From contig NZ_BMCH01000003.1 of assembly GCF_014635085.1 (NCBI RefSeq), positions 248,001 through 312,000 on the forward strand: a stretch of 64,000 bases of DNA, read 5' to 3'. A program made the position numbers and the translations under genes. Origin of the DNA: Asaia siamensis. Lineage in GTDB: Bacteria; Pseudomonadota; Alphaproteobacteria; Acetobacterales; Acetobacteraceae. Positions 1 through 64,000 of the stretch are shown in pieces (position 1 is the stretch's first letter; each line of letters opens with the position of its first letter). The notes beneath the pieces were generated by a model. It ran no database searches and was not told the DNA's origin. It worked only from the letters and a program-made list of their open reading frames with translations.

Positions 1-173
1 CGGTTACCGACCGGCTTGATCGACACCTTGCCGTCTTCAACCTTGGCCTCGACGAAACGCGTCAGCGGCATGCTCAGAGAGCCACGCTTGCCCTTGGCCG
101 TCAGCGACCCGTTGGCAATGGAAACGTCCACGCCTGCAGGAATGACAACCGGATACTTGCCTACTCGTGACAT
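1..173 (-). CDS. rplF: 50S ribosomal protein L6 (N-terminal part, cut by window edge)
   Basis: L6 binds 23S rRNA near the factor-binding stalk base. The visible 57 codons begin [19 protein letters not shown], the usual L6 start, and run off the left edge of the window. The ATG at 173 is preceded by a strong GGAGG 8 bases upstream, and the gene starts 10 bases after the end of rpsH, so it belongs to the spc ribosomal operon. Only the N-terminal third can be judged. Confidence 0.95.
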
Positions 174-183
174 GTGATCCTCC

Positions 184-582
184 TTAGAAGACGCGGCAGA
201 GGACTTCGCCACCGACATTCGCGGCGCGAGCCTCGATATCCGAAAGGATACCGCGCGGGGTGGACAGGATCGACACGCCGAGACCGGCATACACGCGCGG
301 CAGTTCCTTGATCTTGGAATACACGCGACGGCCCGGCTTGGAGACGCGGTGGATTTCCTTGATCACGGGCTGGCCGTCAGCATATTTCAGCTCGATGCGC
401 AGCTGGGAGATACCGGCACGCAGCTCTTCCGTGGTGTAACCACGAATATAGCCTTCGCGGCGCAGCGCTTCCAGAACGTTTGCACGCAGCTTGGAAGCAG
501 GTGCGATGCAAGCCGCGTGACGGGCACGCTGGGCATTGCGAATGCGGGTGAGCATATCACCCAACGGATCGGATAGGGACAT
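184..582 (-). CDS. rpsH: 30S ribosomal protein S8
   Basis: S8 is a primary 16S rRNA-binding protein of the small subunit and, in enterobacteria, the repressor of the spc operon mRNA. The 132-residue product has the family start [18 protein letters not shown] and the C-terminal block [16 protein letters not shown]. It is full length. It lies between rpsN (11 bases upstream) and rplF (10 bases downstream), the standard spc order. Whether the S8 autoregulatory site exists here was not established. Confidence 0.98.
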
Positions 583-593
583 TCGCTTCTACC

Positions 594-899
594 TTACCAG
601 CTCGACTTGACCATACCGGGGATCTGGCCGGTTGAGGCCAGGTCGCGCAGAGCGATACGGCTCAGCTCGAACTTGCGGTAGTTCGCGCGGGGACGTCCCG
701 AAACCTTGCAGCGCAGACGGAAACGAACACGCGACCCGTTGCGCGGCATTTCTGCCAGCTTCAGGGTTGCGTCGAAACGCTCCTCTACCGGAAGGGTCCG
801 GTCCTTGATGATATCTTTCAACGCGGTCCGCTTCGCCTTGTCGCGCTGCGCCATATAGGCGCGCTTGGCGTTGCGGTTCACGGCGGAGATTTTTGCCAT
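594..899 (-). CDS. rpsN: 30S ribosomal protein S14 (long, zinc-free type)
   Basis: S14 sits in the head of the 30S subunit next to S3 and S10. The 101-residue product is the long form: it has the C-terminal pattern CKVSGRPRANYRKFELSR but no CxxC pairs, so it is the zinc-independent paralogue type. It follows rplE after an unusually wide 115-base gap that contains a stem-loop (separate entry) and precedes rpsH. Confidence 0.97.
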   Translation of the reverse strand: MAKISAVNRNAKRAYMAQRDKAKRTALKDIIKDRTLPVEERFDATLKLAEMPRNGSRVRFRLRCKVSGRPRANYRKFELSRIALRDLASTGQIPGMVKSSW

Positions 900-966
900 G
901 CTAAATCTTCTCCCGGAACCTGTCGGGCCAATCCCAACGGTTTTCCAAACAGCGTGTGTATATAGG

Positions 967-1003
967 GAGCCGGGATTGCTTTGGAAAGCAAAAAACCCGG
1001 CTC
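967..1003 (-). other. nested stem-loop in the rplE-rpsN gap
   Basis: An 8-bp outer stem (967-974 with 996-1003) encloses a 7-bp inner stem (76-82 and 85-91 of the 900s block, that is 976-982 with 985-991). Two unpaired bases form the tip and a four-base A run lies on one side. On the transcribed strand it lies directly after the rplE stop. There is no U-run, so a Rho-independent terminator is unlikely. An mRNA processing site or a binding site for a regulatory ribosomal protein is possible. Function is inferred only from structure and position. Confidence 0.5.
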
Positions 1004-1014
1004 AACCCGATAAA

Positions 1015-1581
1015 TCAGGCAGTGAAGGGCAGATCGAACGCCTTGAGCAGCGCTTTTGCCTCTTCATCCGTCTTCGCCGTGGTGACGAAGATGATGTCCA
1101 TGCCACGTACGGAGTCGATCTTATCGTAATCGATTTCCGGGAACACGATCTGCTCCTTGATGCCCATGGCAAAGTTGCCACGACCGTCAAAGCCCTTGTT
1201 CGGGGGCAGACCGCGGAAGTCACGGATGCGCGGCATCGCGATCGTCACGAGACGATCGAGGAATTCGTACATACGCGTGCGACGCAGGGTCACCTTGCAG
1301 CCGATGGGCAGGCCTTCACGAATCTTGAAGCCGGCGATTGCCTTGCGGGCAACCGTCTTGACGGGCTTCTGACCGGAGATGGCTGCCATTTCGGCAACGG
1401 CGGCATCGAGCTGCTTCTGGTCGCCGGCGGCTTCGCCAACGCCCATGTTCAGGACGATCTTTTCCAGCTTCGGAACCTGCATGATGTTCTTGTAGGCAAA
1501 CTGCTCACGCAGCTGGCTACGAAGGACATCATTGTAACGCTGCTGCAGGCGCGGCTGAACGCGGATAATGGTCTCGCTCAT
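1015..1581 (-). CDS. rplE: 50S ribosomal protein L5
   Basis: L5 binds 5S rRNA and forms part of the central protuberance and the bridge to the 30S head. The 188-residue protein has the family blocks [25 protein letters not shown] and a C-terminal segment ending [12 protein letters not shown]. Length is slightly above the usual 179. It follows rplX with a 10-base gap. The stop is followed by a stem-loop and the widest gap in this stretch of the operon. Confidence 0.98.
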
Positions 1582-1591
1582 GGTCGCCCCC

Positions 1592-1912
1592 TTAGCCTTC
1601 GATTACTTCGCCGGTCACCTTGGCGACGCGGACCTTGCGCCCGTCCTCGAGCTGACGGAAACCGACGCGGGTCGGCTTGCCGCTCTTCGGATCGACGAGC
1701 TTCAGGTTGGACAGATGGACCGGCATTTCCTTGGCGATAATGCCGCCTTCCTGGTTCATGCGGGTCGGCTTCTGGTGACGCTTGGCCACCGCAACACCGC
1801 GCACGATGGCCTTTTCGACCTTCGGCAGAACAGCAAGGACCTCACCGCGCGTGCCGCGCGACGAGCCGGAGAGGACCAGAACCTGGTCACCCTTCTTGAT
1901 ACGAGCAGCCAT
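1592..1912 (-). CDS. rplX: 50S ribosomal protein L24
   Basis: L24 is an assembly-initiator protein at the polypeptide exit of the large subunit. The 106-residue product begins [20 protein letters not shown], the KOW motif typical of L24. Its ATG overlaps the rplN stop codon by one base (TAATG), so it should be translationally coupled to rplN. rplE follows 10 bases later. Confidence 0.98.
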
Positions 1913-2280
1913 TATAGCACCTCCGGAGCCAGGGAGATGATCTTCATGAACTTGCGCGCACGCAGCTCACGAACCACCGGGCCAAAGATACGCGTGCCGA
2001 TGGGCTCCATCGACTTGTTGATCAGCACAGCCGCATTCTTGTCGAAGCGGATGGCGCTGCCGTCAGCGCGACGAACAGGATAGGACGTGCGAACGATGAC
2101 GGCCTGATGGACGTCACCCTTCTTCACCTTGCCGCGGGGAATCGCTTCCTTGACGGACACGACGATCACGTCGCCGACCGAGGCGGTTTTCCGCTTGGAG
2201 CCGCCCAGCACCTTGATGCACTGCACCTGACGAGCGCCGGAGTTGTCGGCGACTTCCAGATTGGTCTCGGGATGGATCAT
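1912..2280 (-). CDS. rplN: 50S ribosomal protein L14
   Basis: L14 lies on the subunit interface and contacts 16S rRNA. The 122-residue protein has the signature [19 protein letters not shown] and the C-terminal [22 protein letters not shown], of full normal length. It sits between rpsQ (14 bases upstream) and rplX (one-base overlap), the standard spc operon head. Confidence 0.98.
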
Positions 2281-2294
2281 TTCTCAGTCCCCTC

Positions 2295-2576
2295 TTACGC
2301 TGACGCCTGAGCCGGTGCCGTCGCCGCTGCCTCAAGGGCTGCGCCGTTACGGGTGATCACCGTCCAGGTCTTGCGCTTGGAAATCGGAGCGCATTCTTCA
2401 ATGCGCACCGTGTCTCCGATCTTGCACTCATTCAGCTCGTCATGCGCCGCATATTTTTTAGAGCGACGAATGAACTTCTTGTAGAGCGGGTGCATAATGC
2501 GGCGATCAACAAGAACGGTAACCGTCTTGTCCATCTTGTCGCTTGTCACTCGCCCTGTCAGGACGCGCCTCGGCAT
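2295..2576 (-). CDS. rpsQ: 30S ribosomal protein S17
   Basis: S17 is a primary 16S rRNA-binding protein. I chose the ATG at 2576 ([19 protein letters not shown]). It matches the normal S17 start and has GAGGAG upstream. The open frame extends 31 codons further, but that part overlaps rpmC and looks non-coding. The result is 93 residues with the motif [15 protein letters not shown]. The C-terminus carries an alanine-rich tail beyond the conserved core. Confidence 0.96.
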
Positions 2577-2589
2577 CGTCCGTCTCCTC

Positions 2590-2823
2590 TCAGGACTCTG
2601 CGGTGGACGTTTTTGCGCCCACCTTGTTCTTCGATTGATGCGCAACCGTCTTGATGCGAGCAATCGCACGACGGAGTACGCGAACGCGGCCGACTCCCTC
2701 TGACTGGCCCGTGGCAGCCTGGAACCGGAGGTTCAGCTGCTCACGCTTCAGGTCGAGAAGAAGGGCATCGAGCTCATCAGCGGATTTGGCGCGCAGATCG
2801 GCTACCTTGTATGCGTCAGCCAT
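2590..2823 (-). CDS. rpmC: 50S ribosomal protein L29
   Basis: L29 is a small helical protein near the exit tunnel that helps dock SRP and trigger factor. The product is about 77 residues, with the helical hairpin [20 protein letters not shown]. The ATG at 2823 is preferred. A TTG at 2829 would add two residues and overlap the rplP stop. Only two bases separate it from rplP, which suggests translational coupling. Confidence 0.95.
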
Positions 2824-2825
2824 GA

Positions 2826-3242
2826 TCAAGCCTCCCCAATCCGGGTGATGAACTTGGTCTTGATCGGCAGCTTTGCTGCGCCAAGAGCCAGTGCCTCACG
2901 TGCCACTTCAGGCGGCACGCCTTCGATTTCAAACAGCACGCGGCCAGGCTTCACGCGGGCCACCCAGAACTCGGGCGAGCCCTTGCCGGAGCCCATTCGG
3001 ACTTCGGCAGGCTTCGTGGAAACCGGCAGATCCGGGAAAATCCGGATCCACACGCGACCTGCACGCTTCATGGCGCGGGTGATCGCGCGACGTGACGCTT
3101 CGATCTGGCGTGCCGTGATACGTTCGGGTTCGAGAGCCTTAAGGCCGAACGCGCCGAAATTCAACGTCGTTCCGCCCTTGGCCAACCCATGAATGCGGCC
3201 CTTGTGGGCCTTGCGAAACTTAGTCCGCTTCGGGGAAAGCAT
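2826..3242 (-). CDS. rplP: 50S ribosomal protein L16
   Basis: L16 lies near the A-site tRNA elbow and organises the peptidyl transferase region. The 138-residue product begins [19 protein letters not shown] and has the central [20 protein letters not shown], both standard L16 signatures at normal length. It follows rpsC in S10 operon order. Confidence 0.98.
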
Positions 3243-3289
3243 GGTGTCGTATCCTCATGCGCCTCGCGGCGCTTGTCATAATCTACTGC

Positions 3290-3967
3290 TCAGCGCTGCG
3301 GCGCTTGTTCCGCTGCACGACGGTCCTGAGCCATCGGATCATGGGCAAGGATTTCACCCTTGAAGATCCAGACTTTCACACCGCACGTACCATAGGTCGT
3401 CTTGGCAGTGGCGATACCGTAATCGATGTCGGCGCGCAACGTATGAAGTGGCACGCGACCTTCGCGATACCACTCGATACGAGCGATTTCCGCACCACCG
3501 AGACGGCCGGAGCAGTTGATACGAATACCCTGTGCACCCAGACGCATGGCGGACTGAACCGCACGCTTCATGGCGCGACGGAAGGCAACGCGACGCTCGA
3601 GCTGCTGCGCGATGTTCTCGGCGACCAGGGTCGCGTCTATCTCGGGCTTGCGAATCTCGACGATGTTCAGCGCAACATCAGTCTTGGCCAGACGGCTAAG
3701 ATCCTTGCGCAGAGCATCGATGTCCTGCCCCTTCTTGCCGATGACAACGCCCGGACGTGCTGCATAGATCGTGACGCGCGGCTTCTTGGCCGGGCGTTCG
3801 ATCACAACGCGGGAGACGCCTGCACCTGACAGTTTGCGACGCAGGTAGGCGCGCAGCATCAGGTCTTCATGCAGCAGACGGGAATAGTCGTTGCCAGCGT
3901 ACCAGCGGCTATCCCAGGTGCGGTTTACGCCGAGCCGCAGCCCGATCGGATTGACTTTGTGTCCCAT
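3290..3967 (-). CDS. rpsC: 30S ribosomal protein S3
   Basis: S3 lines the mRNA entry channel of the 30S subunit and has helicase activity with S4 and S5. I start at ATG 3967 ([20 protein letters not shown]), the universal S3 start. The open frame continues 26 codons upstream into rplV in another frame. The 225-residue product contains the KH-domain segment [14 protein letters not shown]. It begins one base after the rplV stop. Confidence 0.98.
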
Positions 3968-3968
3968 A

Positions 3969-4400
3969 TCAGGCTGCCTTCTGCTCTGCTGCGTCCTTGC
4001 CCTTGCCCTTCGGCGCAGGCGCTTCGTCTGCAGCGCGCTCGGCAACGACGATCTTCAGATGGCTGAAGAACTTCTCGATGCGCGAGGAACGACCACGGCC
4101 ACGAGCGTGGAAACGCTTCATGACGATCGACTTGCCAACTTCTGCGGTCTTGACCACGAGCTGATCGACATCGAGCTGATGATTGTTCTCTGCGTTTGCA
4201 ACAGCGCTCTCGAGGGTCTTGCGGACCTCCTGAGCGATGCGACGACGCGAGAACGTCAGCGCTGCGATTGCCTTGTCTGCCGGCTGGTTGCGAATCATCG
4301 CTGCAACCAGGTTCAGCTTGCGCGGGCTGACGCGGATGTTGCGGGCAACTGCCTGCGCTTCCGTGTCAGCGAGTGTGCGAATGTGCTTCGGCTTGCTCAT
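3969..4400 (-). CDS. rplV: 50S ribosomal protein L22
   Basis: L22 has a beta-hairpin that reaches into the nascent peptide tunnel. The 143-residue protein has [18 protein letters not shown] and the hairpin region [21 protein letters not shown] low-complexity Lys/Ala C-terminal tail extends it beyond the usual 110 residues, as often seen in alphaproteobacteria. It starts two bases after the rpsS stop. Confidence 0.98.
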
Positions 4401-4402
4401 GA

Positions 4403-4681
4403 TCAGCCCCGCTTCGACTTCTTGTCGGAAGCATGACCCGGGAACGTGCGCGTCGGCGAAAACTCACCGAACTTGTGCCCGACCATGTTTTCCGTCACCT
4501 GCACCGGCAGGAACTTGTGGCCATTATAAACGCCGAACGTGAGTCCGACGAACTGCGGCAGGATGGTGGAACGACGCGACCAGATCTTGATCACCTCATT
4601 ACGACCCGAAGCGCGTGACGCCTCGGCCTTGCCGAACAAGTACCCGTCAACGAACGGGCCCTTCCAGACGGAACGTGCCAT
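4403..4681 (-). CDS. rpsS: 30S ribosomal protein S19
   Basis: S19 sits in the 30S head and contacts the 50S subunit at bridge B1a. The 92-residue protein starts [15 protein letters not shown] and holds the signature [17 protein letters not shown] at its C-terminal end, as expected for the family. Standard S10 operon position between rplB and rplV. Confidence 0.98.
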
Positions 4682-4698
4682 CTCTGTTTGCCCCCTTC

Positions 4699-5529
4699 TT
4701 ACTTGCCGGTCTTGCGGCGACGGATGATCAGGCTGTCCGTCTTCTTGTTAACACGAGTCTTGTAGCCCTTGGTCGGCTTGCCCCACGGCGTAACCGGATG
4801 ACGGCCACCAGAGGTACGACCTTCACCACCACCATGCGGATGGTCGACCGGGTTCATGACGACGCCGCGGTTATGCGGACGACGGCCGAGCCAACGGTTA
4901 CGACCGGCCTTGCCGAGATGCTGGTTCATGTTGTCGGGGTTCGAAACCGCGCCAACAGTCGCCATGCATTCGCCACGGACGAGACGAAGCTCACCGGACT
5001 GCAGCTTGATCTGCGCATAGCCGGCATCCTTGCCGACCAGCTGGCAGTAGGTGCCGGCCGAACGGGCGATCTTGCCACCTGCACCGGGCTTCAGCTCGAT
5101 GTTGTGCACGATCGTACCGACAGGCATCGCGCCCAGCGGCATGGCATTGCCCGGCTTCACGTCGGTGCGTTCGCCAGCGATCACCTGATCGCCAACCTTA
5201 ACGCGCTGCGGCGCCAGGATGTATGCCAACTCGCCGTCTTCGTACTTGATCAGTGCGATGAAGGCGGTGCGGTTCGGGTCATATTCCAGACGCTCGACCG
5301 TACCGGCAACGTCGAACTTACGACGCTTGAAGTCGACATAGCGGTAGGACTGCTTATGCCCGCCGCCACGGAAACGCGACGTGGTGCGACCGTGGTTGTT
5401 ACGACCGCCCGTCTTGTTCTTACCCTCGGTCAGCTGCTTGACCGGCTTGCCCTTATAGAGCTCGCTGCGGTCGATCAGGACCGTGCCACGTGTGCTCGGC
5501 GTCGTGGGATTAAAGTGCTTGAGTGCCAT
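4699..5529 (-). CDS. rplB: 50S ribosomal protein L2
   Basis: L2 is needed for subunit association and for the peptidyl transferase centre. The 276-residue product has the OB-fold region, the KLRSGELRLV-like block (here [18 protein letters not shown]), and the conserved C-terminal [15 protein letters not shown], which carries the histidine tied to peptidyl transfer. Full normal length. It follows rplW by 16 bases. Confidence 0.98.
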
Positions 5530-5545
5530 GGTATCCTATCCCGCG

Positions 5546-5887
5546 TCAGCCCAGCTTCGCGGTAAGGTCAATGGACTGACCTTCCGCAAGCTGAACATAC
5601 GCCTTCTTGATGTCCGAACGGCGACCAGGACGGCCCTTGACCATCTTGGTCTTGCCCTTCTGCACCAGCGTGTTCACGGAGACGACCTTGACGCCGAAGA
5701 GCGTCTCGACCGCAACCTTGATTTCCGGCTTCGCGGCCGTCATGGCCACGCGGAAAACAACCTGGTTGCGCTCGGAAAGGGCCGTCGCCTTTTCGGTGAT
5801 GAGCGGCGCGCGAACGATGTCGAACATCGATTCGCGTGTCATACGCAGCGCCTTGTTACGGCGCGCAAGAACGATGCTCGTGGTCAT
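5546..5887 (-). CDS. rplW: 50S ribosomal protein L23
   Basis: L23 frames the exit of the peptide tunnel and docks trigger factor and SRP. The core [20 protein letters not shown] and VFGVKV-type block (here [19 protein letters not shown]) identify it. The ATG at 5887 overlaps the rplD stop as ATGA, which supports this start. An internal ATG at residue 16 or 21 would give a shorter, more conventional N-terminus. Confidence 0.95.
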
Positions 5888-6498
5888 GCCAGGCGCTCCT
5901 TGAGACCCTCGAGCCCAGCGCGCGTCAGCACGAGAACGTCGTGGTTCAGAATGTCATACACATTGGCACCGATCGTGGGCAGCACGTCGATCTTGGGCAG
6001 GTTGCGCACAGCGCGACCGAAAGCCACATCGACGGCACCGTCAACGATCAGGGCAGAGGACCAGCCGAGCGCTGCCAGCTTTGCAGCGGCTTCGCGGGTC
6101 TTGGTCACACCTGCGGCCTGATCGATCACGATCAGCTTGCCTGCAGCTGCCTTCTGCGACAACGCAGAGATCAGACCAAGGCGACGCACCTTCTTGGGGA
6201 GGTCATAGCCATGATCGCGAACGACCGGACCATGAACAACGCCACCGGTACGGAACTGCGGAGCGCGCAGCGAGCCCTGACGAGCCGAGCCGGTGCCTTT
6301 CTGGCGGAACGGCTTCTTGGTCGTGCCAGAGATTTCGCCCATCCCCTTGGTGCGGTGCGTACCGGCGCGGCGCTTGGCCAGCTGCCAGTGGACGACGCGC
6401 GCCATGATGTCCGCACGCGGAGTCGCGCCGAACAGTTCCTCTGGCAGAGACACCGTACCGGCGCTGCCATTATCGAGGGTTTTGATATCGTATTCCAT
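5884..6498 (-). CDS. rplD: 50S ribosomal protein L4
   Basis: L4 contributes to the tunnel constriction and in E. coli represses the S10 operon. The 204-residue protein shows the loop [19 protein letters not shown], the signature of bacterial L4. It overlaps rplW by four bases and starts 12 bases after rplC. An L4-type attenuation leader was not identified. Confidence 0.98.
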
Positions 6499-6510
6499 CG
6501 CCCTCAGTCC

Positions 6511-7194
6511 TTAACCGGCGGCCGCTGCAGTCGCTGCCGGGTACGGCGCATCTGCATGGCGGGCCTTCTTGATCGCATCGCGGATCATCACCAGGCCATC
6601 CTTGGCACCCGGAATCGAACCACGAACCATGATCAGGTTGCGTTCGGCATCAACGGCTGCCACTTCGAGGTTGAGCGTCGTGATACGCTCGTCGCCCATG
6701 TGACCGGCCATTTTCTTGCCCTTGAAGACCTTGCCCGGATCCTGGCGCTGACCCGTCGAACCATGCGAACGATGGCTGATGGACACGCCGTGGGAGGCTT
6801 CAAGACCAGCGAAGTTCCAGCGCTTCATGACGCCGGCGAAGCCTTTGCCCTTGCTGGTGCCGGTGACGTCGACCTTCTGGCCAACGACGAAATGGGCCGC
6901 AGAGAGCTTCGTGCCAGCCTCAAGCACGGCATCTTCTGCCACGCGAAACTCGACAAGAGTCTTCTTCGGCTCCACCTTGGTGCGAGCATAATGGCCACGC
7001 ATCGGCTTGGTGACGTTCTTCACCTTAGCCTTGCTCATGCCGACCTGTACTGCCGTGTAACCGTCACGCTCCTGCGTGCGGGTATCCACAACCTCGACTT
7101 CGTCGAGATGCAGCACTGTGACCGGCACGTGTGTGCCATCTTCCTTGAATAGCCGGGTCATACCCAGCTTTTTTGCGATCAATCCGGTACGCAT
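6511..7194 (-). CDS. rplC: 50S ribosomal protein L3
   Basis: L3 starts large-subunit assembly and reaches to the peptidyl transferase centre. ATG 7194 gives [16 protein letters not shown], the normal start. The extra 11 codons upstream in frame cover the end of rpsJ. The 227-residue product has the conserved loop [19 protein letters not shown], whose glutamine is the PrmB methylation position in E. coli. AAGGTC lies upstream as Shine-Dalgarno. Confidence 0.97.
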
Positions 7195-7204
7195 CGTCTG
7201 GACC

Positions 7205-7513
7205 TTAAAGTTTGATCTCGACATCAACGCCAGCGGCGAGGTCGAGCTTCATGAGGGCGTCCACGGTCTGCGGTGTCGGCTCGACAATGTCGAGCAGGCG
7301 GCGATGAGTCCGAATTTCGAACTGCTCGCGGCTTTTCTTGTCCACATGTGGGGAACGGTTCACGGTGAACCGCTCGATATGCGTCGGTAGCGGGATAGGA
7401 CCCCGAACCCGCGCACCCGTACGCTTCGCCGTGTTTACGATTTCCTTCGTGCTGTTGTCGAGCACGCGGTGATCGTACGCCTTTAGGCGAATGCGGATGT
7501 TCTGGTTGTCCAT
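7205..7513 (-). CDS. rpsJ: 30S ribosomal protein S10
   Basis: S10 is a 30S head protein and, as NusE, a transcription antitermination factor. The start at ATG 7513 gives [19 protein letters not shown] and 102 residues, the normal length. An in-frame extension to 7597 runs into the tuf-rpsJ gap and is rejected. The motif [20 protein letters not shown] is present. It follows tuf after 123 bases. Confidence 0.97.
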
Positions 7514-7582
7514 CTTACCAATAATCCAACTCGTTGGGGTTCGGGTCTTACCCTGCTCCCTCCTGGCCCCTGGTAAAGCCGA

Positions 7583-7608
7583 CCCCGGCCGGATCACTCC
7601 GACCGGGG
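7583..7608 (-). other. GC-rich stem-loop between tuf and rpsJ
   Basis: Arms CCCCGG (7583-7588) and CCGGGG (7603-7608) pair. An inner CGG/CCG stem lies after one mismatch. It is 28 bases beyond the tuf stop on the transcribed strand. No T-run follows, so it may be an mRNA processing or attenuation structure between the str and S10 parts of the block and not a full terminator. Confidence 0.4.
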
Positions 7609-7636
7609 CCAGCCAATTCAGGGCCCGTGCTTAAAA

Positions 7637-8827
7637 TCAGGCGCTGATCGAAGAGACCACGCCTGCACCGACGGTGCGGCCGCCTTCACGGATAGCGAAG
7701 CGGAGACCTTCGTCCATGGCGATCGGAGCGATGAGCTCGACGTCCATGGCGATGTTGTCACCCGGCATGACCATTTCCGTGCCTTCCGGCAGCTGAACGA
7801 CGCCCGTGACGTCGGTCGTGCGGAAATAGAACTGCGGACGGTAGTTTGTAAAGAACGGAGTGTGACGTCCGCCTTCTTCCTTCGTGAGGATGTAAGCCTC
7901 AGCCTTGAAGTTCTTGTGCGGGGTGATCGAACCCGGCTTAGCAAGAACCTGGCCACGCTCAACGTCTTCACGCTTCGTGCCACGAACCAGCGCACCGATG
8001 TTGTCACCGGCTTCACCGCGATCAAGCAGCTTGCGGAACATCTCAACGCCCGTAACGGTCGTCTTGATGGTGTCCTTCAGGCCGACGATCTCAACTTCGT
8101 CACCAACGTTCACAACGCCGCGCTCAACACGACCCGTAACAACCGTACCACGACCCGAGATCGAGAACACGTCTTCGATCGGCATCAGGAACGGACGGTC
8201 AACCGGACGCTCCGGCTGCGGGATGTAGGTGTCGACAGCTTCCATCAGCTCAAGCACGCGGTCTTCACCGATCGTGGCGTCGCCGTCTTCAAGCGTCACC
8301 AGAGCCGAACCCTTGACGATGGGGATATCGTCGCCGGGGAACTGGTAGGACGAGAGAAGCTCACGGACTTCCATTTCGACGAGCTCGAGCAGCTCGGCGT
8401 CATCAACCTGGTCGACCTTGTTCAGGAACACGACGAGGGCCGGAACGCCAACCTGGCGAGCGAGCAGGATGTGCTCACGCGTCTGCGGCATCGGGCCGTC
8501 AGCAGCGGACACAACCAGAATCGCGCCGTCCATCTGGGCGGCACCCGTGATCATGTTCTTGACGTAGTCAGCATGGCCCGGGCAGTCGACGTGGGCGTAG
8601 TGACGGTTCTTGGTCTCGTACTCAACGTGAGCGGTGGAGATCGTGATGCCGCGAGCGCGCTCTTCAGGAGCAGCGTCGATCTGGTCATACGCACGGAAGG
8701 TCGCGCCGCCGGACTTGGCGAGCGTCTTCGTGATTGCAGCCGTCAGTGAGGTCTTGCCATGGTCAACGTGACCGATGGTGCCGATGTTGCAGTGCGGCTT
8801 CGTCCGCTCAAATTTAGCCTTAGCCAT
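7637..8827 (-). CDS. tuf: translation elongation factor Tu
   Basis: EF-Tu is the GTPase that brings aminoacyl-tRNA to the ribosomal A site. The 396-residue product has the P-loop GHVDHGKT at 19-26, RGITI switch I, DCPGH near 81 and NKVD near 136, and the C-terminal barrels end in [13 protein letters not shown] start at ATG 8827 ([12 protein letters not shown]). An adjacent ATG at 8830 is possible, with GGAGAG upstream. It directly follows rpsG because fusA is absent from this cluster. Confidence 0.98.
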
Positions 8828-8845
8828 CATTCTCTCCATAACCCA

Positions 8846-8863
8846 CCGCCGAATAAGCGGCGG
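8846..8863 (-). other. stem-loop in the tuf leader
   Basis: CCGCCG (8846-8851) pairs with CGGCGG (8858-8863) around a six-base loop, directly ahead of the tuf Shine-Dalgarno on the minus strand. A structured leader or processing site is possible. No T-run makes it a terminator. Confidence 0.35.
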
Positions 8864-8932
8864 GGAAGATTGCTAATTCGTACCGGGCGCTCCGTAAAGG
8901 GGCCCCCGGGGAAACAGGTCAGCTTTTAAAGC

Positions 8933-9409
8933 TTACCAACGATAGTGGCTGAATGCCTTGTTGGCTTCAGCCATGCGATGCGTGTCTTCGCGCTTCTTGA
9001 CGGCGGAGCCGCGATTGTTGATCGCGTCCATCAGCTCGTTGGAAAGGCGTTCCTGCATCGTGTTTTCACCGCGCTTGCGCGAGGCGTCGATCAGCCAGCG
9101 AATGGCGAGTGCCTGACGGCGCTCGGTGCGAACCTCGACGGGGACCTGATAGGTCGCACCGCCGACGCGGCGGGAGCGAACCTCTACGGCCGGCTTCACG
9201 TTGTCCAGGGCCGCATGGAACATGGCAACCGGGTCAGCCGTAGCACCACCACGGCGGCGCACGGACTCCAGCGCGCCATAGACGATGCCTTCGGCTGTGG
9301 ACTTTTTACCGTCGTACATCAGGGCGTTCATAAAACGCGTGATGACGACATCTCCGAATTTCGGATCGGGAAGGATCTCACGCTTAACAGCGCGATGACG
9401 GCGACTCAT
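8933..9409 (-). CDS. rpsG: 30S ribosomal protein S7
   Basis: S7 nucleates the 30S head and lines the E site. The 158-residue protein starts [20 protein letters not shown] and has the C-terminal [16 protein letters not shown]. Both are family signatures, at normal length. It follows rpsL by 14 bases. The usual next gene, fusA, is replaced by tuf. Confidence 0.98.
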
Positions 9410-9423
9410 GCCTGAATTTCCTC

Positions 9424-9795
9424 TTACTTCGGACGCTTCGCGCCATACAGCGAACGGCGCTGACGACGCTTGGCGATGCCCTGCGTGTCAAGCACGCCGC
9501 GCAGGATGTGATAACGCACACCCGGCAAATCTTTTACACGGCCGCCGCGGATCAGCACGACGCTGTGTTCCTGCAGGTTATGGCCTTCACCGGGGATGTA
9601 GCTCACGACCTCATACCCGTTGGTCAGGCGCACCTTAGCCACCTTACGCAGGGCCGAGTTCGGCTTTTTCGGGGTAACCGTATAGACGCGCGTGCAGACG
9701 CCGCGCTTCTGGGGGCAACCCTGGAGGGCCGGCACTTTATTCCGCTTGGCGGCAGGCTCGCGGCCTTTGGCGATCAACTGGTTGATGGTCGGCAT
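9424..9795 (-). CDS. rpsL: 30S ribosomal protein S12
   Basis: S12 controls decoding accuracy at the A site. The start at ATG 9795 gives [13 protein letters not shown] and 123 residues. The longer open frame upstream covers the leader and is rejected. The streptomycin-relevant segments read [11 protein letters not shown] and [13 protein letters not shown], both with the wild-type lysines, so no streptomycin resistance change is seen. It heads a unit with its own candidate promoter at 10006-10034. Confidence 0.98.
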
Positions 9796-10005
9796 ACGCC
9801 CTTCCCGATCCTTGTTCACTGCGAGACCGGACCAGGGCCCGATCTGCTCGCTTCCAACAAAATGCAGCGCGCGACAGAATGTCGCCCGCTTTGACTCTTT
9901 CACTACCGGCCTGAGCCTCACCCGAAGGCGGCGGCACCGTTAGCGTTTGATGCTGTCTATCAACGGCTCAGACGCCTTACGAGACGGGGGTAGCCGAGGG
10001 CGCGA

Positions 10006-10034
10006 ACCCTATGACCGCTCCGAACGAAAGTCAA
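10006..10034 (-). promoter_or_regulatory. candidate sigma-70 promoter for rpsL and the genes after it
   Basis: On the minus strand TTGACT (10029-10034) and TAGGGT (10006-10011) are 17 bases apart, upstream of rpsL and downstream of the rpoC hairpin. The -35 matches five of six consensus bases, while the -10 is weak. This is a reading of motifs only. Transcript ends would decide. Confidence 0.5.
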
Positions 10035-10096
10035 GCATTCTCTAGAGTTCTGCCCGATTCTCGTCCGAGTCCCGTTTCGAATCGCCGGATACGAAA

Positions 10097-10120
10097 TCGG
10101 GCGGGTATTACCCCGCCCGA
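10097..10120 (-). terminator. terminator-like hairpin after rpoC
   Basis: TCGGGCGGG and CCCGCCCGA form a perfect 9-bp stem with a six-base loop, about 40 bases past the rpoC stop. On the minus strand it is followed by GATTTCG-like sequence with only three T, so termination may be partial or Rho-aided. Confidence 0.6.
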
Positions 10121-10161
10121 TCTCAAACGTAAACTAGTTTTTCCGAGGTGACGCGGCGTCT

Positions 10162-14412
<4,251 letters not shown>

Positions 14413-14500
14413 GCGCCGAAATCCCATTTCACGGAGCGGGCCGGAAGACCGGCCGCGCCCGCGTTAGCAACAAACACAGAAAAGACAGTGGCGGAAATCA

Positions 14501-17500
14501 TCAGACGCCGCTCTGCTCCAGATCGACATTCAGGCCGAGCGACTTCAGTTCCTTGATCAGAACGTTGAAGCTCTCGGGGATACCTGCCTCGAAATCATCC
14601 TGCTCACGCACAATGGCCTCATAGACCTTCGTACGGCCGGAAACGTCATCGGACTTGACCGTGAGCATTTCCTGCAGGGTGTAGGCGGCACCGTAAGCTT
14701 CAAGAGCCCAGACTTCCATCTCACCGAAGCGCTGGCCGCCGAACTGCGCCTTACCACCCAGCGGCTGCTGCGTGACGAGCGAGTACGGACCGATCGAGCG
14801 TGCATGGATCTTGTCATCGACAAGGTGATGCAGCTTCAGCATGTAGATGTAGCCCACCGTCGTACGACGCTCGAAAGCCTCGCCCGTACGGCCGTCGATC
14901 AACTGCGACTGACCCGACTTGTCGACACCGGCCTTGACCAGCATGTCTTCAATGTCAGGGATCGACGCGCCGTCGAACACCGGGGTCGCAATCGGCACGC
15001 CCTTGCGCAGGTTACCAGTCAGCTCAAGAAGCTGCTCGTTCGGCAGGGTCGCAATGTCGCTTTCGAACACGGCATCGCCATAGACGTCACGCAGGCTCTC
15101 GAGCAGCTCAAGCTTGCGCTCACCGGTGCGCTGGTAGTCATCGGCAATCTTGCCAATGTTCTGACCAATATTCGCACAGGCCCAGCCCAGATGCGTCTCG
15201 AGAATCTGACCGACGTTCATGCGCGACGGCACGCCCAGCGGGTTCAGCACGAGATCGACCGGTGTGCCATCCTCAAGGAACGGCATATCTTCAACCGGCA
15301 CCACGCGCGAGACGACACCCTTGTTGCCGTGACGACCGGCCATCTTGTCACCCGGCTGAAGCTTACGCTTCACGGCAACGAAGACCTTGACCATCTTCAT
15401 CACACCCGGCGGCAGCTCGTCACCGCGCTGCAGCTTCTCGACCTTACTGTCGAAACGGGCCTGAATCTTGCCAACGGCAGCGTCATATTCGCGACGCAGC
15501 GTTTCCAGCTCGGACATCACGCTGTCATCGGTGACCGTGATGTTGCGCCAGGCGCCACGCGGCTGCTCGTCCAGCACCTCATCAGTGATGACCGTACCAG
15601 CGCGGATACCCTTGAAGCCGGCAGCTGCCGTCTGGTTGAGCAGACGCTCGCGCAGACGCGCAATGAAGCTGCGCTCCTGAATGGCGCGCTCGTCATCGCG
15701 ATCCTTGGTCAGGCGTTCGATTTCCGAACGCTCGATGGCCATGGCGCGCTCGTCCTTGTCGACACCGCGACGGGAGAAGACGCGAACATCGACGATCGTG
15801 CCGCTCGTGCCCGGGGGCAGCTTGAGCGAGGTATCGCGAACGTCCGAAGCCTTTTCACCGAAGATGGCGCGCAAAAGCTTCTCTTCCGGCGTCATCGGGC
15901 TTTCGCCCTTCGGCGTAACCTTGCCGATCAGGATGTCGCCCGGATTTACCTCGGCGCCGACATAGACGATACCGGCTTCGTCGAGGTTGCGCAGGGCTTC
16001 CTCACCGACATTGGGGATGTCGCGGGTGATTTCTTCCTGACCAAGCTTCGTGTCGCGGGCCATGACTTCGAATTCCTCGATATGGATCGAGGTGAACACG
16101 TCATCACGGGCAATACGCTCGGAGATGAGGATCGAGTCTTCGAAGTTGTAGCCGTTCCAGGGCATGAACGCGACGAGCACGTTGCGGCCCAGAGCCAGTT
16201 CACCCAGCTCGGTGGACGGACCGTCAGCAATGATGTCACCGGCATGAACCGTGTCACCCACGCGCACCAGCGGACGCTGGTTGATGCAGGTGGATTGGTT
16301 GGACCGCATGTACTTGCGCAGACGGTAGATATCGACGCCCTGGGTCGAACCGGCTTCGTCGGTAGCGCGCACAACGATACGTGCACCGTCGATCTGGTCG
16401 ATCACACCATTGCGCTTGGCAACGATGGTCGCACCCGAGTCATGGGCCACAGCGGCTTCCATGCCCGTTCCGACCAGCGGCGCATCGGCGCGCACCAGCG
16501 GCACGGCCTGACGCTGCATGTTCGAGCCCATCAGTGCGCGGTTGGCGTCATCGTTCTCAAGGAATGGGATGAGCGCGGCGGCGACCGAAACAAGCTGCTT
16601 GGGCGAGACGTCGCAAGCCGTGACCTGCTCAGGCGGCACCAGGCGGAAGTCACCCGAACGACGGACAGAGACCAGCTCGTCTGTCAGACGACCCGTGCTC
16701 TTGTCCTGCGCGGCGTCAGCCTGGGCAACGATCAGCTTGTCCTCTTCCATGGCGGAGAGGTATTTCCAGCCGGCCTGCAGCACGCCGTCCTGAACGAGGC
16801 GATACGGCGTTTCGATGAAGCCGTACTTGTTCACCTTCGCATAGGTCGAGAGCGAGTTGATCAGACCGATGTTCGGCCCTTCAGGCGTCTCAATCGGGCA
16901 GATACGGCCGTAATGCGTCGGATGAACGTCACGGACTTCGAAGCCTGCGCGCTCACGGGTCAGACCGCCCGGGCCAAGCGCCGAGAGACGACGCTTATGC
17001 GTGACTTCGGAGAGCGGGTTGGTCTGGTCCATGAACTGACTGAGCTGCGACGAGCCAAAGAACTCACGCACGGCAGCAGCGGCAGGCTTGGCGTTGATCA
17101 GGTCATGCGGCATGACCGTATCGACATCGACCGAACCCATACGCTCACGAATGGCGCGCTCCATACGGAGCAGACCGACGCGGTACTGGTTCTCCATCAG
17201 CTCGCCGACAGAGCGAACACGACGGTTGCCGAGATTGTCGATATCGTCGATCTGGCCGCGACCGTCCTTCAGCTCGCACATGATCTTCACGGCGCGCAGG
17301 ATGTCTTCCTTGCGCAGGACGCGCATGGTGTCAGGCGCATCGACTTCGAGACGCATGTTCATCTTCACGCGACCAACGGCCGAAAGGTCGTAGCGGTCGG
17401 CATCGAAGAACAGGCCCTGGAACATGGCTTCAGCCGTTTCCGGGGTCGGCGGCTCGCCGGGGCGCATGATGCGATAGATATCGATAAGGGCTTCGTCACG

Positions 17501-18676
17501 ACGGTTGTTCTTGTCAACCGCGAGCGTGTTGCGGATCCAGGGGCCATGCGAGGAGTCGACGGCAAGCATTGGCAGCTCGGTGACGCCCGATTCCTCAAGC
17601 GCTTCGAGGCGTGCTTCGGTCAGTTCTTCACCGGCTTCGGCGTAGATCTCACCCGTCTCTTCATTGACGAGGTCCTGCGCCATGAAACGGCCCAGCAGAT
17701 CGGCGCGGCCGACGAGCACGTCCTTGGTCGTCTCGGCGATCTTGCGCACCATGCGGGCGGTGAGCTTGGCATCGGCTTCGGCAACAACCTCACCCGTATC
17801 GGCGTCATAAAGCGGCTCGAGCAGCTTCATGCCACGGAAGGCTTCGGGATCGAAGGGACGGGCCCAGCCCTTGGGCATGCGGGTGAAGGGCACGGTGCCG
17901 TAGAAATAGGCCAGGATTTCATCCTGATCCATGCCACGGATCGCCATGGACTCAACGTCGCCACCCTCTGCCGCCTTGGCGGCGCGGGCTGCGATGGAGT
18001 GCTCGCCTTCAAGGGCATAGAGCAGCGTGGTGACCGGCAGCTTGCGCTTGCGGTCGATACGCACATAGATCAGGTCCTTGGCGTCGAATTCGAAATCGAG
18101 CCAGGAACCGCGATAGGGGATGACGCGGGCAGCGAAGAGATACTTGCCGGAAGAATGCGTCTTGCCCTTGTCGTGATCGAAGAACACGCCGGGGCTGCGA
18201 TGCATCTGGCTGACGATGACACGCTCGGTGCCATTGATGATGAAGGTGCCGTTATCGGTCATGAGCGGCATGTCGCCCATATAGACCGGCTGCTCCTTGA
18301 TATCGCGGATCGAGCGCGATCCGGTATCTTCATCCACGTCCCAGACGATCAGACGCAGGATGACCTTCAGCGGCGCTGCAAAGGTCAGACCACGCTGAAT
18401 GCATTCCTCGACATCATATTTCGGCTCTTCGAGTTCGTAGGAAACGAACTCGAGACGGCCACGTCCCGCAAAATCGTTGATCGGGAAAACCGACCGGAAC
18501 ACTTCCTGAAGACCCGTCTGCTGACGGCTGTCAGGCGCCACGTTCATCTGAAGGAACGTCTCGTAGCTTGCGCGCTGCACGTCAATCAGGTTGGGCATCG
18601 GCGCAACTTCGGGGATCCGCCCGAAGCTCTTGCGAATCCGCTTGCGTCCTGTGAACGATTTGGTGATTGCGTTCAT
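14501..18676 (-). CDS. rpoB: RNA polymerase beta subunit
   Basis: The beta subunit forms the other half of the RNA polymerase active site and the rifampicin pocket. The 1391-residue product has the rifampicin cluster [20 protein letters not shown] followed by [10 protein letters not shown], with wild-type Asp, His and Ser, and the C-terminal [22 protein letters not shown]. It lacks TTA, CTA and TCA codons over most of its length, which creates a 1372-codon open frame on the opposite strand (rejected as a gene). Confidence 0.98.
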
Positions 18677-18826
18677 CTATCCCTGCCCTCTCGCACCAGA
18701 CCTTCGGGTCGTCCACACGCCAGGAACCCTGCCATGTCGGGCGACCGGAACGACCGGCACCGTGAATTCGTGATGTTGTTGCGTGACAACCGGCCCTTAT
18801 ACAGGGTTTGTCCGCAACGGCAAATC

Positions 18827-18854
18827 GGGCGGAAACCCGAAAGGATTTCCGCCC
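18827..18854 (-). other. hairpin in the rplL-rpoB gap (candidate attenuator)
   Basis: GGGCGGAAA (18827-18835) pairs perfectly with TTTCCGCCC (18846-18854) around a ten-base loop. It lies 60 bases past the rplL stop in the 238-base gap before rpoB. In E. coli an attenuator and an RNase III site lie at this place. By position a similar role is likely here. The following sequence GATTTGCC has only three T, so read-through is expected. Confidence 0.55.
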
Positions 18855-18914
18855 TGACCTGTCTCAATCCACAACCGGCCCCGCCCGAAGGCGAAGCGCG
18901 GTTCGTGGGCTTGA

Positions 18915-19289
<375 letters not shown>

Positions 19290-19367
19290 GATGATGGTCC
19301 TATATGGTAACTGGTTTTCGATTCACAACCCGCGCCCCTGAAGAGGAGCGGCGCTGCGTAAGACAAT

Positions 19368-19892
19368 TCAGGCGGCTTCGCCGGTCTTGGCATAGGCGCC
19401 GAAAACGCGAGCAAGCTGGCCGGCCGGAGCCTGGACGACGCCTGCGATACGCGTAGCGGGGGTAGAAATCATACCCACCAGCTGCGCACGCAGTTCGTCC
19501 AGCGACGGCAGTGCGGCAAGAGCCTTGACACCATTCGCATCAAGCGTCTGGCTACCAAGGGCACCACCGAGCACCACAAGCTTCTCATTCGTCTTGGCGA
19601 ACTCGACGATCGCCTTCGCAACTGCAACCGGATCCTCAGACCACGCAAGCGCGGTCGGGCCCTTCAGCAGCGGAAGAATCCCGTCGAATTGGGTCCCATG
19701 CAGAGCGAGGCTGGCCAGCCGGTTTTTCGCAACCTTGTACGTCGCACCCGCCGCACGAACGCGTCGACGCAGCTCCGTCACATCAGCTACCGTGAGACCT
19801 TTGTTTTCGGTCACGACAACCATGGACGTGCTGTTGAACACGTTGGCGAGGAATTCGACGAAGGCCCGTTTTTCCTGACGGTCCAAATCCAT
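19368..19892 (-). CDS. rplJ: 50S ribosomal protein L10
   Basis: L10 anchors L7/L12 dimers to the ribosome and in E. coli represses its own mRNA. The 174-residue product begins [19 protein letters not shown] and has the block [20 protein letters not shown]. The C-terminal helix, the L7/L12 binding region, is present. GAGGAG precedes the ATG, directly after an 8-bp hairpin at 19904-19927. Confidence 0.98.
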
Positions 19893-19903
19893 TCTCCTCG
19901 TCA

Positions 19904-19927
19904 GTCCGGAAACCTTGGCTTCCAGAC
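19904..19927 (-). promoter_or_regulatory. hairpin next to the rplJ ribosome-binding site
   Basis: Arms 19904-19911 and 19920-19927 form eight pairs, one of them G-T, around an eight-base loop. The hairpin ends just before the GAGGAG of rplJ. The 286-base rplA-rplJ gap also holds CTGTTCC/GGAACAG (20073-20088). A leader bound by L10, as in other bacteria, is a reasonable inference, but the kink-turn of known L10 leaders was not identified. Confidence 0.4.
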
Positions 19928-20141
19928 CGGGTTACCCATGGCACTTCCCCGCAATCGGAAAAGTACCGCTCGCCTGTCCATTCAATCGGAACCCAGCATT
20001 CCGGCAGGTTACCCCGCCCTGTCTGCTGGCGCCCCGTCTCCCGCTCGCGGATCTCTCTCAAGATCCCTTAGACTGTTCCGTGGAACAGCACGCCCGGTCT
20101 CGGACAGGTTCGGAAGCGGGAAAAACTCCCCGCCCCTGCGC

Positions 20142-20166
20142 CGCCGCACGGTCAGACCGTACGGCG
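20142..20166 (-). terminator. hairpin after rplA (possible partial terminator)
   Basis: CGCCG-x-ACGGT pairs with ACCGT-x-CGGCG, ten pairs with a single mismatch and a three-base loop, 12 bases past the rplA stop on the minus strand. A T5 run comes only about 16 bases later. It may reduce read-through from rplKA into rplJL. Confidence 0.4.
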
Positions 20167-20178
20167 TCATCTCTCAAA

Positions 20179-20871
20179 TCAGGCCGTGAACGTCGCGACG
20201 TCGACACGCACACCCGGACCCATCGTGGAAGACAGGGCTGCCTTCTTCAGATAGGTGCCCTTGGCGCCGGTCGGACGAGCCTTCTGGACGGCATCGACCA
20301 GAGCCTTGATGTTCTCGACCAGCTTGCCTTCGTCGAACGAAGCCTTGCCTACGCCGGCATGGATGATACCGGCCTTCTCGGCGCGGTATTCGACCTGGCC
20401 GGACTTGGCTGCCTGAACGGCACCCTTGACGTCCATGGTCACCGTGCCCAGACGGGGGTTCGGCATCAGGCCACGCGGGCCGAGGATCTTACCCAGACGA
20501 CCGACCAGTGCCATCATGTCCGGGGTCGCAATGCAGCGATCGAACTCGATTTCACCGTTCTGGATCTTCTCGGCCAGATCATCTGCACCGACGACTTCTG
20601 CACCAGCTGCTTTGGCTTCTTCAGCCTTCGGGCCGCGGGCGAAAACGCCAACGCGCAGGGTCTTGCCCGTGCCGTTCGGCAGCGAGATCAGACCACGGAC
20701 CATCTGGTCAGCATGACGCGGGTCGATGCCGAGGTTCAGCGAGATTTCGATGGTCTCGTCGAACTTGGCCTTTGCATTGCCCTTTACCAGAGCAACAGCT
20801 GCGGCGAGGTCATACTGCTTGTCGGTGTCAACCGTCGCGCGGGCGGCGGTCAGCCTCTTGTTCTTGGCCAT
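20179..20871 (-). CDS. rplA: 50S ribosomal protein L1
   Basis: L1 forms the mobile stalk that moves deacylated tRNA out of the E site and represses rplKA in E. coli. The 230-residue protein has [20 protein letters not shown], the L1 signature, and normal length. It starts four bases after the rplK stop. Confidence 0.98.
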
Positions 20872-20875
20872 AGGA

Positions 20876-21310
20876 TCAGCCCTCCACCACGTTCAGACCC
20901 ATCGACTTGGCCGAACCGGCCAGCATGCGCACTGCGCCGTCGATGTCATTCGCGTTCATATCCTTGAACTTCTCTGCAGCGATCTCGCGCAGCTGCGCGG
21001 TCGTGACAGAACCGACTGCGGCGGCCTTGCCGACGGTCTGGCTGCCCTTGGAGACCTTGGCGGCCTTGAGCAGGAAGTAGGTGTTCGGCGGGGTCTTGGT
21101 GACGAAGCTGAACGTACGATCCGCATAGGCCGTGATGACGACCGGGATCGGCATGCCGGGCTCGAGGGTCTGCGTCTTGGCATTGAACTCTTTGCAGAAC
21201 TGCATGATGTTCAGGCCGCGCTGACCCAGGGCCGGACCGACTGGCGGCGACGGATTCGCCTTACCTGCCGGGATCTGCAACTTGATGTAGCCAACAACTT
21301 TTTTGGCCAT
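20876..21310 (-). CDS. rplK: 50S ribosomal protein L11
   Basis: L11 binds the GTPase centre of 23S rRNA and is needed for RelA activation. ATG 21310 ([20 protein letters not shown]) gives 144 residues. The open frame continues 24 codons upstream through the gap and is rejected. The motif [17 protein letters not shown] is present. Normally secE-nusG precede rplK. Here the gene 104 bases upstream is the last of an RND efflux operon, so rplK should have its own promoter in that gap. Confidence 0.98.
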
Positions 21311-21413
21311 ATCCGGGACTCCTTGATGGTTTGCCCGAACCGCGGTTCCAGTGAGGGGCTGCCCGCCTTGCGGCTGGCACACCCTCTCCCGCGTTCCGAA
21401 TTGGAGCGGCCCC

Positions 21414-23036
21414 TTAACGCCCCGAAGACGCGGCTGTCAAGTCTTTCATGGGGGGATTCGCTGGCGTCACCCCGCTCAAATCCTGGTCGGCAGGGCTTGT
21501 ACGGGTATCGACATCGCCCGCCGGACGGGGGTGATGCAGCCCGTCATATTGCAGGATACCAAAGGGATTGATGTCCTTGACCGCAGGCAGGGCGACCTTG
21601 TCCCAGCCACCGCCCAGCGCCTTGATCAGACGGACGCTGGCCTGCACCTGAATGGTCTGGGCCTGCACCGCATCAATGCGCGCCACAAGAGCCGCCTGCT
21701 GCGCCACGACGACGTCGAGGTAATTGGTCAGACCACCCGTATAGAGCGCCATGGTCATGCGCTGTGTCCGCAATGCGGCATCGACAGCAGCCATCTGCTG
21801 CTTCTGCTGGTCAGCAAAGGCCTGCGTCTGGGAGATGCCATCCTCGACATCCTGAAACGCGGCCAGCACGGTCGAGCGGTAATGATCGGCGCTCTCGCGA
21901 TATTGCGACCAGGCACGCTGCAGGGCGGCACGACGCAGACCACCCGTGAAGAGCGGCTCGACCGCCTGCACGCCATAACTCCACATCGAATTGCCCAGAC
22001 TGGCGAGGTCGAAGCCGTTATTCATGAAGCCACCGTTCAGGCTGAACGTGACATCCGGATAAAAGGCCGCACGAGCCACACCGATAGCCCGGCTATTGGC
22101 CGCCAGATTGCGCTCGGCAGAGGCAATATCAGGGCGACGCTCGAGCAATTGCGACGGAAAGCCCGTCGGAATACGCAGGATTGTATAGGGCAGCGTCTGG
22201 CTTGTTGACGGGGCGATATGGAAACTGCCCGGCACGGTATTCACCATGACGGCAATGGCATGTTCCATGACCTGACGCTGTGCGCGCACATTGCTTTGCG
22301 ACGCCATGGTCGCGAAGAGCTGGTTTTCAGCTCGGGAAACGTCCAGTCCGGCTGCAATCGCACCAGCCTGACGTAGCCGGGTGATCTTCACCGCGGTCTG
22401 GTAGTAGCGGATCGAGTCGTCATAGACCGCGTATTGCGCATCGAGCCCGCGCAGGCCGAGATAATTCGAGGCCAGCTCTGCCTCGAGCATCAGGCGAAGA
22501 TTGGCGTAATCGGCCGCACTCGCCTGAGCCATGTTCTTCTGCATGCGCGTGGCGTTGCGGATGCGGCTGAAGAAATCAGGCTCCCACGTCGCAGCGCCGC
22601 TATAGAACACGCTGGACTCGGTCGTCGGCGAGTTCGCATTGGCGCCTCGCCACAGCCGGGTAAGCGATGTCTTGTTGTTCGACATCCCGGCTGACCCGTT
22701 GAGCTGCGGCGCCAGCTGGGCCTGTGTCTCGCGGGCGATATCGCGTGACTGGGTAAAGATTTCAGCCTGGGCCTGCAGGTCGGGGTTCGAGGCCAGCATC
22801 TTTTCTTCAAGAGCATTGAGCTGGGGATCATGGAAGACCTCCCACCATTTGCCCTTGGGAACGTCATCGGCAGGCTTGCCGTCTACCAGCACGCCCTTGC
22901 CGCTCCACCCATTGGGATAGATGAATTTGGGGGCTTCATATTTCGGCGCCAGATCGCAGCCGGACAGGAGAGACAGGCAAAGAACCGCGCTTGCCACACC
23001 GCCGCGCAATGCGCGGCGCTTGAAACTCTCTCTCAT
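21414..23036 (-). CDS. RND efflux outer-membrane channel lipoprotein (NodT/OprM family)
   Basis: TolC-like outer-membrane duct of a tripartite efflux pump. The 540-residue product has a lipoprotein signal with lipobox LLSG|C (Cys27) after the hydrophobic segment [12 protein letters not shown], then two OEP-type repeats of long helices. Conserved pieces include [32 protein letters not shown] and [15 protein letters not shown]. Its ATG overlaps the stop of the membrane-fusion gene (ATGA), so it is the third gene of the pump operon. A Pro/Asp-rich tail of about 40 residues follows the channel domain. The substrate is unknown. Confidence 0.93.
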
Positions 23037-24313
23037 CGACGCGCCCCGTTCTCGTTGCCACCATCATCGTCTTCAGGAGCGACGGGTTTCGGTGCGGGCG
23101 CAACATTCTTGCGAGGCGCTGCCGTCGCATCGTTATAGCCGCGGGTTGCGGCAACCACCTTGACCTCATCGCCTTCAAGCATATCGGCGGTCGGGTTGGC
23201 CACGATCTGGTCCTTTGCCTCGATGCCCCCAAGAATCTGGATGGTCATGCCGTAATTGATGCCGGTCTTCACGTCGATCAGATGAACATGATTGTCGACA
23301 ACAGTGGCAAGCTGGGTGCCCTGGGCTCGGAAAATCAGCGAGTTGACCGGCACGATCAGCACGCCCGGCTCACCCGGCGCGGTGAAATGCGCTGTTGCGT
23401 AGGAATCAGGCCAGAGTGACCCGTCCTCATTGCTGAGTTCCAGCTCGGTCGTGACCGTGCGCGTTGCCGCGTTGAAGGCCTGAGCCGTGGCGAGGAAGCT
23501 CGCATCATAAACCCGCCCCGGGAATTGCGGCAGGGTCAGTTTGGCAGCGAGCTTGTCGGAAATGACCGCCGCATAATCCTGCGGCACGGAAACGAAGACG
23601 CGCATGCGATGCGTGTCGGCAACCGTAAAGAGCTCTGATGCATTGCCACGAGAGTTGAGATCACCCCCACCCGCATTCACGTAGTCGCCCACGTTCACCA
23701 GACGCGACGTCACGATGCCATCGAACGGCGCCACGATGCGCTTGAAGTTCTCCAGCGCCTCGAAACGCTCGACCTCGTGCTGTGCCTGATCGACCTGCGC
23801 CTTCTGGGCGGCGGCGTTAGCCGCCTGCACATCGACTTCCTGACGCGACACGGCCTGGGTGTCTCGCAGATCGGCCCAGCGCTTGGCCGTAATCACGGCC
23901 AGTTTGTAGCGGGCCAGCACGACATTGTAGTTGGCTTTTGCTGCCTCATACTGCGCATCAAGGCTCGGCGTGCTGATTTCGGCCAGGAGATCGCCCGATT
24001 TCACATGGGCGCCGTAATCCTTGTACCACATTTTCACATAGCCGGAGACCTGCGCGTAGATCGGCGCCTGATACCAAGCGGCCAGATTGGCCGGCAGATC
24101 CAGATGGCGCACGGCAGGGCCAGGTTGCGGGTTGATCAGGCTGACACGGGCGCGGGCATTGTCGTCCGCCTCTTTCTCGAGACTGCTGTAATGCACCGAA
24201 CGGGTGAGTATCCCCCAGGCAGCCACAAGCAGGGCAATACCCAGCACGATGAGGATGACAAGGCGGCCCCGCTTGCGGTTCGGCTCGGCACCGGGATTCT
24301 GGTGCTGGGTCAT
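23033..24313 (-). CDS. RND efflux periplasmic adaptor (HlyD/AcrA family)
   Basis: Membrane-fusion protein linking the inner-membrane pump to the outer-membrane channel. The 426-residue protein has a Lys/Arg-rich N-terminus, one membrane anchor near 19-37, the lipoyl half-motif YKDYGAHVKSGDLLAEISTP, a coiled-coil hairpin near 120-175 and the second lipoyl half GIVTSRLVNVGDYVNAGG. The C-terminus is low complexity (Pro/Glu/Asp/Asn). It overlaps its neighbours by four bases on both sides. Substrate not deducible. Confidence 0.93.
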   Translation of the reverse strand: MTQHQNPGAEPNRKRGRLVILIVLGIALLVAAWGILTRSVHYSSLEKEADDNARARVSLINPQPGPAVRHLDLPANLAAWYQAPIYAQVSGYVKMWYKDYGAHVKSGDLLAEISTPSLDAQYEAAKANYNVVLARYKLAVITAKRWADLRDTQAVSRQEVDVQAANAAAQKAQVDQAQHEVERFEALENFKRIVAPFDGIVTSRLVNVGDYVNAGGGDLNSRGNASELFTVADTHRMRVFVSVPQDYAAVISDKLAAKLTLPQFPGRVYDASFLATAQAFNAATRTVTTELELSNEDGSLWPDSYATAHFTAPGEPGVLIVPVNSLIFRAQGTQLATVVDNHVHLIDVKTGINYGMTIQILGGIEAKDQIVANPTADMLEGDEVKVVAATRGYNDATAAPRKNVAPAPKPVAPEDDDGGNENGARR

Positions 24314-27300
24314 GCGTGGGCTCCCTCATCTCCGCGTTCGCGCGGCTTTCTGTAATGGACGATGGCAAAGACACAGGGGACGAACAGAAGCGTCGCTGCG
24401 GTCGCTACAATGAGGCCGCCGATAACGGCCTTGCCGATCGGGGCGTTGTCGGAATTGCTCATGGACATGGGCACCATGCCGATGATCATGGCGAGTGCTG
24501 TCATCAGCACGGGGCGGATACGTTCATACCCGGCCTCGAGTGCGGCCTTCAGCGCGTCGCCGTGAACCTCCATACGTTCACGCGCAAAGGAGACCACCAG
24601 AATGGCGTTGGCTGTGGCGGTACCCATGCACATGATGGCACCCGTCAGGGCAGGCACCGAAAGTGAGGTATGGGTCAGGAACAGGCTCCAGGCGATACCG
24701 CCCAGGGCTCCGGGCAGCGCCGTAATGATCACGAACGGATCGAGCCAGGACTGAAAATTCACCACGATAATCAGATAGACCAGCGTGATGGACATCGCGA
24801 GGCCAACGATCAGCTGCGAATAGGCATCTGTCATCGTGACAGCCTGACCACGCACGACCAGATGCGAGCCGCGCGGCAGTTCGGACTTCATGGAATCCGC
24901 CACGCGCTGCACCGAGCGTGCCACCGTGCCGAGATCGATATCCTCGTTTGAGGCGTAGATATCGAAGACCGGCATGATGTTGTAATGCGCGACTTCCGCC
25001 GGTGTGCCCGTCTGCTCGATATCGGACAGCGCGCCCAGAAGCTGGGGCTGGGCATTGGTCGGGTTGCCGTCGCCACGGTCGATCGGGAGGGTCTTCAAAT
25101 CGTTGAGCGTCTGCAGGTAGTTCGCAGGCGTCTGCACGTCGATGAGCTGCGCCACACCCGAGGCGTTCAGATAATATACCTGCCCCACCTGAGCTGAACC
25201 CGACAGGGCGACGAGTGCGTTCTGCGCGATATCCTGCTCGGTGATGCCTGTGCCGAGCGCGAAGCTGCGCTTGGCGTTGATGCTGAGCGTCGGCTGCGTC
25301 ATAGGCTGCTGGATCGCCACATCGGTAATGCCCGGTATGGCGGCAAGCTTGCGACGCAGCTTCTTGGCGAAAGCAAAATTGCCGTAGAGATCGCGCCCGA
25401 CAACCTGCACATCGAGCGGTGCAGGCAGGCCGAAATTCAGGATCTTTGCCGTCAGATCGGCAGGCTGAAAGGTGATCTGCGTGCCGGGGAAGGCTTCGAT
25501 CAGACCCGCGCGTATCTTGCGGCGATATTCGGCTGTCGGGCTCTCGTCATTCTTGAGCGAGACAGTGATATCGCAATCTTCCGTACCGACGGTTGGTGTC
25601 GGGATGAACGCCTGATTGAGCTGCGAGAAGGGCAGACCGCAGTTATTCAGCACTGCATCGATCTGGCCCGGCAGAATTTCGTGCATCTTCTTTTCGATCA
25701 GCACGGAAATCTTGCCCGACTCCTCAAGGCGCGTACCGATAGGTGCGCGCATATGGAGCTGCAGCGTGCCGGATTTGATCTCCGGGAAGAAATCCTGCCC
25801 GACGAAGAAATACAGCCCGCTGGAGGCGATCGAGACAGCCATAAAGAAGGGCACGAATTTTGCGCGCTCTTCTATCAGGCCACCGAGCACCACCTTGTAG
25901 CGCTCGCGGAAACGGGTGAAGCCGTGCTCGAAGCCGCGCTGGAAGCGGCCGAAAAATCCGGGCTCTTTGCCATCGTCGCCGCGCTCATGGGCAGCAACCT
26001 GCGCCGCGAGCATCCAGTTTGCCATGGTGGGCACCAGCGTACGCGACAGGATGAAGGAGGCGATCATGGCGAAGATGATGGCTTCGGCCATAGGCATGAA
26101 CAGCCAGCCTGCAACGCCGGTCAGCTCGAAGAGCGGCAGCCAGACGATACAGATACAGGTGGTCGAGACGAAGGTCGGTATGACGATCTGGTTGGCAGCA
26201 TCGATGATGGCCATTTCCAGATCCTTGCCCATCTCCAGATGGGCATCGATATTCTCGATCATGACGGTCGCGTCATCGACGAGAATACCGACCGCCAGCG
26301 CAAGCCCGCCCAGCGTCATGACATTGATCGACTGCCCGGCAAGACTCAGCCCGATGACCGAGCAGAGAATGGCGAGCGGGATCGAGGTCGCAACAATCAG
26401 CGTCGAACGCCACGACCCGAGGAAGAGCAGGACAGCCAGAGAGGTCAGAAGTGCCGCGATGATCATTTCGCGCACAACGTCTTCAACCGAATCCTTCACG
26501 AAGCCGGAGGCATCGGTCAGGATCTTGATGCTTGTGCCCTTTGGCAGGGTGTCGATGACCTGGGGCAGCAGTTTCTTGACGCCCGCCACCACGTCGAGCG
26601 TCGATGCATCGCCGCTTTTCATGATGACCATCATGACCGCCTGACGGCCCTTCACCAGCACCATATTGGCCTGTGGCGGTCCGCCGCGATGCACATAGGC
26701 CACGTCGCGCAGATAGACCACCGCATTACCCACCTGCTTGAGCGGCAGGTTGTTGAAGGTTTCCACCTCTCGGGGCTGGGCGTTGGTACGGACCATGTAA
26801 TCGAATGGCCCGACACGCTGGTCGCCGGCAGGAAGAACGATATTCTGCTTGTTGAGCGCCGCGCTGACATCCACCGCCGAGAGATTATGCGCCATCAGCT
26901 TGGCAGGATCGATATCGACCGTGATGTAGGGCGCAAGACCGCCATAAGGGTTCGGGATCGAAACGCCCGGCACTGAGATAAGCTGCGGCCTGATCAGGTT
27001 CGAGGCCATGTTGTACAGCTCTGAACCGTTCAGCTTGTCCGAATTGATCTGCAGCGTGAGCACAGGCACGGACGAGGCATTATAGGCCAGGATAAGTGGC
27101 GGCGTGGCCCCTGTCGGAAGCTGCTTGATGACGGTCTGGGAAACGGAAGTGATCTGCGTCTGGGCGACCGACGTATCGGTACCTGGCTGGAAATAGACCT
27201 TGACGATACCGCGACCGTAATACGACCCGCTTTCGATATGCTCGATATTGTTGACGGTCGTGGTCAGGGTGCGTTCGTAATAATAGACGACGCGCCCCGA

Positions 27301-27480
27301 CATATCCTCAGGCATGAGCCCGAGATAGGACCAGACAATCGCGACAACCGGGATGTTGATGTTCGGGAAGACGTCTGTCGGTGTCTTGATGACCGACCTT
27401 ACGCCGAAAATCACGATGAAAATGGACAGGACAACGAAGGTGTAGGGCCGCTTCAGCGCGGTGATGACAACCTGATTCAT
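24310..27480 (-). CDS. RND efflux pump, inner-membrane transporter (AcrB-type)
   Basis: Proton-driven efflux transporter of the HAE1/AcrB superfamily, 1056 residues, with the twelve-helix, two-large-loop layout. TM4 contains VDDATVMIEN with Asp402 and Asp403, matching the proton-relay pair of AcrB, so it should be functional. The pair also argues for multidrug-like rather than heavy-metal CzcA-type use, though the substrate is unknown. It is the first gene of the pump operon (pump, adaptor, channel), 239 bases after the histidine kinase gene. Confidence 0.94.
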   Translation of the reverse strand: MNQVVITALKRPYTFVVLSIFIVIFGVRSVIKTPTDVFPNINIPVVAIVWSYLGLMPEDMSGRVVYYYERTLTTTVNNIEHIESGSYYGRGIVKVYFQPGTDTSVAQTQITSVSQTVIKQLPTGATPPLILAYNASSVPVLTLQINSDKLNGSELYNMASNLIRPQLISVPGVSIPNPYGGLAPYITVDIDPAKLMAHNLSAVDVSAALNKQNIVLPAGDQRVGPFDYMVRTNAQPREVETFNNLPLKQVGNAVVYLRDVAYVHRGGPPQANMVLVKGRQAVMMVIMKSGDASTLDVVAGVKKLLPQVIDTLPKGTSIKILTDASGFVKDSVEDVVREMIIAALLTSLAVLLFLGSWRSTLIVATSIPLAILCSVIGLSLAGQSINVMTLGGLALAVGILVDDATVMIENIDAHLEMGKDLEMAIIDAANQIVIPTFVSTTCICIVWLPLFELTGVAGWLFMPMAEAIIFAMIASFILSRTLVPTMANWMLAAQVAAHERGDDGKEPGFFGRFQRGFEHGFTRFRERYKVVLGGLIEERAKFVPFFMAVSIASSGLYFFVGQDFFPEIKSGTLQLHMRAPIGTRLEESGKISVLIEKKMHEILPGQIDAVLNNCGLPFSQLNQAFIPTPTVGTEDCDITVSLKNDESPTAEYRRKIRAGLIEAFPGTQITFQPADLTAKILNFGLPAPLDVQVVGRDLYGNFAFAKKLRRKLAAIPGITDVAIQQPMTQPTLSINAKRSFALGTGITEQDIAQNALVALSGSAQVGQVYYLNASGVAQLIDVQTPANYLQTLNDLKTLPIDRGDGNPTNAQPQLLGALSDIEQTGTPAEVAHYNIMPVFDIYASNEDIDLGTVARSVQRVADSMKSELPRGSHLVVRGQAVTMTDAYSQLIVGLAMSITLVYLIIVVNFQSWLDPFVIITALPGALGGIAWSLFLTHTSLSVPALTGAIMCMGTATANAILVVSFARERMEVHGDALKAALEAGYERIRPVLMTALAMIIGMVPMSMSNSDNAPIGKAVIGGLIVATAATLLFVPCVFAIVHYRKPRERGDEGAHA

Positions 27481-27624
27481 GCAGCTGTCCCGAGACGCGA
27501 TGCCCGCCCTGCCCGATGCCTGTGCTCATAGACCGGCATGAGGAATCCCCATCCGTTTCCCGATATCATCAAGGACATTCCTTTTCCTGTTACGTCCAGA
27601 AATACAAATACGCCCGGAGGCGAC

Positions 27625-27657
27625 AAGGAAAATTCCTTTTAAGTTCCGATCTGGAAC
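27625..27657. promoter_or_regulatory. two operator-like palindromes upstream of the efflux operon
   Basis: AAGGAA-AA-TTCCTT (27625-27638) and GTTCC-gatct-GGAAC (27643-27657) lie next to each other about 150-180 bases upstream of the pump start, between it and the kinase gene. They are candidates for binding by the adjacent response regulator or a small repressor. OmpR-type regulators usually bind direct repeats, so the match is not typical. Confidence 0.35.
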
Positions 27658-27719
27658 GACCTTTCATCTCTCTGTCACAGCTCCGCCCCTGTCGGCGACA
27701 ACAGCGCAGAAGCCCGCGT

Positions 27720-29141
27720 TCATGCGCCTTCGGAGACCGCCGAAAGCTGGAACACCATCTCGAAAGCGCATCCCGGCATTTCGGGTGAACCGTCTCCATC
27801 AGCGATGGCAAGATCGACCCCGTGCAGCCTGAGAATGGCCATGACGAGGCTGAGCCCGAGTCCGCTGCCCGGCACGTGGCGGCTTTTGTCCGACCGATAA
27901 AAACGCCCCAGAACAGCCTCACGTTCCGCCTCGGGAATACCGATGCCGGTATCGGCAACGCGAAGCCTGATCGCACCCGGGGTCGAGACCGCCGAGACGG
28001 TCACGCGACCACCGGCAGGCGTGAATTTCATGGCGTTGTCGAAAAGATTGGCCAGAACCTCGACCAGCAGATCACGATCCCCGAACGTCGTCATGGTTTC
28101 GGACGTAGCGGGATCCTGCGCGATGGCATTGGTCAGAACGAGACCGTTCGTCTCGGCGATGGGCTCGTACAGATCGACGATATCGGCCACGAGATCGCCC
28201 AGATTGACCTGGGCAAAGCCCGCGCGGCGACGGCCGTTCTCGATTTCGCCAATACGCAGCAGCGCCGTGATGACGGAAAAGCACTGGTCCAGATCGAGCG
28301 TTGCCCGCTCGATGACCGAATTCAGATAATCGGCGTCATGAGGGCTCGACGTCGCCCGCTCCAGCCGCGCCCGCACTCTCGAAAGCGGTGTACGCAGGTC
28401 ATGGGCGATATCGTTACCCACGTCGCGTATCTCATCCATGAGATGTTCGAGCCGATCGAGCATACGATTGACCGATCCGGCCAGCCGCTCCAACTCGTCA
28501 CGCTCGCGCGCTGCAGGCAGGCGCTCATGCACATCGCCCTGCATGATACGGTCGATCGCCTCATGCATGGTCTTCACACGCGCCAGCGCCCTGTGGCTCA
28601 GCACGACACCCGTCAGAAGGGCGAACATCACCACAGGAAAGACCGAGAGCAGCGCGCCTCGACGGATCATGTAGCGCAATTCGGAAAGCAAATGCAGCGA
28701 ATGGGCCAGCACCAGAACACGGCCACCCGGCACCCTGACCGCGAGAAACCGCATTTCATAGGGTTCATCATCGGTGGGCGAGAGTGTCAGACGATGTACC
28801 TTGCCATCGACGACCAGCCCTTCAGGCCAGCTTTTGAGATCGCCCGCGATATGACGATAGTGACCGTCGAACAGCCCCACCCAGTTGATGACCACACGCA
28901 GGTCATTAGTGGCGCGCTCGCGCACCTGATATTCGAGCCGCTCGGGTGTTTCCTGCACCAGCACATCGGCTTCACGATGCAGGATGCCGCTCGATCTCTC
29001 GGCCTCGAAATGCGTCATCTGCACGAAAAGCAGGACGAATTGCAGCACCATGCCGCAGATGATCGCGGCAACGAATGCCAGTGTCAGCCGGAACGTCGCC
29101 GTCCGGAAAATGCCGAAGCGGGAGTTCTCAGAGAGCGACAC
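27720..29141 (-). CDS. two-component sensor histidine kinase
   Basis: 473 residues: TM1 near 19-41, a periplasmic domain of about 120 residues, TM2 near 161-181, a HAMP linker, the phosphoacceptor box DIAHDLRTPL with His247, and a HATPase domain with NLFDNAMKFTP and DTGIGIP and GSGLGLSL boxes. It would autophosphorylate and transfer to the response regulator encoded just upstream, which overlaps it by 14 bases. Its neighbour downstream is the RND pump, so sensing of a pump substrate or envelope stress is likely but not shown. Confidence 0.95.
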   Translation of the reverse strand: MSLSENSRFGIFRTATFRLTLAFVAAIICGMVLQFVLLFVQMTHFEAERSSGILHREADVLVQETPERLEYQVRERATNDLRVVINWVGLFDGHYRHIAGDLKSWPEGLVVDGKVHRLTLSPTDDEPYEMRFLAVRVPGGRVLVLAHSLHLLSELRYMIRRGALLSVFPVVMFALLTGVVLSHRALARVKTMHEAIDRIMQGDVHERLPAARERDELERLAGSVNRMLDRLEHLMDEIRDVGNDIAHDLRTPLSRVRARLERATSSPHDADYLNSVIERATLDLDQCFSVITALLRIGEIENGRRRAGFAQVNLGDLVADIVDLYEPIAETNGLVLTNAIAQDPATSETMTTFGDRDLLVEVLANLFDNAMKFTPAGGRVTVSAVSTPGAIRLRVADTGIGIPEAEREAVLGRFYRSDKSRHVPGSGLGLSLVMAILRLHGVDLAIADGDGSPEMPGCAFEMVFQLSAVSEGA

Positions 29142-29853
29142 GCAGCATGAACCCCGATCCTCTGATGCTGTGGATCAGGGGCGTCTCACCCGGTCCATCG
29201 ACCTTGCGACGCAGCTTGCCGATATGCACATCCACCAGATTGGTCTGGGGGATGAAGCGGTAATTCCAGACATCTTCGAGCAGCATGGTGCGCGTCAGAA
29301 CCTGATTGGGTCGGCGCATCAGATATTCGAGCAGACGGAATTCACGCGGCAGCAATTCGATCTCGCGCCCTTCGCGCATGACGGTGCGATCGATCAGATC
29401 CATGTCGAGCGGACCAACGCGCAGCGTAGTCGCACGGGTATCATTGGGGCGGCGCAGGAGTGCTTCGATACGCGCGACCAGCTCGTCCATGGCGAAAGGC
29501 TTGGTGAGATAATCATCCCCTCCTGCCTTGAGACCCGTCACGCGGTCATCGACGGCAGAGAGTGCTGACAAGACCAGAACCGGAGACTGAACATTCTGGC
29601 TGCGCAGTTTCTCGATGACCGAAAGCCCGTCCAGAAGGGGCAACATGCGATCGAGCACCATCAGGTCGTAGGACTCACTGATGGCGGCGTCGAGCCCGGC
29701 CTGGCCGGTCGAAACATGGGAAACGGCAAAACCGCGCGCCGAGAGTTCCTCGACCACTTCACGGGCGAGAGTGTCGTCATCCTCGACAAATAACAGGCGG
29801 GCCTTGGCAGGCACCTCAGGCGGGGCAAAAGAGAGGCTCTGATCCGATGTCAT
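29128..29853 (-). CDS. two-component response regulator (OmpR/PhoB type)
   Basis: 241 residues from ATG 29853. A TTG six codons upstream is possible. The receiver domain has the acidic cluster VEDDD, the phosphorylation site Asp68 in LMVLDRMLP and the conserved Lys in YLTKPFAMDEL. The winged-helix C-terminal domain ends with VDVHIGKLRRKVDGPGETP and RGSGFML. It partners the overlapping histidine kinase gene and is the best candidate to control the RND operon downstream. Confidence 0.95.
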   Translation of the reverse strand: MTSDQSLSFAPPEVPAKARLLFVEDDDTLAREVVEELSARGFAVSHVSTGQAGLDAAISESYDLMVLDRMLPLLDGLSVIEKLRSQNVQSPVLVLSALSAVDDRVTGLKAGGDDYLTKPFAMDELVARIEALLRRPNDTRATTLRVGPLDMDLIDRTVMREGREIELLPREFRLLEYLMRRPNQVLTRTMLLEDVWNYRFIPQTNLVDVHIGKLRRKVDGPGETPLIHSIRGSGFMLRVAL

Positions 29854-29900
29854 GCTGTCATCTCTGCCCAAACCCTTGCTGCTTCGATAGTAAATTCGAC

Positions 29901-31133
29901 TTAAAGCTCTTCCAGTGTCTCAAGGTCGTCGCCCGGCGCCTGTCCGTCAAGTCCTCGCAATTTGCGCCCCAGCACACGGGTGCGCCGCCTGGCTTCATCG
30001 ATCGTATTGCTCATGGCACCCGCGCCACGCGAGAGTTTTTCAAGCACGCCATCCATGCGCAGCATTTCCTGCCGTGTCAGCCCGAGCAGGCGCGCAATCG
30101 CATCCGTCCGTTCCTCAAGGGCCAGAGTCACATATCCGAGATGAACAGTGCGCAGCAGCGCAGGCATGAGAGACGGCCCCATGATGATCACCCGGTGCAG
30201 ACGCCCGATCTCATCGATCAGCCCCGGAATGCGCGCGACTTCCATGTATAGCCCATCAGTGGGCAGATAGAGCACCGCAAACTCGACGGTGATGGGCGGC
30301 TGGATGTATTTCTCACTGATCTTGCGCGCTTCCAGACGCACCGCATTATCGAGGGCACGGCGGGCGATACGCTCGGCTGCCTGATCCGTCCGATCCACGG
30401 CGTCGAGCAGACGCTCATAGGCTTCAGTCGGAAACTTGCTGTCTATGGCCAGCCTTGGCGGCACGGCACTGCGAACGGGCATGCGCAGGGCGAATTCCAC
30501 AGCCTCGGTGCTGTCACCGACACGGAAATTGCTGTCATACGACCCGGCAGGCAGAATATCGTCGAGAATGGCGCGCAGCTGCGCCTCACCCCATCCGCCA
30601 CGCGTCTTGACGTTGCCGAACAGCCTCTTGAGATCGCCGATCTGGGCCGTGACAGCCGAGACCTCGCCGATCGCTTTCTGCATGGCTGAAAACTGCTCGA
30701 CCACGCGCTGGAACGAGGTCTGCATCTGCTTTTCGACGGTGACGTGAAGCTGCTCGCTGACAGAGGCCCTGATCTGCGCCAGCTGTTCCGCATTTTCGCG
30801 CATCATGTCGCGCAGCATTTCCGATTGCGCCAGCCTCGTTTCGGCCAGTTCCTGACCCAGACGGTGGCTCAGGCTAGCAAGACGGTCGCTCGTATCGCTG
30901 CGCTGCTGGTCGAGCCTCGCAGCAAGGGCGCGCTCGGTCTCGACCAGCGCCTTGCGCTGGAAGTCGAGATCGGCGCTGCGCTCGGCAGCCTCACGCTCCA
31001 GCAGTACATAGATGCGCGAGAGAAGATCGCGATCAGTCCCACGCCGCGAAAGACGCGACCACAGAAAGACGGCGACGGCCAGAGCCAGAACGGCCACAAG
31101 CCAGGGGAAGAAACTGAAGAAATCCTGCGACAA
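29901..31133 (-). CDS. rmuC: DNA recombination protein RmuC homologue
   Basis: RmuC is linked to limiting inversions at short repeats and belongs to the PD-(D/E)XK nuclease superfamily. The 410-residue protein has an N-terminal membrane anchor (residues 10-25), a long coiled coil to about 185, then the RmuC domain with KTRGGWGEAQLRAILDDIL, PRLAIDSKFPTEAYERL and EFAVLYLPTDGLYMEV. It uses a TTG start with CGGAG upstream. No earlier ATG fits. Confidence 0.93.
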   Translation of the reverse strand: MSQDFFSFFPWLVAVLALAVAVFLWSRLSRRGTDRDLLSRIYVLLEREAAERSADLDFQRKALVETERALAARLDQQRSDTSDRLASLSHRLGQELAETRLAQSEMLRDMMRENAEQLAQIRASVSEQLHVTVEKQMQTSFQRVVEQFSAMQKAIGEVSAVTAQIGDLKRLFGNVKTRGGWGEAQLRAILDDILPAGSYDSNFRVGDSTEAVEFALRMPVRSAVPPRLAIDSKFPTEAYERLLDAVDRTDQAAERIARRALDNAVRLEARKISEKYIQPPITVEFAVLYLPTDGLYMEVARIPGLIDEIGRLHRVIIMGPSLMPALLRTVHLGYVTLALEERTDAIARLLGLTRQEMLRMDGVLEKLSRGAGAMSNTIDEARRRTRVLGRKLRGLDGQAPGDDLETLEEL

Positions 31134-31198
31134 TTCGGGCTCCGTATTCTGCTCCCTCTATAAGAACAAAATAGGAATAGCGAAAGGCGTTTCGGCTT

Positions 31199-31235
31199 TG
31201 CCAGCCTCCCCCTGCACCTCAGGGCAAGGCTGGCA
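31199..31235 (-). terminator. hairpin after the small lipoprotein gene
   Basis: TGCCAGCC (31199-31206) and GGCTGGCA (31228-31235) form a perfect 8-bp stem enclosing a second CCCTG/CAGGG stem. It lies 10 bases past the stop of the 83-residue lipoprotein gene on the minus strand. There is no clear T-run. Confidence 0.4.
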
Positions 31236-31245
31236 GGGAACGAAC

Positions 31246-31497
31246 TCAGGGCTGATGGATATTCCCGTAGGAAGCCGCACCGATACCGGGGCAGGAGCAC
31301 GGATTGCCGAGCGGCACCTGGGTTGGCATCTTGCAGGTATAGATGCCAGCCTTGCAGGTGTAGCCATAACCGACCACCTGCATGCCCGGCGGCGTCGGAC
31401 CCGGCGCTGCGGTGCCCTGGCAGGCAGCGAGCAGCATCAGCCCGGCCAGACCGCCAAGCATGCGGGCGGAACGACGAAATGATGTCGGTGATGTCAT
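31246..31497 (-). CDS. small cysteine-rich lipoprotein
   Basis: 83 residues. A signal peptide with lipobox LLAA|C is followed by a short mature part of about 57 residues. That part contains a compact four-cysteine pattern: YTCKAGIYTCKMPTQ, then PCSCPGIGAASYG. The ATG has AAGGG upstream. Proteins with this YTCxAGxYxC...CSCPG layout are familiar from related bacteria as uncharacterised lipoproteins (from memory). I do not know the function. The cysteines could form disulfides in the periplasm or bind metal. Confidence 0.8.
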   Translation of the reverse strand: MTSPTSFRRSARMLGGLAGLMLLAACQGTAAPGPTPPGMQVVGYGYTCKAGIYTCKMPTQVPLGNPCSCPGIGAASYGNIHQP

Positions 31498-31591
31498 GAT
31501 AATCCCTTTTCTGCTTCGGGTCCGTCACCCATCAGACTGGATGGGTCCGGACCGCTTTGCTGCGAAGAACGACCGAAAATGAAGGCAGTTT

Positions 31592-32128
31592 TCAGGCAGT
31601 TTTGTCACGATATTGCGCTACCACGGCATCGCAGAAAGCAGGCAGATCATCAGGGCAGCGCGAGCTGACCAGATTGCCATCGATCACGAGCTCACGGTCC
31701 AGCCAGTTTGCACCGGCATTGAGCAGATCGGTCTGGAGCGAGGGCCACGAGGTCAGGCTGCGTCCCTTGACACCACCCGCCTCGATCAGCGTCCAAGCAC
31801 CATGACAGATACTGGCAATCGGCTTTCCCTCAGCCACAAAGCCACGCAGAAAGGCGACGGCCGCCTCGTCCATGCGCAGCTTGTCGGGGTTGGTTGTGCC
31901 ACCCGGCAGCACGATACCCGCCAGCTCCATATCGGCGGCAACGCCGATGGCCGCATCGACCTTATGCCGCGACACCGGCGTGACATCGCCTTCCATCGCC
32001 TGGATCTCGCCCTTAGCGGGAGAGACGAGCAGCGTCCTGATGCCGGCGTTTTCGAGCGCCTGACGCGGCTGGACGAGTTCGCATTCCTCGACACCGTCGG
32101 TTGCGAGAATGGCCACGCAAAGAGTCAT
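31592..32128 (-). CDS. DJ-1/PfpI family protein (YhbO-like)
   Basis: 178 residues from ATG 32128, chosen because GGAAGG lies upstream and the core begins MTLCVAILATDGVEECEL. It has the nucleophile elbow ASICHGAW and the following GRSLTSWPSLQTDLLNAGA and the tail DLPAFCDAVVAQY, characteristic of the PfpI/YhbO group. Members protect against glycation or oxidative stress or are weak proteases. Which applies here is not known. Confidence 0.9.
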   Translation of the reverse strand: MTLCVAILATDGVEECELVQPRQALENAGIRTLLVSPAKGEIQAMEGDVTPVSRHKVDAAIGVAADMELAGIVLPGGTTNPDKLRMDEAAVAFLRGFVAEGKPIASICHGAWTLIEAGGVKGRSLTSWPSLQTDLLNAGANWLDRELVIDGNLVSSRCPDDLPAFCDAVVAQYRDKTA

Positions 32129-32235
32129 GAAATCGACCTTCCTGAAACGGGTCCGCATTGCTGCGGCCTCTAGATGAGCGTGGGCTCAAGACGTATCAGG
32201 ACCGGACAGGTTCGAAAACCCGGAGCATCAGACGC

Positions 32236-33414
32236 TCAATGTCGCTCTGCAATCGCCCTGCCTGCTGCGACGCCGCTCGACCATGCCCACTGGAAATTAT
32301 AGCCGCCCAGCCAGCCGGTCACGTCGACGGCCTCGCCAATGGCAAACAGCCCCGGCACATCCCGCGCTTCCATGGTCTTGGAAGACAGCACCCGTGTGTC
32401 GATACCGCCCTTCATGACTTCTGCCTTGGCATAGCCTTCGGTGCCCGAAAGCTTCGGCTTCCAGGCCGAAATCTGGGCGGCCAGCGAAGCGATACGCTTG
32501 TCCGGCAGATTGGCGAGCGTGCAGGTGAGATCGGACAATGTATTATCGGCGATATGACGCGCCAGACGCTGGGGCAGATCCTGCAAAAGAGAGGGCGGCT
32601 CAGCGCGTGGCCGCGCCTTCTTGATGGCGCCCAGCGCTTCCCTTGCATCGCGCCCAGGCAGCATATCGATCACGGGCGCATCGAGCGGCCCGTTCTGATA
32701 GGACGAAATCTGCAGAATGGCCGGACCGGAAATGCCGCGATGGGTAAAGACCATGCCATCGGTAAAACCGATCTTGCCCATGCTGGCCCGCACCGGCAGC
32801 GAGACACCGGCCAGTTCGGGCAGAGGGGTCTCAAATGTCAGCGGCACGAGGCCCGGCACGGTTGGCACGACAGACAAGCCGAACTGACGCGCAAGGCGCA
32901 GAGACAGATCGCTCGCCCCCAGCTTGGGAATGGACAGACCGCCCGTCGCCAGCACCACATTGCGGGCGCTGAATTCGCCCATATCGGTCTGGATATGAAA
33001 GACATCGCCCTTGGTAACGCTGCGTATGGCGGTGCTGAAACGCATCTCGCAGCCCTCAGCCTCACGCAGCAGAAGCGACACGATGTCGCGGGCCGAATTG
33101 GCGCAGAAAAGCTGCCCCTCGGCTTTTTCTTCCCACGAAATGCCATGACGCTCCACCAGCGTCAGAAAATCACGCGGCGTATAGCCTGCCAGCGCCGAGC
33201 GCATGAAGTGGCGATTGGCTGAAAGGAAATTATCCGCCTTTGTCGCCAGATTGGTGAAATTGCAGCGCCCGCCGCCGGAGATCAGGATCTTGCGACCGGC
33301 TTCTGCCGAGTGATCGAGCACAAGAACGGACGCCCCGCCCTTGCGCGCGGTGGCAGCCGCCATCAGCCCGGCAGCACCCGCCCCGAGAATGACAGCATCG
33401 AAAATCTTGTTCAT
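32236..33414 (-). CDS. flavoprotein, HI0933/YhiN family
   Basis: 392 residues with an FAD-binding Rossmann motif GAGAAGLMAAATARKGG at 11-27, the family block RKILISGGGRCNFTN and the C-terminal MEARDVPGLFAIGEAVDVTG plus NFQWAWSSG. The physiological role of this conserved family is unsettled. It follows the glutathione transferase gene with no spacing (TGA immediately before ATG), so the two are probably co-translated. Confidence 0.92.
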   Translation of the reverse strand: MNKIFDAVILGAGAAGLMAAATARKGGASVLVLDHSAEAGRKILISGGGRCNFTNLATKADNFLSANRHFMRSALAGYTPRDFLTLVERHGISWEEKAEGQLFCANSARDIVSLLLREAEGCEMRFSTAIRSVTKGDVFHIQTDMGEFSARNVVLATGGLSIPKLGASDLSLRLARQFGLSVVPTVPGLVPLTFETPLPELAGVSLPVRASMGKIGFTDGMVFTHRGISGPAILQISSYQNGPLDAPVIDMLPGRDAREALGAIKKARPRAEPPSLLQDLPQRLARHIADNTLSDLTCTLANLPDKRIASLAAQISAWKPKLSGTEGYAKAEVMKGGIDTRVLSSKTMEARDVPGLFAIGEAVDVTGWLGGYNFQWAWSSGVAAGRAIAERH

Positions 33415-34083
33415 TCAGAAATCCAGATCGGCGTAATGCGCAGGCGGGTTAAACCCGTTCACACGGTCATTGAGCAGCGAGCGAAAGCTCGGACGCGATT
33501 TCATGCGGGCGTACCAGTCCTTGGCCGCAGGCGCCTTGGACCAGTCGATATCACCGATGAAATCGAGACAGGAGAGATGCGCCGCCGCGGCAAAATCGGC
33601 GATCGACAGCATGTTGCCCGCCAGCCACGAGCGCGTTTCTGCCAACCAGCCGATATAATCGAGATGGAAGCGCATATTGGCATAACCGGCGCGCAAGGCC
33701 GTTCCGTCGGGGTTGCCACGACCTGCCAGACGCTTGTCTACCTTCTCACCCAGAAGATTGCGCGAGACCTCGTGTCCGAACTTGCCCTCGAACCACGCCA
33801 TCAGACGACGCACCTCGACACGCTCGGCCAAGGTACGCCCCATGAGCGGTGCATCGGGATAGGCCTCTTCGAGATATTCACAGATCACCCAGGCATTCGG
33901 AATCGACAGCCCGTTCTCTTCGACGAGGAGGGGCACATCACCCGCGGGGTTGAGCGCGAGATATTCCGGGCGATTTTCCCAGACCTTTTCGGTCTTGGGT
34001 TCATAGGGTAACCGTTTCTCGGCAAGAACAAGCCGGACCTGACGGCTTTGCGGCGAGAGCGGCAGATGGTACAGAATGCGCAT
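33415..34083 (-). CDS. glutathione S-transferase family protein
   Basis: 222 residues with a thioredoxin-like N-terminal domain beginning MRILYHLPLSPQSRQVRLVL and the cis-proline region NPAGDVPLLVEENG, then the all-helical C-terminal domain with ADFAAAAHLSCLDFIGDIDW. The serine in LSPQSRQ fits a beta- or zeta-like active site. Substrate unknown. First of a two-gene unit with the flavoprotein gene and divergent from minC across 98 bases. Confidence 0.9.
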   Translation of the reverse strand: MRILYHLPLSPQSRQVRLVLAEKRLPYEPKTEKVWENRPEYLALNPAGDVPLLVEENGLSIPNAWVICEYLEEAYPDAPLMGRTLAERVEVRRLMAWFEGKFGHEVSRNLLGEKVDKRLAGRGNPDGTALRAGYANMRFHLDYIGWLAETRSWLAGNMLSIADFAAAAHLSCLDFIGDIDWSKAPAAKDWYARMKSRPSFRSLLNDRVNGFNPPAHYADLDF

Positions 34084-34181
34084 CCTGCATTCTTAAGCGT
34101 CTGCCCCGTGGCGAAGCAAGAGAGCTGCATAGTCAGACCGACCGAATTCCCGTTCATGAGCCCTCAGAGCGTTCCCAGACG

Positions 34182-34931
34182 ATGACAGACCAGACGACAA
34201 GCGCCGATCTCGACCCTGCCCCCGCCAGAGCGCCGATGCGCATCAGGGCACGCGGGCGTTCCTTTCTGGCGCTCGTCCTGTCTCCCGAAGCGCCGCTCGA
34301 TGCGTGGCTCGAGGGGCTCGACAACCAGATCGCCCGCTCTGTCGGTTTTTTCGCCGGCCGCCCCGTCATTCTCGATCTTGGCCTCGTGGCACAGGATGCC
34401 GAGGGGCTCGAAGGCCTCCAGACAGCGCTGAAAGAGCGCAGCATCCACATGATCGGTATCGAGGGGGCTGACCGCAGCTGGCCGGCACTCGCGGCATGGG
34501 ACTGGCCGGCATCGCTCGAAGGTGGACGCGCAAGCGGCGCCGTCGAGTTTCCCGAAGCCGAAGGTGAGGCCCCGGCGCCGGTCGAAGCAGCACCCCAGCG
34601 TGCTGAAAGCCTCATCATCGACCGGGCCATACGCTCGGGCCAGAGCATCATGCATCTGGATGGCGATGTCGTGGTCATCGGTTCGGTCGCCTCTGGCGCC
34701 GAACTGGTCGCTGGCGGGTCGATCCATATTTATGGCGCGCTGCGCGGGCGCGCCATCGCAGGCGTGGGCGGTCAGCCGAATGCACGTATTTTTGCTGCCC
34801 GCATGCAGGCTGAATTGCTGGCGATCGATGGTTTTTACATGATTGCCGAAGAAATGGACGCGGAGATTCATGATCAACCGGCGCAGGCCCTGCTCTCGGA
34901 AGATCGTGTTACAGTAACAAAACTCCCCTGA
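34182..34931 (+). CDS. minC: septum-site determining protein MinC
   Basis: MinC blocks FtsZ ring assembly away from midcell. The 249-residue product has an N-terminal MinC_N-like domain (about 20-115), an acidic Pro/Ala linker, and the C-terminal beta-helix domain with SIMHLDGDVVVIGSVASGAE, GGSIHIYGALRGRAIAG and ARIFAARMQAELLAIDG, which binds MinD. It is the first gene of minCDE and is separated from minD by 112 bases that contain short repeats and a hairpin. Confidence 0.95.
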   Translation: MTDQTTSADLDPAPARAPMRIRARGRSFLALVLSPEAPLDAWLEGLDNQIARSVGFFAGRPVILDLGLVAQDAEGLEGLQTALKERSIHMIGIEGADRSWPALAAWDWPASLEGGRASGAVEFPEAEGEAPAPVEAAPQRAESLIIDRAIRSGQSIMHLDGDVVVIGSVASGAELVAGGSIHIYGALRGRAIAGVGGQPNARIFAARMQAELLAIDGFYMIAEEMDAEIHDQPAQALLSEDRVTVTKLP

Positions 34932-34940
34932 AGGGAACTA

Positions 34941-35011
34941 TTTGCGCGCAAGAGATTGCGGCGCAAACCCTTTCCTCATTAAGATTGCGACGCCGCACCA
35001 TCGGGATTGCG
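34941..35011 (+). repeat. GATTGCG triplet and hairpin in the minC-minD gap
   Basis: GATTGCG occurs at 34954-34960, 34983-34989 and 35005-35011. TTTGCGC (34941-34947) can pair with GCGCAAA (34961-34967) around the first copy. It may be a regulator site or an intra-operon processing element setting MinC against MinD/MinE levels. No known motif was recognised. Confidence 0.35.
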
Positions 35012-35043
35012 GTAGTTACCGTTAAAGTTTTGGTGGAGCGCAC

Positions 35044-35859
35044 ATGGCCAAGGTGCTGGTAGTCACTTCCGGTAAGGGCGGGGTCGGAAAGACGACCACG
35101 ACAGCAGCACTGGGTGCCGCTCTAGCCCAGTCGGGACAGAATGTCGTCGTGATCGATTTCGATGTCGGTCTGCGTAATCTCGATCTGGTGATGGGTGCCG
35201 AGCGCCGCGTCGTGTTCGACTTCATCAATGTCGTTCAGGGCGATGCCAAGCTGTCGCAGGCGCTTATCCGTGACAAGCGCTGCGAAACGCTCTCGATCCT
35301 CCCGGCCTCGCAGACGCGCGACAAGGATGCCCTGACCGCCGAAGGCGTTGCGCAGGTCATCGACGAACTGCGTGAGAAATTCGACTGGATCATCTGTGAC
35401 AGCCCGGCCGGTATCGAGCGCGGCGCACAGATGGCCATGTACCATGCCGATGTGGCCGTGGTCGTGACCAACCCCGAAGTCAGCTCGGTGCGTGACAGCG
35501 ATCGCATCATCGGCATGCTCGACAGCACGACGGAAAAGGCCAAGAACGGCGAGAAGGTGGAAAAGCACCTGCTCATGACCCGTTATGACCCGTCGCGCGC
35601 CGCCAAGGGCGAAATGCTGAATACGGAAGACGTGCTGGAGATCCTGTCCATCCCGCTGCTCGGCATCGTTCCCGAAAGCGAGGAAGTGCTGCGCGCCTCC
35701 AATGTCGGCTCGCCCGTCACGCTTTCGAATCCTGAATCCGCTCCGGCACGCGCCTATTTCGATGCAGCGCGCCGCCTGCAGGGCGAGAAGCTCGAAATAC
35801 AGATCCCGATTGAGCGCAAGGGGTTGCTCGACTGGCTGTTCAAGAAGAGGGTCGCATGA
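35044..35859 (+). CDS. minD: septum-site determining ATPase MinD
   Basis: MinD is the membrane-cycling ATPase that carries MinC to the poles. The 271-residue protein has the deviant Walker [12 protein letters not shown] (9-19), [10 protein letters not shown], the Walker B region [14 protein letters not shown], and a C-terminal amphipathic membrane-targeting helix [13 protein letters not shown]. Full length. Its last codons overlap minE by four bases (ATGA). Confidence 0.98.
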
Positions 35860-36128
35860 GCCTGTTCGGTCTTTTCACCAAACGCAACACCAGCGCCGTC
35901 GCCCGTGATCGCCTGCAGATCCTGCTGGCCCATGAGCGGTCGGGAAATGGCAACTCCGAACTGATCAGCCAGTTACATCGCGAGATCCTTGAAGTGATCA
36001 AGCGCCATGTCGCGGTCGATCAGGACAAGGTGCAGGTCAAGCTCGATGGCGGCCTCGATGGCTGCTCGGTTCTGGAAATCGATATCGAGATGCCGCAGAT
36101 CGACAAGGAAACACGACGCTCGGCCTGA
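35856..36128 (+). CDS. minE: cell division topological specificity factor MinE
   Basis: MinE stimulates the MinD ATPase and drives pole-to-pole oscillation. The 90-residue product has an N-terminal membrane-binding segment ([11 protein letters not shown]), the MinD-contact helix [12 protein letters not shown], and the dimerisation beta domain ending [14 protein letters not shown]. Coupled to minD by a four-base overlap. Confidence 0.97.
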
Positions 36129-36163
36129 AATCTCCGGGCCGGGCCAGAAACGGGAGACAAGGT

Positions 36164-36526
36164 TTGAGCGGTTTTTTAGGTTCCATGATCAATTCCGCCC
36201 TCGGTTCCATGGGTGACAAGCTCAGGGAAAAGCTCGGTGGCGGCCTTGGTGAGTATCTCACCAGCGAGCAGGGCCTGCAGATGCTGATCGATCAGGCACG
36301 CAAGGCCGGTCTCGAAGACAAGGTGCGGTCATGGATCGGCTCGGGTGAGAACCTGCCGATTTCCGCTGACGAACTGCGTGCGCTTCTGACCGACGAGCAG
36401 ATCCAGATGCTGGTTTCAAAGACCGGCCTGCCCGCAGGTGCCCTGCTTCCGGCACTGGCCCAGTTCCTGCCGGGTGTGGTCGACCAGCATACCAGCGAGC
36501 AGAACGGGACGCCGTCAGCTTCCTGA
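36164..36526 (+). CDS. YidB-like protein (DUF937 family)
   Basis: 120 residues starting at TTG 36164 with GGAGAC upstream: MSGFLGSMINSALGSMGDKL. The segment SADELRALLTDEQIQMLVSK and the following LLPALAQFLPGVVDQHT match the YidB/DUF937 family, small helical proteins of unknown role. It lies 35 bases after minE and is followed by a strong terminator, so it is probably transcribed with the min genes. Confidence 0.85.
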   Translation: MSGFLGSMINSALGSMGDKLREKLGGGLGEYLTSEQGLQMLIDQARKAGLEDKVRSWIGSGENLPISADELRALLTDEQIQMLVSKTGLPAGALLPALAQFLPGVVDQHTSEQNGTPSAS

Positions 36527-36549
36527 GAGCGCTAACAGGTTTTTGCGAA

Positions 36550-36576
36550 GGGCCGGATCGTGATGCGATCCGGCCC
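36550..36576 (+). terminator. Rho-independent terminator of the minCDE-yidB unit
   Basis: An 11-bp perfect stem, GGGCCGGATCG with CGATCCGGCCC, closes a five-base loop and is followed by TTTCTCGTTT. This is the clearest intrinsic terminator in the window, 24 bases past the YidB-like stop. Confidence 0.85.
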
Positions 36577-36753
36577 TTTCTCGTTTCAGGGCACTTTTTC
36601 GACTGACGCTCAGCCCTCAGCGCTCTCTCGCTGGCAAATAACCGATCGCCTTTTCTTCTCCCCAGGCACTGAGGGTCTGTTTCCCGAAAACCGCTCTCCG
36701 ATTCAAGCTCGTCGTCATGGACCGAAAAGCGGGGAGACTGATCCTGCCTGTAT

Positions 36754-37152
36754 TCACCGGGAGCGTTTTCGCCTGGTCTTCAGTCGCATCAGAAGACGCG
36801 CTTTCACGTTCAGCATGGATGACCAGAGATGTCGAAACCGCATCAGGGCCGAGGCGGTGGCAAGCATCATCACCACGTCCAGATAGGTGCTGACCTCAAA
36901 CGTCGTGAGCCAGACAACGGCATCTGGCAGGGTGCTGGCAGCAATGCGTATCCCGTCGCCTCGACCGTACCACGCGAGAACTGCACCAAGACCGATGACA
37001 GCGACCGCAATGAGTATGTGCAGAGGCGTGATTCGGTTAAGCATCCGAGCTGGCATGACGACCATCAGACGGTGCAGAAAACGCCCTGTCGGCGTTTCGT
37101 CCGATACGGTCATCAAGGCCAAGACTGTCAGAAATATCACCACAACCGACAT
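36754..37152 (-). CDS. small membrane protein of unknown function
   Basis: 132 residues with a hydrophobic N-terminus (2-16), a clear membrane segment near 45-62 (HILIAVAVIGLGAVLAWYG) and a third near 80-104, ending in a strongly basic tail (LLMRLKTRRKRSR). The ATG has AGGGCAGG upstream, which together with the membrane segments favours this strand over two overlapping plus-strand open frames. No family recognised. Confidence 0.65.
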   Translation of the reverse strand: MSVVVIFLTVLALMTVSDETPTGRFLHRLMVVMPARMLNRITPLHILIAVAVIGLGAVLAWYGRGDGIRIAASTLPDAVVWLTTFEVSTYLDVVMMLATASALMRFRHLWSSMLNVKARLLMRLKTRRKRSR

Positions 37153-37282
37153 TGCCTGCCCTGCGCCCTGCCTTCTTCCTCCCTACACCCTTTCTTTGCG
37201 TCTCTGCTCAGTTTTTAGTTCATCAGGGATGCGCAACGTTACGCATCCCACCCGACGACGCCGGAAGCCTCGTGCTCACTAT

Positions 37283-38464
37283 CTATTTCCGGGGCGCCTC
37301 TGGCGCGGCGTTGAGCGGCGTGAGCGGCTCGACCGGAAAACGTATCAGCAGATAGGGCGGCCTGCGACGGTTCTGCCCCTCATTGAACGACGGCAGACGA
37401 TTCCATTGGCCAAGAGTGCAATAGATCCAGTCCTTCGTGGCGCAGATGCCGTCGGGCGACAGGATGCGTGAATCCCTAACCGCCATCGCAAAGGACCCAT
37501 CCGGGTCCCGGCGCAGGATGCAGTCATGCTCGTAATTGGTCGTATAGAGACGATCATGCCGGTCGAAGCACAATCCGTCTGCCGTGCCTTTTTCACCCTC
37601 ATCACGCACCAGCGCCCCGAGGGCCTGATCACCGAGAGCCTTGTCTGCAAGCGCCTTGGTGGGCAGGCTGTAAAGACGGCGGCTGGTGAGCGGCGAATAG
37701 TAAAGCCGCGATTCATCGCTGGGCAGGGCGATGCCGTCTGCCCCGCCTGAAACCATCTGCGGGTGATGGGGAATATAGCGCCTTGGCTCCCCTTCAACGA
37801 TCGCCATGAAGCCCTCCACTGCCTGGGTGGAAGGGTGATGGGACAGCACCCGCCGCGCTTCACCGGTGGCAATATCGGCCACCACAAGCGCAGGCTCCGT
37901 GCCAAAGGAGGAATCCGTCACGAATACCGTCCCCTTCTCGCCCACAGACAAGGCCACGCGCAGGTCATTCATATGGCTGTCAGGCCGCATCGCAGGAGCC
38001 TTGAGCACGATGCGATGCACGACCTTGTCCGTCGCCGGGTCGATGCAGATGATCTTCGCGGCCCCTTCGGGGATATCGTGCTTGGCCAGCTTGCCGTCAT
38101 CAATGAGCCAGAGCCGGTTCTGACTGTCGAGCGCGAGCCCATGCACTGACATCAGCCTGTCAGCCGGAGCGCGATTGGAGGGGAGGCTTACTTCTGCGGA
38201 AGGATAGGGAATGATCTTGCCGTTTTTCACCTCTCCCAGCGTCGCGCCGGGATGGTTGTCAGCATGTCGGGGGAAGCTGACAAAAAGGCGTCCGTCGGGC
38301 AGCACCGCCACGCCCGATGGCCCCGGCCCTGTAAATTCGGCCACGATATCGAATACGCCTGACGAGCTGGTGCCGTCATCGGCATTACCGCTTGCCTTCG
38401 CCTCCCCCGTCATACCGAGAAGAGGCGCGCAGGAGGCAGCAGAGAGAAAGGACCGGCGTTTCAT
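37283..38464 (-). CDS. Tat-exported beta-propeller protein, major royal jelly/SMP-30-like
   Basis: 393 residues. The N-terminus MKRRSFLSAASCAPLLG fits a twin-arginine signal (RRSFL), so the mature protein should be folded before export. The rest has repeating beta-propeller blades: GVAVLPDGRLFVSFPRH, VHGLALDSQNRLWLIDDG, HMNDLRVALS, GGADGIALPSDESRLYYSPL and GTADGLCFDRHDRLYTTNY. This pattern belongs to the yellow/major royal jelly protein group related to gluconolactonases. Substrate unknown. It is divergent from a TonB-dependent receptor gene. Confidence 0.85.
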   Translation of the reverse strand: MKRRSFLSAASCAPLLGMTGEAKASGNADDGTSSSGVFDIVAEFTGPGPSGVAVLPDGRLFVSFPRHADNHPGATLGEVKNGKIIPYPSAEVSLPSNRAPADRLMSVHGLALDSQNRLWLIDDGKLAKHDIPEGAAKIICIDPATDKVVHRIVLKAPAMRPDSHMNDLRVALSVGEKGTVFVTDSSFGTEPALVVADIATGEARRVLSHHPSTQAVEGFMAIVEGEPRRYIPHHPQMVSGGADGIALPSDESRLYYSPLTSRRLYSLPTKALADKALGDQALGALVRDEGEKGTADGLCFDRHDRLYTTNYEHDCILRRDPDGSFAMAVRDSRILSPDGICATKDWIYCTLGQWNRLPSFNEGQNRRRPPYLLIRFPVEPLTPLNAAPEAPRK

Positions 38465-38571
38465 GGCATGGCACCTTGGCAGAAGCGTGGACGGATCAGG
38501 GCTGAACGCCCCATCGTCACGCAGGCTCCCCGATTAAAACGCTTTTCACAGCGCCAGCCCTGTCGCCAATT

Positions 38572-38637
38572 TGTCACGCTCTGACACAATATGGGCAGAG
38601 AACACCGTGAGGGATTGTTATGTTATATCATACACAA
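38572..38637. promoter_or_regulatory. two inverted repeats in the divergent propeller-protein/receptor promoter region
   Basis: TGTCA-cgctc-TGACA (38572-38586) is a perfect 5-bp palindrome. TTGTTATG-ttatat-CATACACAA (38615-38637) is a near palindrome with one bulge, in an AT-rich patch about 45-67 bases ahead of the receptor ATG. A Fur-like or other repressor could bind here. No canonical Fur box was recognised. Confidence 0.35.
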
Positions 38638-38681
38638 TAGGAACGAGATCGATCTGTTTCGCTTCCAGCCCGTGGATTGTC

Positions 38682-41027
38682 ATGATGTCTCCCCGATCCC
38701 TGTGGTCGTCCAGCCTGCTCCTCTCCTGCTCGGTTCTGGCACTTACCCTGCCCGCCCATGCCCAGACGAGCGACACGACCACTACGCCTGCCTCGACCCT
38801 GCTGCCTGAAACGAAGCAGGCCAAAAAGGCTGCGGCCTCGCCGTCACAGGGCACGACCGGACAAGGCGCAGCGCGTTCCACCGATCAGGCGTCGCGCACC
38901 TCTTTCGATGGCGACCAGACGGCCCCGGCACCGGTCGAGGCCACTCATGAGGAGCACATCATCGTCAATGCGCGCCTTGATGAGATTCGCTCGGCGCTAC
39001 AATCCTCGACCGGTGCCACAACCTATCGCTTCACACGTCGCGATATCGAAACCAATCCCGGCGGCGATAACGCTCCTCTGAACACGCTTCTGCTTCAGGC
39101 CCCCGGCGTCGCGCAGGACAGTTTCGGCCAGATCCATGTGCGTGGTGACCATAACGAGGTGCAGTTCCGCCTTGATGGCGTGCAGCTACCCGAAGGGCTC
39201 AGCGTTTTCGGTCAGGCGCTCATGACGCGTTTTGCCCATTCTGCCTCGCTCACCACAGGGGCCCTGCCCAGCGAATACGGATTTCTGCAGGCTGGCGTAA
39301 TCGATATCACCACGAAGAATGGCAGCGCCGATCCGGGTGGCGATGCCTCTATCTACGGTGGCGCACGCGATTATTTCTTCCCGTCGCTGCAATATGGCGG
39401 TCATGCGGGCAAATGGGATTTCTTCGCGACCGGCGATTTTGTGCATAACCGCGTGGGTGTCGAAAACCCGACCCCGAGCTTCAACGCCATCCATGATCTG
39501 AGCAACCAGTACCATGCGTTGGGCCATCTGCGGTACACGGCGGACGAAAACACCCGTATCAGCCTGACCGGTGGCGTTTCGAACGCGCAATATCAACTGC
39601 CGAATAATCCGGGCCAGCAGCGCCAGTTCGCCAACCCGAGCTTTCTCGACTCCGCCCTGTCGCAGCAGGTCTATGGCAGCGTCGATAGCGCGAGCCTGAA
39701 CGAACGCCAGAAGGAAATCACCGATTTCGGGATTCTGTCGCTGCAAAAGGACATGGGTAAGGTCAGCCTGCAAAGCTCGATCATCACCCGCTATTCCTCG
39801 CTCGGCTATTCACCGGACCCGCTGGGCGATCTGGTCTATAACGGCATCAGCCAACACGCCGCGCGCTCCGTCTTCTCAACCGGCTCGCAGACCGACGTAA
39901 CCTGGAAGGCGACGCCCAAGCACACGGTGCGTTTCGGCTATCAGGTCTATGTCGAGCGCAACAGCTCCAAGACGGATTCCATCGTCTATCAGCAGACAGG
40001 TGCCGAAGATGACGGCACGCCGATCTATGACGGCAGCACCACCAATGTGCATGACGGCAGCGGGCGCACCGGCTGGATGTATGGGCTCTACGCCCAGGAT
40101 GAATGGCGCCCGGTACGCGATCTGACCATCAATTACGGCCTGCGCTTCGATGGCGTCGATGAATACACCCATTCCAAGCAGGTGAGTCCGCGCATCAATA
40201 TCGTCTGGCGTGCCTGGCGCGGCGGCGTGCTTCATGCCGGTTATTCCCGCTATTTCACGCCCCCGCCTTTCGAGCTGGTCGCCAACACCTCGCTCAGCAA
40301 ATATGTCGGCACGTCCAACGAGCCCCAGACCCTGCAGAACAACACGGTCAAGGCCGAGCGTGACCATTATTTCGACGCAGGTGTCACCCAGTCTCTCCTG
40401 CCCGGCTGGCATGCCTCATTCGATGCCTATGTAAAGCTCGCCAAGAACATGATCGATGAGGGCCAGTTTGGGGCACCGATCATTCTCTCAGCCTTCAACT
40501 ATCGACGCGGTCAGGTGAATGGCTACGAGCTTTCAACCAATTACGAGCACGGGCCGCTCTCTCTTTACGGCAATGCCTCATGGTCGCGCGCCATCGGCAA
40601 GGATATCACCACAGCCCAATGGACCATGGACCCCGATGATCTGGCCTATATCCAGCATCGCTGGATCCATCTCGATCATGACCAGCGCTGGACGGCCTCG
40701 GCAGGTGGCAGCTACTCCTTCTTCTACCATACAGGCCACCCGACACGGATTTCAGCCTCCATGGTCTATGGCAGCGGGCTGCGCGCGGATGGCACCGTGC
40801 CGAATGGCCGCTCCGTGCCGATCTATGCGACGTTCAATCTCTCTCTTGTTCAGTCCTTCAGGGATCTGTTCCGTGTGCCGTTCCTCAAGCGCACCGAACT
40901 GCGCCTGGATGTGCTGAACCTCTTCGACAAGACCTATGAAATCCGTGATGGCTCGGGCATCGGTGTCGGCGCCCCGCAATACGGACTGCGCCGCACGATC
41001 CTGACGGGTATTTCCCAGCGTTTCTGA
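38682..41027 (+). CDS. TonB-dependent outer-membrane receptor
   Basis: TonB-driven importer of a ligand too large or scarce for porins. The 781-residue product (ATG 38682; the next codon is also ATG) has a signal peptide ending PAHAQ, a low-complexity Thr/Ala/Pro stretch to about residue 85, a TonB-box-like EEHIIVNA, the plug domain with GQIHVRGDHNEVQFRLDGV, and a C-terminal barrel ending in YGLRRTILTGISQRF with terminal Phe. Iron chelates, peptides or sugars are all possible. The peptide-type ABC genes downstream run on the opposite strand. Confidence 0.92.
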   Translation: MMSPRSLWSSSLLLSCSVLALTLPAHAQTSDTTTTPASTLLPETKQAKKAAASPSQGTTGQGAARSTDQASRTSFDGDQTAPAPVEATHEEHIIVNARLDEIRSALQSSTGATTYRFTRRDIETNPGGDNAPLNTLLLQAPGVAQDSFGQIHVRGDHNEVQFRLDGVQLPEGLSVFGQALMTRFAHSASLTTGALPSEYGFLQAGVIDITTKNGSADPGGDASIYGGARDYFFPSLQYGGHAGKWDFFATGDFVHNRVGVENPTPSFNAIHDLSNQYHALGHLRYTADENTRISLTGGVSNAQYQLPNNPGQQRQFANPSFLDSALSQQVYGSVDSASLNERQKEITDFGILSLQKDMGKVSLQSSIITRYSSLGYSPDPLGDLVYNGISQHAARSVFSTGSQTDVTWKATPKHTVRFGYQVYVERNSSKTDSIVYQQTGAEDDGTPIYDGSTTNVHDGSGRTGWMYGLYAQDEWRPVRDLTINYGLRFDGVDEYTHSKQVSPRINIVWRAWRGGVLHAGYSRYFTPPPFELVANTSLSKYVGTSNEPQTLQNNTVKAERDHYFDAGVTQSLLPGWHASFDAYVKLAKNMIDEGQFGAPIILSAFNYRRGQVNGYELSTNYEHGPLSLYGNASWSRAIGKDITTAQWTMDPDDLAYIQHRWIHLDHDQRWTASAGGSYSFFYHTGHPTRISASMVYGSGLRADGTVPNGRSVPIYATFNLSLVQSFRDLFRVPFLKRTELRLDVLNLFDKTYEIRDGSGIGVGAPQYGLRRTILTGISQRF

Positions 41028-41095
41028 TACTGCCTCAAGGTTTTGCCCCGAACCGCACGAAAGGCGACACCCTTTGGAACCCTATCCTGGGGGAT

Positions 41096-41137
41096 GAAAG
41101 GGGTGCGCCCCTTTCCGGGGCGCGGGGTAGCGCCCCG
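41096..41137. terminator. double hairpin between convergent genes
   Basis: GAAAGGGG/CCCCTTTC with a four-base loop (41096-41115) is followed immediately by CGGGGCGC/GCGCCCCG with a six-base loop (41116-41137). It lies between the converging receptor and ABC genes and probably ends transcription from both sides. The GC-rich paired hairpin looks like a repeated intergenic element of these genomes, but no second copy occurs in this window. Confidence 0.55.
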
Positions 41138-41145
41138 CATCACCG

Positions 41146-42078
41146 TTATACAAGCGGAAAATGACACGCCACACGGCGCAGGCCCGGCCGCTCCTGCAGT
41201 TCCGGCCGATCGACCGCACAGCGCGACTGGGCCACAGGGCAGCGCGTGTGAAAGCGGCATCCTGTCGGCGGCGAAAGCGGGCTCGGCACGTCGCCTTGCA
41301 GGGGCGTCCCCAGCAGTTTGCCCGGCTGAGGCACAGCCTCGACAAGGGCAAGGGTATAGGGATGTGACGGTGCTGCGAGCAGCGCGAGCGTCTCGCCCTC
41401 CTCCACGATTGCGCCGAGATACATGACCGCAATGCGGTCTGAGATCTGACGCACCACGGCGAGGTCGTGGGAGATGAACAGGCAGGCCAGATCGAGTTCG
41501 GCCTGGAGATGACGCAGGAGATTGACGATCTGTGCCTGAACCGAGACATCGAGTGCCGAAACCGGCTCATCCGCCACGATCAGACGGGGCGACAGGGCGA
41601 TCGCGCGGGCGATATTGAGCCTCTGACGCTGGCCACCCGAAAGAGCCGCGGGATAGCGGTCGAAGAATGCAGCCGAAAGCCCGACACGGTTGAGCAGGGT
41701 TTCAAGACTCTGGCGAGACCAGGGGCGCCCGTGAATGCGAAAGGGCTCGGCAAGCGCGCTGCCAATGGTCCAGCGCGGGTTGAAAGCCGAGGCGGAATCC
41801 TGAAAAACCATCTGCAACTGACTGCGCAGGGCACGCTGCTCTCGTGCGGAGCATTTTGCGAGATTCTGGCCATCGAACAGGATCTCGCCGCTATCCGGGC
41901 GGTCGAACCCCATGAGAAGCCGCCCGAGAGTGGATTTGCCACAGCCGGACTCGCCCACAAGGGCCAGCGTCTCGCCGCGCGCCACATTGAGAGAAATACC
42001 ATCTACCGCACGCAGGGCAGCGCCACCGCCGAGCTTGTACATTCTGGCGACATTTCTCGCCTGGAGAAGCGCTTTCAT
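41146..42078 (-). CDS. peptide-type ABC transporter ATP-binding protein (OppF/DppF-like)
   Basis: 310 residues: Walker A GESGCGKSTLG, ABC signature LSGGQRQRLNIARAI, Walker B LIVADEPVSALD, and the C-terminal oligopeptide extension with TGCRFHTRCPVAQSRCAVDRP, a cysteine pattern typical of the Opp/Dpp group. It overlaps the preceding ATPase gene by four bases (ATGA). Last gene of the leuS-lptE-holA-ABC run. Confidence 0.93.
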   Translation of the reverse strand: MKALLQARNVARMYKLGGGAALRAVDGISLNVARGETLALVGESGCGKSTLGRLLMGFDRPDSGEILFDGQNLAKCSAREQRALRSQLQMVFQDSASAFNPRWTIGSALAEPFRIHGRPWSRQSLETLLNRVGLSAAFFDRYPAALSGGQRQRLNIARAIALSPRLIVADEPVSALDVSVQAQIVNLLRHLQAELDLACLFISHDLAVVRQISDRIAVMYLGAIVEEGETLALLAAPSHPYTLALVEAVPQPGKLLGTPLQGDVPSPLSPPTGCRFHTRCPVAQSRCAVDRPELQERPGLRRVACHFPLV

Positions 42079-43022
42079 GGCACCAGCACGCAGGCTGCAC
42101 GATGCGCCCCCTCCCCCCGCATGGGCGGACGGATGGCACAGTCAGGCGTGACTTGCGGGCAGCGTGGCGCGAACACGCAGCCCACGGGGCGCGTATCTGG
42201 CGAGGGTGGCACCCCGTCAATGACCGGAAGGCGCTCTGGCCGTGAGCCAGTCATGGGCGGAATGGCGCGCAGGAGGGCTTTTGTATAGGGGTGGAGCGGC
42301 GCCTGAAGCACTTCAGCGACCGGGCCGGTTTCGATCACCACGCCAGCATAGAGCACGGCCACATCGGTGCAGCTTTGCGCCACCACGCCCATATCATGCG
42401 TGATGAGCATGACGCTGGCCTCGCGCGCGCCAATCTCCTTGAGAAGGGTGAGGATCTGGGTCTGAACCGTTACATCCAGCGCCGTTGTCGGCTCATCTGC
42501 GATAAGAAGCTCGGGATCGCAGGAGAGCGCCATGGCAATCATCGCGCGCTGACGCAGGCCGCCGGAAAGCTCATGCGGAAAACGCTGCGCCGTCTGCTCG
42601 GGCGACGGCACGCCCATGCGCCCCAGAAGCGACACCACACGCTCTCGCGCAGCCTGATGCGAAAGCGCGGTATGCACTCTTATCTGCTCGACAATCTGTG
42701 GGCCGATGCGCCGCACCGGCAGAAAAGCCGTCATCGGGTCCTGAAAGATCATGGCGGCGCGACGCCCCCGAAACCGACGCCAGTCACGAGAAGAGAAACG
42801 GGTCAGATCTTCGCCGTCAAACCTCAGGGTGCCGCTGAGTTGGCCTTGGGGCTGCAAACCCAGCACGCTGAGCCCCGTCAGGCTCTTGCCTGAGCCTGAC
42901 TCCCCCACCACACCCAGTATCTGGCCCCGTTTGACGGTCAGGGACACCCCATCGAGCAGAATTCCTGCCTGTCGATGCTGCAGGCGAAGATCGGATACGC
43001 TGAGAAGTGCCTCACCCGTCAT
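42075..43022 (-). CDS. peptide-type ABC transporter ATP-binding protein (OppD/DppD-like)
   Basis: 315 residues: Walker A GESGSGKSLTG, signature LSGGLRQRAMIAMAL, Walker B LLIADEPTTALD, and the oligopeptide-family C-terminus with VGCVFAPRCPQVTPDCAI. Partner of the OppF-like ATPase. The start lies 11 bases inside the end of the permease gene, so translation is probably coupled. Substrate class (di-/oligopeptide, nickel or microcin-like) cannot be set from sequence. Confidence 0.93.
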   Translation of the reverse strand: MTGEALLSVSDLRLQHRQAGILLDGVSLTVKRGQILGVVGESGSGKSLTGLSVLGLQPQGQLSGTLRFDGEDLTRFSSRDWRRFRGRRAAMIFQDPMTAFLPVRRIGPQIVEQIRVHTALSHQAARERVVSLLGRMGVPSPEQTAQRFPHELSGGLRQRAMIAMALSCDPELLIADEPTTALDVTVQTQILTLLKEIGAREASVMLITHDMGVVAQSCTDVAVLYAGVVIETGPVAEVLQAPLHPYTKALLRAIPPMTGSRPERLPVIDGVPPSPDTRPVGCVFAPRCPQVTPDCAIRPPMRGEGAHRAACVLVP

Positions 43023-43992
43023 GAGACCCCCTTCCCATACGTGGGTCCAGCAGGCGGTAAAGCCCGTCGATCAGGGCATTCGCGATGACCACAAAGAAAG
43101 CGGCATAGAGCACTGTCGCCATGATCAGGGGCAGATCGAGCGTGCTCAGGCCCTGATAGGTGAGATGCCCGACACCGGGCAAGGCGAACACCACTTCAAT
43201 CAGCAAGGCGCCACCGCCCAGTAACTGCGCAAAATCGAGACCGAAAAGAGAGAGCGCGCTCAACCCCGAAAGACGCAGGGCATGGCAGAACCAGAGGCGC
43301 CACGGCCCAACGCCCTTGGCGCGCGCCGTGCGAAGTGCATCGTCCTGCATGGCTGTCAGCAGATCGGTTCGCAGCACGCGGCTGTAGAGACCGATGAAAG
43401 CGACAGCGAGTGTCATGGCGGGCAGGATCAGAGCCTTGGCCCAGCCAAGCGGGCTGGTCATGAACGGCACATAGCCCAGCGGCGGCACCCAGCTGAAAAG
43501 CCAGCTGTCATGAAAACGGCTCTCGCTCACCAGATTGACCATTTCTCCCAGCCAGAAAACCGGGATCGACAGACCGATCAATGCGAGCAGGGAGACCAGA
43601 CGATCGATCCACTCGCCCTGAAACGCAGCACCGATCAGACCGAAAACAAGGGCGCCTGCGACCCAGAACAGAGCCGCCCAGAGCACGAGAGAGAGCGTGA
43701 CAGGCGCCGCCGCGAACACTTCGGACACGACATTCTGGCCGTGATTGACATAGGAGGTCAGGTTTCTGGAGATGAAAAGATGGTCCATCATCGTCAGATA
43801 GCGCATGGGCAGGGGACGATCGAAACCATAGGCGTGACGCACCCGCTCGATGACCTCAGGGCTGGCCCCCCTTCCTGCAATACGCACTGAGGGATCGGAA
43901 CCCGGTGTGGCAAAGAACACCGCAAAGACCAGCACCGAGATGCCGAAAAGCACCAGCACCATCTGACCAAGACGCGAGGCAACGCCCTTCAT
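43012..43992 (-). CDS. peptide-type ABC transporter permease (OppB/DppB-like)
   Basis: 326 residues with an N-terminal membrane helix (LGQMVLVLFGISVLVFAVFF), the GFDRPLPMRYLTMM periplasmic block and the EAA-loop region around DALRTARAKGVGPWRLWFCHAL, then PGVGHLTYQGLSTLDLPLIM. About six membrane helices. Overlaps the other permease gene by four bases (ATGA). Layout follows the Dpp order C-B-D-F instead of the more usual B-C-D-F. Confidence 0.92.
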   Translation of the reverse strand: MKGVASRLGQMVLVLFGISVLVFAVFFATPGSDPSVRIAGRGASPEVIERVRHAYGFDRPLPMRYLTMMDHLFISRNLTSYVNHGQNVVSEVFAAAPVTLSLVLWAALFWVAGALVFGLIGAAFQGEWIDRLVSLLALIGLSIPVFWLGEMVNLVSESRFHDSWLFSWVPPLGYVPFMTSPLGWAKALILPAMTLAVAFIGLYSRVLRTDLLTAMQDDALRTARAKGVGPWRLWFCHALRLSGLSALSLFGLDFAQLLGGGALLIEVVFALPGVGHLTYQGLSTLDLPLIMATVLYAAFFVVIANALIDGLYRLLDPRMGRGSHDG

Positions 43993-45077
43993 CTTCTGCC
44001 TCGTGCGCGAAGTTCGGCCTGCGCCGCGTCACCCAACGCGTTGAGCGCGAGCACAGTCAGGATGATAGCAACACCGGGCGCAATCGCCACAACAGGACGG
44101 CTATAGATCAGCCCCTCGCCATCATGGATCAGGCTCCCCCAGGACGCGGCAGGCGCCTGCACACCCAGACTCAGAAATGACAACGCTGACTCGGCAAGCA
44201 GGCAGAGCGCCATGATGAGGGGCGAGAGAACCAGTACCGTCTCTGCCAGGAGAGGCAGGATCTCGCGAAACACGATACGCAGCGACGACGCCCCAAGCCC
44301 GCGTGCGGCCAGCACGAAACCGGCACTCGACAGGCTTCGGGTGCGGGCTCTGATAGGCCTTGCGGCATAAGGCACGTAGATGAGCGCGATGATACCTATG
44401 GGCAGCAATAGACTATCGGGTTGCACGTGAAACGGCCCGAAAGACAGATCATGCCCGACCGTTACAACGCTCAGGCTGATGGCAAAGAGATAAACCGGCA
44501 CAGCCCAGAGAATATCGAGCGCCCGGGAGATGATGATATCGATCCAGCCACCGCAATAACCGGCCAGCAATCCGCAGAACGTCGCCATGACAAGACAGAG
44601 ACAGGCCGCGGAAAAAGCGATCAGCAGTGACGCCCGCGCGCCGTAAAGCAGACGCGCGGCAATATCGCGCCCCTGGGAATCTGCCCCAAGCGCATAAGCT
44701 CCCCACCGCCATGACGGCCCGATAGGAGACAGGCCCAGATGAAGCGGGTTGTCATTGGGCTGCATGATATCAACACGCTTCCCGTCACGCAGCACCGTGC
44801 CCGCCAGAGAGGATTCCATCGGGTCGACGCCGACGTTTTCTGCGTAAAGCGGCGCTGCAAGAGCGCAGAGTATGAGTAAAAGCAGCATGCCCAACGCGGC
44901 CGCAGCGCTTTTCCGGCGGTACAGAAATCTTCCGGTCGCAGAGAAAATCATACCACGCACCAGGCCTTGCCAGCGTGATCCGGCATCAGGGCCTGCGACA
45001 GGAGGATGAAGCAGAGACGACTGATCGGATAACCTCCCCCTGTCAGAATACGGCACTCTCAGCCGTGGCAGAATCAC
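43989..45077 (-). CDS. peptide-type ABC transporter permease (OppC/DppC-like)
   Basis: 362 residues from GTG 45077, 9 bases after the holA stop. The ATG at 44951 would give 320 residues and a more typical N-terminus (MIFSATGRFLYRRKS). It has TM1 near residue 60, the family block LGADSQGRDIAARLLYGAR, and the EAA loop FVLAARGLGASSLRIVFREI. It begins the ABC block directly downstream of the leuS-lptE-holA operon. No substrate-binding protein gene is present nearby. Confidence 0.88.
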   Translation of the reverse strand: MILPRLRVPYSDRGRLSDQSSLLHPPVAGPDAGSRWQGLVRGMIFSATGRFLYRRKSAAAALGMLLLLILCALAAPLYAENVGVDPMESSLAGTVLRDGKRVDIMQPNDNPLHLGLSPIGPSWRWGAYALGADSQGRDIAARLLYGARASLLIAFSAACLCLVMATFCGLLAGYCGGWIDIIISRALDILWAVPVYLFAISLSVVTVGHDLSFGPFHVQPDSLLLPIGIIALIYVPYAARPIRARTRSLSSAGFVLAARGLGASSLRIVFREILPLLAETVLVLSPLIMALCLLAESALSFLSLGVQAPAASWGSLIHDGEGLIYSRPVVAIAPGVAIILTVLALNALGDAAQAELRARGRR

Positions 45078-45086
45078 GGCATAATT

Positions 45087-46097
45087 TCAACGCAGGAATG
45101 ATCGCGGACCGAGACAAAGCTGGGCGATCAGACGGCGCGACAGGGCAAGATCGGGGCAACCCGTCTGCTTGCAGGCCAGCTCGAACCCCTGCACCGCTTC
45201 GCAGGCCCGCCTCAATCCCGCACCATCCCAACGCTCGAGCGCCTTGGTAAAACTGTCCATCTTTTTGAAGAAGACGGGCGGCTTGAGCAGCTTGATGGCT
45301 TCCTGGCGCGATTTTCCCTCATCCATCCAGTCGAGCACGCGCTGAAGTCGCGTCATCAGGGAAAGGCAGGCACGCGCAAGGGCTATGGGAGAGAGACCAT
45401 CGGCAAGGGCCCGCTCGAGCGCGATATCGGCCACGGCGCGGTCGCCTGCCATGGCAGCGGTCGTCGCATCATCGAGCGTGGCATTGGCCGAATCACCAAT
45501 ACAATCCTGCACATCATCGAGCGAGAGCTTGCCGCCCTCCCCCGCATAGAGCACGAGTTTTTCGACCTCGCTGCGCACTGCCGCCCGATCGGCGCCCAGA
45601 ACGGAAGAAAGCCAGAACAGCGCCTCCCGATCGACCGCCACAGAGGCATCGCGAAAAAGATCGCTCAGTGAGGCGATCAGCGTACGCCCCTCTTCAGGAT
45701 AGCAGCCGATCGAGGCGATTTTCGGATGGGCTTCGAGGGCGCTGCGCAGTTTGGCGCGTGACGCAAGGCCGGGGGCCTCGATCACCAGCACAGTATCGCT
45801 ATCAATGGCCAAGGCAGAAGTCACACGAGGAAGCAGCGCATCCTGAGCATCACGCACCCAGACCACGCGGCGCCCGCCGATGAGTGAAAGCGCACCGACT
45901 TCTTCTTCCACGCGACCATGCTGTTCCTGGTCGAGCAGGGCCACACGAAACGGATCATCAAGCGAGTCAGCAATCTGACGCACGCATTGCGCGGCGCGCT
46001 CGCGGATCAGCCCCAGATCATCGCCGTAAAGCAGAACCCCGCGCCACTTGCCGATTTCGGCAAGTGTACGCGCAGTCGAACGGGCATCGATCTTCAT
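45087..46097 (-). CDS. holA: DNA polymerase III delta subunit
   Basis: Delta opens the sliding clamp within the clamp loader. The 336-residue protein has the family N-terminus WRGVLLYGDDLGLIRERA, SLIGGRRVVWVRDA and the AAA-like lid with DRAAVRSEVEKLVLYAG, of normal length. It starts six bases after lptE. The order leuS-lptE-holA is common in alphaproteobacteria. parB, often near, is not here. Confidence 0.92.
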   Translation of the reverse strand: MKIDARSTARTLAEIGKWRGVLLYGDDLGLIRERAAQCVRQIADSLDDPFRVALLDQEQHGRVEEEVGALSLIGGRRVVWVRDAQDALLPRVTSALAIDSDTVLVIEAPGLASRAKLRSALEAHPKIASIGCYPEEGRTLIASLSDLFRDASVAVDREALFWLSSVLGADRAAVRSEVEKLVLYAGEGGKLSLDDVQDCIGDSANATLDDATTAAMAGDRAVADIALERALADGLSPIALARACLSLMTRLQRVLDWMDEGKSRQEAIKLLKPPVFFKKMDSFTKALERWDGAGLRRACEAVQGFELACKQTGCPDLALSRRLIAQLCLGPRSFLR

Positions 46098-46103
46098 GCG
46101 CGA

Positions 46104-46757
46104 TCAGTCGTCGTTCTGGCTGTTCATGTCTGTACGACCCGTCGCCGCTGCAGGGAAGCCGTCAGGACCGGCCTTTTCGTAGGGCTGTCCATCCTTGGTC
46201 GGCATGGCTGTCGGATCGAAATAGGACGGTATTTCGCTCGGGTTGTTGCGAGAAGGCTTGATCTGCGTCTTGAACCAGGTTGCGATCTGCTGGCGAATGG
46301 CGCCAGCGAGGGTTTCGGCAATACGCGCCCTGACCGTCTCGTCATTGAGTGTCTGGGCAAGATATTGCTCGAAGGTCGCATTGAACCCATCAAGCGTCGA
46401 TACATCGCCCTCGGCGAGGAATTTGGGCGACGGCTCGACGGTCCACAGACGCCAATGGGCCGTGCCAAGCTCGCGATACCGACCCGAGGTATTGTCGCTG
46501 TGAATATCGATGGCTGATTGATTGACGCCAAAACTTACATTCAGCGTGTAGCCATCAGGCGCCTTGGTGCTGGCGCCACCAAGCTGCTCCTGCAACGCCA
46601 GACGCAGTTCCTGCCCCTGACGTTCCGGAATTCTGGCAACGTAGATGCGCTGCAACTCATGCATGACGTGCGCCCCGCCTGCCCCGTTGCTTCCGTAAAG
46701 CGGCTGGAAACCACAGCCGCTCAAGGCCAGAGAGGCAAGCAGAACGAAACGACGCAT
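46104..46757 (-). CDS. lptE: LPS-assembly lipoprotein LptE
   Basis: LptE plugs and stabilises the LptD channel that inserts lipopolysaccharide in the outer membrane. ATG 46757 gives MRRFVLLASLALSG|CGFQPLYG: a lipobox followed by the CGFxPLYG start seen in alphaproteobacterial LptE. The longer open frame upstream lies inside leuS and is rejected. 217 residues. The C-terminal tail is rich in Pro, Ser and Asp. It begins four bases after leuS. Confidence 0.92.
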   Translation of the reverse strand: MRRFVLLASLALSGCGFQPLYGSNGAGGAHVMHELQRIYVARIPERQGQELRLALQEQLGGASTKAPDGYTLNVSFGVNQSAIDIHSDNTSGRYRELGTAHWRLWTVEPSPKFLAEGDVSTLDGFNATFEQYLAQTLNDETVRARIAETLAGAIRQQIATWFKTQIKPSRNNPSEIPSYFDPTAMPTKDGQPYEKAGPDGFPAAATGRTDMNSQNDD

Positions 46758-46761
46758 GAAA

Positions 46762-49359
46762 TCAGCCTGCCACCACGAAATTGACGATACGGTTCGGCAC
46801 GTGGATGCGCTTGACGATCCGCTTGCCTTCGAGCATCCGCGCCACATTGGGCTCAGCCTCGGCGAGAGGCAGGACCATATCAGAGGGCGCATCAGGCGGC
46901 ACCTGAATTGTGCCGCGCAGCTTGCCCATGATCTGGATACCAAGCGTGATGCTGTCGAGCGCGAGGAATTCCTCGAGCGCAACCGGCCAGGCACGTTCGA
47001 CAACCATCGCGCTTTCCGGCTCGAGCAGCGCCACCATTTCCTCGGCCAGATGGGGCATCATGGGCGCAATGAGAAGCGCCAGCGACATGGCGGCTTCGCG
47101 ACGGGCTGCACCGATCCCTTCCTCATCCGTTTTTTCGGCTTCGGAAAGCGCTGCGCTCAGCTCATGCAGACGGGCCACAGCCACATTGGGCGTGAACCCT
47201 TCCAGGGCTTCGGTCACGGCCTTGATGGTGCGATGCGTCGCCTGACGCAGGCTGCGCCCACCCTCGGCAAAAGCGGCACCCTGCGGTACCGAGACTGCAA
47301 CGGCCTGGACCAGACGATAGAGACGCTGGCCGAAACGGGCTGACGCCGCAACACCTGCCTCGGTCCATTCCATATCGCGTTCCGGCGGGCTGTCAGAAAG
47401 CACGAACCAGCGCGCCGTATCGGCGCCGAAACGCTCGATGATCGCGACCGGCGACACCGTATTACGCTTGGATTTGGACATCTTCTCGAGACGGCCAAGC
47501 TGTACCGGGCCGCCATTGTCACGGCGCACATAGCCATCGCCCGAACGCACGACATCTTCCGGGGCCAGCCAGCCATTCTCGTCGCGATAGCTCTCATGGG
47601 TGATCATGCCCTGGGTGAACAACCCGCCAAAAGGCTCGTCGAGATCGAGATGCCCCGTTTCATGCATGGCGCGCGTGAAGAAGCGCGCATAAAGCAGATG
47701 CAGAATCGCGTGTTCGATGCCGCCGATATACTGATCGACCGGCAGCCAGGAATTGGCTGCGATCGGGTCCGTCGGTGTCGAGGCATGAGGCGCCGTGAAC
47801 CGCGCAAAATACCAGGAGCTGTCGACGAACGTATCGAAGGTGTCGGTCTCGCGCCGCGCCGCGGCCCCGCATTGCGGGCAGGCGACATGTTTCCAACTCG
47901 GATGATGATCGAGCGGGTTGCCGGGGCGGTCGAACGTCACATCATCCGGCAGCTTGACCGGCAACTGGTCATCAGGCACCGGCACGGCGCCGCAGGACTC
48001 GCAATGCACGACGGGGATCGGGCAGCCCCAGTAACGCTGGCGCGAAATACCCCAGTCGCGCAGGCGCCAGTTCACGACTGAACGGCCAATGCCCATTCCT
48101 TCGAGGCGTTCGATGGCCTTGCGCTTGCCTTCTGCCGTGCTCAGCCCGTCGAGGAAGCCCGAATTGATCAGTGTGCCATCACCCGTGACGGCGGTCTTGC
48201 CGACGGTAAAGCTGCTTTCTTCCTGACCTGTCGGCAGGATGACAGGACGCACGGACAGATCATATTTACGGGCAAAATCGAGATCGCGCTGATCGCCGCA
48301 AGGGCAGCCGAATACGGCGCCCGTGCCGTAATCCATAAGCACGAAATTGGCGATCCAGACCGGCACCGTTTCGTCAGGGGCAAACGGGTTGCTGACGCGC
48401 AGCCCGGTATCGAAGCCACGCTTTTCGGCTGCTTCGATCGCCTCTTCAGACGTACCGAGGCGCTGGCACTCCTCAATAAACGCACGCGCGCCCTCATTAT
48501 CCTGCGCCACCTTCGCGGCAAGCGGATGATCTGCCGCAATGGCGACAAAGCTCATGCCGAAAAGGGTGTCGGGGCGTGTCGTGAAGACCTCGACAGAGTC
48601 CAGATCGACATCGAACCCTTCCGGCGGCGCATGGAGCGCAAAGCGCACGCGTGCGCCTTCCGAACGGCCGATCCAGCGTTCCTGCATGACGCGCACACGC
48701 GCAGGCCAGCGATCGAGCTTGTCCAGCCCTTCAAGCAGGGGGGCAGCAAAATCGGTGATCTTGAGGAACCACTGCGACAGGCGCTTCTTCTCGATCAGCG
48801 CGCCTGAACGCCAGCCGCGGCCATCGACCACCTGCTCATTGGCCAGCACCGTGTTGTCCACAGGGTCCCAGTTGACCGCCGATTCACGACGTTCGACCAG
48901 GCCCTTGCGCCACATATCGAGAAACAGCTTCTGCTGATGTCCGTAATATTCCGGCAGGCAGGTGGCGATTTCACGCTCCCAGTCCAGCGAGAAACCCAGG
49001 CGCTGCAACGTGCCACGCATGGCGGCGATGTTGTCGAGTGTCCACTGGCCAGGATGCACACCGCGTTCGCGCGCCGCATTCTCGGCAGGGAGACCGAACG
49101 CATCCCAGCCCATCGGATGCAGCACCGAGAAACCGCGCGCACGCTTGTAGCGGGCAACCACATCGCCAAGCGCATAGTTGCGCACATGGCCCATATGGAG
49201 CTGACCAGACGGATAGGGAAACATCTCGAGCACATAATATTTCGGCTTGTCGGCAGCGGGATGATCCTCCGCTGCAAAAGCGCGCGCGCTATCCCATCTG
49301 GCTTGCCATTTGGGCTCGGCCTTGTCGAAATCGTAGCCGAGTGTCTCTTGTTCCGTCAT
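46762..49359 (-). CDS. leuS: leucyl-tRNA synthetase
   Basis: Attaches leucine to tRNA-Leu in the cytoplasm. The 865-residue class I synthetase has HMGH at 55-58 ([11 protein letters not shown]), the editing domain with TTRPDTLFG, the KMSKS loop ([14 protein letters not shown]) and the anticodon-binding C-terminus. Normal length. It lies between a DUF3576 lipoprotein gene and lptE. Confidence 0.98.
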
Positions 49360-49407
49360 GATCTTCTATCGTTTGTTCCGGTCGCGTTTACGTCGAAAGG
49401 CCGGGAA

Positions 49408-49941
49408 TTAATCCCGGTTGCCATTATCAGCACGAAGCTGACGCGCGCGGGCGAGAATACGGGTGGTGATGTCAGAGGTCGTGTTGGGCGCCACAGGGGT
49501 ATCGACCCATTCCGTGCCCTGCTTTTCCTGACGGAAAACCGAGACGCGCAGTGCATCGGAGCGCAGACGACGGTCAAGAATATAGGCCGCAATCTTGAAG
49601 CGCTCGTTGGTGCTGGCCGGCGGCTGATACCAGTCTGTCAGGATCACGCCACCATTGGCATCGGCCGATGCAAAGGGCATGAAAGACAGGGTATCGATCG
49701 CACCACGCCAGAGATAGGCATTCACGCCACCCTTGAGCTCGTCGTCACCGCCTGTCGCGCCACGATCAACGCCCAGAAGATGGTTGCGGGGCTGGGTCAG
49801 GCTGTCCGGATCGCGACCACCGCCACAGGCGCTTAGCGCCATCAGGGCGCAAAGCGGCAGAACGGGCAGAAACCGTCCCAGAGAGAGGGGCGCCCTGACA
49901 GGCGCATTGAGAGGGGCAATCGGCTGCAAACGAGGAGTCAT
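49408..49941 (-). CDS. DUF3576 lipoprotein
   Basis: ATG 49941 with AGGGACATC upstream gives 171 residues. A hydrophobic signal ends in the lipobox ALSA|C, followed by the DUF3576 core VNAYLWRGAIDTLSFMPFAS and ADANGGVILTDWY. The family is confined largely to alphaproteobacteria, where it commonly sits just upstream of leuS, as here. Function unknown. An envelope role is likely from the signal. Confidence 0.88.
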   Translation of the reverse strand: MTPRLQPIAPLNAPVRAPLSLGRFLPVLPLCALMALSACGGGRDPDSLTQPRNHLLGVDRGATGGDDELKGGVNAYLWRGAIDTLSFMPFASADANGGVILTDWYQPPASTNERFKIAAYILDRRLRSDALRVSVFRQEKQGTEWVDTPVAPNTTSDITTRILARARQLRADNGNRD

Positions 49942-50060
49942 GATGTCCCTATTAGACTGGCACTGGCCGCGTGTCGAAATCCCCGATCGCGATACCCGCG
50001 TCCGGCGCTGAAAACAGTTCATATCGCGCCCGCCCGGTCACGCCAAGCGGGGCAATAGCT

Positions 50061-52172
50061 TTATCCTCTGGGGATACTGACGCGTTCAAGCATCTCGCGC
50101 AGCCATGTCTGCATGGTGTCAGGCAGATAGGCATGGCGTGAGAGGACACCAGCGATGGTCACTTCCGGCACCAGACGCAGGAGATGACGCTTCACGCGCT
50201 CGGCCTCTTCACCCACGCCCTGTGCGGCGAGTGCGACAAGGTAGTACAGCACACCAGCTGCACTTCTCGGATAAAGACTGACAAAAGCCGCACCGGCCTG
50301 ACGGGCTTCCTCGGCATTGCCGGACAGTTCGAGCACGAGAATGCTGAAGGGCTCGGACAGCACGGCGAAAGGCTGAGACGCCCGCAAGGCGCGGAACTGC
50401 TGGATCTCTTCCAACGCGCTGGCTTTCTCCTCCGAGAGAAGGGCTTGCGTTGCCTTGAGTGCGTGAATGGAAGGCGAAATTGCAATTGCCGGGAAGACAC
50501 CGCCTGCACCGGTATATTCGGTTGTCAGCGCCTTCGCCTCGTCCAACTGCCCCGGCGTAAAGGTGCGGGTGATCATGGAGAGCCAGACGCCCAGCGGGTT
50601 CGCCCGAAGCTGGATCGCGACATAACCGGCAGCAGAGGCAATCTCTTCCATCTCCTCCTGTGCGCTGCCGGACCAGTTATCCTGATAAAGGAAGAACCGG
50701 ATGAGCGACCGCACATACAGGACGAAAACCGATTCCTGATCGGATTGATAGGCACGCTCGGCGAGTTCGCTCACCTCGCTCGACAGCGTAACATCGCAGC
50801 GCAACAGCAGGGTCAACGCCCGGATGGCCATCTGGAAAGCAGAGAGCTCGGCAATCGGACGCGACATCATCCGCTGCCCCTCGGAGAGGAACAGAGACCA
50901 TTGCAGCGACTTCATGACGTAGAACAGCAGCGCGCGCTGGGCGCGTGTGTCCTTCGGCAGCTCGAAACGATCTGCCCAGACAACGCTTCCTTCCTGACGC
51001 AGGCTCAGCAATCTGATGATCACATAGCCTTCCGACGTCTCATCATGCGCGCAATTGGCGCGCACCAGACCCGAAATAACGTAATCGGTACCCGGATTAT
51101 GGGTATTGCCCAGAAGCGGCCCGGTCTCTCCCTGAGGAGTCTCGGGGAAAGGCACGACCGTGAAGGTCTGCAGGCCTACCAGCTTCACCTCGAGACGTTC
51201 CGTCAGCTCTGCCGCAAGGGCCTCGGCATGCTCGCCCCCCGTCGCCTTGATCGGTGCGACGGCAATCGAGCCCAGCGTGCGCAGTGGCGGGCCAGCCGAT
51301 AGAAATGAACCCTCTCCTCCCGCCGCGGCGAAAAGACCCACGCTTTCGGCATGGCGGTCGGCGTGAATCAGAGCGGAATCGACTTCGGGCGAAGCACCAT
51401 GATGTGACTTGGCATAGGAATCGAAAGCGATTCGTTCCTGCAGCCCACGGACCAGACCCATGGTTGCCGGGCCTGGCACCGTGCCAAGCTGATCCTGAAA
51501 AAGCTGCACGACCTGATCGCCCAGGGCAGCAGCCTGAGCGTATTCACCCTTGGTCACCCAGGCCTGGATACGCGCGCGCCAGGCAGCTTCGTTCAGACCG
51601 TCGCGCAGCAGCAGATGATCGGCCGTCTCAAGGATCGCATCCGGATCGACCTGTGTGCGCAATGCACTTTCGAAAAGCTGATAGATGTGACGGTTAAGGC
51701 GCGTGCGCTGCCCTTCGATCCACTCATTGAAAGCAGGATCGATGCCATTCAGTTCACCCAGCAGAACCTCGCTCGGTGGAGGCAGTTCGCGCAGGATAGA
51801 TTTGCCACCATTGAGAATTCGCTCGACATCGACCGAAGTCAGGGCAGGCTTGAGAGCAAGCGTATGACGCTGGACATCGATTACATCGACACCGAGCGGG
51901 CTCAGCGCATCGAGAAGGCGATGAATTTCCTGACGCAGTGACGCACGCGCCAGATCATCAGGGCGACGGCTCCATAGCAACTCAGCCAGATGCGACCGCG
52001 CAACGGGTTTACGATCCGACAGCGCAAGTATGGCGAGCAGGCCCTTGGTCTTTCCGCCGACAGGAAGCACACTTTCGCCAGTAAGCGTTGTCGCTTCCAT
52101 GCGACCGATAAGTCGCAAACGCAGCAGGGTGGAATCAGTTTTAGCAACACCACGGAGGGCCAGATCGAACAT
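50061..52172 (-). CDS. large SARP/BTAD-type transcriptional regulator with TolB-like domain
   Basis: 703 residues. About 15-110 looks like a winged-helix domain (LLRLRLIGRMEATT, then KTKGLLAILALSDRKPVARS and LAELLWSRRPDDLARASLRQ, the SARP hallmark). About 115-250 resembles a bacterial transcriptional activator domain of helical repeats. About 300-420 resembles the TolB N-terminal domain (LGSIAVAPIKATGGEHAEAL). The rest is helical, TPR-like. No kinase or sensor motif seen. Target unknown. A 341-base region separates it from the tRNA on the other strand. Confidence 0.85.
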   Translation of the reverse strand: MFDLALRGVAKTDSTLLRLRLIGRMEATTLTGESVLPVGGKTKGLLAILALSDRKPVARSHLAELLWSRRPDDLARASLRQEIHRLLDALSPLGVDVIDVQRHTLALKPALTSVDVERILNGGKSILRELPPPSEVLLGELNGIDPAFNEWIEGQRTRLNRHIYQLFESALRTQVDPDAILETADHLLLRDGLNEAAWRARIQAWVTKGEYAQAAALGDQVVQLFQDQLGTVPGPATMGLVRGLQERIAFDSYAKSHHGASPEVDSALIHADRHAESVGLFAAAGGEGSFLSAGPPLRTLGSIAVAPIKATGGEHAEALAAELTERLEVKLVGLQTFTVVPFPETPQGETGPLLGNTHNPGTDYVISGLVRANCAHDETSEGYVIIRLLSLRQEGSVVWADRFELPKDTRAQRALLFYVMKSLQWSLFLSEGQRMMSRPIAELSAFQMAIRALTLLLRCDVTLSSEVSELAERAYQSDQESVFVLYVRSLIRFFLYQDNWSGSAQEEMEEIASAAGYVAIQLRANPLGVWLSMITRTFTPGQLDEAKALTTEYTGAGGVFPAIAISPSIHALKATQALLSEEKASALEEIQQFRALRASQPFAVLSEPFSILVLELSGNAEEARQAGAAFVSLYPRSAAGVLYYLVALAAQGVGEEAERVKRHLLRLVPEVTIAGVLSRHAYLPDTMQTWLREMLERVSIPRG

Positions 52173-52474
52173 TACTTCACGCTTTCACTTCTTAAAGCCT
52201 TATATCACATTTTTATCTCGGTTTTTTTACGAAACGTATTTCACACTTCAACATCGCGCGCAGTCGAAGGAAAGACGGTGGTGCCGAGACTGTGCTTGTC
52301 GACAATGGCCCCTTGGGGGACAAGACGCAGTAAATCTTTCGTCCCTCACAAACAGAACATCTCTACATACCCGACGTCGACCGGGCAGGAGACTTACTAC
52401 AAGAAACAATCTTAGTTTGACTTGGCAGTATTGCAACCGATGATAGGGAACAGAAAAATTTGAAAGCCCGGCGC
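52173..52474. other. intergenic region upstream of the large regulator
   Basis: No convincing gene. An AT-rich stretch near 52185-52250, unusual for this sequence, lies right upstream of the regulator gene and probably carries its promoter. Two short plus-strand open frames here lack ribosome sites and are not called. The right end merges into the tRNA promoter. Confidence 0.5.
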
Positions 52475-52503
52475 TTGCCTAGCCTGCGTGCGGCCCCTAG
52501 AAT
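52475..52503 (+). promoter_or_regulatory. promoter of the split tRNA-Arg gene
   Basis: TTGCCT (52475-52480) and TAGAAT (52498-52503) are exactly 17 bases apart and end 10 bases before the first tRNA base. That is a good sigma-70-like match at the right distance to start transcription just ahead of the mature 5-prime end. Confidence 0.65.
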
Positions 52504-52513
52504 GGCTATGGTG

Positions 52514-52834
52514 GTCCGCGTAGCTCAGCAGGATAGAGCACAGGATTCCTAAAAATTGGGCGCCATGGTCGGAAACGTCATGGTGGATCTGCTCAAATTC
52601 GGGGAAAGCTCTGGCAATATGCCGTGCCAATCCCGAGCCAAGCGCTTCTCTGAAAAGAGCGGTGAAGGTGTAGAGACTGTACGGGCAGCGCCTGTCGTCC
52701 GGCTTGCCGGGCCATGGTGAAGAGACAGTCCAGACCACGAACGACAAGCCGGGCTCTCTGCCCGCCTGTCGGCGGCGAAAGCCGAAGTGGGATGAATCCT
52801 GGGGCCGTGGGTTCGAATCCCGCCGCGGACACCA
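52514..52834 (+). tRNA. tRNA-Arg(CCU), interrupted by a group I intron
   Basis: Exon 1 is 52514-52550 (37 nt) and exon 2 is 52795-52834 (40 nt, CCA encoded). Joined they give a 77-nt cloverleaf: acceptor GTCCGCG/CGCGGAC with discriminator A, D arm GCTC/GAGC, anticodon stem CAGGA/TCCTG with loop TTCCTAA (anticodon CCU), and T stem GTGGG/CCCGC with TTCGAAT loop. It reads the rare arginine codon AGG. Without splicing the anticodon loop cannot form, so the intron must be removed for function. Confidence 0.95.
52551..52794 (+). mobile_element. group I self-splicing intron in the tRNA-Arg anticodon loop
   Basis: 244 nt inserted after the third anticodon base, with U before the intron and G as its last base, as group I splicing requires. 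Helices found by eye: P1 CCU/GGG (52548-52550 with 52558-52560, U-G at the splice site), P2 52561-52567 with 52579-52585, P3 52589-52594 with 52683-52688, P4 52598-52603 with 52632-52637, P7 52675-52680 with 52725-52730 (guanosine-binding), P8 52697-52702 with 52707-52712. No open frame for an endonuclease. Group I introns interrupt tRNA-Arg(CCU) in Agrobacterium and tRNA-Ile in Azoarcus. Confidence 0.93.
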
Positions 52835-52907
52835 TTATTTCATGATCACCGCAAAATCCGGATCTTGCCTGACCGGCCCCTTTCGGGGCACTGACCGATG
52901 GCTGGCG

Positions 52908-53192
52908 TCAGAACGCGACCGCAGTCGTCTCCGGGGCAAACAGCGCGTGCAACAGCAATGCGATCAGAACGACCCCGATCAACACCCCGAAAAGACGTCC
53001 GAAGAGACGAAAAGAGCCCACGACAAGGAGGAGGAGCAGCAGGGCCAGAAGCGCCGTCTGCACCTGATGTGGGATGCCCAGCGCAACAAGGCCTCTTCTG
53101 GCCGCCTCTTCGATTACGGCGATCACGGAAACGATCAGGGTAAACAGCCCCAGAATCAGGCCGACCACCACCGAGATTGCATTCTGGATCAC
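52908..53192 (-). CDS. small hydrophobic membrane protein
   Basis: 94 residues from GTG 53192, supported by GGAGGG eight bases upstream. Three hydrophobic segments: 5-27, 45-58 and 64-86, separated by short charged turns (EEAARR and FRLFGRLF). No motif or family recognised. The opposite-strand open frame across it begins inside the intron-tRNA and is rejected. Its stop lies 73 bases from the tRNA 3-prime end. Confidence 0.7.
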   Translation of the reverse strand: MIQNAISVVVGLILGLFTLIVSVIAVIEEAARRGLVALGIPHQVQTALLALLLLLLVVGSFRLFGRLFGVLIGVVLIALLLHALFAPETTAVAF

Positions 53193-53506
53193 GCTATTAC
53201 CCTCCGACGCGGCCCGACCGCTGTGTTGCCACGCTTGGTGTTCATATTACCGAGATCGTTCCCCCTCACAACGCGCCATTTGCTTGCAGCCCTGAAAACC
53301 GCTGCAAACCACCATGTCACCATCGACCCGTTCCGCGAGCGTCATTTGATATACTGTGACGTAATGGCCTAGACCATGAGCCATCGGGAGCCCCTGCCAG
53401 ACCGGACAGGGTTGCCCGATGGGCTGTTTCCCGATCTGCGCCGCAATAGCGTATTGTCTGGCGGATCAGTTTAAGGCCCGGTCTTCAGGAAGGAAGAAAC
53501 ATCACC
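53193..53506. other. divergent intergenic region with a long hairpin
   Basis: No gene is seen. The main structure is a stem-loop at 53381-53422: CCATCGGG pairs with CCCGATGG, and inside it CCCTG pairs with CAGGG around a ten-base loop, 84 bases before the symporter start. TATACT at 53350-53355 is a possible -10 box without a good -35. AGGAAGGAAG before 53507 is the symporter ribosome site. Confidence 0.5.
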
Positions 53507-54754
53507 ATGAAGCGCATGAGTATGACCACGATCATCGTCATCGCGATGCTGCTCGGCATCGGCGTAGGCGGTACGGCCCATGCGCTTATTGCCGACACCA
53601 TCATGCAGCAGCATTTCGCGCATTACGTCTCGATCGGCTCGACCGTCTTTCTGCGCCTCATCAAGATGATCATCGCCCCGCTGGTTTTCTCGACGCTGGT
53701 CGTGGGCATTGGCCACATGTCCGACGCTGCCTCGGTGGGGCGCGTGGGGGCGAAGGCGATGATCTGGTTCGTAGCGGCCTCCCTCTTCTCGCTGACGCTC
53801 GGCATGCTGCTGGTCAATCTCTTCGGTCCGGGCCTTGGCATGCACCGCCTTCAGGGCGTTGCAACCTCGCCGGTTGCCACGGCTGGCATGTCGCTCGACA
53901 GTTTTGTCAAACATATCGTGCCGGATTCCGTGTTTCGCGCCATGACCGATAACGAGATCCTGCAGATCGTGGTGTTCTCGGTGTTTTTCGGTATCGCCTG
54001 CGCCTCGATGCCTGAGAAGGCCCGTGTGGTCATGGAATGGACCGAAAGCCTGTCCCATATCATCCTGAAAGTGACGGGCTATGTGATGATGCTCGCACCC
54101 GTAGCGGTTTTCTGCGCCATGGCCGCCACCATCACCACGAACGGGCTCAGCGTTCTGATCAATTACGGCAAGTTCATGGGCGAATTCTATATCGCCCTCT
54201 TCCTGCTGTGGTGCGCCTTGATCGCAGCAGCGTTTCTCATTCTCGGGCGACCGGCACGTCGCCTTGTCTCGCTGATGCGTGAGCCCTTCCTGCTTGCCTT
54301 CTCGACCGCAAGTTCAGAGGCCGCCTATCCGCTGATGCTCGACCAGCTTTCACGCTTCCCGATTTCGCGCCGGATCTCGTCTTTCGTGCTGCCGCTCGGC
54401 TATTCGTTCAATCTGGACGGCACGATGATGTATTGCACTTTCGCCAGCATCTTCATCGCCCAGGCCTATGACATCAGCCTGCCCTGGAGCACGCAGATTA
54501 TCATGCTGCTCACGCTGATGCTGACGAGCAAAGGTGTGGCGGGTATTCCGCGTGCCTCTCTGGTGGTGATTGCTGCGACACTCAGCCAATTCAAACTGCC
54601 GGAAGAAGGCGTGCTGCTCATTCTCGGCATTGATACATTTCTGGATATGGGCCGCTCTGCCACGAATGTCGTTGGCAACTCTCTGGCGACCGCCGTGGTC
54701 GCCAAATGGGAAGGCCAGCTCCCGTCTGAACCCGCCCAGCCCGTCAAGGGCTGA
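53507..54754 (+). CDS. dicarboxylate/amino acid:cation symporter (DAACS family)
   Basis: 415 residues. The sequence SIGSTVFLRLIKMIIAPLVF starts the family core, STASSEAAYPLMLDQL matches the serine-rich re-entrant loop HP1, and GYSFNLDGTMMYCTF matches the substrate/sodium-binding NMDGT motif of DctA/GltP (here NLDGT). About eight membrane helices. It imports C4-dicarboxylates or Asp/Glu with protons or sodium. The exact substrate is not deducible. The 18-base gap to the converging permease leaves little room for a terminator. Confidence 0.93.
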   Translation: MKRMSMTTIIVIAMLLGIGVGGTAHALIADTIMQQHFAHYVSIGSTVFLRLIKMIIAPLVFSTLVVGIGHMSDAASVGRVGAKAMIWFVAASLFSLTLGMLLVNLFGPGLGMHRLQGVATSPVATAGMSLDSFVKHIVPDSVFRAMTDNEILQIVVFSVFFGIACASMPEKARVVMEWTESLSHIILKVTGYVMMLAPVAVFCAMAATITTNGLSVLINYGKFMGEFYIALFLLWCALIAAAFLILGRPARRLVSLMREPFLLAFSTASSEAAYPLMLDQLSRFPISRRISSFVLPLGYSFNLDGTMMYCTFASIFIAQAYDISLPWSTQIIMLLTLMLTSKGVAGIPRASLVVIAATLSQFKLPEEGVLLILGIDTFLDMGRSATNVVGNSLATAVVAKWEGQLPSEPAQPVKG

Positions 54755-54772
54755 GCGGAGCAGGTCGCAGGG

Positions 54773-56179
54773 TCAGGCCCTGCGACGGCTCAGGGCGATC
54801 AGCCCCCAGCCAAGGGCCAGGATCAGCCCAATGAACGGTATGGCGATAACCGTGTAGGTGCCCTCGGGGTAGTCGAGGGCCATCATCACAACCACAAAGC
54901 CCAGAAAGCCGAGGGTCAGCCAGGCGGTATAGGGCGCACCCGGCATACGGAAACCTGCGCTCTCGATCTCACCGCTATTGACCAGTTTGCGCATGCGTAT
55001 CTGGCAGATCAGGATGAAGCTCCAGGTGCTGATGATACCCAGGGCTGCCACATTCAGCACGATCTCGAAGACGCGCGCGGGAATGAGATAGTTCAGCCCA
55101 ACGCCTACGAGATAGACGCCAACCGTGGTCAGAATGCCGACATAGGGCACTGACTGACGGTTCATTTTGGCCAGAGCACGCGGCGCCGACCCACCGAGCG
55201 CCAGAGCGCGCAGAACACGTCCAGTCGAGTAGAGGCCCGAATTGAGGCTCGACAGCGCCGCCGTCAGCACGACGATGTTCATGACCGTATCGACATGTGG
55301 CACACCAAGCGCCTGAAAGAAGGTCACGAAGGGGCTGATACCCTTGTGATAGGCCGTCCAGGGCAGCAGGCAGACCAGCAGGATGACCGATCCGACATAG
55401 AAAAGGCCGATGCGCCAGATCACGCTGTTGATGGCACGGGGAATGATCTCACGCGGATTGGCACACTCACCTGCGGCAGTGCCCACAAGCTCGATGGCCG
55501 AATAGGCAAAGACCACGCCCTGCATCAGAAACAGGGCCGGCATGATGCCATGCGGGAATAGGCCGCCATTTTCCGAAATGAGGTGAAAACCGGGTACAGC
55601 GCCACCAACGGGCATTTTCAGGCCAAGCACGACGCAGCCGAAAATCAGGAAAAGCGCGAGAGCCACCACCTTGATGAGCGAGAACCAGAATTCCAGCTCG
55701 CCGAAATAGCGTACGCCAATCATGTTCATGGTGCCGACGATGCCGAGCGCCACGAGTGCAAACACCCATTGCGGCACATGATCGAACGTGCCCCAGAAAT
55801 GCATGTAGAGCGCAACAGCCGTGATATCGACAATGCCGGTCATGGCCCAGTTCAGAAAGGACAACCATCCTGCTGCATAGGCCGCCTTCTCACCCAGAAA
55901 CTCACGGGCATAGGAGACGAAGCTGCCCGCACTCGGGCGATACATCACCAGTTCGCCAAGGGCTCGCAGGATGAGGAAGCAGAAAAGACCGCAAACCAGA
56001 TAATCGATAGCCAGAGACGGCCCTGCCTGTTGCAGTCTCGTCCCTGCCCCGAGGAACAGGCCGGTGCCGATGGCGCCACCGATGGCGATCATCTGGACCT
56101 GACGTCGCCCCAGATCCTTGTGATAGCCCTCATCCACTTGTGGCGGCGGATGGTGATGTGACTTGGATGGAATGTCCAA
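54773..56179 (-). CDS. amino acid permease (AnsP/GabP-like, APC family)
   Basis: 468 residues with twelve membrane helices. It starts at TTG 56179; no ATG lies before the first helix. The N-terminal block QVQMIAIGGAIGTGLFLGAG and ELVMYRPSAGSFVSYAREFL and GVVFAYSAIELVGTAAGE are typical of the amino-acid transporter group with asparagine, GABA, lysine and proline permeases. Resemblance seems closest to asparagine permease AnsP. A short His/Pro stretch lies near the N-terminus. Divergent from dihydroxyacetone kinase. Confidence 0.9.
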   Translation of the reverse strand: MDIPSKSHHHPPPQVDEGYHKDLGRRQVQMIAIGGAIGTGLFLGAGTRLQQAGPSLAIDYLVCGLFCFLILRALGELVMYRPSAGSFVSYAREFLGEKAAYAAGWLSFLNWAMTGIVDITAVALYMHFWGTFDHVPQWVFALVALGIVGTMNMIGVRYFGELEFWFSLIKVVALALFLIFGCVVLGLKMPVGGAVPGFHLISENGGLFPHGIMPALFLMQGVVFAYSAIELVGTAAGECANPREIIPRAINSVIWRIGLFYVGSVILLVCLLPWTAYHKGISPFVTFFQALGVPHVDTVMNIVVLTAALSSLNSGLYSTGRVLRALALGGSAPRALAKMNRQSVPYVGILTTVGVYLVGVGLNYLIPARVFEIVLNVAALGIISTWSFILICQIRMRKLVNSGEIESAGFRMPGAPYTAWLTLGFLGFVVVMMALDYPEGTYTVIAIPFIGLILALGWGLIALSRRRA

Positions 56180-56507
56180 AACTTTGTAATCCTGACCCAG
56201 TTGACGAATTTTCTTATGTAATCGTAACGAAATCTTTGACCTCTGCCAATCGTTTACATGAACGACGGGCCGAAGGCGGCGATAATGAAATCGAGATCAC
56301 AGGGGCCTCTCTGTCAAGACATGACCCGTCCCGCAGGCGCGCTGGACACCTGGATTTCAGGCAGGATCAGGGGCCGCCCAGATGTCACATCAATGTGTCT
56401 TTCATCACATCGATATGTCATATTCCTGAACCGTTTCCCCTCCTAGTCTGACCGGCCTGAGCGACATAGAGGGCGCAAAAGCCCGGAAACTGACGCGGAG
56501 ACGAAGC
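56180..56507. other. divergent promoter region between permease and dihydroxyacetone kinase genes
   Basis: 328 bases without a gene, holding the tandem operator-like sites (56385-56418) near the kinase side and AT-rich sequence by the permease start. GGAG 8 bases before 56508 is the kinase ribosome site. No other element was recognised. Confidence 0.6.
56385..56418. promoter_or_regulatory. tandem operator-like palindromes ahead of dihydroxyacetone kinase
   Basis: TCACATCAATGTGT (56385-56398) and TCACATCGATATGT (56405-56418) agree at 12 of 14 positions, each is an imperfect palindrome centred on CACAT/ATGTG or ACAT/ATGT, and they are exactly 20 bases apart, about two helical turns. They end 89 bases before the kinase ATG. 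They would fit a dimeric repressor or activator binding on one face of the DNA. Confidence 0.55.
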
Positions 56508-58130
56508 ATGAAGCGGTTTTTCAACACGCGCGAGACCATTGTGAAAGAGGGGCTGGAGGGCCTGCTGCGCTCCTCCTATGGAGCCGATCTCTGCCGGTTG
56601 GATGGCGCGGAAGACATTCACGTCATCCTGCGCAGGGACTGGCAGAAAGAGCGCGTCGCCGTGCTCTCCGGCGGTGGCTCGGGTCATGAGCCCGCCCATG
56701 CCGGATTCGTCGGCAAGGGCATGCTGACAGGCGCAGTCTGCGGCCAGCTTTTCGCCTCCCCCGGTGTCGACGCCATTCTGGCCGCCCTCAGGGCTGTCAC
56801 CGGCGAGGCGGGCTGCCTTCTGATCGTCAAGAACTATACCGGCGACCGTCTGAATTTCGGCATCGCAGCCGAACAGGCAAAGGCACTGGGGCTGAAAGTC
56901 GATCTGGTCATCATCGGTGATGACATCGCCCTTGGCCGCACCGACAAGGCGCGCGGCATCGCGGGCACCGTGCTCGTTCACAAGATCGCTGGAGCAGCCG
57001 CTGAAGCAGGTCAGTCGCTGGCAGAAATCGCCGCTCTTGCCCGCAAGGTGGCAGGCTCGCTCAGTTCGATCGGTCTGGCGCTGAGCGATTGCAATGTGTT
57101 TACCCCGGACCAGAAGCCACGCCTTACCGATAACGAGGCAGAACTCGGGCTTGGCATTCATGGTGAAGCCGGGGTCGAGCGCATCCCCATGGCAAATCTC
57201 GACACCCTTATGGCGCGCACGGCAGACAAGCTTGAAGCATCCCTGCCGGATGAGGGTAAATTCGTCATTCTGCTGAACATGCTCGGCAGCGTGCCCCCTC
57301 TCGAGGCATTCGCGCTGCTGGATGGTTTTTCACGCACGTCTCTGGCCGGTCGCACGGAATGGATCATAGGCCCGGCGCCCCTCATGACTGCACTCGACAT
57401 GAACGGGTTCTCGCTGACAGCGCTGCCCGCAGACCCGGCCTTCATCGCTGCCCTTGCGGCCGATGCCGCGCCGCGATCCTGGCCGGGACTGGCGCATTTC
57501 GCGCCCGTCGCGACGCTGCCCTGCCCGGCCCTGCCGGATACTTTCGTCGATGCGCCTTCCGATGATCCCATCCTGCGCAAGCTGATCACAACAGGTGCTG
57601 AGGCGCTTCTGGCCAATGAGGCGCGGCTGAACGCCCTCGACGCCAAATGCGGTGACGGTGATGCCGGATCGACCTTTGCAGAATCTGGCCGACAGATTCT
57701 CAAGGCGCTCGACTCATTGCCGCTCGCTTCACCACAGAAGCTGCTGGCCACAATCGGGCGCCTGCTGGCGCGGCATAGCGGCGGCTCCAGCGGCGTTCTG
57801 CTTTCGATCCTTGCCACGACAGCGGGGCATGACGAAAACTGGCGCGAAGGCCTGCAGAAAGGCGCAGCGCAGATGCAGGCCTATGGGGGGGCCCATGCGG
57901 GTGACCGCACCATGCTCGACGCGCTGCTCCCTGCTATCGAAGCGCTCAATGCCGGGAAGTCCCCGGCTGCAGCCGCTGCTGCTGCCCGCGCAGGAGCTGA
58001 TGCCACACGGAGCATGAAAGCCCGCGCTGGCCGTGCCTCGTACATCCCCGCAGACCAGCTTGCCGATATTCCCGACCCGGGCGCTGAAGCCATTGCGGTG
58101 CTTTTCGAAAGCCTCGCAAAGAGTCTCTGA
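56508..58130 (+). CDS. dihydroxyacetone kinase, fused DhaK-DhaL
   Basis: Phosphorylates dihydroxyacetone to the glycolytic triose phosphate with ATP. The 540-residue chain joins DhaK (1-330), with SGGGSGHEPAHAGFVGKG and His218 in GLGIHGEAG as the residue that binds the substrate carbonyl, and DhaL (350-540), with the ATP-binding DAKCGDGDAGSTF and HSGGSSG motifs. It is therefore the ATP-using single-chain type, not the PTS-linked type. In acetic acid bacteria it feeds dihydroxyacetone from glycerol oxidation into metabolism. Confidence 0.96.
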   Translation: MKRFFNTRETIVKEGLEGLLRSSYGADLCRLDGAEDIHVILRRDWQKERVAVLSGGGSGHEPAHAGFVGKGMLTGAVCGQLFASPGVDAILAALRAVTGEAGCLLIVKNYTGDRLNFGIAAEQAKALGLKVDLVIIGDDIALGRTDKARGIAGTVLVHKIAGAAAEAGQSLAEIAALARKVAGSLSSIGLALSDCNVFTPDQKPRLTDNEAELGLGIHGEAGVERIPMANLDTLMARTADKLEASLPDEGKFVILLNMLGSVPPLEAFALLDGFSRTSLAGRTEWIIGPAPLMTALDMNGFSLTALPADPAFIAALAADAAPRSWPGLAHFAPVATLPCPALPDTFVDAPSDDPILRKLITTGAEALLANEARLNALDAKCGDGDAGSTFAESGRQILKALDSLPLASPQKLLATIGRLLARHSGGSSGVLLSILATTAGHDENWREGLQKGAAQMQAYGGAHAGDRTMLDALLPAIEALNAGKSPAAAAAAARAGADATRSMKARAGRASYIPADQLADIPDPGAEAIAVLFESLAKSL

Positions 58131-58136
58131 AAAGAG

Positions 58137-58167
58137 CGGCTTTCCCATCATGGCGACGGGGAAGCCG
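58137..58167 (+). terminator. hairpin after dihydroxyacetone kinase
   Basis: CGGCTTTCCC (58137-58146) pairs with GGGGAAGCCG (58158-58167), ten pairs with one G-T, starting six bases after the stop. The following AATTCTTC has few T in a row, so it is a weaker terminator candidate. Confidence 0.5.
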
Positions 58168-58545
58168 AATTCTTCCCGCTTTGCACATCGGCCTCGAAAA
58201 GCAGGAAGCGCCTTGTGACCGACGCAATCGATGAAGACGATACCGCTCTGGTCACTTCCCATCCGGGCGGGCGTCTCATGAAGAGAGGCATCGCGGGCCG
58301 CAACGCACAGTCGATGTCGGGACAAGGCATTATGTGACGGTTCAGCCCACCGCCTCAGCGTCGCTGCCGGAGAAAGTCGCTGCTCGCCACAGCTCTTTCG
58401 TTCACGAGCGTCTGGCCTGATCTCCTGCCTGGCCTGTCGGGCAGAAAAGCGGCGTTCTGTTTATTCACTGTGCAGAAGTTTCCCCTGCTAAGCAGCGCCC
58501 TGTCCTGATCAGCCGTGAGCGTCGTAGACCCGCTGAAGCCTGGTT
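58168..58545. other. intergenic region of unclear content
   Basis: No recognisable gene. A 40-codon frame at 58215-58337 on the plus strand starts with GTG and has GGAAG upstream (MTDAIDEDDTALVTSHPGG at its start). Minus-strand frames of 60 and 91 residues lack convincing ribosome sites. I call none of them. A degraded gene or small RNA is possible. Confidence 0.4.
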
Positions 58546-59370
58546 TCAAACCTCGAGCCGGTCGAGCAGGCTTTCGACCATGCCGAGATAGGTCTGGCCG
58601 AAAAGCCGATAATGCACGAGGGCTGGCCACAGGCGATAGACATCAATCGAACGATCATAACCGCCAGGCAACGGGCCGTAGCTGCGCCAAAAGCTTTCGG
58701 GCGGTGCGGAGAAAAGTGTCAGCATCGCGAAATCGGCACTGGCATCCCCGATAAGCGATGCCGGGTCTATCAGCACAGCTTTGGTCTCGGCGCGCTCGGT
58801 TCGGGTCAGAATGAAATTCCCACCCCACAGATCGCCATGCAGCAGACTGGGGCGCGGCGCCTCGGGAAGGAAACGCTCGAGCGTCCTGCTGATATGGCTG
58901 ACTCTTGCAGCGGTCTCTCTGGGTAAAAAGGAGAGACAGGGTTCCAGCCGGTAGTCACGCCAGAAATCACGCCAGTCGGAGGTCCAGGCATTGGCGATAG
59001 GCATGGACCCGAAAGCATAATCTTCAGACCAGCCATAACGGGGCGGTTGATCGGCAGCGTGCAGGGTCGAAAGGGTTTTTCCCAAAGCGGCCCATCCAGC
59101 CTCGGAAAGCCGTGCCGCCCTGATGAAAGACAGAACGAGCAGATCCCCCTGTGCTGCCAGTATCTCCGGCACCGGGGCACCGGTCGCCCCAATGGCACGC
59201 AGCATGGCCGCCTCTGCCGCTGCCTGACCGCCAAGTTTGACGACCGCCTCACGACCCGATTCGAAACGAAGATGCCAGATTTCAGAGAGGTCGCCGCCGC
59301 CCATCGGCGCGGCGTCGAAACTGAATGACTCCCCGATCAGCAAGGCCGCGCTTTCAAGCCGTGTGGGCAT
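58546..59370 (-). CDS. fructosamine kinase family protein
   Basis: 274 residues from ATG 59370 (MPTRLESAALLIGESFSF). The N-terminal lobe has GGGDLSEIWHLRF and the ATP-binding VVKLG lysine region. The catalytic loop is LLHGDLWGGNFIL and the metal site is VLIDPASLIGDASADFAML, matching the fructosamine-3-kinase/YniA fold. The family phosphorylates protein-bound ketoamines (often ribulosamines in bacteria) so that they fall off, a protein-deglycation step. It overlaps the preceding phosphatase stop by one base (TGATG). Confidence 0.92.
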   Translation of the reverse strand: MPTRLESAALLIGESFSFDAAPMGGGDLSEIWHLRFESGREAVVKLGGQAAAEAAMLRAIGATGAPVPEILAAQGDLLVLSFIRAARLSEAGWAALGKTLSTLHAADQPPRYGWSEDYAFGSMPIANAWTSDWRDFWRDYRLEPCLSFLPRETAARVSHISRTLERFLPEAPRPSLLHGDLWGGNFILTRTERAETKAVLIDPASLIGDASADFAMLTLFSAPPESFWRSYGPLPGGYDRSIDVYRLWPALVHYRLFGQTYLGMVESLLDRLEV

Positions 59371-59837
59371 CAGGAATCCAGCGTGAAACTGGCAAGACTG
59401 GCGCAACCAAGCGCGATTTCCTGCCACGCTGCCTCGAAGTCTATATCCTTGCCATAGAACGGGTCGGAAATTTCCTCCCCGCTACGTTCGGGAACATAAT
59501 CGAGCAGGAGGCGGATACGTTCGTGATCCGCCTTGGGTGCGAGGCGACGCAGGGCCCGCAAATGGCCGGAATCTAGGGCAATGATGTGATCAAAGCGGGT
59601 AAAATCGTCCTCCTGAACCTGCCTGGCGACATAGTTCTCGATATCGAGGCCATGACGCTTGGCAACGCGGCGGGCACGGATATCGGGCGCTTCGCCCACA
59701 TGCCACACGCCGGTGGCAGCAGAGTCGATATCCAGCGTCAGGCCGCGTTTGGCAGCTTCGGCGCGCATGGCAGCTTCAGCGAGCGGGGAACGGCAGATAT
59801 TGCCTGTGCAGACAAAGAGAAAAGAAGGCAGAGGCAT
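59370..59837 (-). CDS. low-molecular-weight protein-tyrosine phosphatase
   Basis: 155 residues with the active-site loop VCTGNICRSP (Cys10, Arg16) and the general-acid loop ISDPFYG (Asp125), both complete. The substrate is either phosphotyrosine protein or a small sugar phosphate. Coupled by a one-base overlap to a fructosamine kinase gene, a pairing I recall from other bacteria. A role in deglycation or in removing a sugar-phosphate by-product is an inference. Confidence 0.95.
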   Translation of the reverse strand: MPLPSFLFVCTGNICRSPLAEAAMRAEAAKRGLTLDIDSAATGVWHVGEAPDIRARRVAKRHGLDIENYVARQVQEDDFTRFDHIIALDSGHLRALRRLAPKADHERIRLLLDYVPERSGEEISDPFYGKDIDFEAAWQEIALGCASLASFTLDS

Positions 59838-60007
59838 AGGGATATTCCCGCTTGATCACTATTCAGAGCCCGTGGCGGGGATAACACCCCTGCCATTAAA
59901 GGATCGATACAGAATAGACCGCCCAGCGCCGTTGAGAATGGCGCGTCTTATCAAGACTTTGCTACTTCAGATATACGGAACTTTCCTCCTGATGGAAGAT
60001 CAGCCCA

Positions 60008-61000
60008 TCAGCGCGGCCAGTTCCCGAGAATGTCGTCCCGCACAAAAGCCGGCAGGGTGATGTAGTCGAGCTTTCTGGCCTCATCCTCTCCATCGCGCAG
60101 ACCGATTTCAAAGAACCGCCTGACCTCGGGGTGCGAGGCTCTGGGTACGATGGCATAGGTTGCACTCATGATCGGCCAGGCGTTTGCGCCGGGTCCGTCG
60201 AGCAGATCGATCACATGGCCCTGTGCGTGCAGCCAGTCAGCCTGTGCCGCCGCCGCAGCGAAATTCGCAGGATTGGCCTCAACATAGGCCCCGTCATGGC
60301 TCTTCATGCGCGCCATCGGAATGTGGTTATGGTTCGCATAGGCATATTCCACATAACCGATCCCGCCAATCGTCTCGCGCACACTGGCCGCCACACCGTC
60401 ATTGCCGCGCGCGCCAGCGCCCTCGGTCCAGGCGACGGAGGTGCCAGCGCCAGTCTTGGCGCGCCATTCGGGCGAGACGTGAGAAAGATAGGATGTGAAC
60501 ACGAAGCTCGTTCCCGATGCATCGGCACGATGGATAGGGGCCACATCGATATCCGGCAGGGTCAGATCGGGATTCAGCGCCTTGACGCGCGGATCATTCC
60601 ACTCGCTGATGCGTCCATCGTAAATCGCAGCAAGCGTCGGACCATCGAGACGCAGGACGCCGGCAGGTAAATCGGGCAGATTGACGATGACCACAATGGC
60701 ACCGAGCGCCGTCGGGAATTGATAAAGCTGATGATCAGCCAGAAGCGCCTTCCCGGCAGGCTTGTCCGAGGCGCCGAAATCGACCGTCCCCGCCACAACC
60801 TGATTGAGGCCCGCGCCAGAGCCGACACTCTGGTAATTGACACTGATACCGCCCTTGCCTCGTGCCAGCACGCCCCAGCTTTCGTAAAGTGGAGCAGCAA
60901 AGCTTGAACCGGCGCCCGTGACGCTCTGGGCATGCGCCACAGAGGGCGAAACGAAAGCTGCCAGAGTAAGCAAAGTCAAAATACGCGAAGACGAAATCAT
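60008..61000 (-). CDS. pstS: phosphate ABC transporter substrate-binding protein PstS
   Basis: 330 residues from ATG 61000: signal peptide MISSSRILTLLTLAAF ending AHAQ, then VTGAGSSFAAPLYESWGV, the PstS phosphate-binding start, SVGSGAGLNQVVAGTVDFGAS and the C-terminal IVPRASHPEVRRFFEIGL. Captures inorganic phosphate in the periplasm. pstC, pstA and pstB are not downstream. They may lie upstream of phoU beyond the window. A strong AGGAGG (59985-59990) lies just after the stop with no start codon after it. Confidence 0.94.
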   Translation of the reverse strand: MISSSRILTLLTLAAFVSPSVAHAQSVTGAGSSFAAPLYESWGVLARGKGGISVNYQSVGSGAGLNQVVAGTVDFGASDKPAGKALLADHQLYQFPTALGAIVVIVNLPDLPAGVLRLDGPTLAAIYDGRISEWNDPRVKALNPDLTLPDIDVAPIHRADASGTSFVFTSYLSHVSPEWRAKTGAGTSVAWTEGAGARGNDGVAASVRETIGGIGYVEYAYANHNHIPMARMKSHDGAYVEANPANFAAAAAQADWLHAQGHVIDLLDGPGANAWPIMSATYAIVPRASHPEVRRFFEIGLRDGEDEARKLDYITLPAFVRDDILGNWPR

Positions 61001-61107
61001 GTCACCGATCAGTTTTCTGTAACAACAGCGGGCCTCTTCAGGGTAGCGTGAGCGCAGAAGACCCGACTCTTTCATTACCACAGCACGGCAAAAGGATCGA
61101 AATCCCC

Positions 61108-61479
61108 ATGCAACCCGGTTTTTCTCAGGCGTGGCCTGTTTCTCAACGCAGCGAACGGGCAAGGCGTTGGGCCTGGATCGTGCACATTCTGTTCATCGCG
61201 TCGTTTTTCTTCGGCATCACCAGTATTCCCGGTGTGATCGTGGCCTATCTCAAGCGTGGCGATGCAAAGGGCACGATCTATGAGAGCCACTTCACCTATG
61301 CAATCCGCACTTTCTGGCTGGGTCTGTGCGGCGCGGCCATCTCAGGCGTCCTCTGCCTCGTCTTCGTCGGCTATATCCTGTTCAGCCTGCTTTTCGTCTG
61401 GTGGCTGATTCGCGTTATCCGTCCGATCATTGCGCTCACCGACGAAGTACCCATGCGTAACCCGCGTGGCTGGTTCTGA
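61108..61479 (+). CDS. membrane protein, DUF4870-like
   Basis: About 123 residues from ATG 61108 with AAAGGA upstream. A GTG at 61048 would add 20 residues and leave only 47 bases to pstS. Hydrophobic segments near 27-50, 67-88 and 90-112 with the block WIVHILFIASFFFGITSIPG and GTIYESHFTYAIRTFWL are typical of a small conserved integral membrane family of unknown role. It sits alone on the plus strand inside the phosphate cluster. Confidence 0.75.
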   Translation: MQPGFSQAWPVSQRSERARRWAWIVHILFIASFFFGITSIPGVIVAYLKRGDAKGTIYESHFTYAIRTFWLGLCGAAISGVLCLVFVGYILFSLLFVWWLIRVIRPIIALTDEVPMRNPRGWF

Positions 61480-61512
61480 AGCTGTCTCTGCGCCTCCCCT
61501 GCGGGAGGTAGG

Positions 61513-62658
61513 TCAGCTCGCCTTTGGCAGCCAGATACGGCAGGTCATGCCTTTGCCAAGGGCGCTTTCGATACGAAGGCGCCCACCATGGCGATCAACG
61601 ATGTGTTTCACGATCGCCAGACCAAGCCCGGTCCCGCTCTGGGAAGCCGTGACGCGCCCTTCCACCCGGTAGAAACGTTCGGTCAGCCGTGGCACGTGCT
61701 GCGTATCGACACCACGCCCATTGTCAGAGACCGAAATCTCGACCCCCCTGCCATTATCGGCGACGATCCCGACACGGATCTCGATCTCAGACCCTGCATA
61801 TTTGAGCGCATTTTCGACCAGATTAAGCAGAACCTGCACAATCTGGTCTTCATCTGCGGGAAAGAACAGATCTTCATCCGTCGGCAGAAGGATCAGCTTT
61901 GCGTCTGAGGATCGTATCAGGATCTGGCTGTCTTCCAGCAGGCGATCCATGATGTCCTGCGCCGCCACGAGATCATTGGGGCGCATATGCTCGAGACGCT
62001 GCACGCGGGAGAGATAGAGTAGACGCTCGATCAGACGCTCCATACGGGCGGCCTGAGCCGCCATGACAGCCAGAAACTGCTGCTGCGCCGCCGGATCGTC
62101 AGAAGCAGGCCCCTGCAAGGTCTCGATGAACCCGATCAGCGAGGCGAGAGGTGTGCGCAGTTCGTGGCTAGCATAGGCCACGAAATCGGCGCGCATACGA
62201 TCCACCACCTCGACTTCCGAACAATCCTCGAGCACGGCAAGAACGCCATCAACCCAGCCGATATCGCTTGCGAAACGCTCGGACCATTTGCGGAAGGTCA
62301 CCTGCACGATGCGTCGCACAGGCACGTCTAGTTCGACACGCGTGACGACACCGGTCTCAGGCGTCAGGGTCGCGAGTACCGATTGTACCGCCGGATGACG
62401 GATTACCGCACCCAGCGCATCGCCAAAGGTGGAATGCGCGACACGATTGGCATGATAGATACGCCCGCCCTGATCGAGCAGCACGGCCGGAATTGGCAGT
62501 AGATCGCAGAAAACCGGCGCCCCTGGCGCCTCACCTTGAACGGGCTTGGGCGTCAGGGCGGTGGGGGGAACCAGAACCAGCCGGCGCCGCCAGGCGCGCC
62601 ATGAAAAACCCCACCCCAGAAGCGAGAGCGCAAGAAGCGCGATAAGAGCAAAGGTCAG
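61513..62658 (-). CDS. phoR: phosphate regulon sensor kinase PhoR
   Basis: Senses phosphate through the Pst-PhoU complex and phosphorylates PhoB. With a start at CTG 62658 (MTFALIALLALSLLGWGFSW) it is 381 residues: one membrane helix, a PAS-like part, the H box YASHELRTPL (His165), and HATPase boxes NLVENALKYA, DNGRGVD and GTGLGLAI. GGGAG lies eight bases before the CTG, only 12 bases past phoB. A GTG at 62484 would give 323 residues without the membrane helix. No ATG lies in frame upstream. Confidence 0.85.
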   Translation of the reverse strand: MTFALIALLALSLLGWGFSWRAWRRRLVLVPPTALTPKPVQGEAPGAPVFCDLLPIPAVLLDQGGRIYHANRVAHSTFGDALGAVIRHPAVQSVLATLTPETGVVTRVELDVPVRRIVQVTFRKWSERFASDIGWVDGVLAVLEDCSEVEVVDRMRADFVAYASHELRTPLASLIGFIETLQGPASDDPAAQQQFLAVMAAQAARMERLIERLLYLSRVQRLEHMRPNDLVAAQDIMDRLLEDSQILIRSSDAKLILLPTDEDLFFPADEDQIVQVLLNLVENALKYAGSEIEIRVGIVADNGRGVEISVSDNGRGVDTQHVPRLTERFYRVEGRVTASQSGTGLGLAIVKHIVDRHGGRLRIESALGKGMTCRIWLPKAS

Positions 62659-62670
62659 GGCCGGGCTCCC

Positions 62671-63366
62671 TCAGGCCTGATCGTCGAGGGCGTAGCCGGC
62701 AGAGCGCACGGTACGCACATAATCCATCTCGTCATCCAGATTGAGCGCCCGGCGCAGGCGCCGGATATGCACATCGATCGTCCGCAATTCGACATGCACA
62801 TTCGAGCCCCAGACCTTCTGAAGCAGATCCTCGCGCGAAAAGACGCGCCTCGGGTGGCGCATCAGGAACTCAAGCAGACGGAACTCGGTCGGGCCCAGCG
62901 TAAGGGCGCGCCCGTTGCGCTCGGCACGATGTGTCTGCAGATCGAGTTGCAGGTCGGCAAAATTCAGCACGTTCTGCTTGACCGGTTGGGTGCGACGCAG
63001 CAGCGCGCGCAGGCGGGCGTCGAGAGCCTCAATGCTGCATGGTTTGGCGATATAGTCATCCGCCCCGCTGTCGAGGCCGCGAATGCTGTCCTGCTCGTCA
63101 GCACGGGCCGTCAGCATCAATACCGGCAGGTCGTGAAGCGACGACGTGCCTCTGATGCGCCGACAGAGATCAAGGCCCGACATACCCGGCAGCATCCAGT
63201 CGAGCACAATCGCATCGGGACGTGCGCGCGAAATATGCTCCCACGCCTGCTCGGCTTCAGGGAAGGCCGAGACGTCATAGCCAAGCTTGTCGAGATTATA
63301 GCGTATCATCAGCTGAAGAGACGGATCATCTTCAACGACAACGATCTTTACGAGGGCACCGCTCAT
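62671..63366 (-). CDS. phoB: phosphate regulon response regulator PhoB
   Basis: 231 residues: receiver domain with VVVEDDPSLQ and Asp56 in IVLDWMLPG, Lys in DYIAKPCSIEALDA, and an OmpR-type winged helix with VELRTIDVHIRRLRRALN. Activates phosphate-starvation genes when phosphorylated by PhoR. Its ATG overlaps the phoU stop (ATGA) and phoR follows 12 bases later. No canonical Pho box was recognised ahead of pstS. Confidence 0.94.
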   Translation of the reverse strand: MSGALVKIVVVEDDPSLQLMIRYNLDKLGYDVSAFPEAEQAWEHISRARPDAIVLDWMLPGMSGLDLCRRIRGTSSLHDLPVLMLTARADEQDSIRGLDSGADDYIAKPCSIEALDARLRALLRRTQPVKQNVLNFADLQLDLQTHRAERNGRALTLGPTEFRLLEFLMRHPRRVFSREDLLQKVWGSNVHVELRTIDVHIRRLRRALNLDDEMDYVRTVRSAGYALDDQA

Positions 63367-64000
63367 CGTGAAACCAGATCATCCCCGGCTGCAATCCCGC
63401 CACGCGGGCGCACCGCAGGCAGATTCTCACCCGTCACAGCATAATAGACGCGCTCGGCAATATTGGTCGTGTGGTCACCGATACGCTCGAAGTTCTTCGC
63501 GATGAAGAGCAGATGCGTACAGGGGCTGATATTACGCGGGTCTTCCATCATATAGGTGACAAGCTCGCGGAACATCGCCGTGTAGTATTCGTCCACTTCG
63601 CGGTCAGCCTGCCAGACTTCCGTCGCGCGGTCAGAATCCTGCTGGGTGACGGCATCGATAACGCGACGCAGATTTTCCTGCACAAGGCGCCCCATGCTGC
63701 GCAGGCCCGAAAGCGAGATCTGACGGTCAACCAGGTCAAAACGCTGGCTGCGACGCGCGATGGAGGCCGCGTAATCGCCGATGCGTTCGAGATCTCCCGT
63801 GATCTTGAGTGCAGCCACGATCTCGCGCAGATCGCCAGCCATCGGGCTACGCAAGGCGAGCAGACGAATGGCCAGCGCCTCGACATCGCGCTCGAGCATA
63901 TCAACCTGCGGGTCCTGCGCAGGGGCCGCCTGGGCCGCGTCTTCATCATGCTCGGTCACGGCGGCAACGGCCTGCGCCACCTGGCTTTCGACGATGCCCC
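63363..64000 (-). CDS. phoU: phosphate transport accessory protein PhoU (partial)
   Basis: PhoU couples PstB and PhoR and lowers PhoB activation when phosphate is plentiful. The visible part has two PhoU repeats: LKITGDLERIGDYAASIARR and NFERIGDHTTNIAERVYYAV. The frame stays open to the right edge. The first ATG at 63980 is not the true start, since conserved sequence (GIVESQ) precedes it and the beginning lies outside the window. Confidence 0.93.
   Translation of the reverse strand, partial: GIVESQVAQAVAAVTEHDEDAAQAAPAQDPQVDMLERDVEALAIRLLALRSPMAGDLREIVAALKITGDLERIGDYAASIARRSQRFDLVDRQISLSGLRSMGRLVQENLRRVIDAVTQQDSDRATEVWQADREVDEYYTAMFRELVTYMMEDPRNISPCTHLLFIAKNFERIGDHTTNIAERVYYAVTGENLPAVRPRGGIAAGDDLVSR

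Follow-up and report, generated by a model that had tools for sequence, protein, structure and literature searches.

Background

Group I introns of tRNA genes are listed for cyanobacteria and for alpha- and beta-proteobacteria in a passage of PMC4033280. Cyanobacteria are also treated in PMC5733544, and the review PMC3984707 covers the distribution and splicing of group I introns. For acetic acid bacteria, a footnote to Table 1 of PMC4596401 records one tRNA (Arg) split by a sequence homologous to group I introns in Asaia bogorensis NBRC 16594, Acetobacter pasteurianus, Gluconobacter oxydans, Gluconacetobacter diazotrophicus and a further vinegar isolate, probably Komagataeibacter medellinensis. 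The tRNA amino acid and the bacterial family are those of the locus described here. The footnote itself gives no anticodon, insertion site, structure or history, and the present locus comes from another Asaia-like genome. Split tRNA-Arg genes in acetic acid bacteria are a kind already published.

BbgpI, the intron of the Bartonella bacilliformis tRNA-Arg(CCU) gene, splices both in vitro and in vivo according to the part of PMC7717549 that deals with it. It shares with the present intron the tRNA, the insertion between CCT repeats and the helix plan, but its splicing has been demonstrated, whereas that of the intron reported here is predicted. The B. bacilliformis sequence (L176) is included in our alignment. 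Introns in the tRNA-Arg(CCU) genes of Agrobacterium and related alpha-purple bacteria were reportedly treated by Paquin et al. in 1999 (J Bacteriol 181:1049), a study cited in PMC7717549. Its title names a sporadic distribution, horizontal transmission and transposition, which agrees with the present findings. The Azoarcus pre-tRNA-Ile(CAU) intron presumably resembles the intron below in its small size, its short P1 and the GAAA-type loops that close P2 and P9, although it occupies another tRNA in a betaproteobacterium. Our intron presumably resembles the Azoarcus and cyanobacterial tRNA introns, which bears on an assignment to subgroup IC3.

A tRNA-Arg(CCU) gene interrupted after its anticodon

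The window, that is, the whole 64-kb stretch of DNA analysed, contains at 52514-52834 a tRNA-Arg(CCU) gene with a group I intron. We are highly confident in the fuller reading, in which this gene of an Asaia-like bacterium is interrupted by an endonuclease-free and putatively self-splicing member of that class. The interruption lies between U36 and A37, as located by ARAGORN with introns and by the Rfam model RF00028. The features of the locus and its surroundings are as follows.

46762..49359, minus strand: ORF that we take to be leuS from its sequence; a locus marker in many acetic acid bacteria, as judged from relatives
49408..50022, minus strand: gene for a DUF3576 protein (Pfam PF12100), a conserved neighbour in relatives
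52475..52503, plus strand: promoter-like TTGCCT, 17 nt, TAGAAT, placed 10 nt upstream of the tRNA; a consensus match only
52514..52550, plus strand: 5' exon of tRNA-Arg(CCU), ending at U36, the third anticodon base (ARAGORN -i and sequence)
52551..52794, plus strand: group I intron of 244 nt with a terminal G (RF00028, ARAGORN -i and covariation)
52795..52834, plus strand: 3' exon of tRNA-Arg(CCU), including the encoded CCA (ARAGORN -i)

With its intron option, ARAGORN reports tRNA-Arg(cct) of 77 bases with a 244-nt intron ('ttcct-Intron-aatcc'). Once 52551-52794 are removed, the acceptor, D, anticodon and T stems are all complete. RF00028 (Intron_gpI) matches at 52540-52753 over model positions 1-253 with 53.8 bits (E 7.3e-11), above the cut-off of 50, and is the sole Rfam family above its gathering score in the window. 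The initial annotation had described a tRNA cut directly 3' of the anticodon by a 244-nt insert ending in G; its coordinates are exact, and the Rfam model confirms the class. The length of the insert, too short for a usual homing endonuclease, agrees with the endonuclease-free state claimed at the same time. Promoter-like consensus matches number 2 in the stretch, against 0.3 expected.

Such a gene was also expected to be missed by standard tools or to be called as a 668-bp gene. The first holds for ARAGORN, which without the intron option finds no tRNA in the window, and tRNAscan-SE 2.0 is not designed to detect such introns, as stated in a section of its own paper (PMC8450103). A mechanical ORF at 52704-53372 (669 bp including the stop) corresponds to the second case.

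Fold of the intron and its covariation

The window intron was aligned with 60 other tRNA-Arg(CCU) introns from Acetobacteraceae, Bartonella, Candidatus Tokpelaia, Aureimonas and Rhodobacterales. This alignment (A1) omits ten family and three named sequences of 73 references, the long intron of L082 having been set aside earlier. The helices P1, P2, P3, P4, P7 and P8, originally proposed from the letters of the window, are all present, and P5, P5a, P6 and P9 with its sub-helices can be drawn as well:

52548-52550 (CCU) with the guide 52558-52560 (GGG), plus strand: P1, with a U-G wobble at the 5' splice site; unchanged in 61/61
52555..52557, plus strand: P10 guide AUU, complementary to AAU of the 3' exon (52795-52797), proposed from sequence and alignment
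52561..52585, plus strand: P2 hairpin with a GAAA-type loop; 98.1% of cells paired, two-sided changes in 5/7 pairs
52589-52594 with 52683-52688, plus strand: P3; 100% paired, two-sided changes in 3/6 pairs
52599-52603/52632-52636, plus strand: P4, within the P4-P5-P6 domain (52599..52669); 100% paired, invariant
52608-52609/52626-52627, plus strand: P5, with P5a; 84.4% of cells paired
52637-52639/52667-52669, plus strand: P6, with P6a; P6 100% paired, invariant
52675-52680 with 52725-52730, plus strand: P7, the guanosine-binding helix; 89.3% of cells paired, 5/6 pairs invariant in all 61
52690..52718, plus strand: P8 (52690-52692/52716-52718) and its hairpin; 100% and 87.1% of cells paired
52735..52790, plus strand: P9 with sub-helices and a GAAA loop; 99.6%, 95.9% and 100% of cells paired

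Over the drawn helices P1 to P9, standard pairs occupy 92.1% of the 3596 cells of the 61 sequences, while a shift of the partner strand by 1-3 columns lowers pairing to 31.3-41.9%. Two-sided change occurs at least once in 35/61 pairs. Two-sided compensating cells number 448 against 151.2 (sd 10.3) in shuffles, none of the 500 shuffles being as high. Most helices are thus backed by covariation over 61 sequences, and a chance fold is ruled out by it. P1, P4 and P6 show no variation and P7 almost none, which means that covariation gives no test of these four helices. The core that defines group I introns (P3-P8, P4-P6, P7) is nevertheless found throughout, with P3, P4, P6, P8 and P9 paired in 99.6-100% of cells. 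The splice-site bases also follow the class, since the U of the 5' exon is paired with the guide G in 61/61 and the terminal G is invariant. Other elements vary: P6a as drawn is paired in 44.7% of cells, the sixth pair of P7 (52680 with 52725) is paired in 22/61 rows and unpaired in 39/61, and P10, of 3 pairs, loses its middle pair in 5/61 rows (base C; guide ACTGGGC).

Predicted splicing and decoding of AGG

This small RNA intron is probably self-splicing. From the standard group I mechanism we infer the splicing chemistry in the species of the window and the use of its tRNA. The CCU of the 5' exon would pair with the guide GGG to form P1, and a guanosine held in P7 would attack the U-G splice site. 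The released 5' exon would then attack after the terminal G, where the 3' exon AAU would be paired with AUU in P10. The outcome would be an intact anticodon loop.

The draft genome (3,315,768 bases, 18 contigs) has 1 RF00028 match and 49 tRNA matches. None of these 49 tRNAs of the draft, all read with ARAGORN, carries the anticodon CCU; the Arg anticodons among them are UCU, CCG and ACG (twice). Searched against the genome, the exon join is matched over its full length only by its own two separate halves; six further hits are partial and 75-96% identical. An intact second tRNA-Arg(CCU), which could make the split gene a pseudogene, was therefore found in this draft neither among the tRNAs nor with the exon join. 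Genes for tRNA-Ala(UGC) and tRNA-Ile(GAU) usually lie inside rRNA operons. Neither anticodon occurs among the 49 tRNAs of the draft, which thus misses some repeats and might still hide a CCU copy.

AGG is a rare codon, as had been assumed: in 33 ORFs of the window, of at least 600 nt and picked by length and GC3, it accounts for 43 of 15,036 codons (3.7% of Arg). The further suggestion that splicing could limit the decoding of AGG is weakened by the presence of tRNA-Arg(UCU) in the genome (L005). By established wobble rules this tRNA can in principle read AGG, and splicing need not limit decoding.

The same tRNA-Arg(UCU) is what might make a dead, non-splicing remnant tolerable, with the CCU gene lost to function and AGG read by the UCU tRNA alone. 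We give this reading very little credence, because the exons form a perfect tRNA in ARAGORN, the helices are maintained by compensating changes over 61 sequences, P1 and the splice-site bases are invariant, and not one of the 92 family genomes with a split gene has the exact unsplit junction as well. A pseudogene was rejected on the covariation and the absence of an unsplit copy.

Distribution of split and unsplit genes

RF00028 matches are present in 9/9 genomes of the genus, above the cut-off in 1/9. At E 0.001 they are found in at least 68 of 249 family genomes, a lower bound owing to the stricter filters applied. ARAGORN places 73 of the 74 RF00028 loci in an intron-bearing tRNA. The exception, L078 (G212), has a match of 49.6 bits at a contig end, and no intron-bearing tRNA was found around it. 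G087 (L091, L093) and G032 (L092, L118) are genomes with a pair of RF00028 matches, and every one of the four lies in a tRNA-like context.

By their exons, 56 of the family loci are tRNA-Arg(CCU). They include six that ARAGORN labels tRNA-His(atg), a label rejected on exon reading as the product of misplaced splice sites, and a locus of G002 (L060) split at the window's site. Introns of these loci range from 218 to 314 nt, a size at which a usual homing endonuclease would not fit. The longest, in L082 (G074), is a tRNA-Arg(CCU) intron with a long insertion before the guide sequence.

The scan of named taxa returned 82 stretches, of which 80 were examined, and 77 of these 80 (not L136, L144 and L145) are tRNA-Arg(CCU) genes split at the site of the window. 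They come from Asaia, Swaminathania, Komagataeibacter, Novacetimonas, Gluconacetobacter, Acetobacter, Commensalibacter, Bartonella, Candidatus Tokpelaia, Aureimonas and several Rhodobacterales. Insertion right after the CCU anticodon is thus common to the window, the 56 family loci and 77/80 named loci, family and named loci being partly from the same genomes. The comparison with other Acetobacteraceae proposed for the insertion site gives the same site in all 56. The nearest intron is that of Asaia platycodi (92% identical), and the six other named Asaia loci and Swaminathania are at 80-85%, which makes an Asaia species the most likely source of the window. Among 50,697 phage records, the window intron has no match at E 1e-5.

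A signature of exons plus guide identifies the split form in 92/249 family genomes and an exact unsplit junction is present in 66/249. No genome has both, and 91/249 have neither exact form. The signature undercounts split genes, as G074 is split (L082) without carrying it. Both states occur inside each of the genera g21, g50, g65, g69 and g77. Class-wide, the signature is found in 7 of 385 genomes, or 6 after L272 is dropped as a chance match lacking tRNA context; G302 and G596 lie outside the window's family.

Descent within the acetic acid bacteria and transfer between orders

Near the split tRNA, leuS and the DUF3576 gene are found in Asaia, Swaminathania, Komagataeibacter, Gluconacetobacter (L135), Novacetimonas and Commensalibacter. 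Neither was found at the 7 Acetobacter loci (L150, L154, L155, L178, L182, L184 and L191, one of them below 2 kb), and any of five neighbour proteins was found at only 48/154 loci searched. Over 18 taxa, intron distances track leuS distances (r = 0.889, none of 9999 permutations being as high), a value raised in part by two close clusters, one of Asaia and Swaminathania and one of Komagataeibacter and its relatives. In this leuS-locus group of acetic acid bacteria the intron has therefore been inherited with its locus, by vertical descent.

A branch with support 96/86 separates 105 tRNA-Arg(CCU) introns, the window included, from 17 introns of other tRNAs, and thus places the window in the alphaproteobacterial tRNA-Arg(CCU) intron family by common descent. 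Within the tree, Bartonella introns form a clade of their own (28 rows, 96/99), and an 18-row clade (100/99) unites Rhodobacterales, Aureimonas and six Acetobacteraceae genera. L116, from genus g69, groups with Gemmobacter (98/84), and in three g69 congeners the gene shows the exact unsplit junction. Being unrooted, the tree does not tell which way the lineage moved; its bootstrap is unsettled with 44/119 inner branches open, and the window falls in no starred set, so that the case for vertical descent is based on locus and distances.

On these comparisons, the intron lineage has moved between orders. The initial annotation had read the lack of a homing gene as vertical inheritance or loss of mobility. 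Vertical inheritance stands for the acetic acid bacteria with the leuS locus, from locus and distances, whereas immobility fails as a general rule in view of the cross-order clade (100/99).

A marker in the acceptor stem and the mode of spread

Split and unsplit genes differ at acceptor pair 5:68. Position 5 is a purine in 56/56 split family loci and in 77/77 named loci, the two sets sharing some genomes and three of the 77 being read with a one-base offset. Further split genes also carry a purine there (9/9 and 3/3, with L272 dropped). In 40 unsplit family genes, taken from 69 places with the exact anticodon-stem pattern and therefore sampling that stem alone, position 5 is C in 37, T in 2 and G in 1, hence a pyrimidine in 39/40. 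Class-wide, among the matches listed, a purine at this position occurs only in G000, G048, G129, G074, G302 and G596, all of them split. The single unsplit case with G5 is genus g30 (L274, L275), where both genomes inspected have leuS and the DUF3576 gene close to the tRNA gene; it is possibly an intron-bearing gene that has cleanly lost its intron. No mention of the 5:68 marker was met in the literature on such introns, in searches that were not aimed at it, and we do not claim that it is unpublished.

The opposition of purine and pyrimidine at position 5 suggests that the intron travels with the whole tRNA gene. It may be carried by a single lineage of tRNA-Arg(CCU) genes that is recognisable by a purine-pyrimidine 5:68 pair. 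Whole genes of this lineage would have replaced the unsplit genes already resident in several orders of alphaproteobacteria, and the intron would have been cleanly lost at least once, a reading that we hold to be evenly poised between right and wrong. Alternatively, the intron alone may insert into resident tRNA genes across orders, leaving the exons unrelated to its presence. Reverse splicing and homing are known routes for group I introns, and related introns do occur in other tRNAs of the family. Insertion of the intron alone nevertheless appears rather unlikely in view of the purine in all 56 and all 77 split loci of these overlapping sets against the pyrimidine in 39/40 unsplit genes. Moreover, split and unsplit congeners of g21 and g50 share some flanking sequence and yet differ at 5:68. 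In g21 the whole 157 nt of 3' flank available are 89% identical, and the 5' flank shows no similarity; in g50 a region of about 1 kb, whose end lies 176 nt upstream of the gene, is 78% identical to that of one of the two unsplit congeners. For the other genera, 49 nt are shared with one of three congeners in g69, 18 nt in inverted orientation in g65, and none in g77.

The acceptor difference might also reflect a folding constraint if an unsplit-type stem paired with P4 and disturbed the ribozyme. Duplexes of the unsplit-type 5' acceptor strands with the P4 strand are indeed the stronger ones (-8.6 and -11.6 against -4.5 to -7.2 kcal/mol). However, when 112 distinct precursors are folded with their own or with the flipped pair, in a pseudoknot-free model that does not treat P3 and P7 jointly, the mean P4 probability is 0.813 in both cases (lower in 6, higher in 2), and the competing pairing stays at 0.006, being higher in 5/112. 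A constraint of this kind seems distinctly improbable.

Related introns in other tRNAs and on plasmids

Several group I introns in other Acetobacteraceae tRNAs have a single solution in terms of loop geometry: Asn(GUU) in L063, Leu(CAA) in L074, Leu(UAA) in L075, L115 and L124, and Arg(UCU) in L127. The Thr(GGU) assignment of L092, L100 and L104 is the ARAGORN call among two to four possible frames, and L112 and L125 are Leu(UAA) or another frame. L091, L109, L113, L118, L121 and L122 are tRNA introns with no single identity by loop geometry. Six Leu-type loci form a clade (93/95).

DNA similar to the window intron (74-75% over two thirds of its length) is found in 1260 plasmid records and in 625/5426 E. 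coli genomes. In all three stretches opened, L128 (plasmid pCTX-M3, about 2935-3231), L129 and L273, it lies near aac(3)-II; it is covered by a hypothetical protein in L129 and has no annotation in the other two. The L128 segment scores 36.8 bits with RF00028, below the cut-off. In L128, 317 nt match a whole intron-bearing tRNA locus of Acetobacteraceae, probably Leu (L109), at 81%, a match that may hint at the origin of the plasmid segment.

Implications

The case described here is an ordinary one: the intron folds well, and both its family and its occurrence in the genus have been published. Where annotation takes no account of introns, such genomes will be listed as having no tRNA-Arg(CCU). 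The exons of the tRNA may serve as a marker to tell apart two ways in which tRNA introns lacking an endonuclease could spread, by themselves or together with the gene that hosts them.
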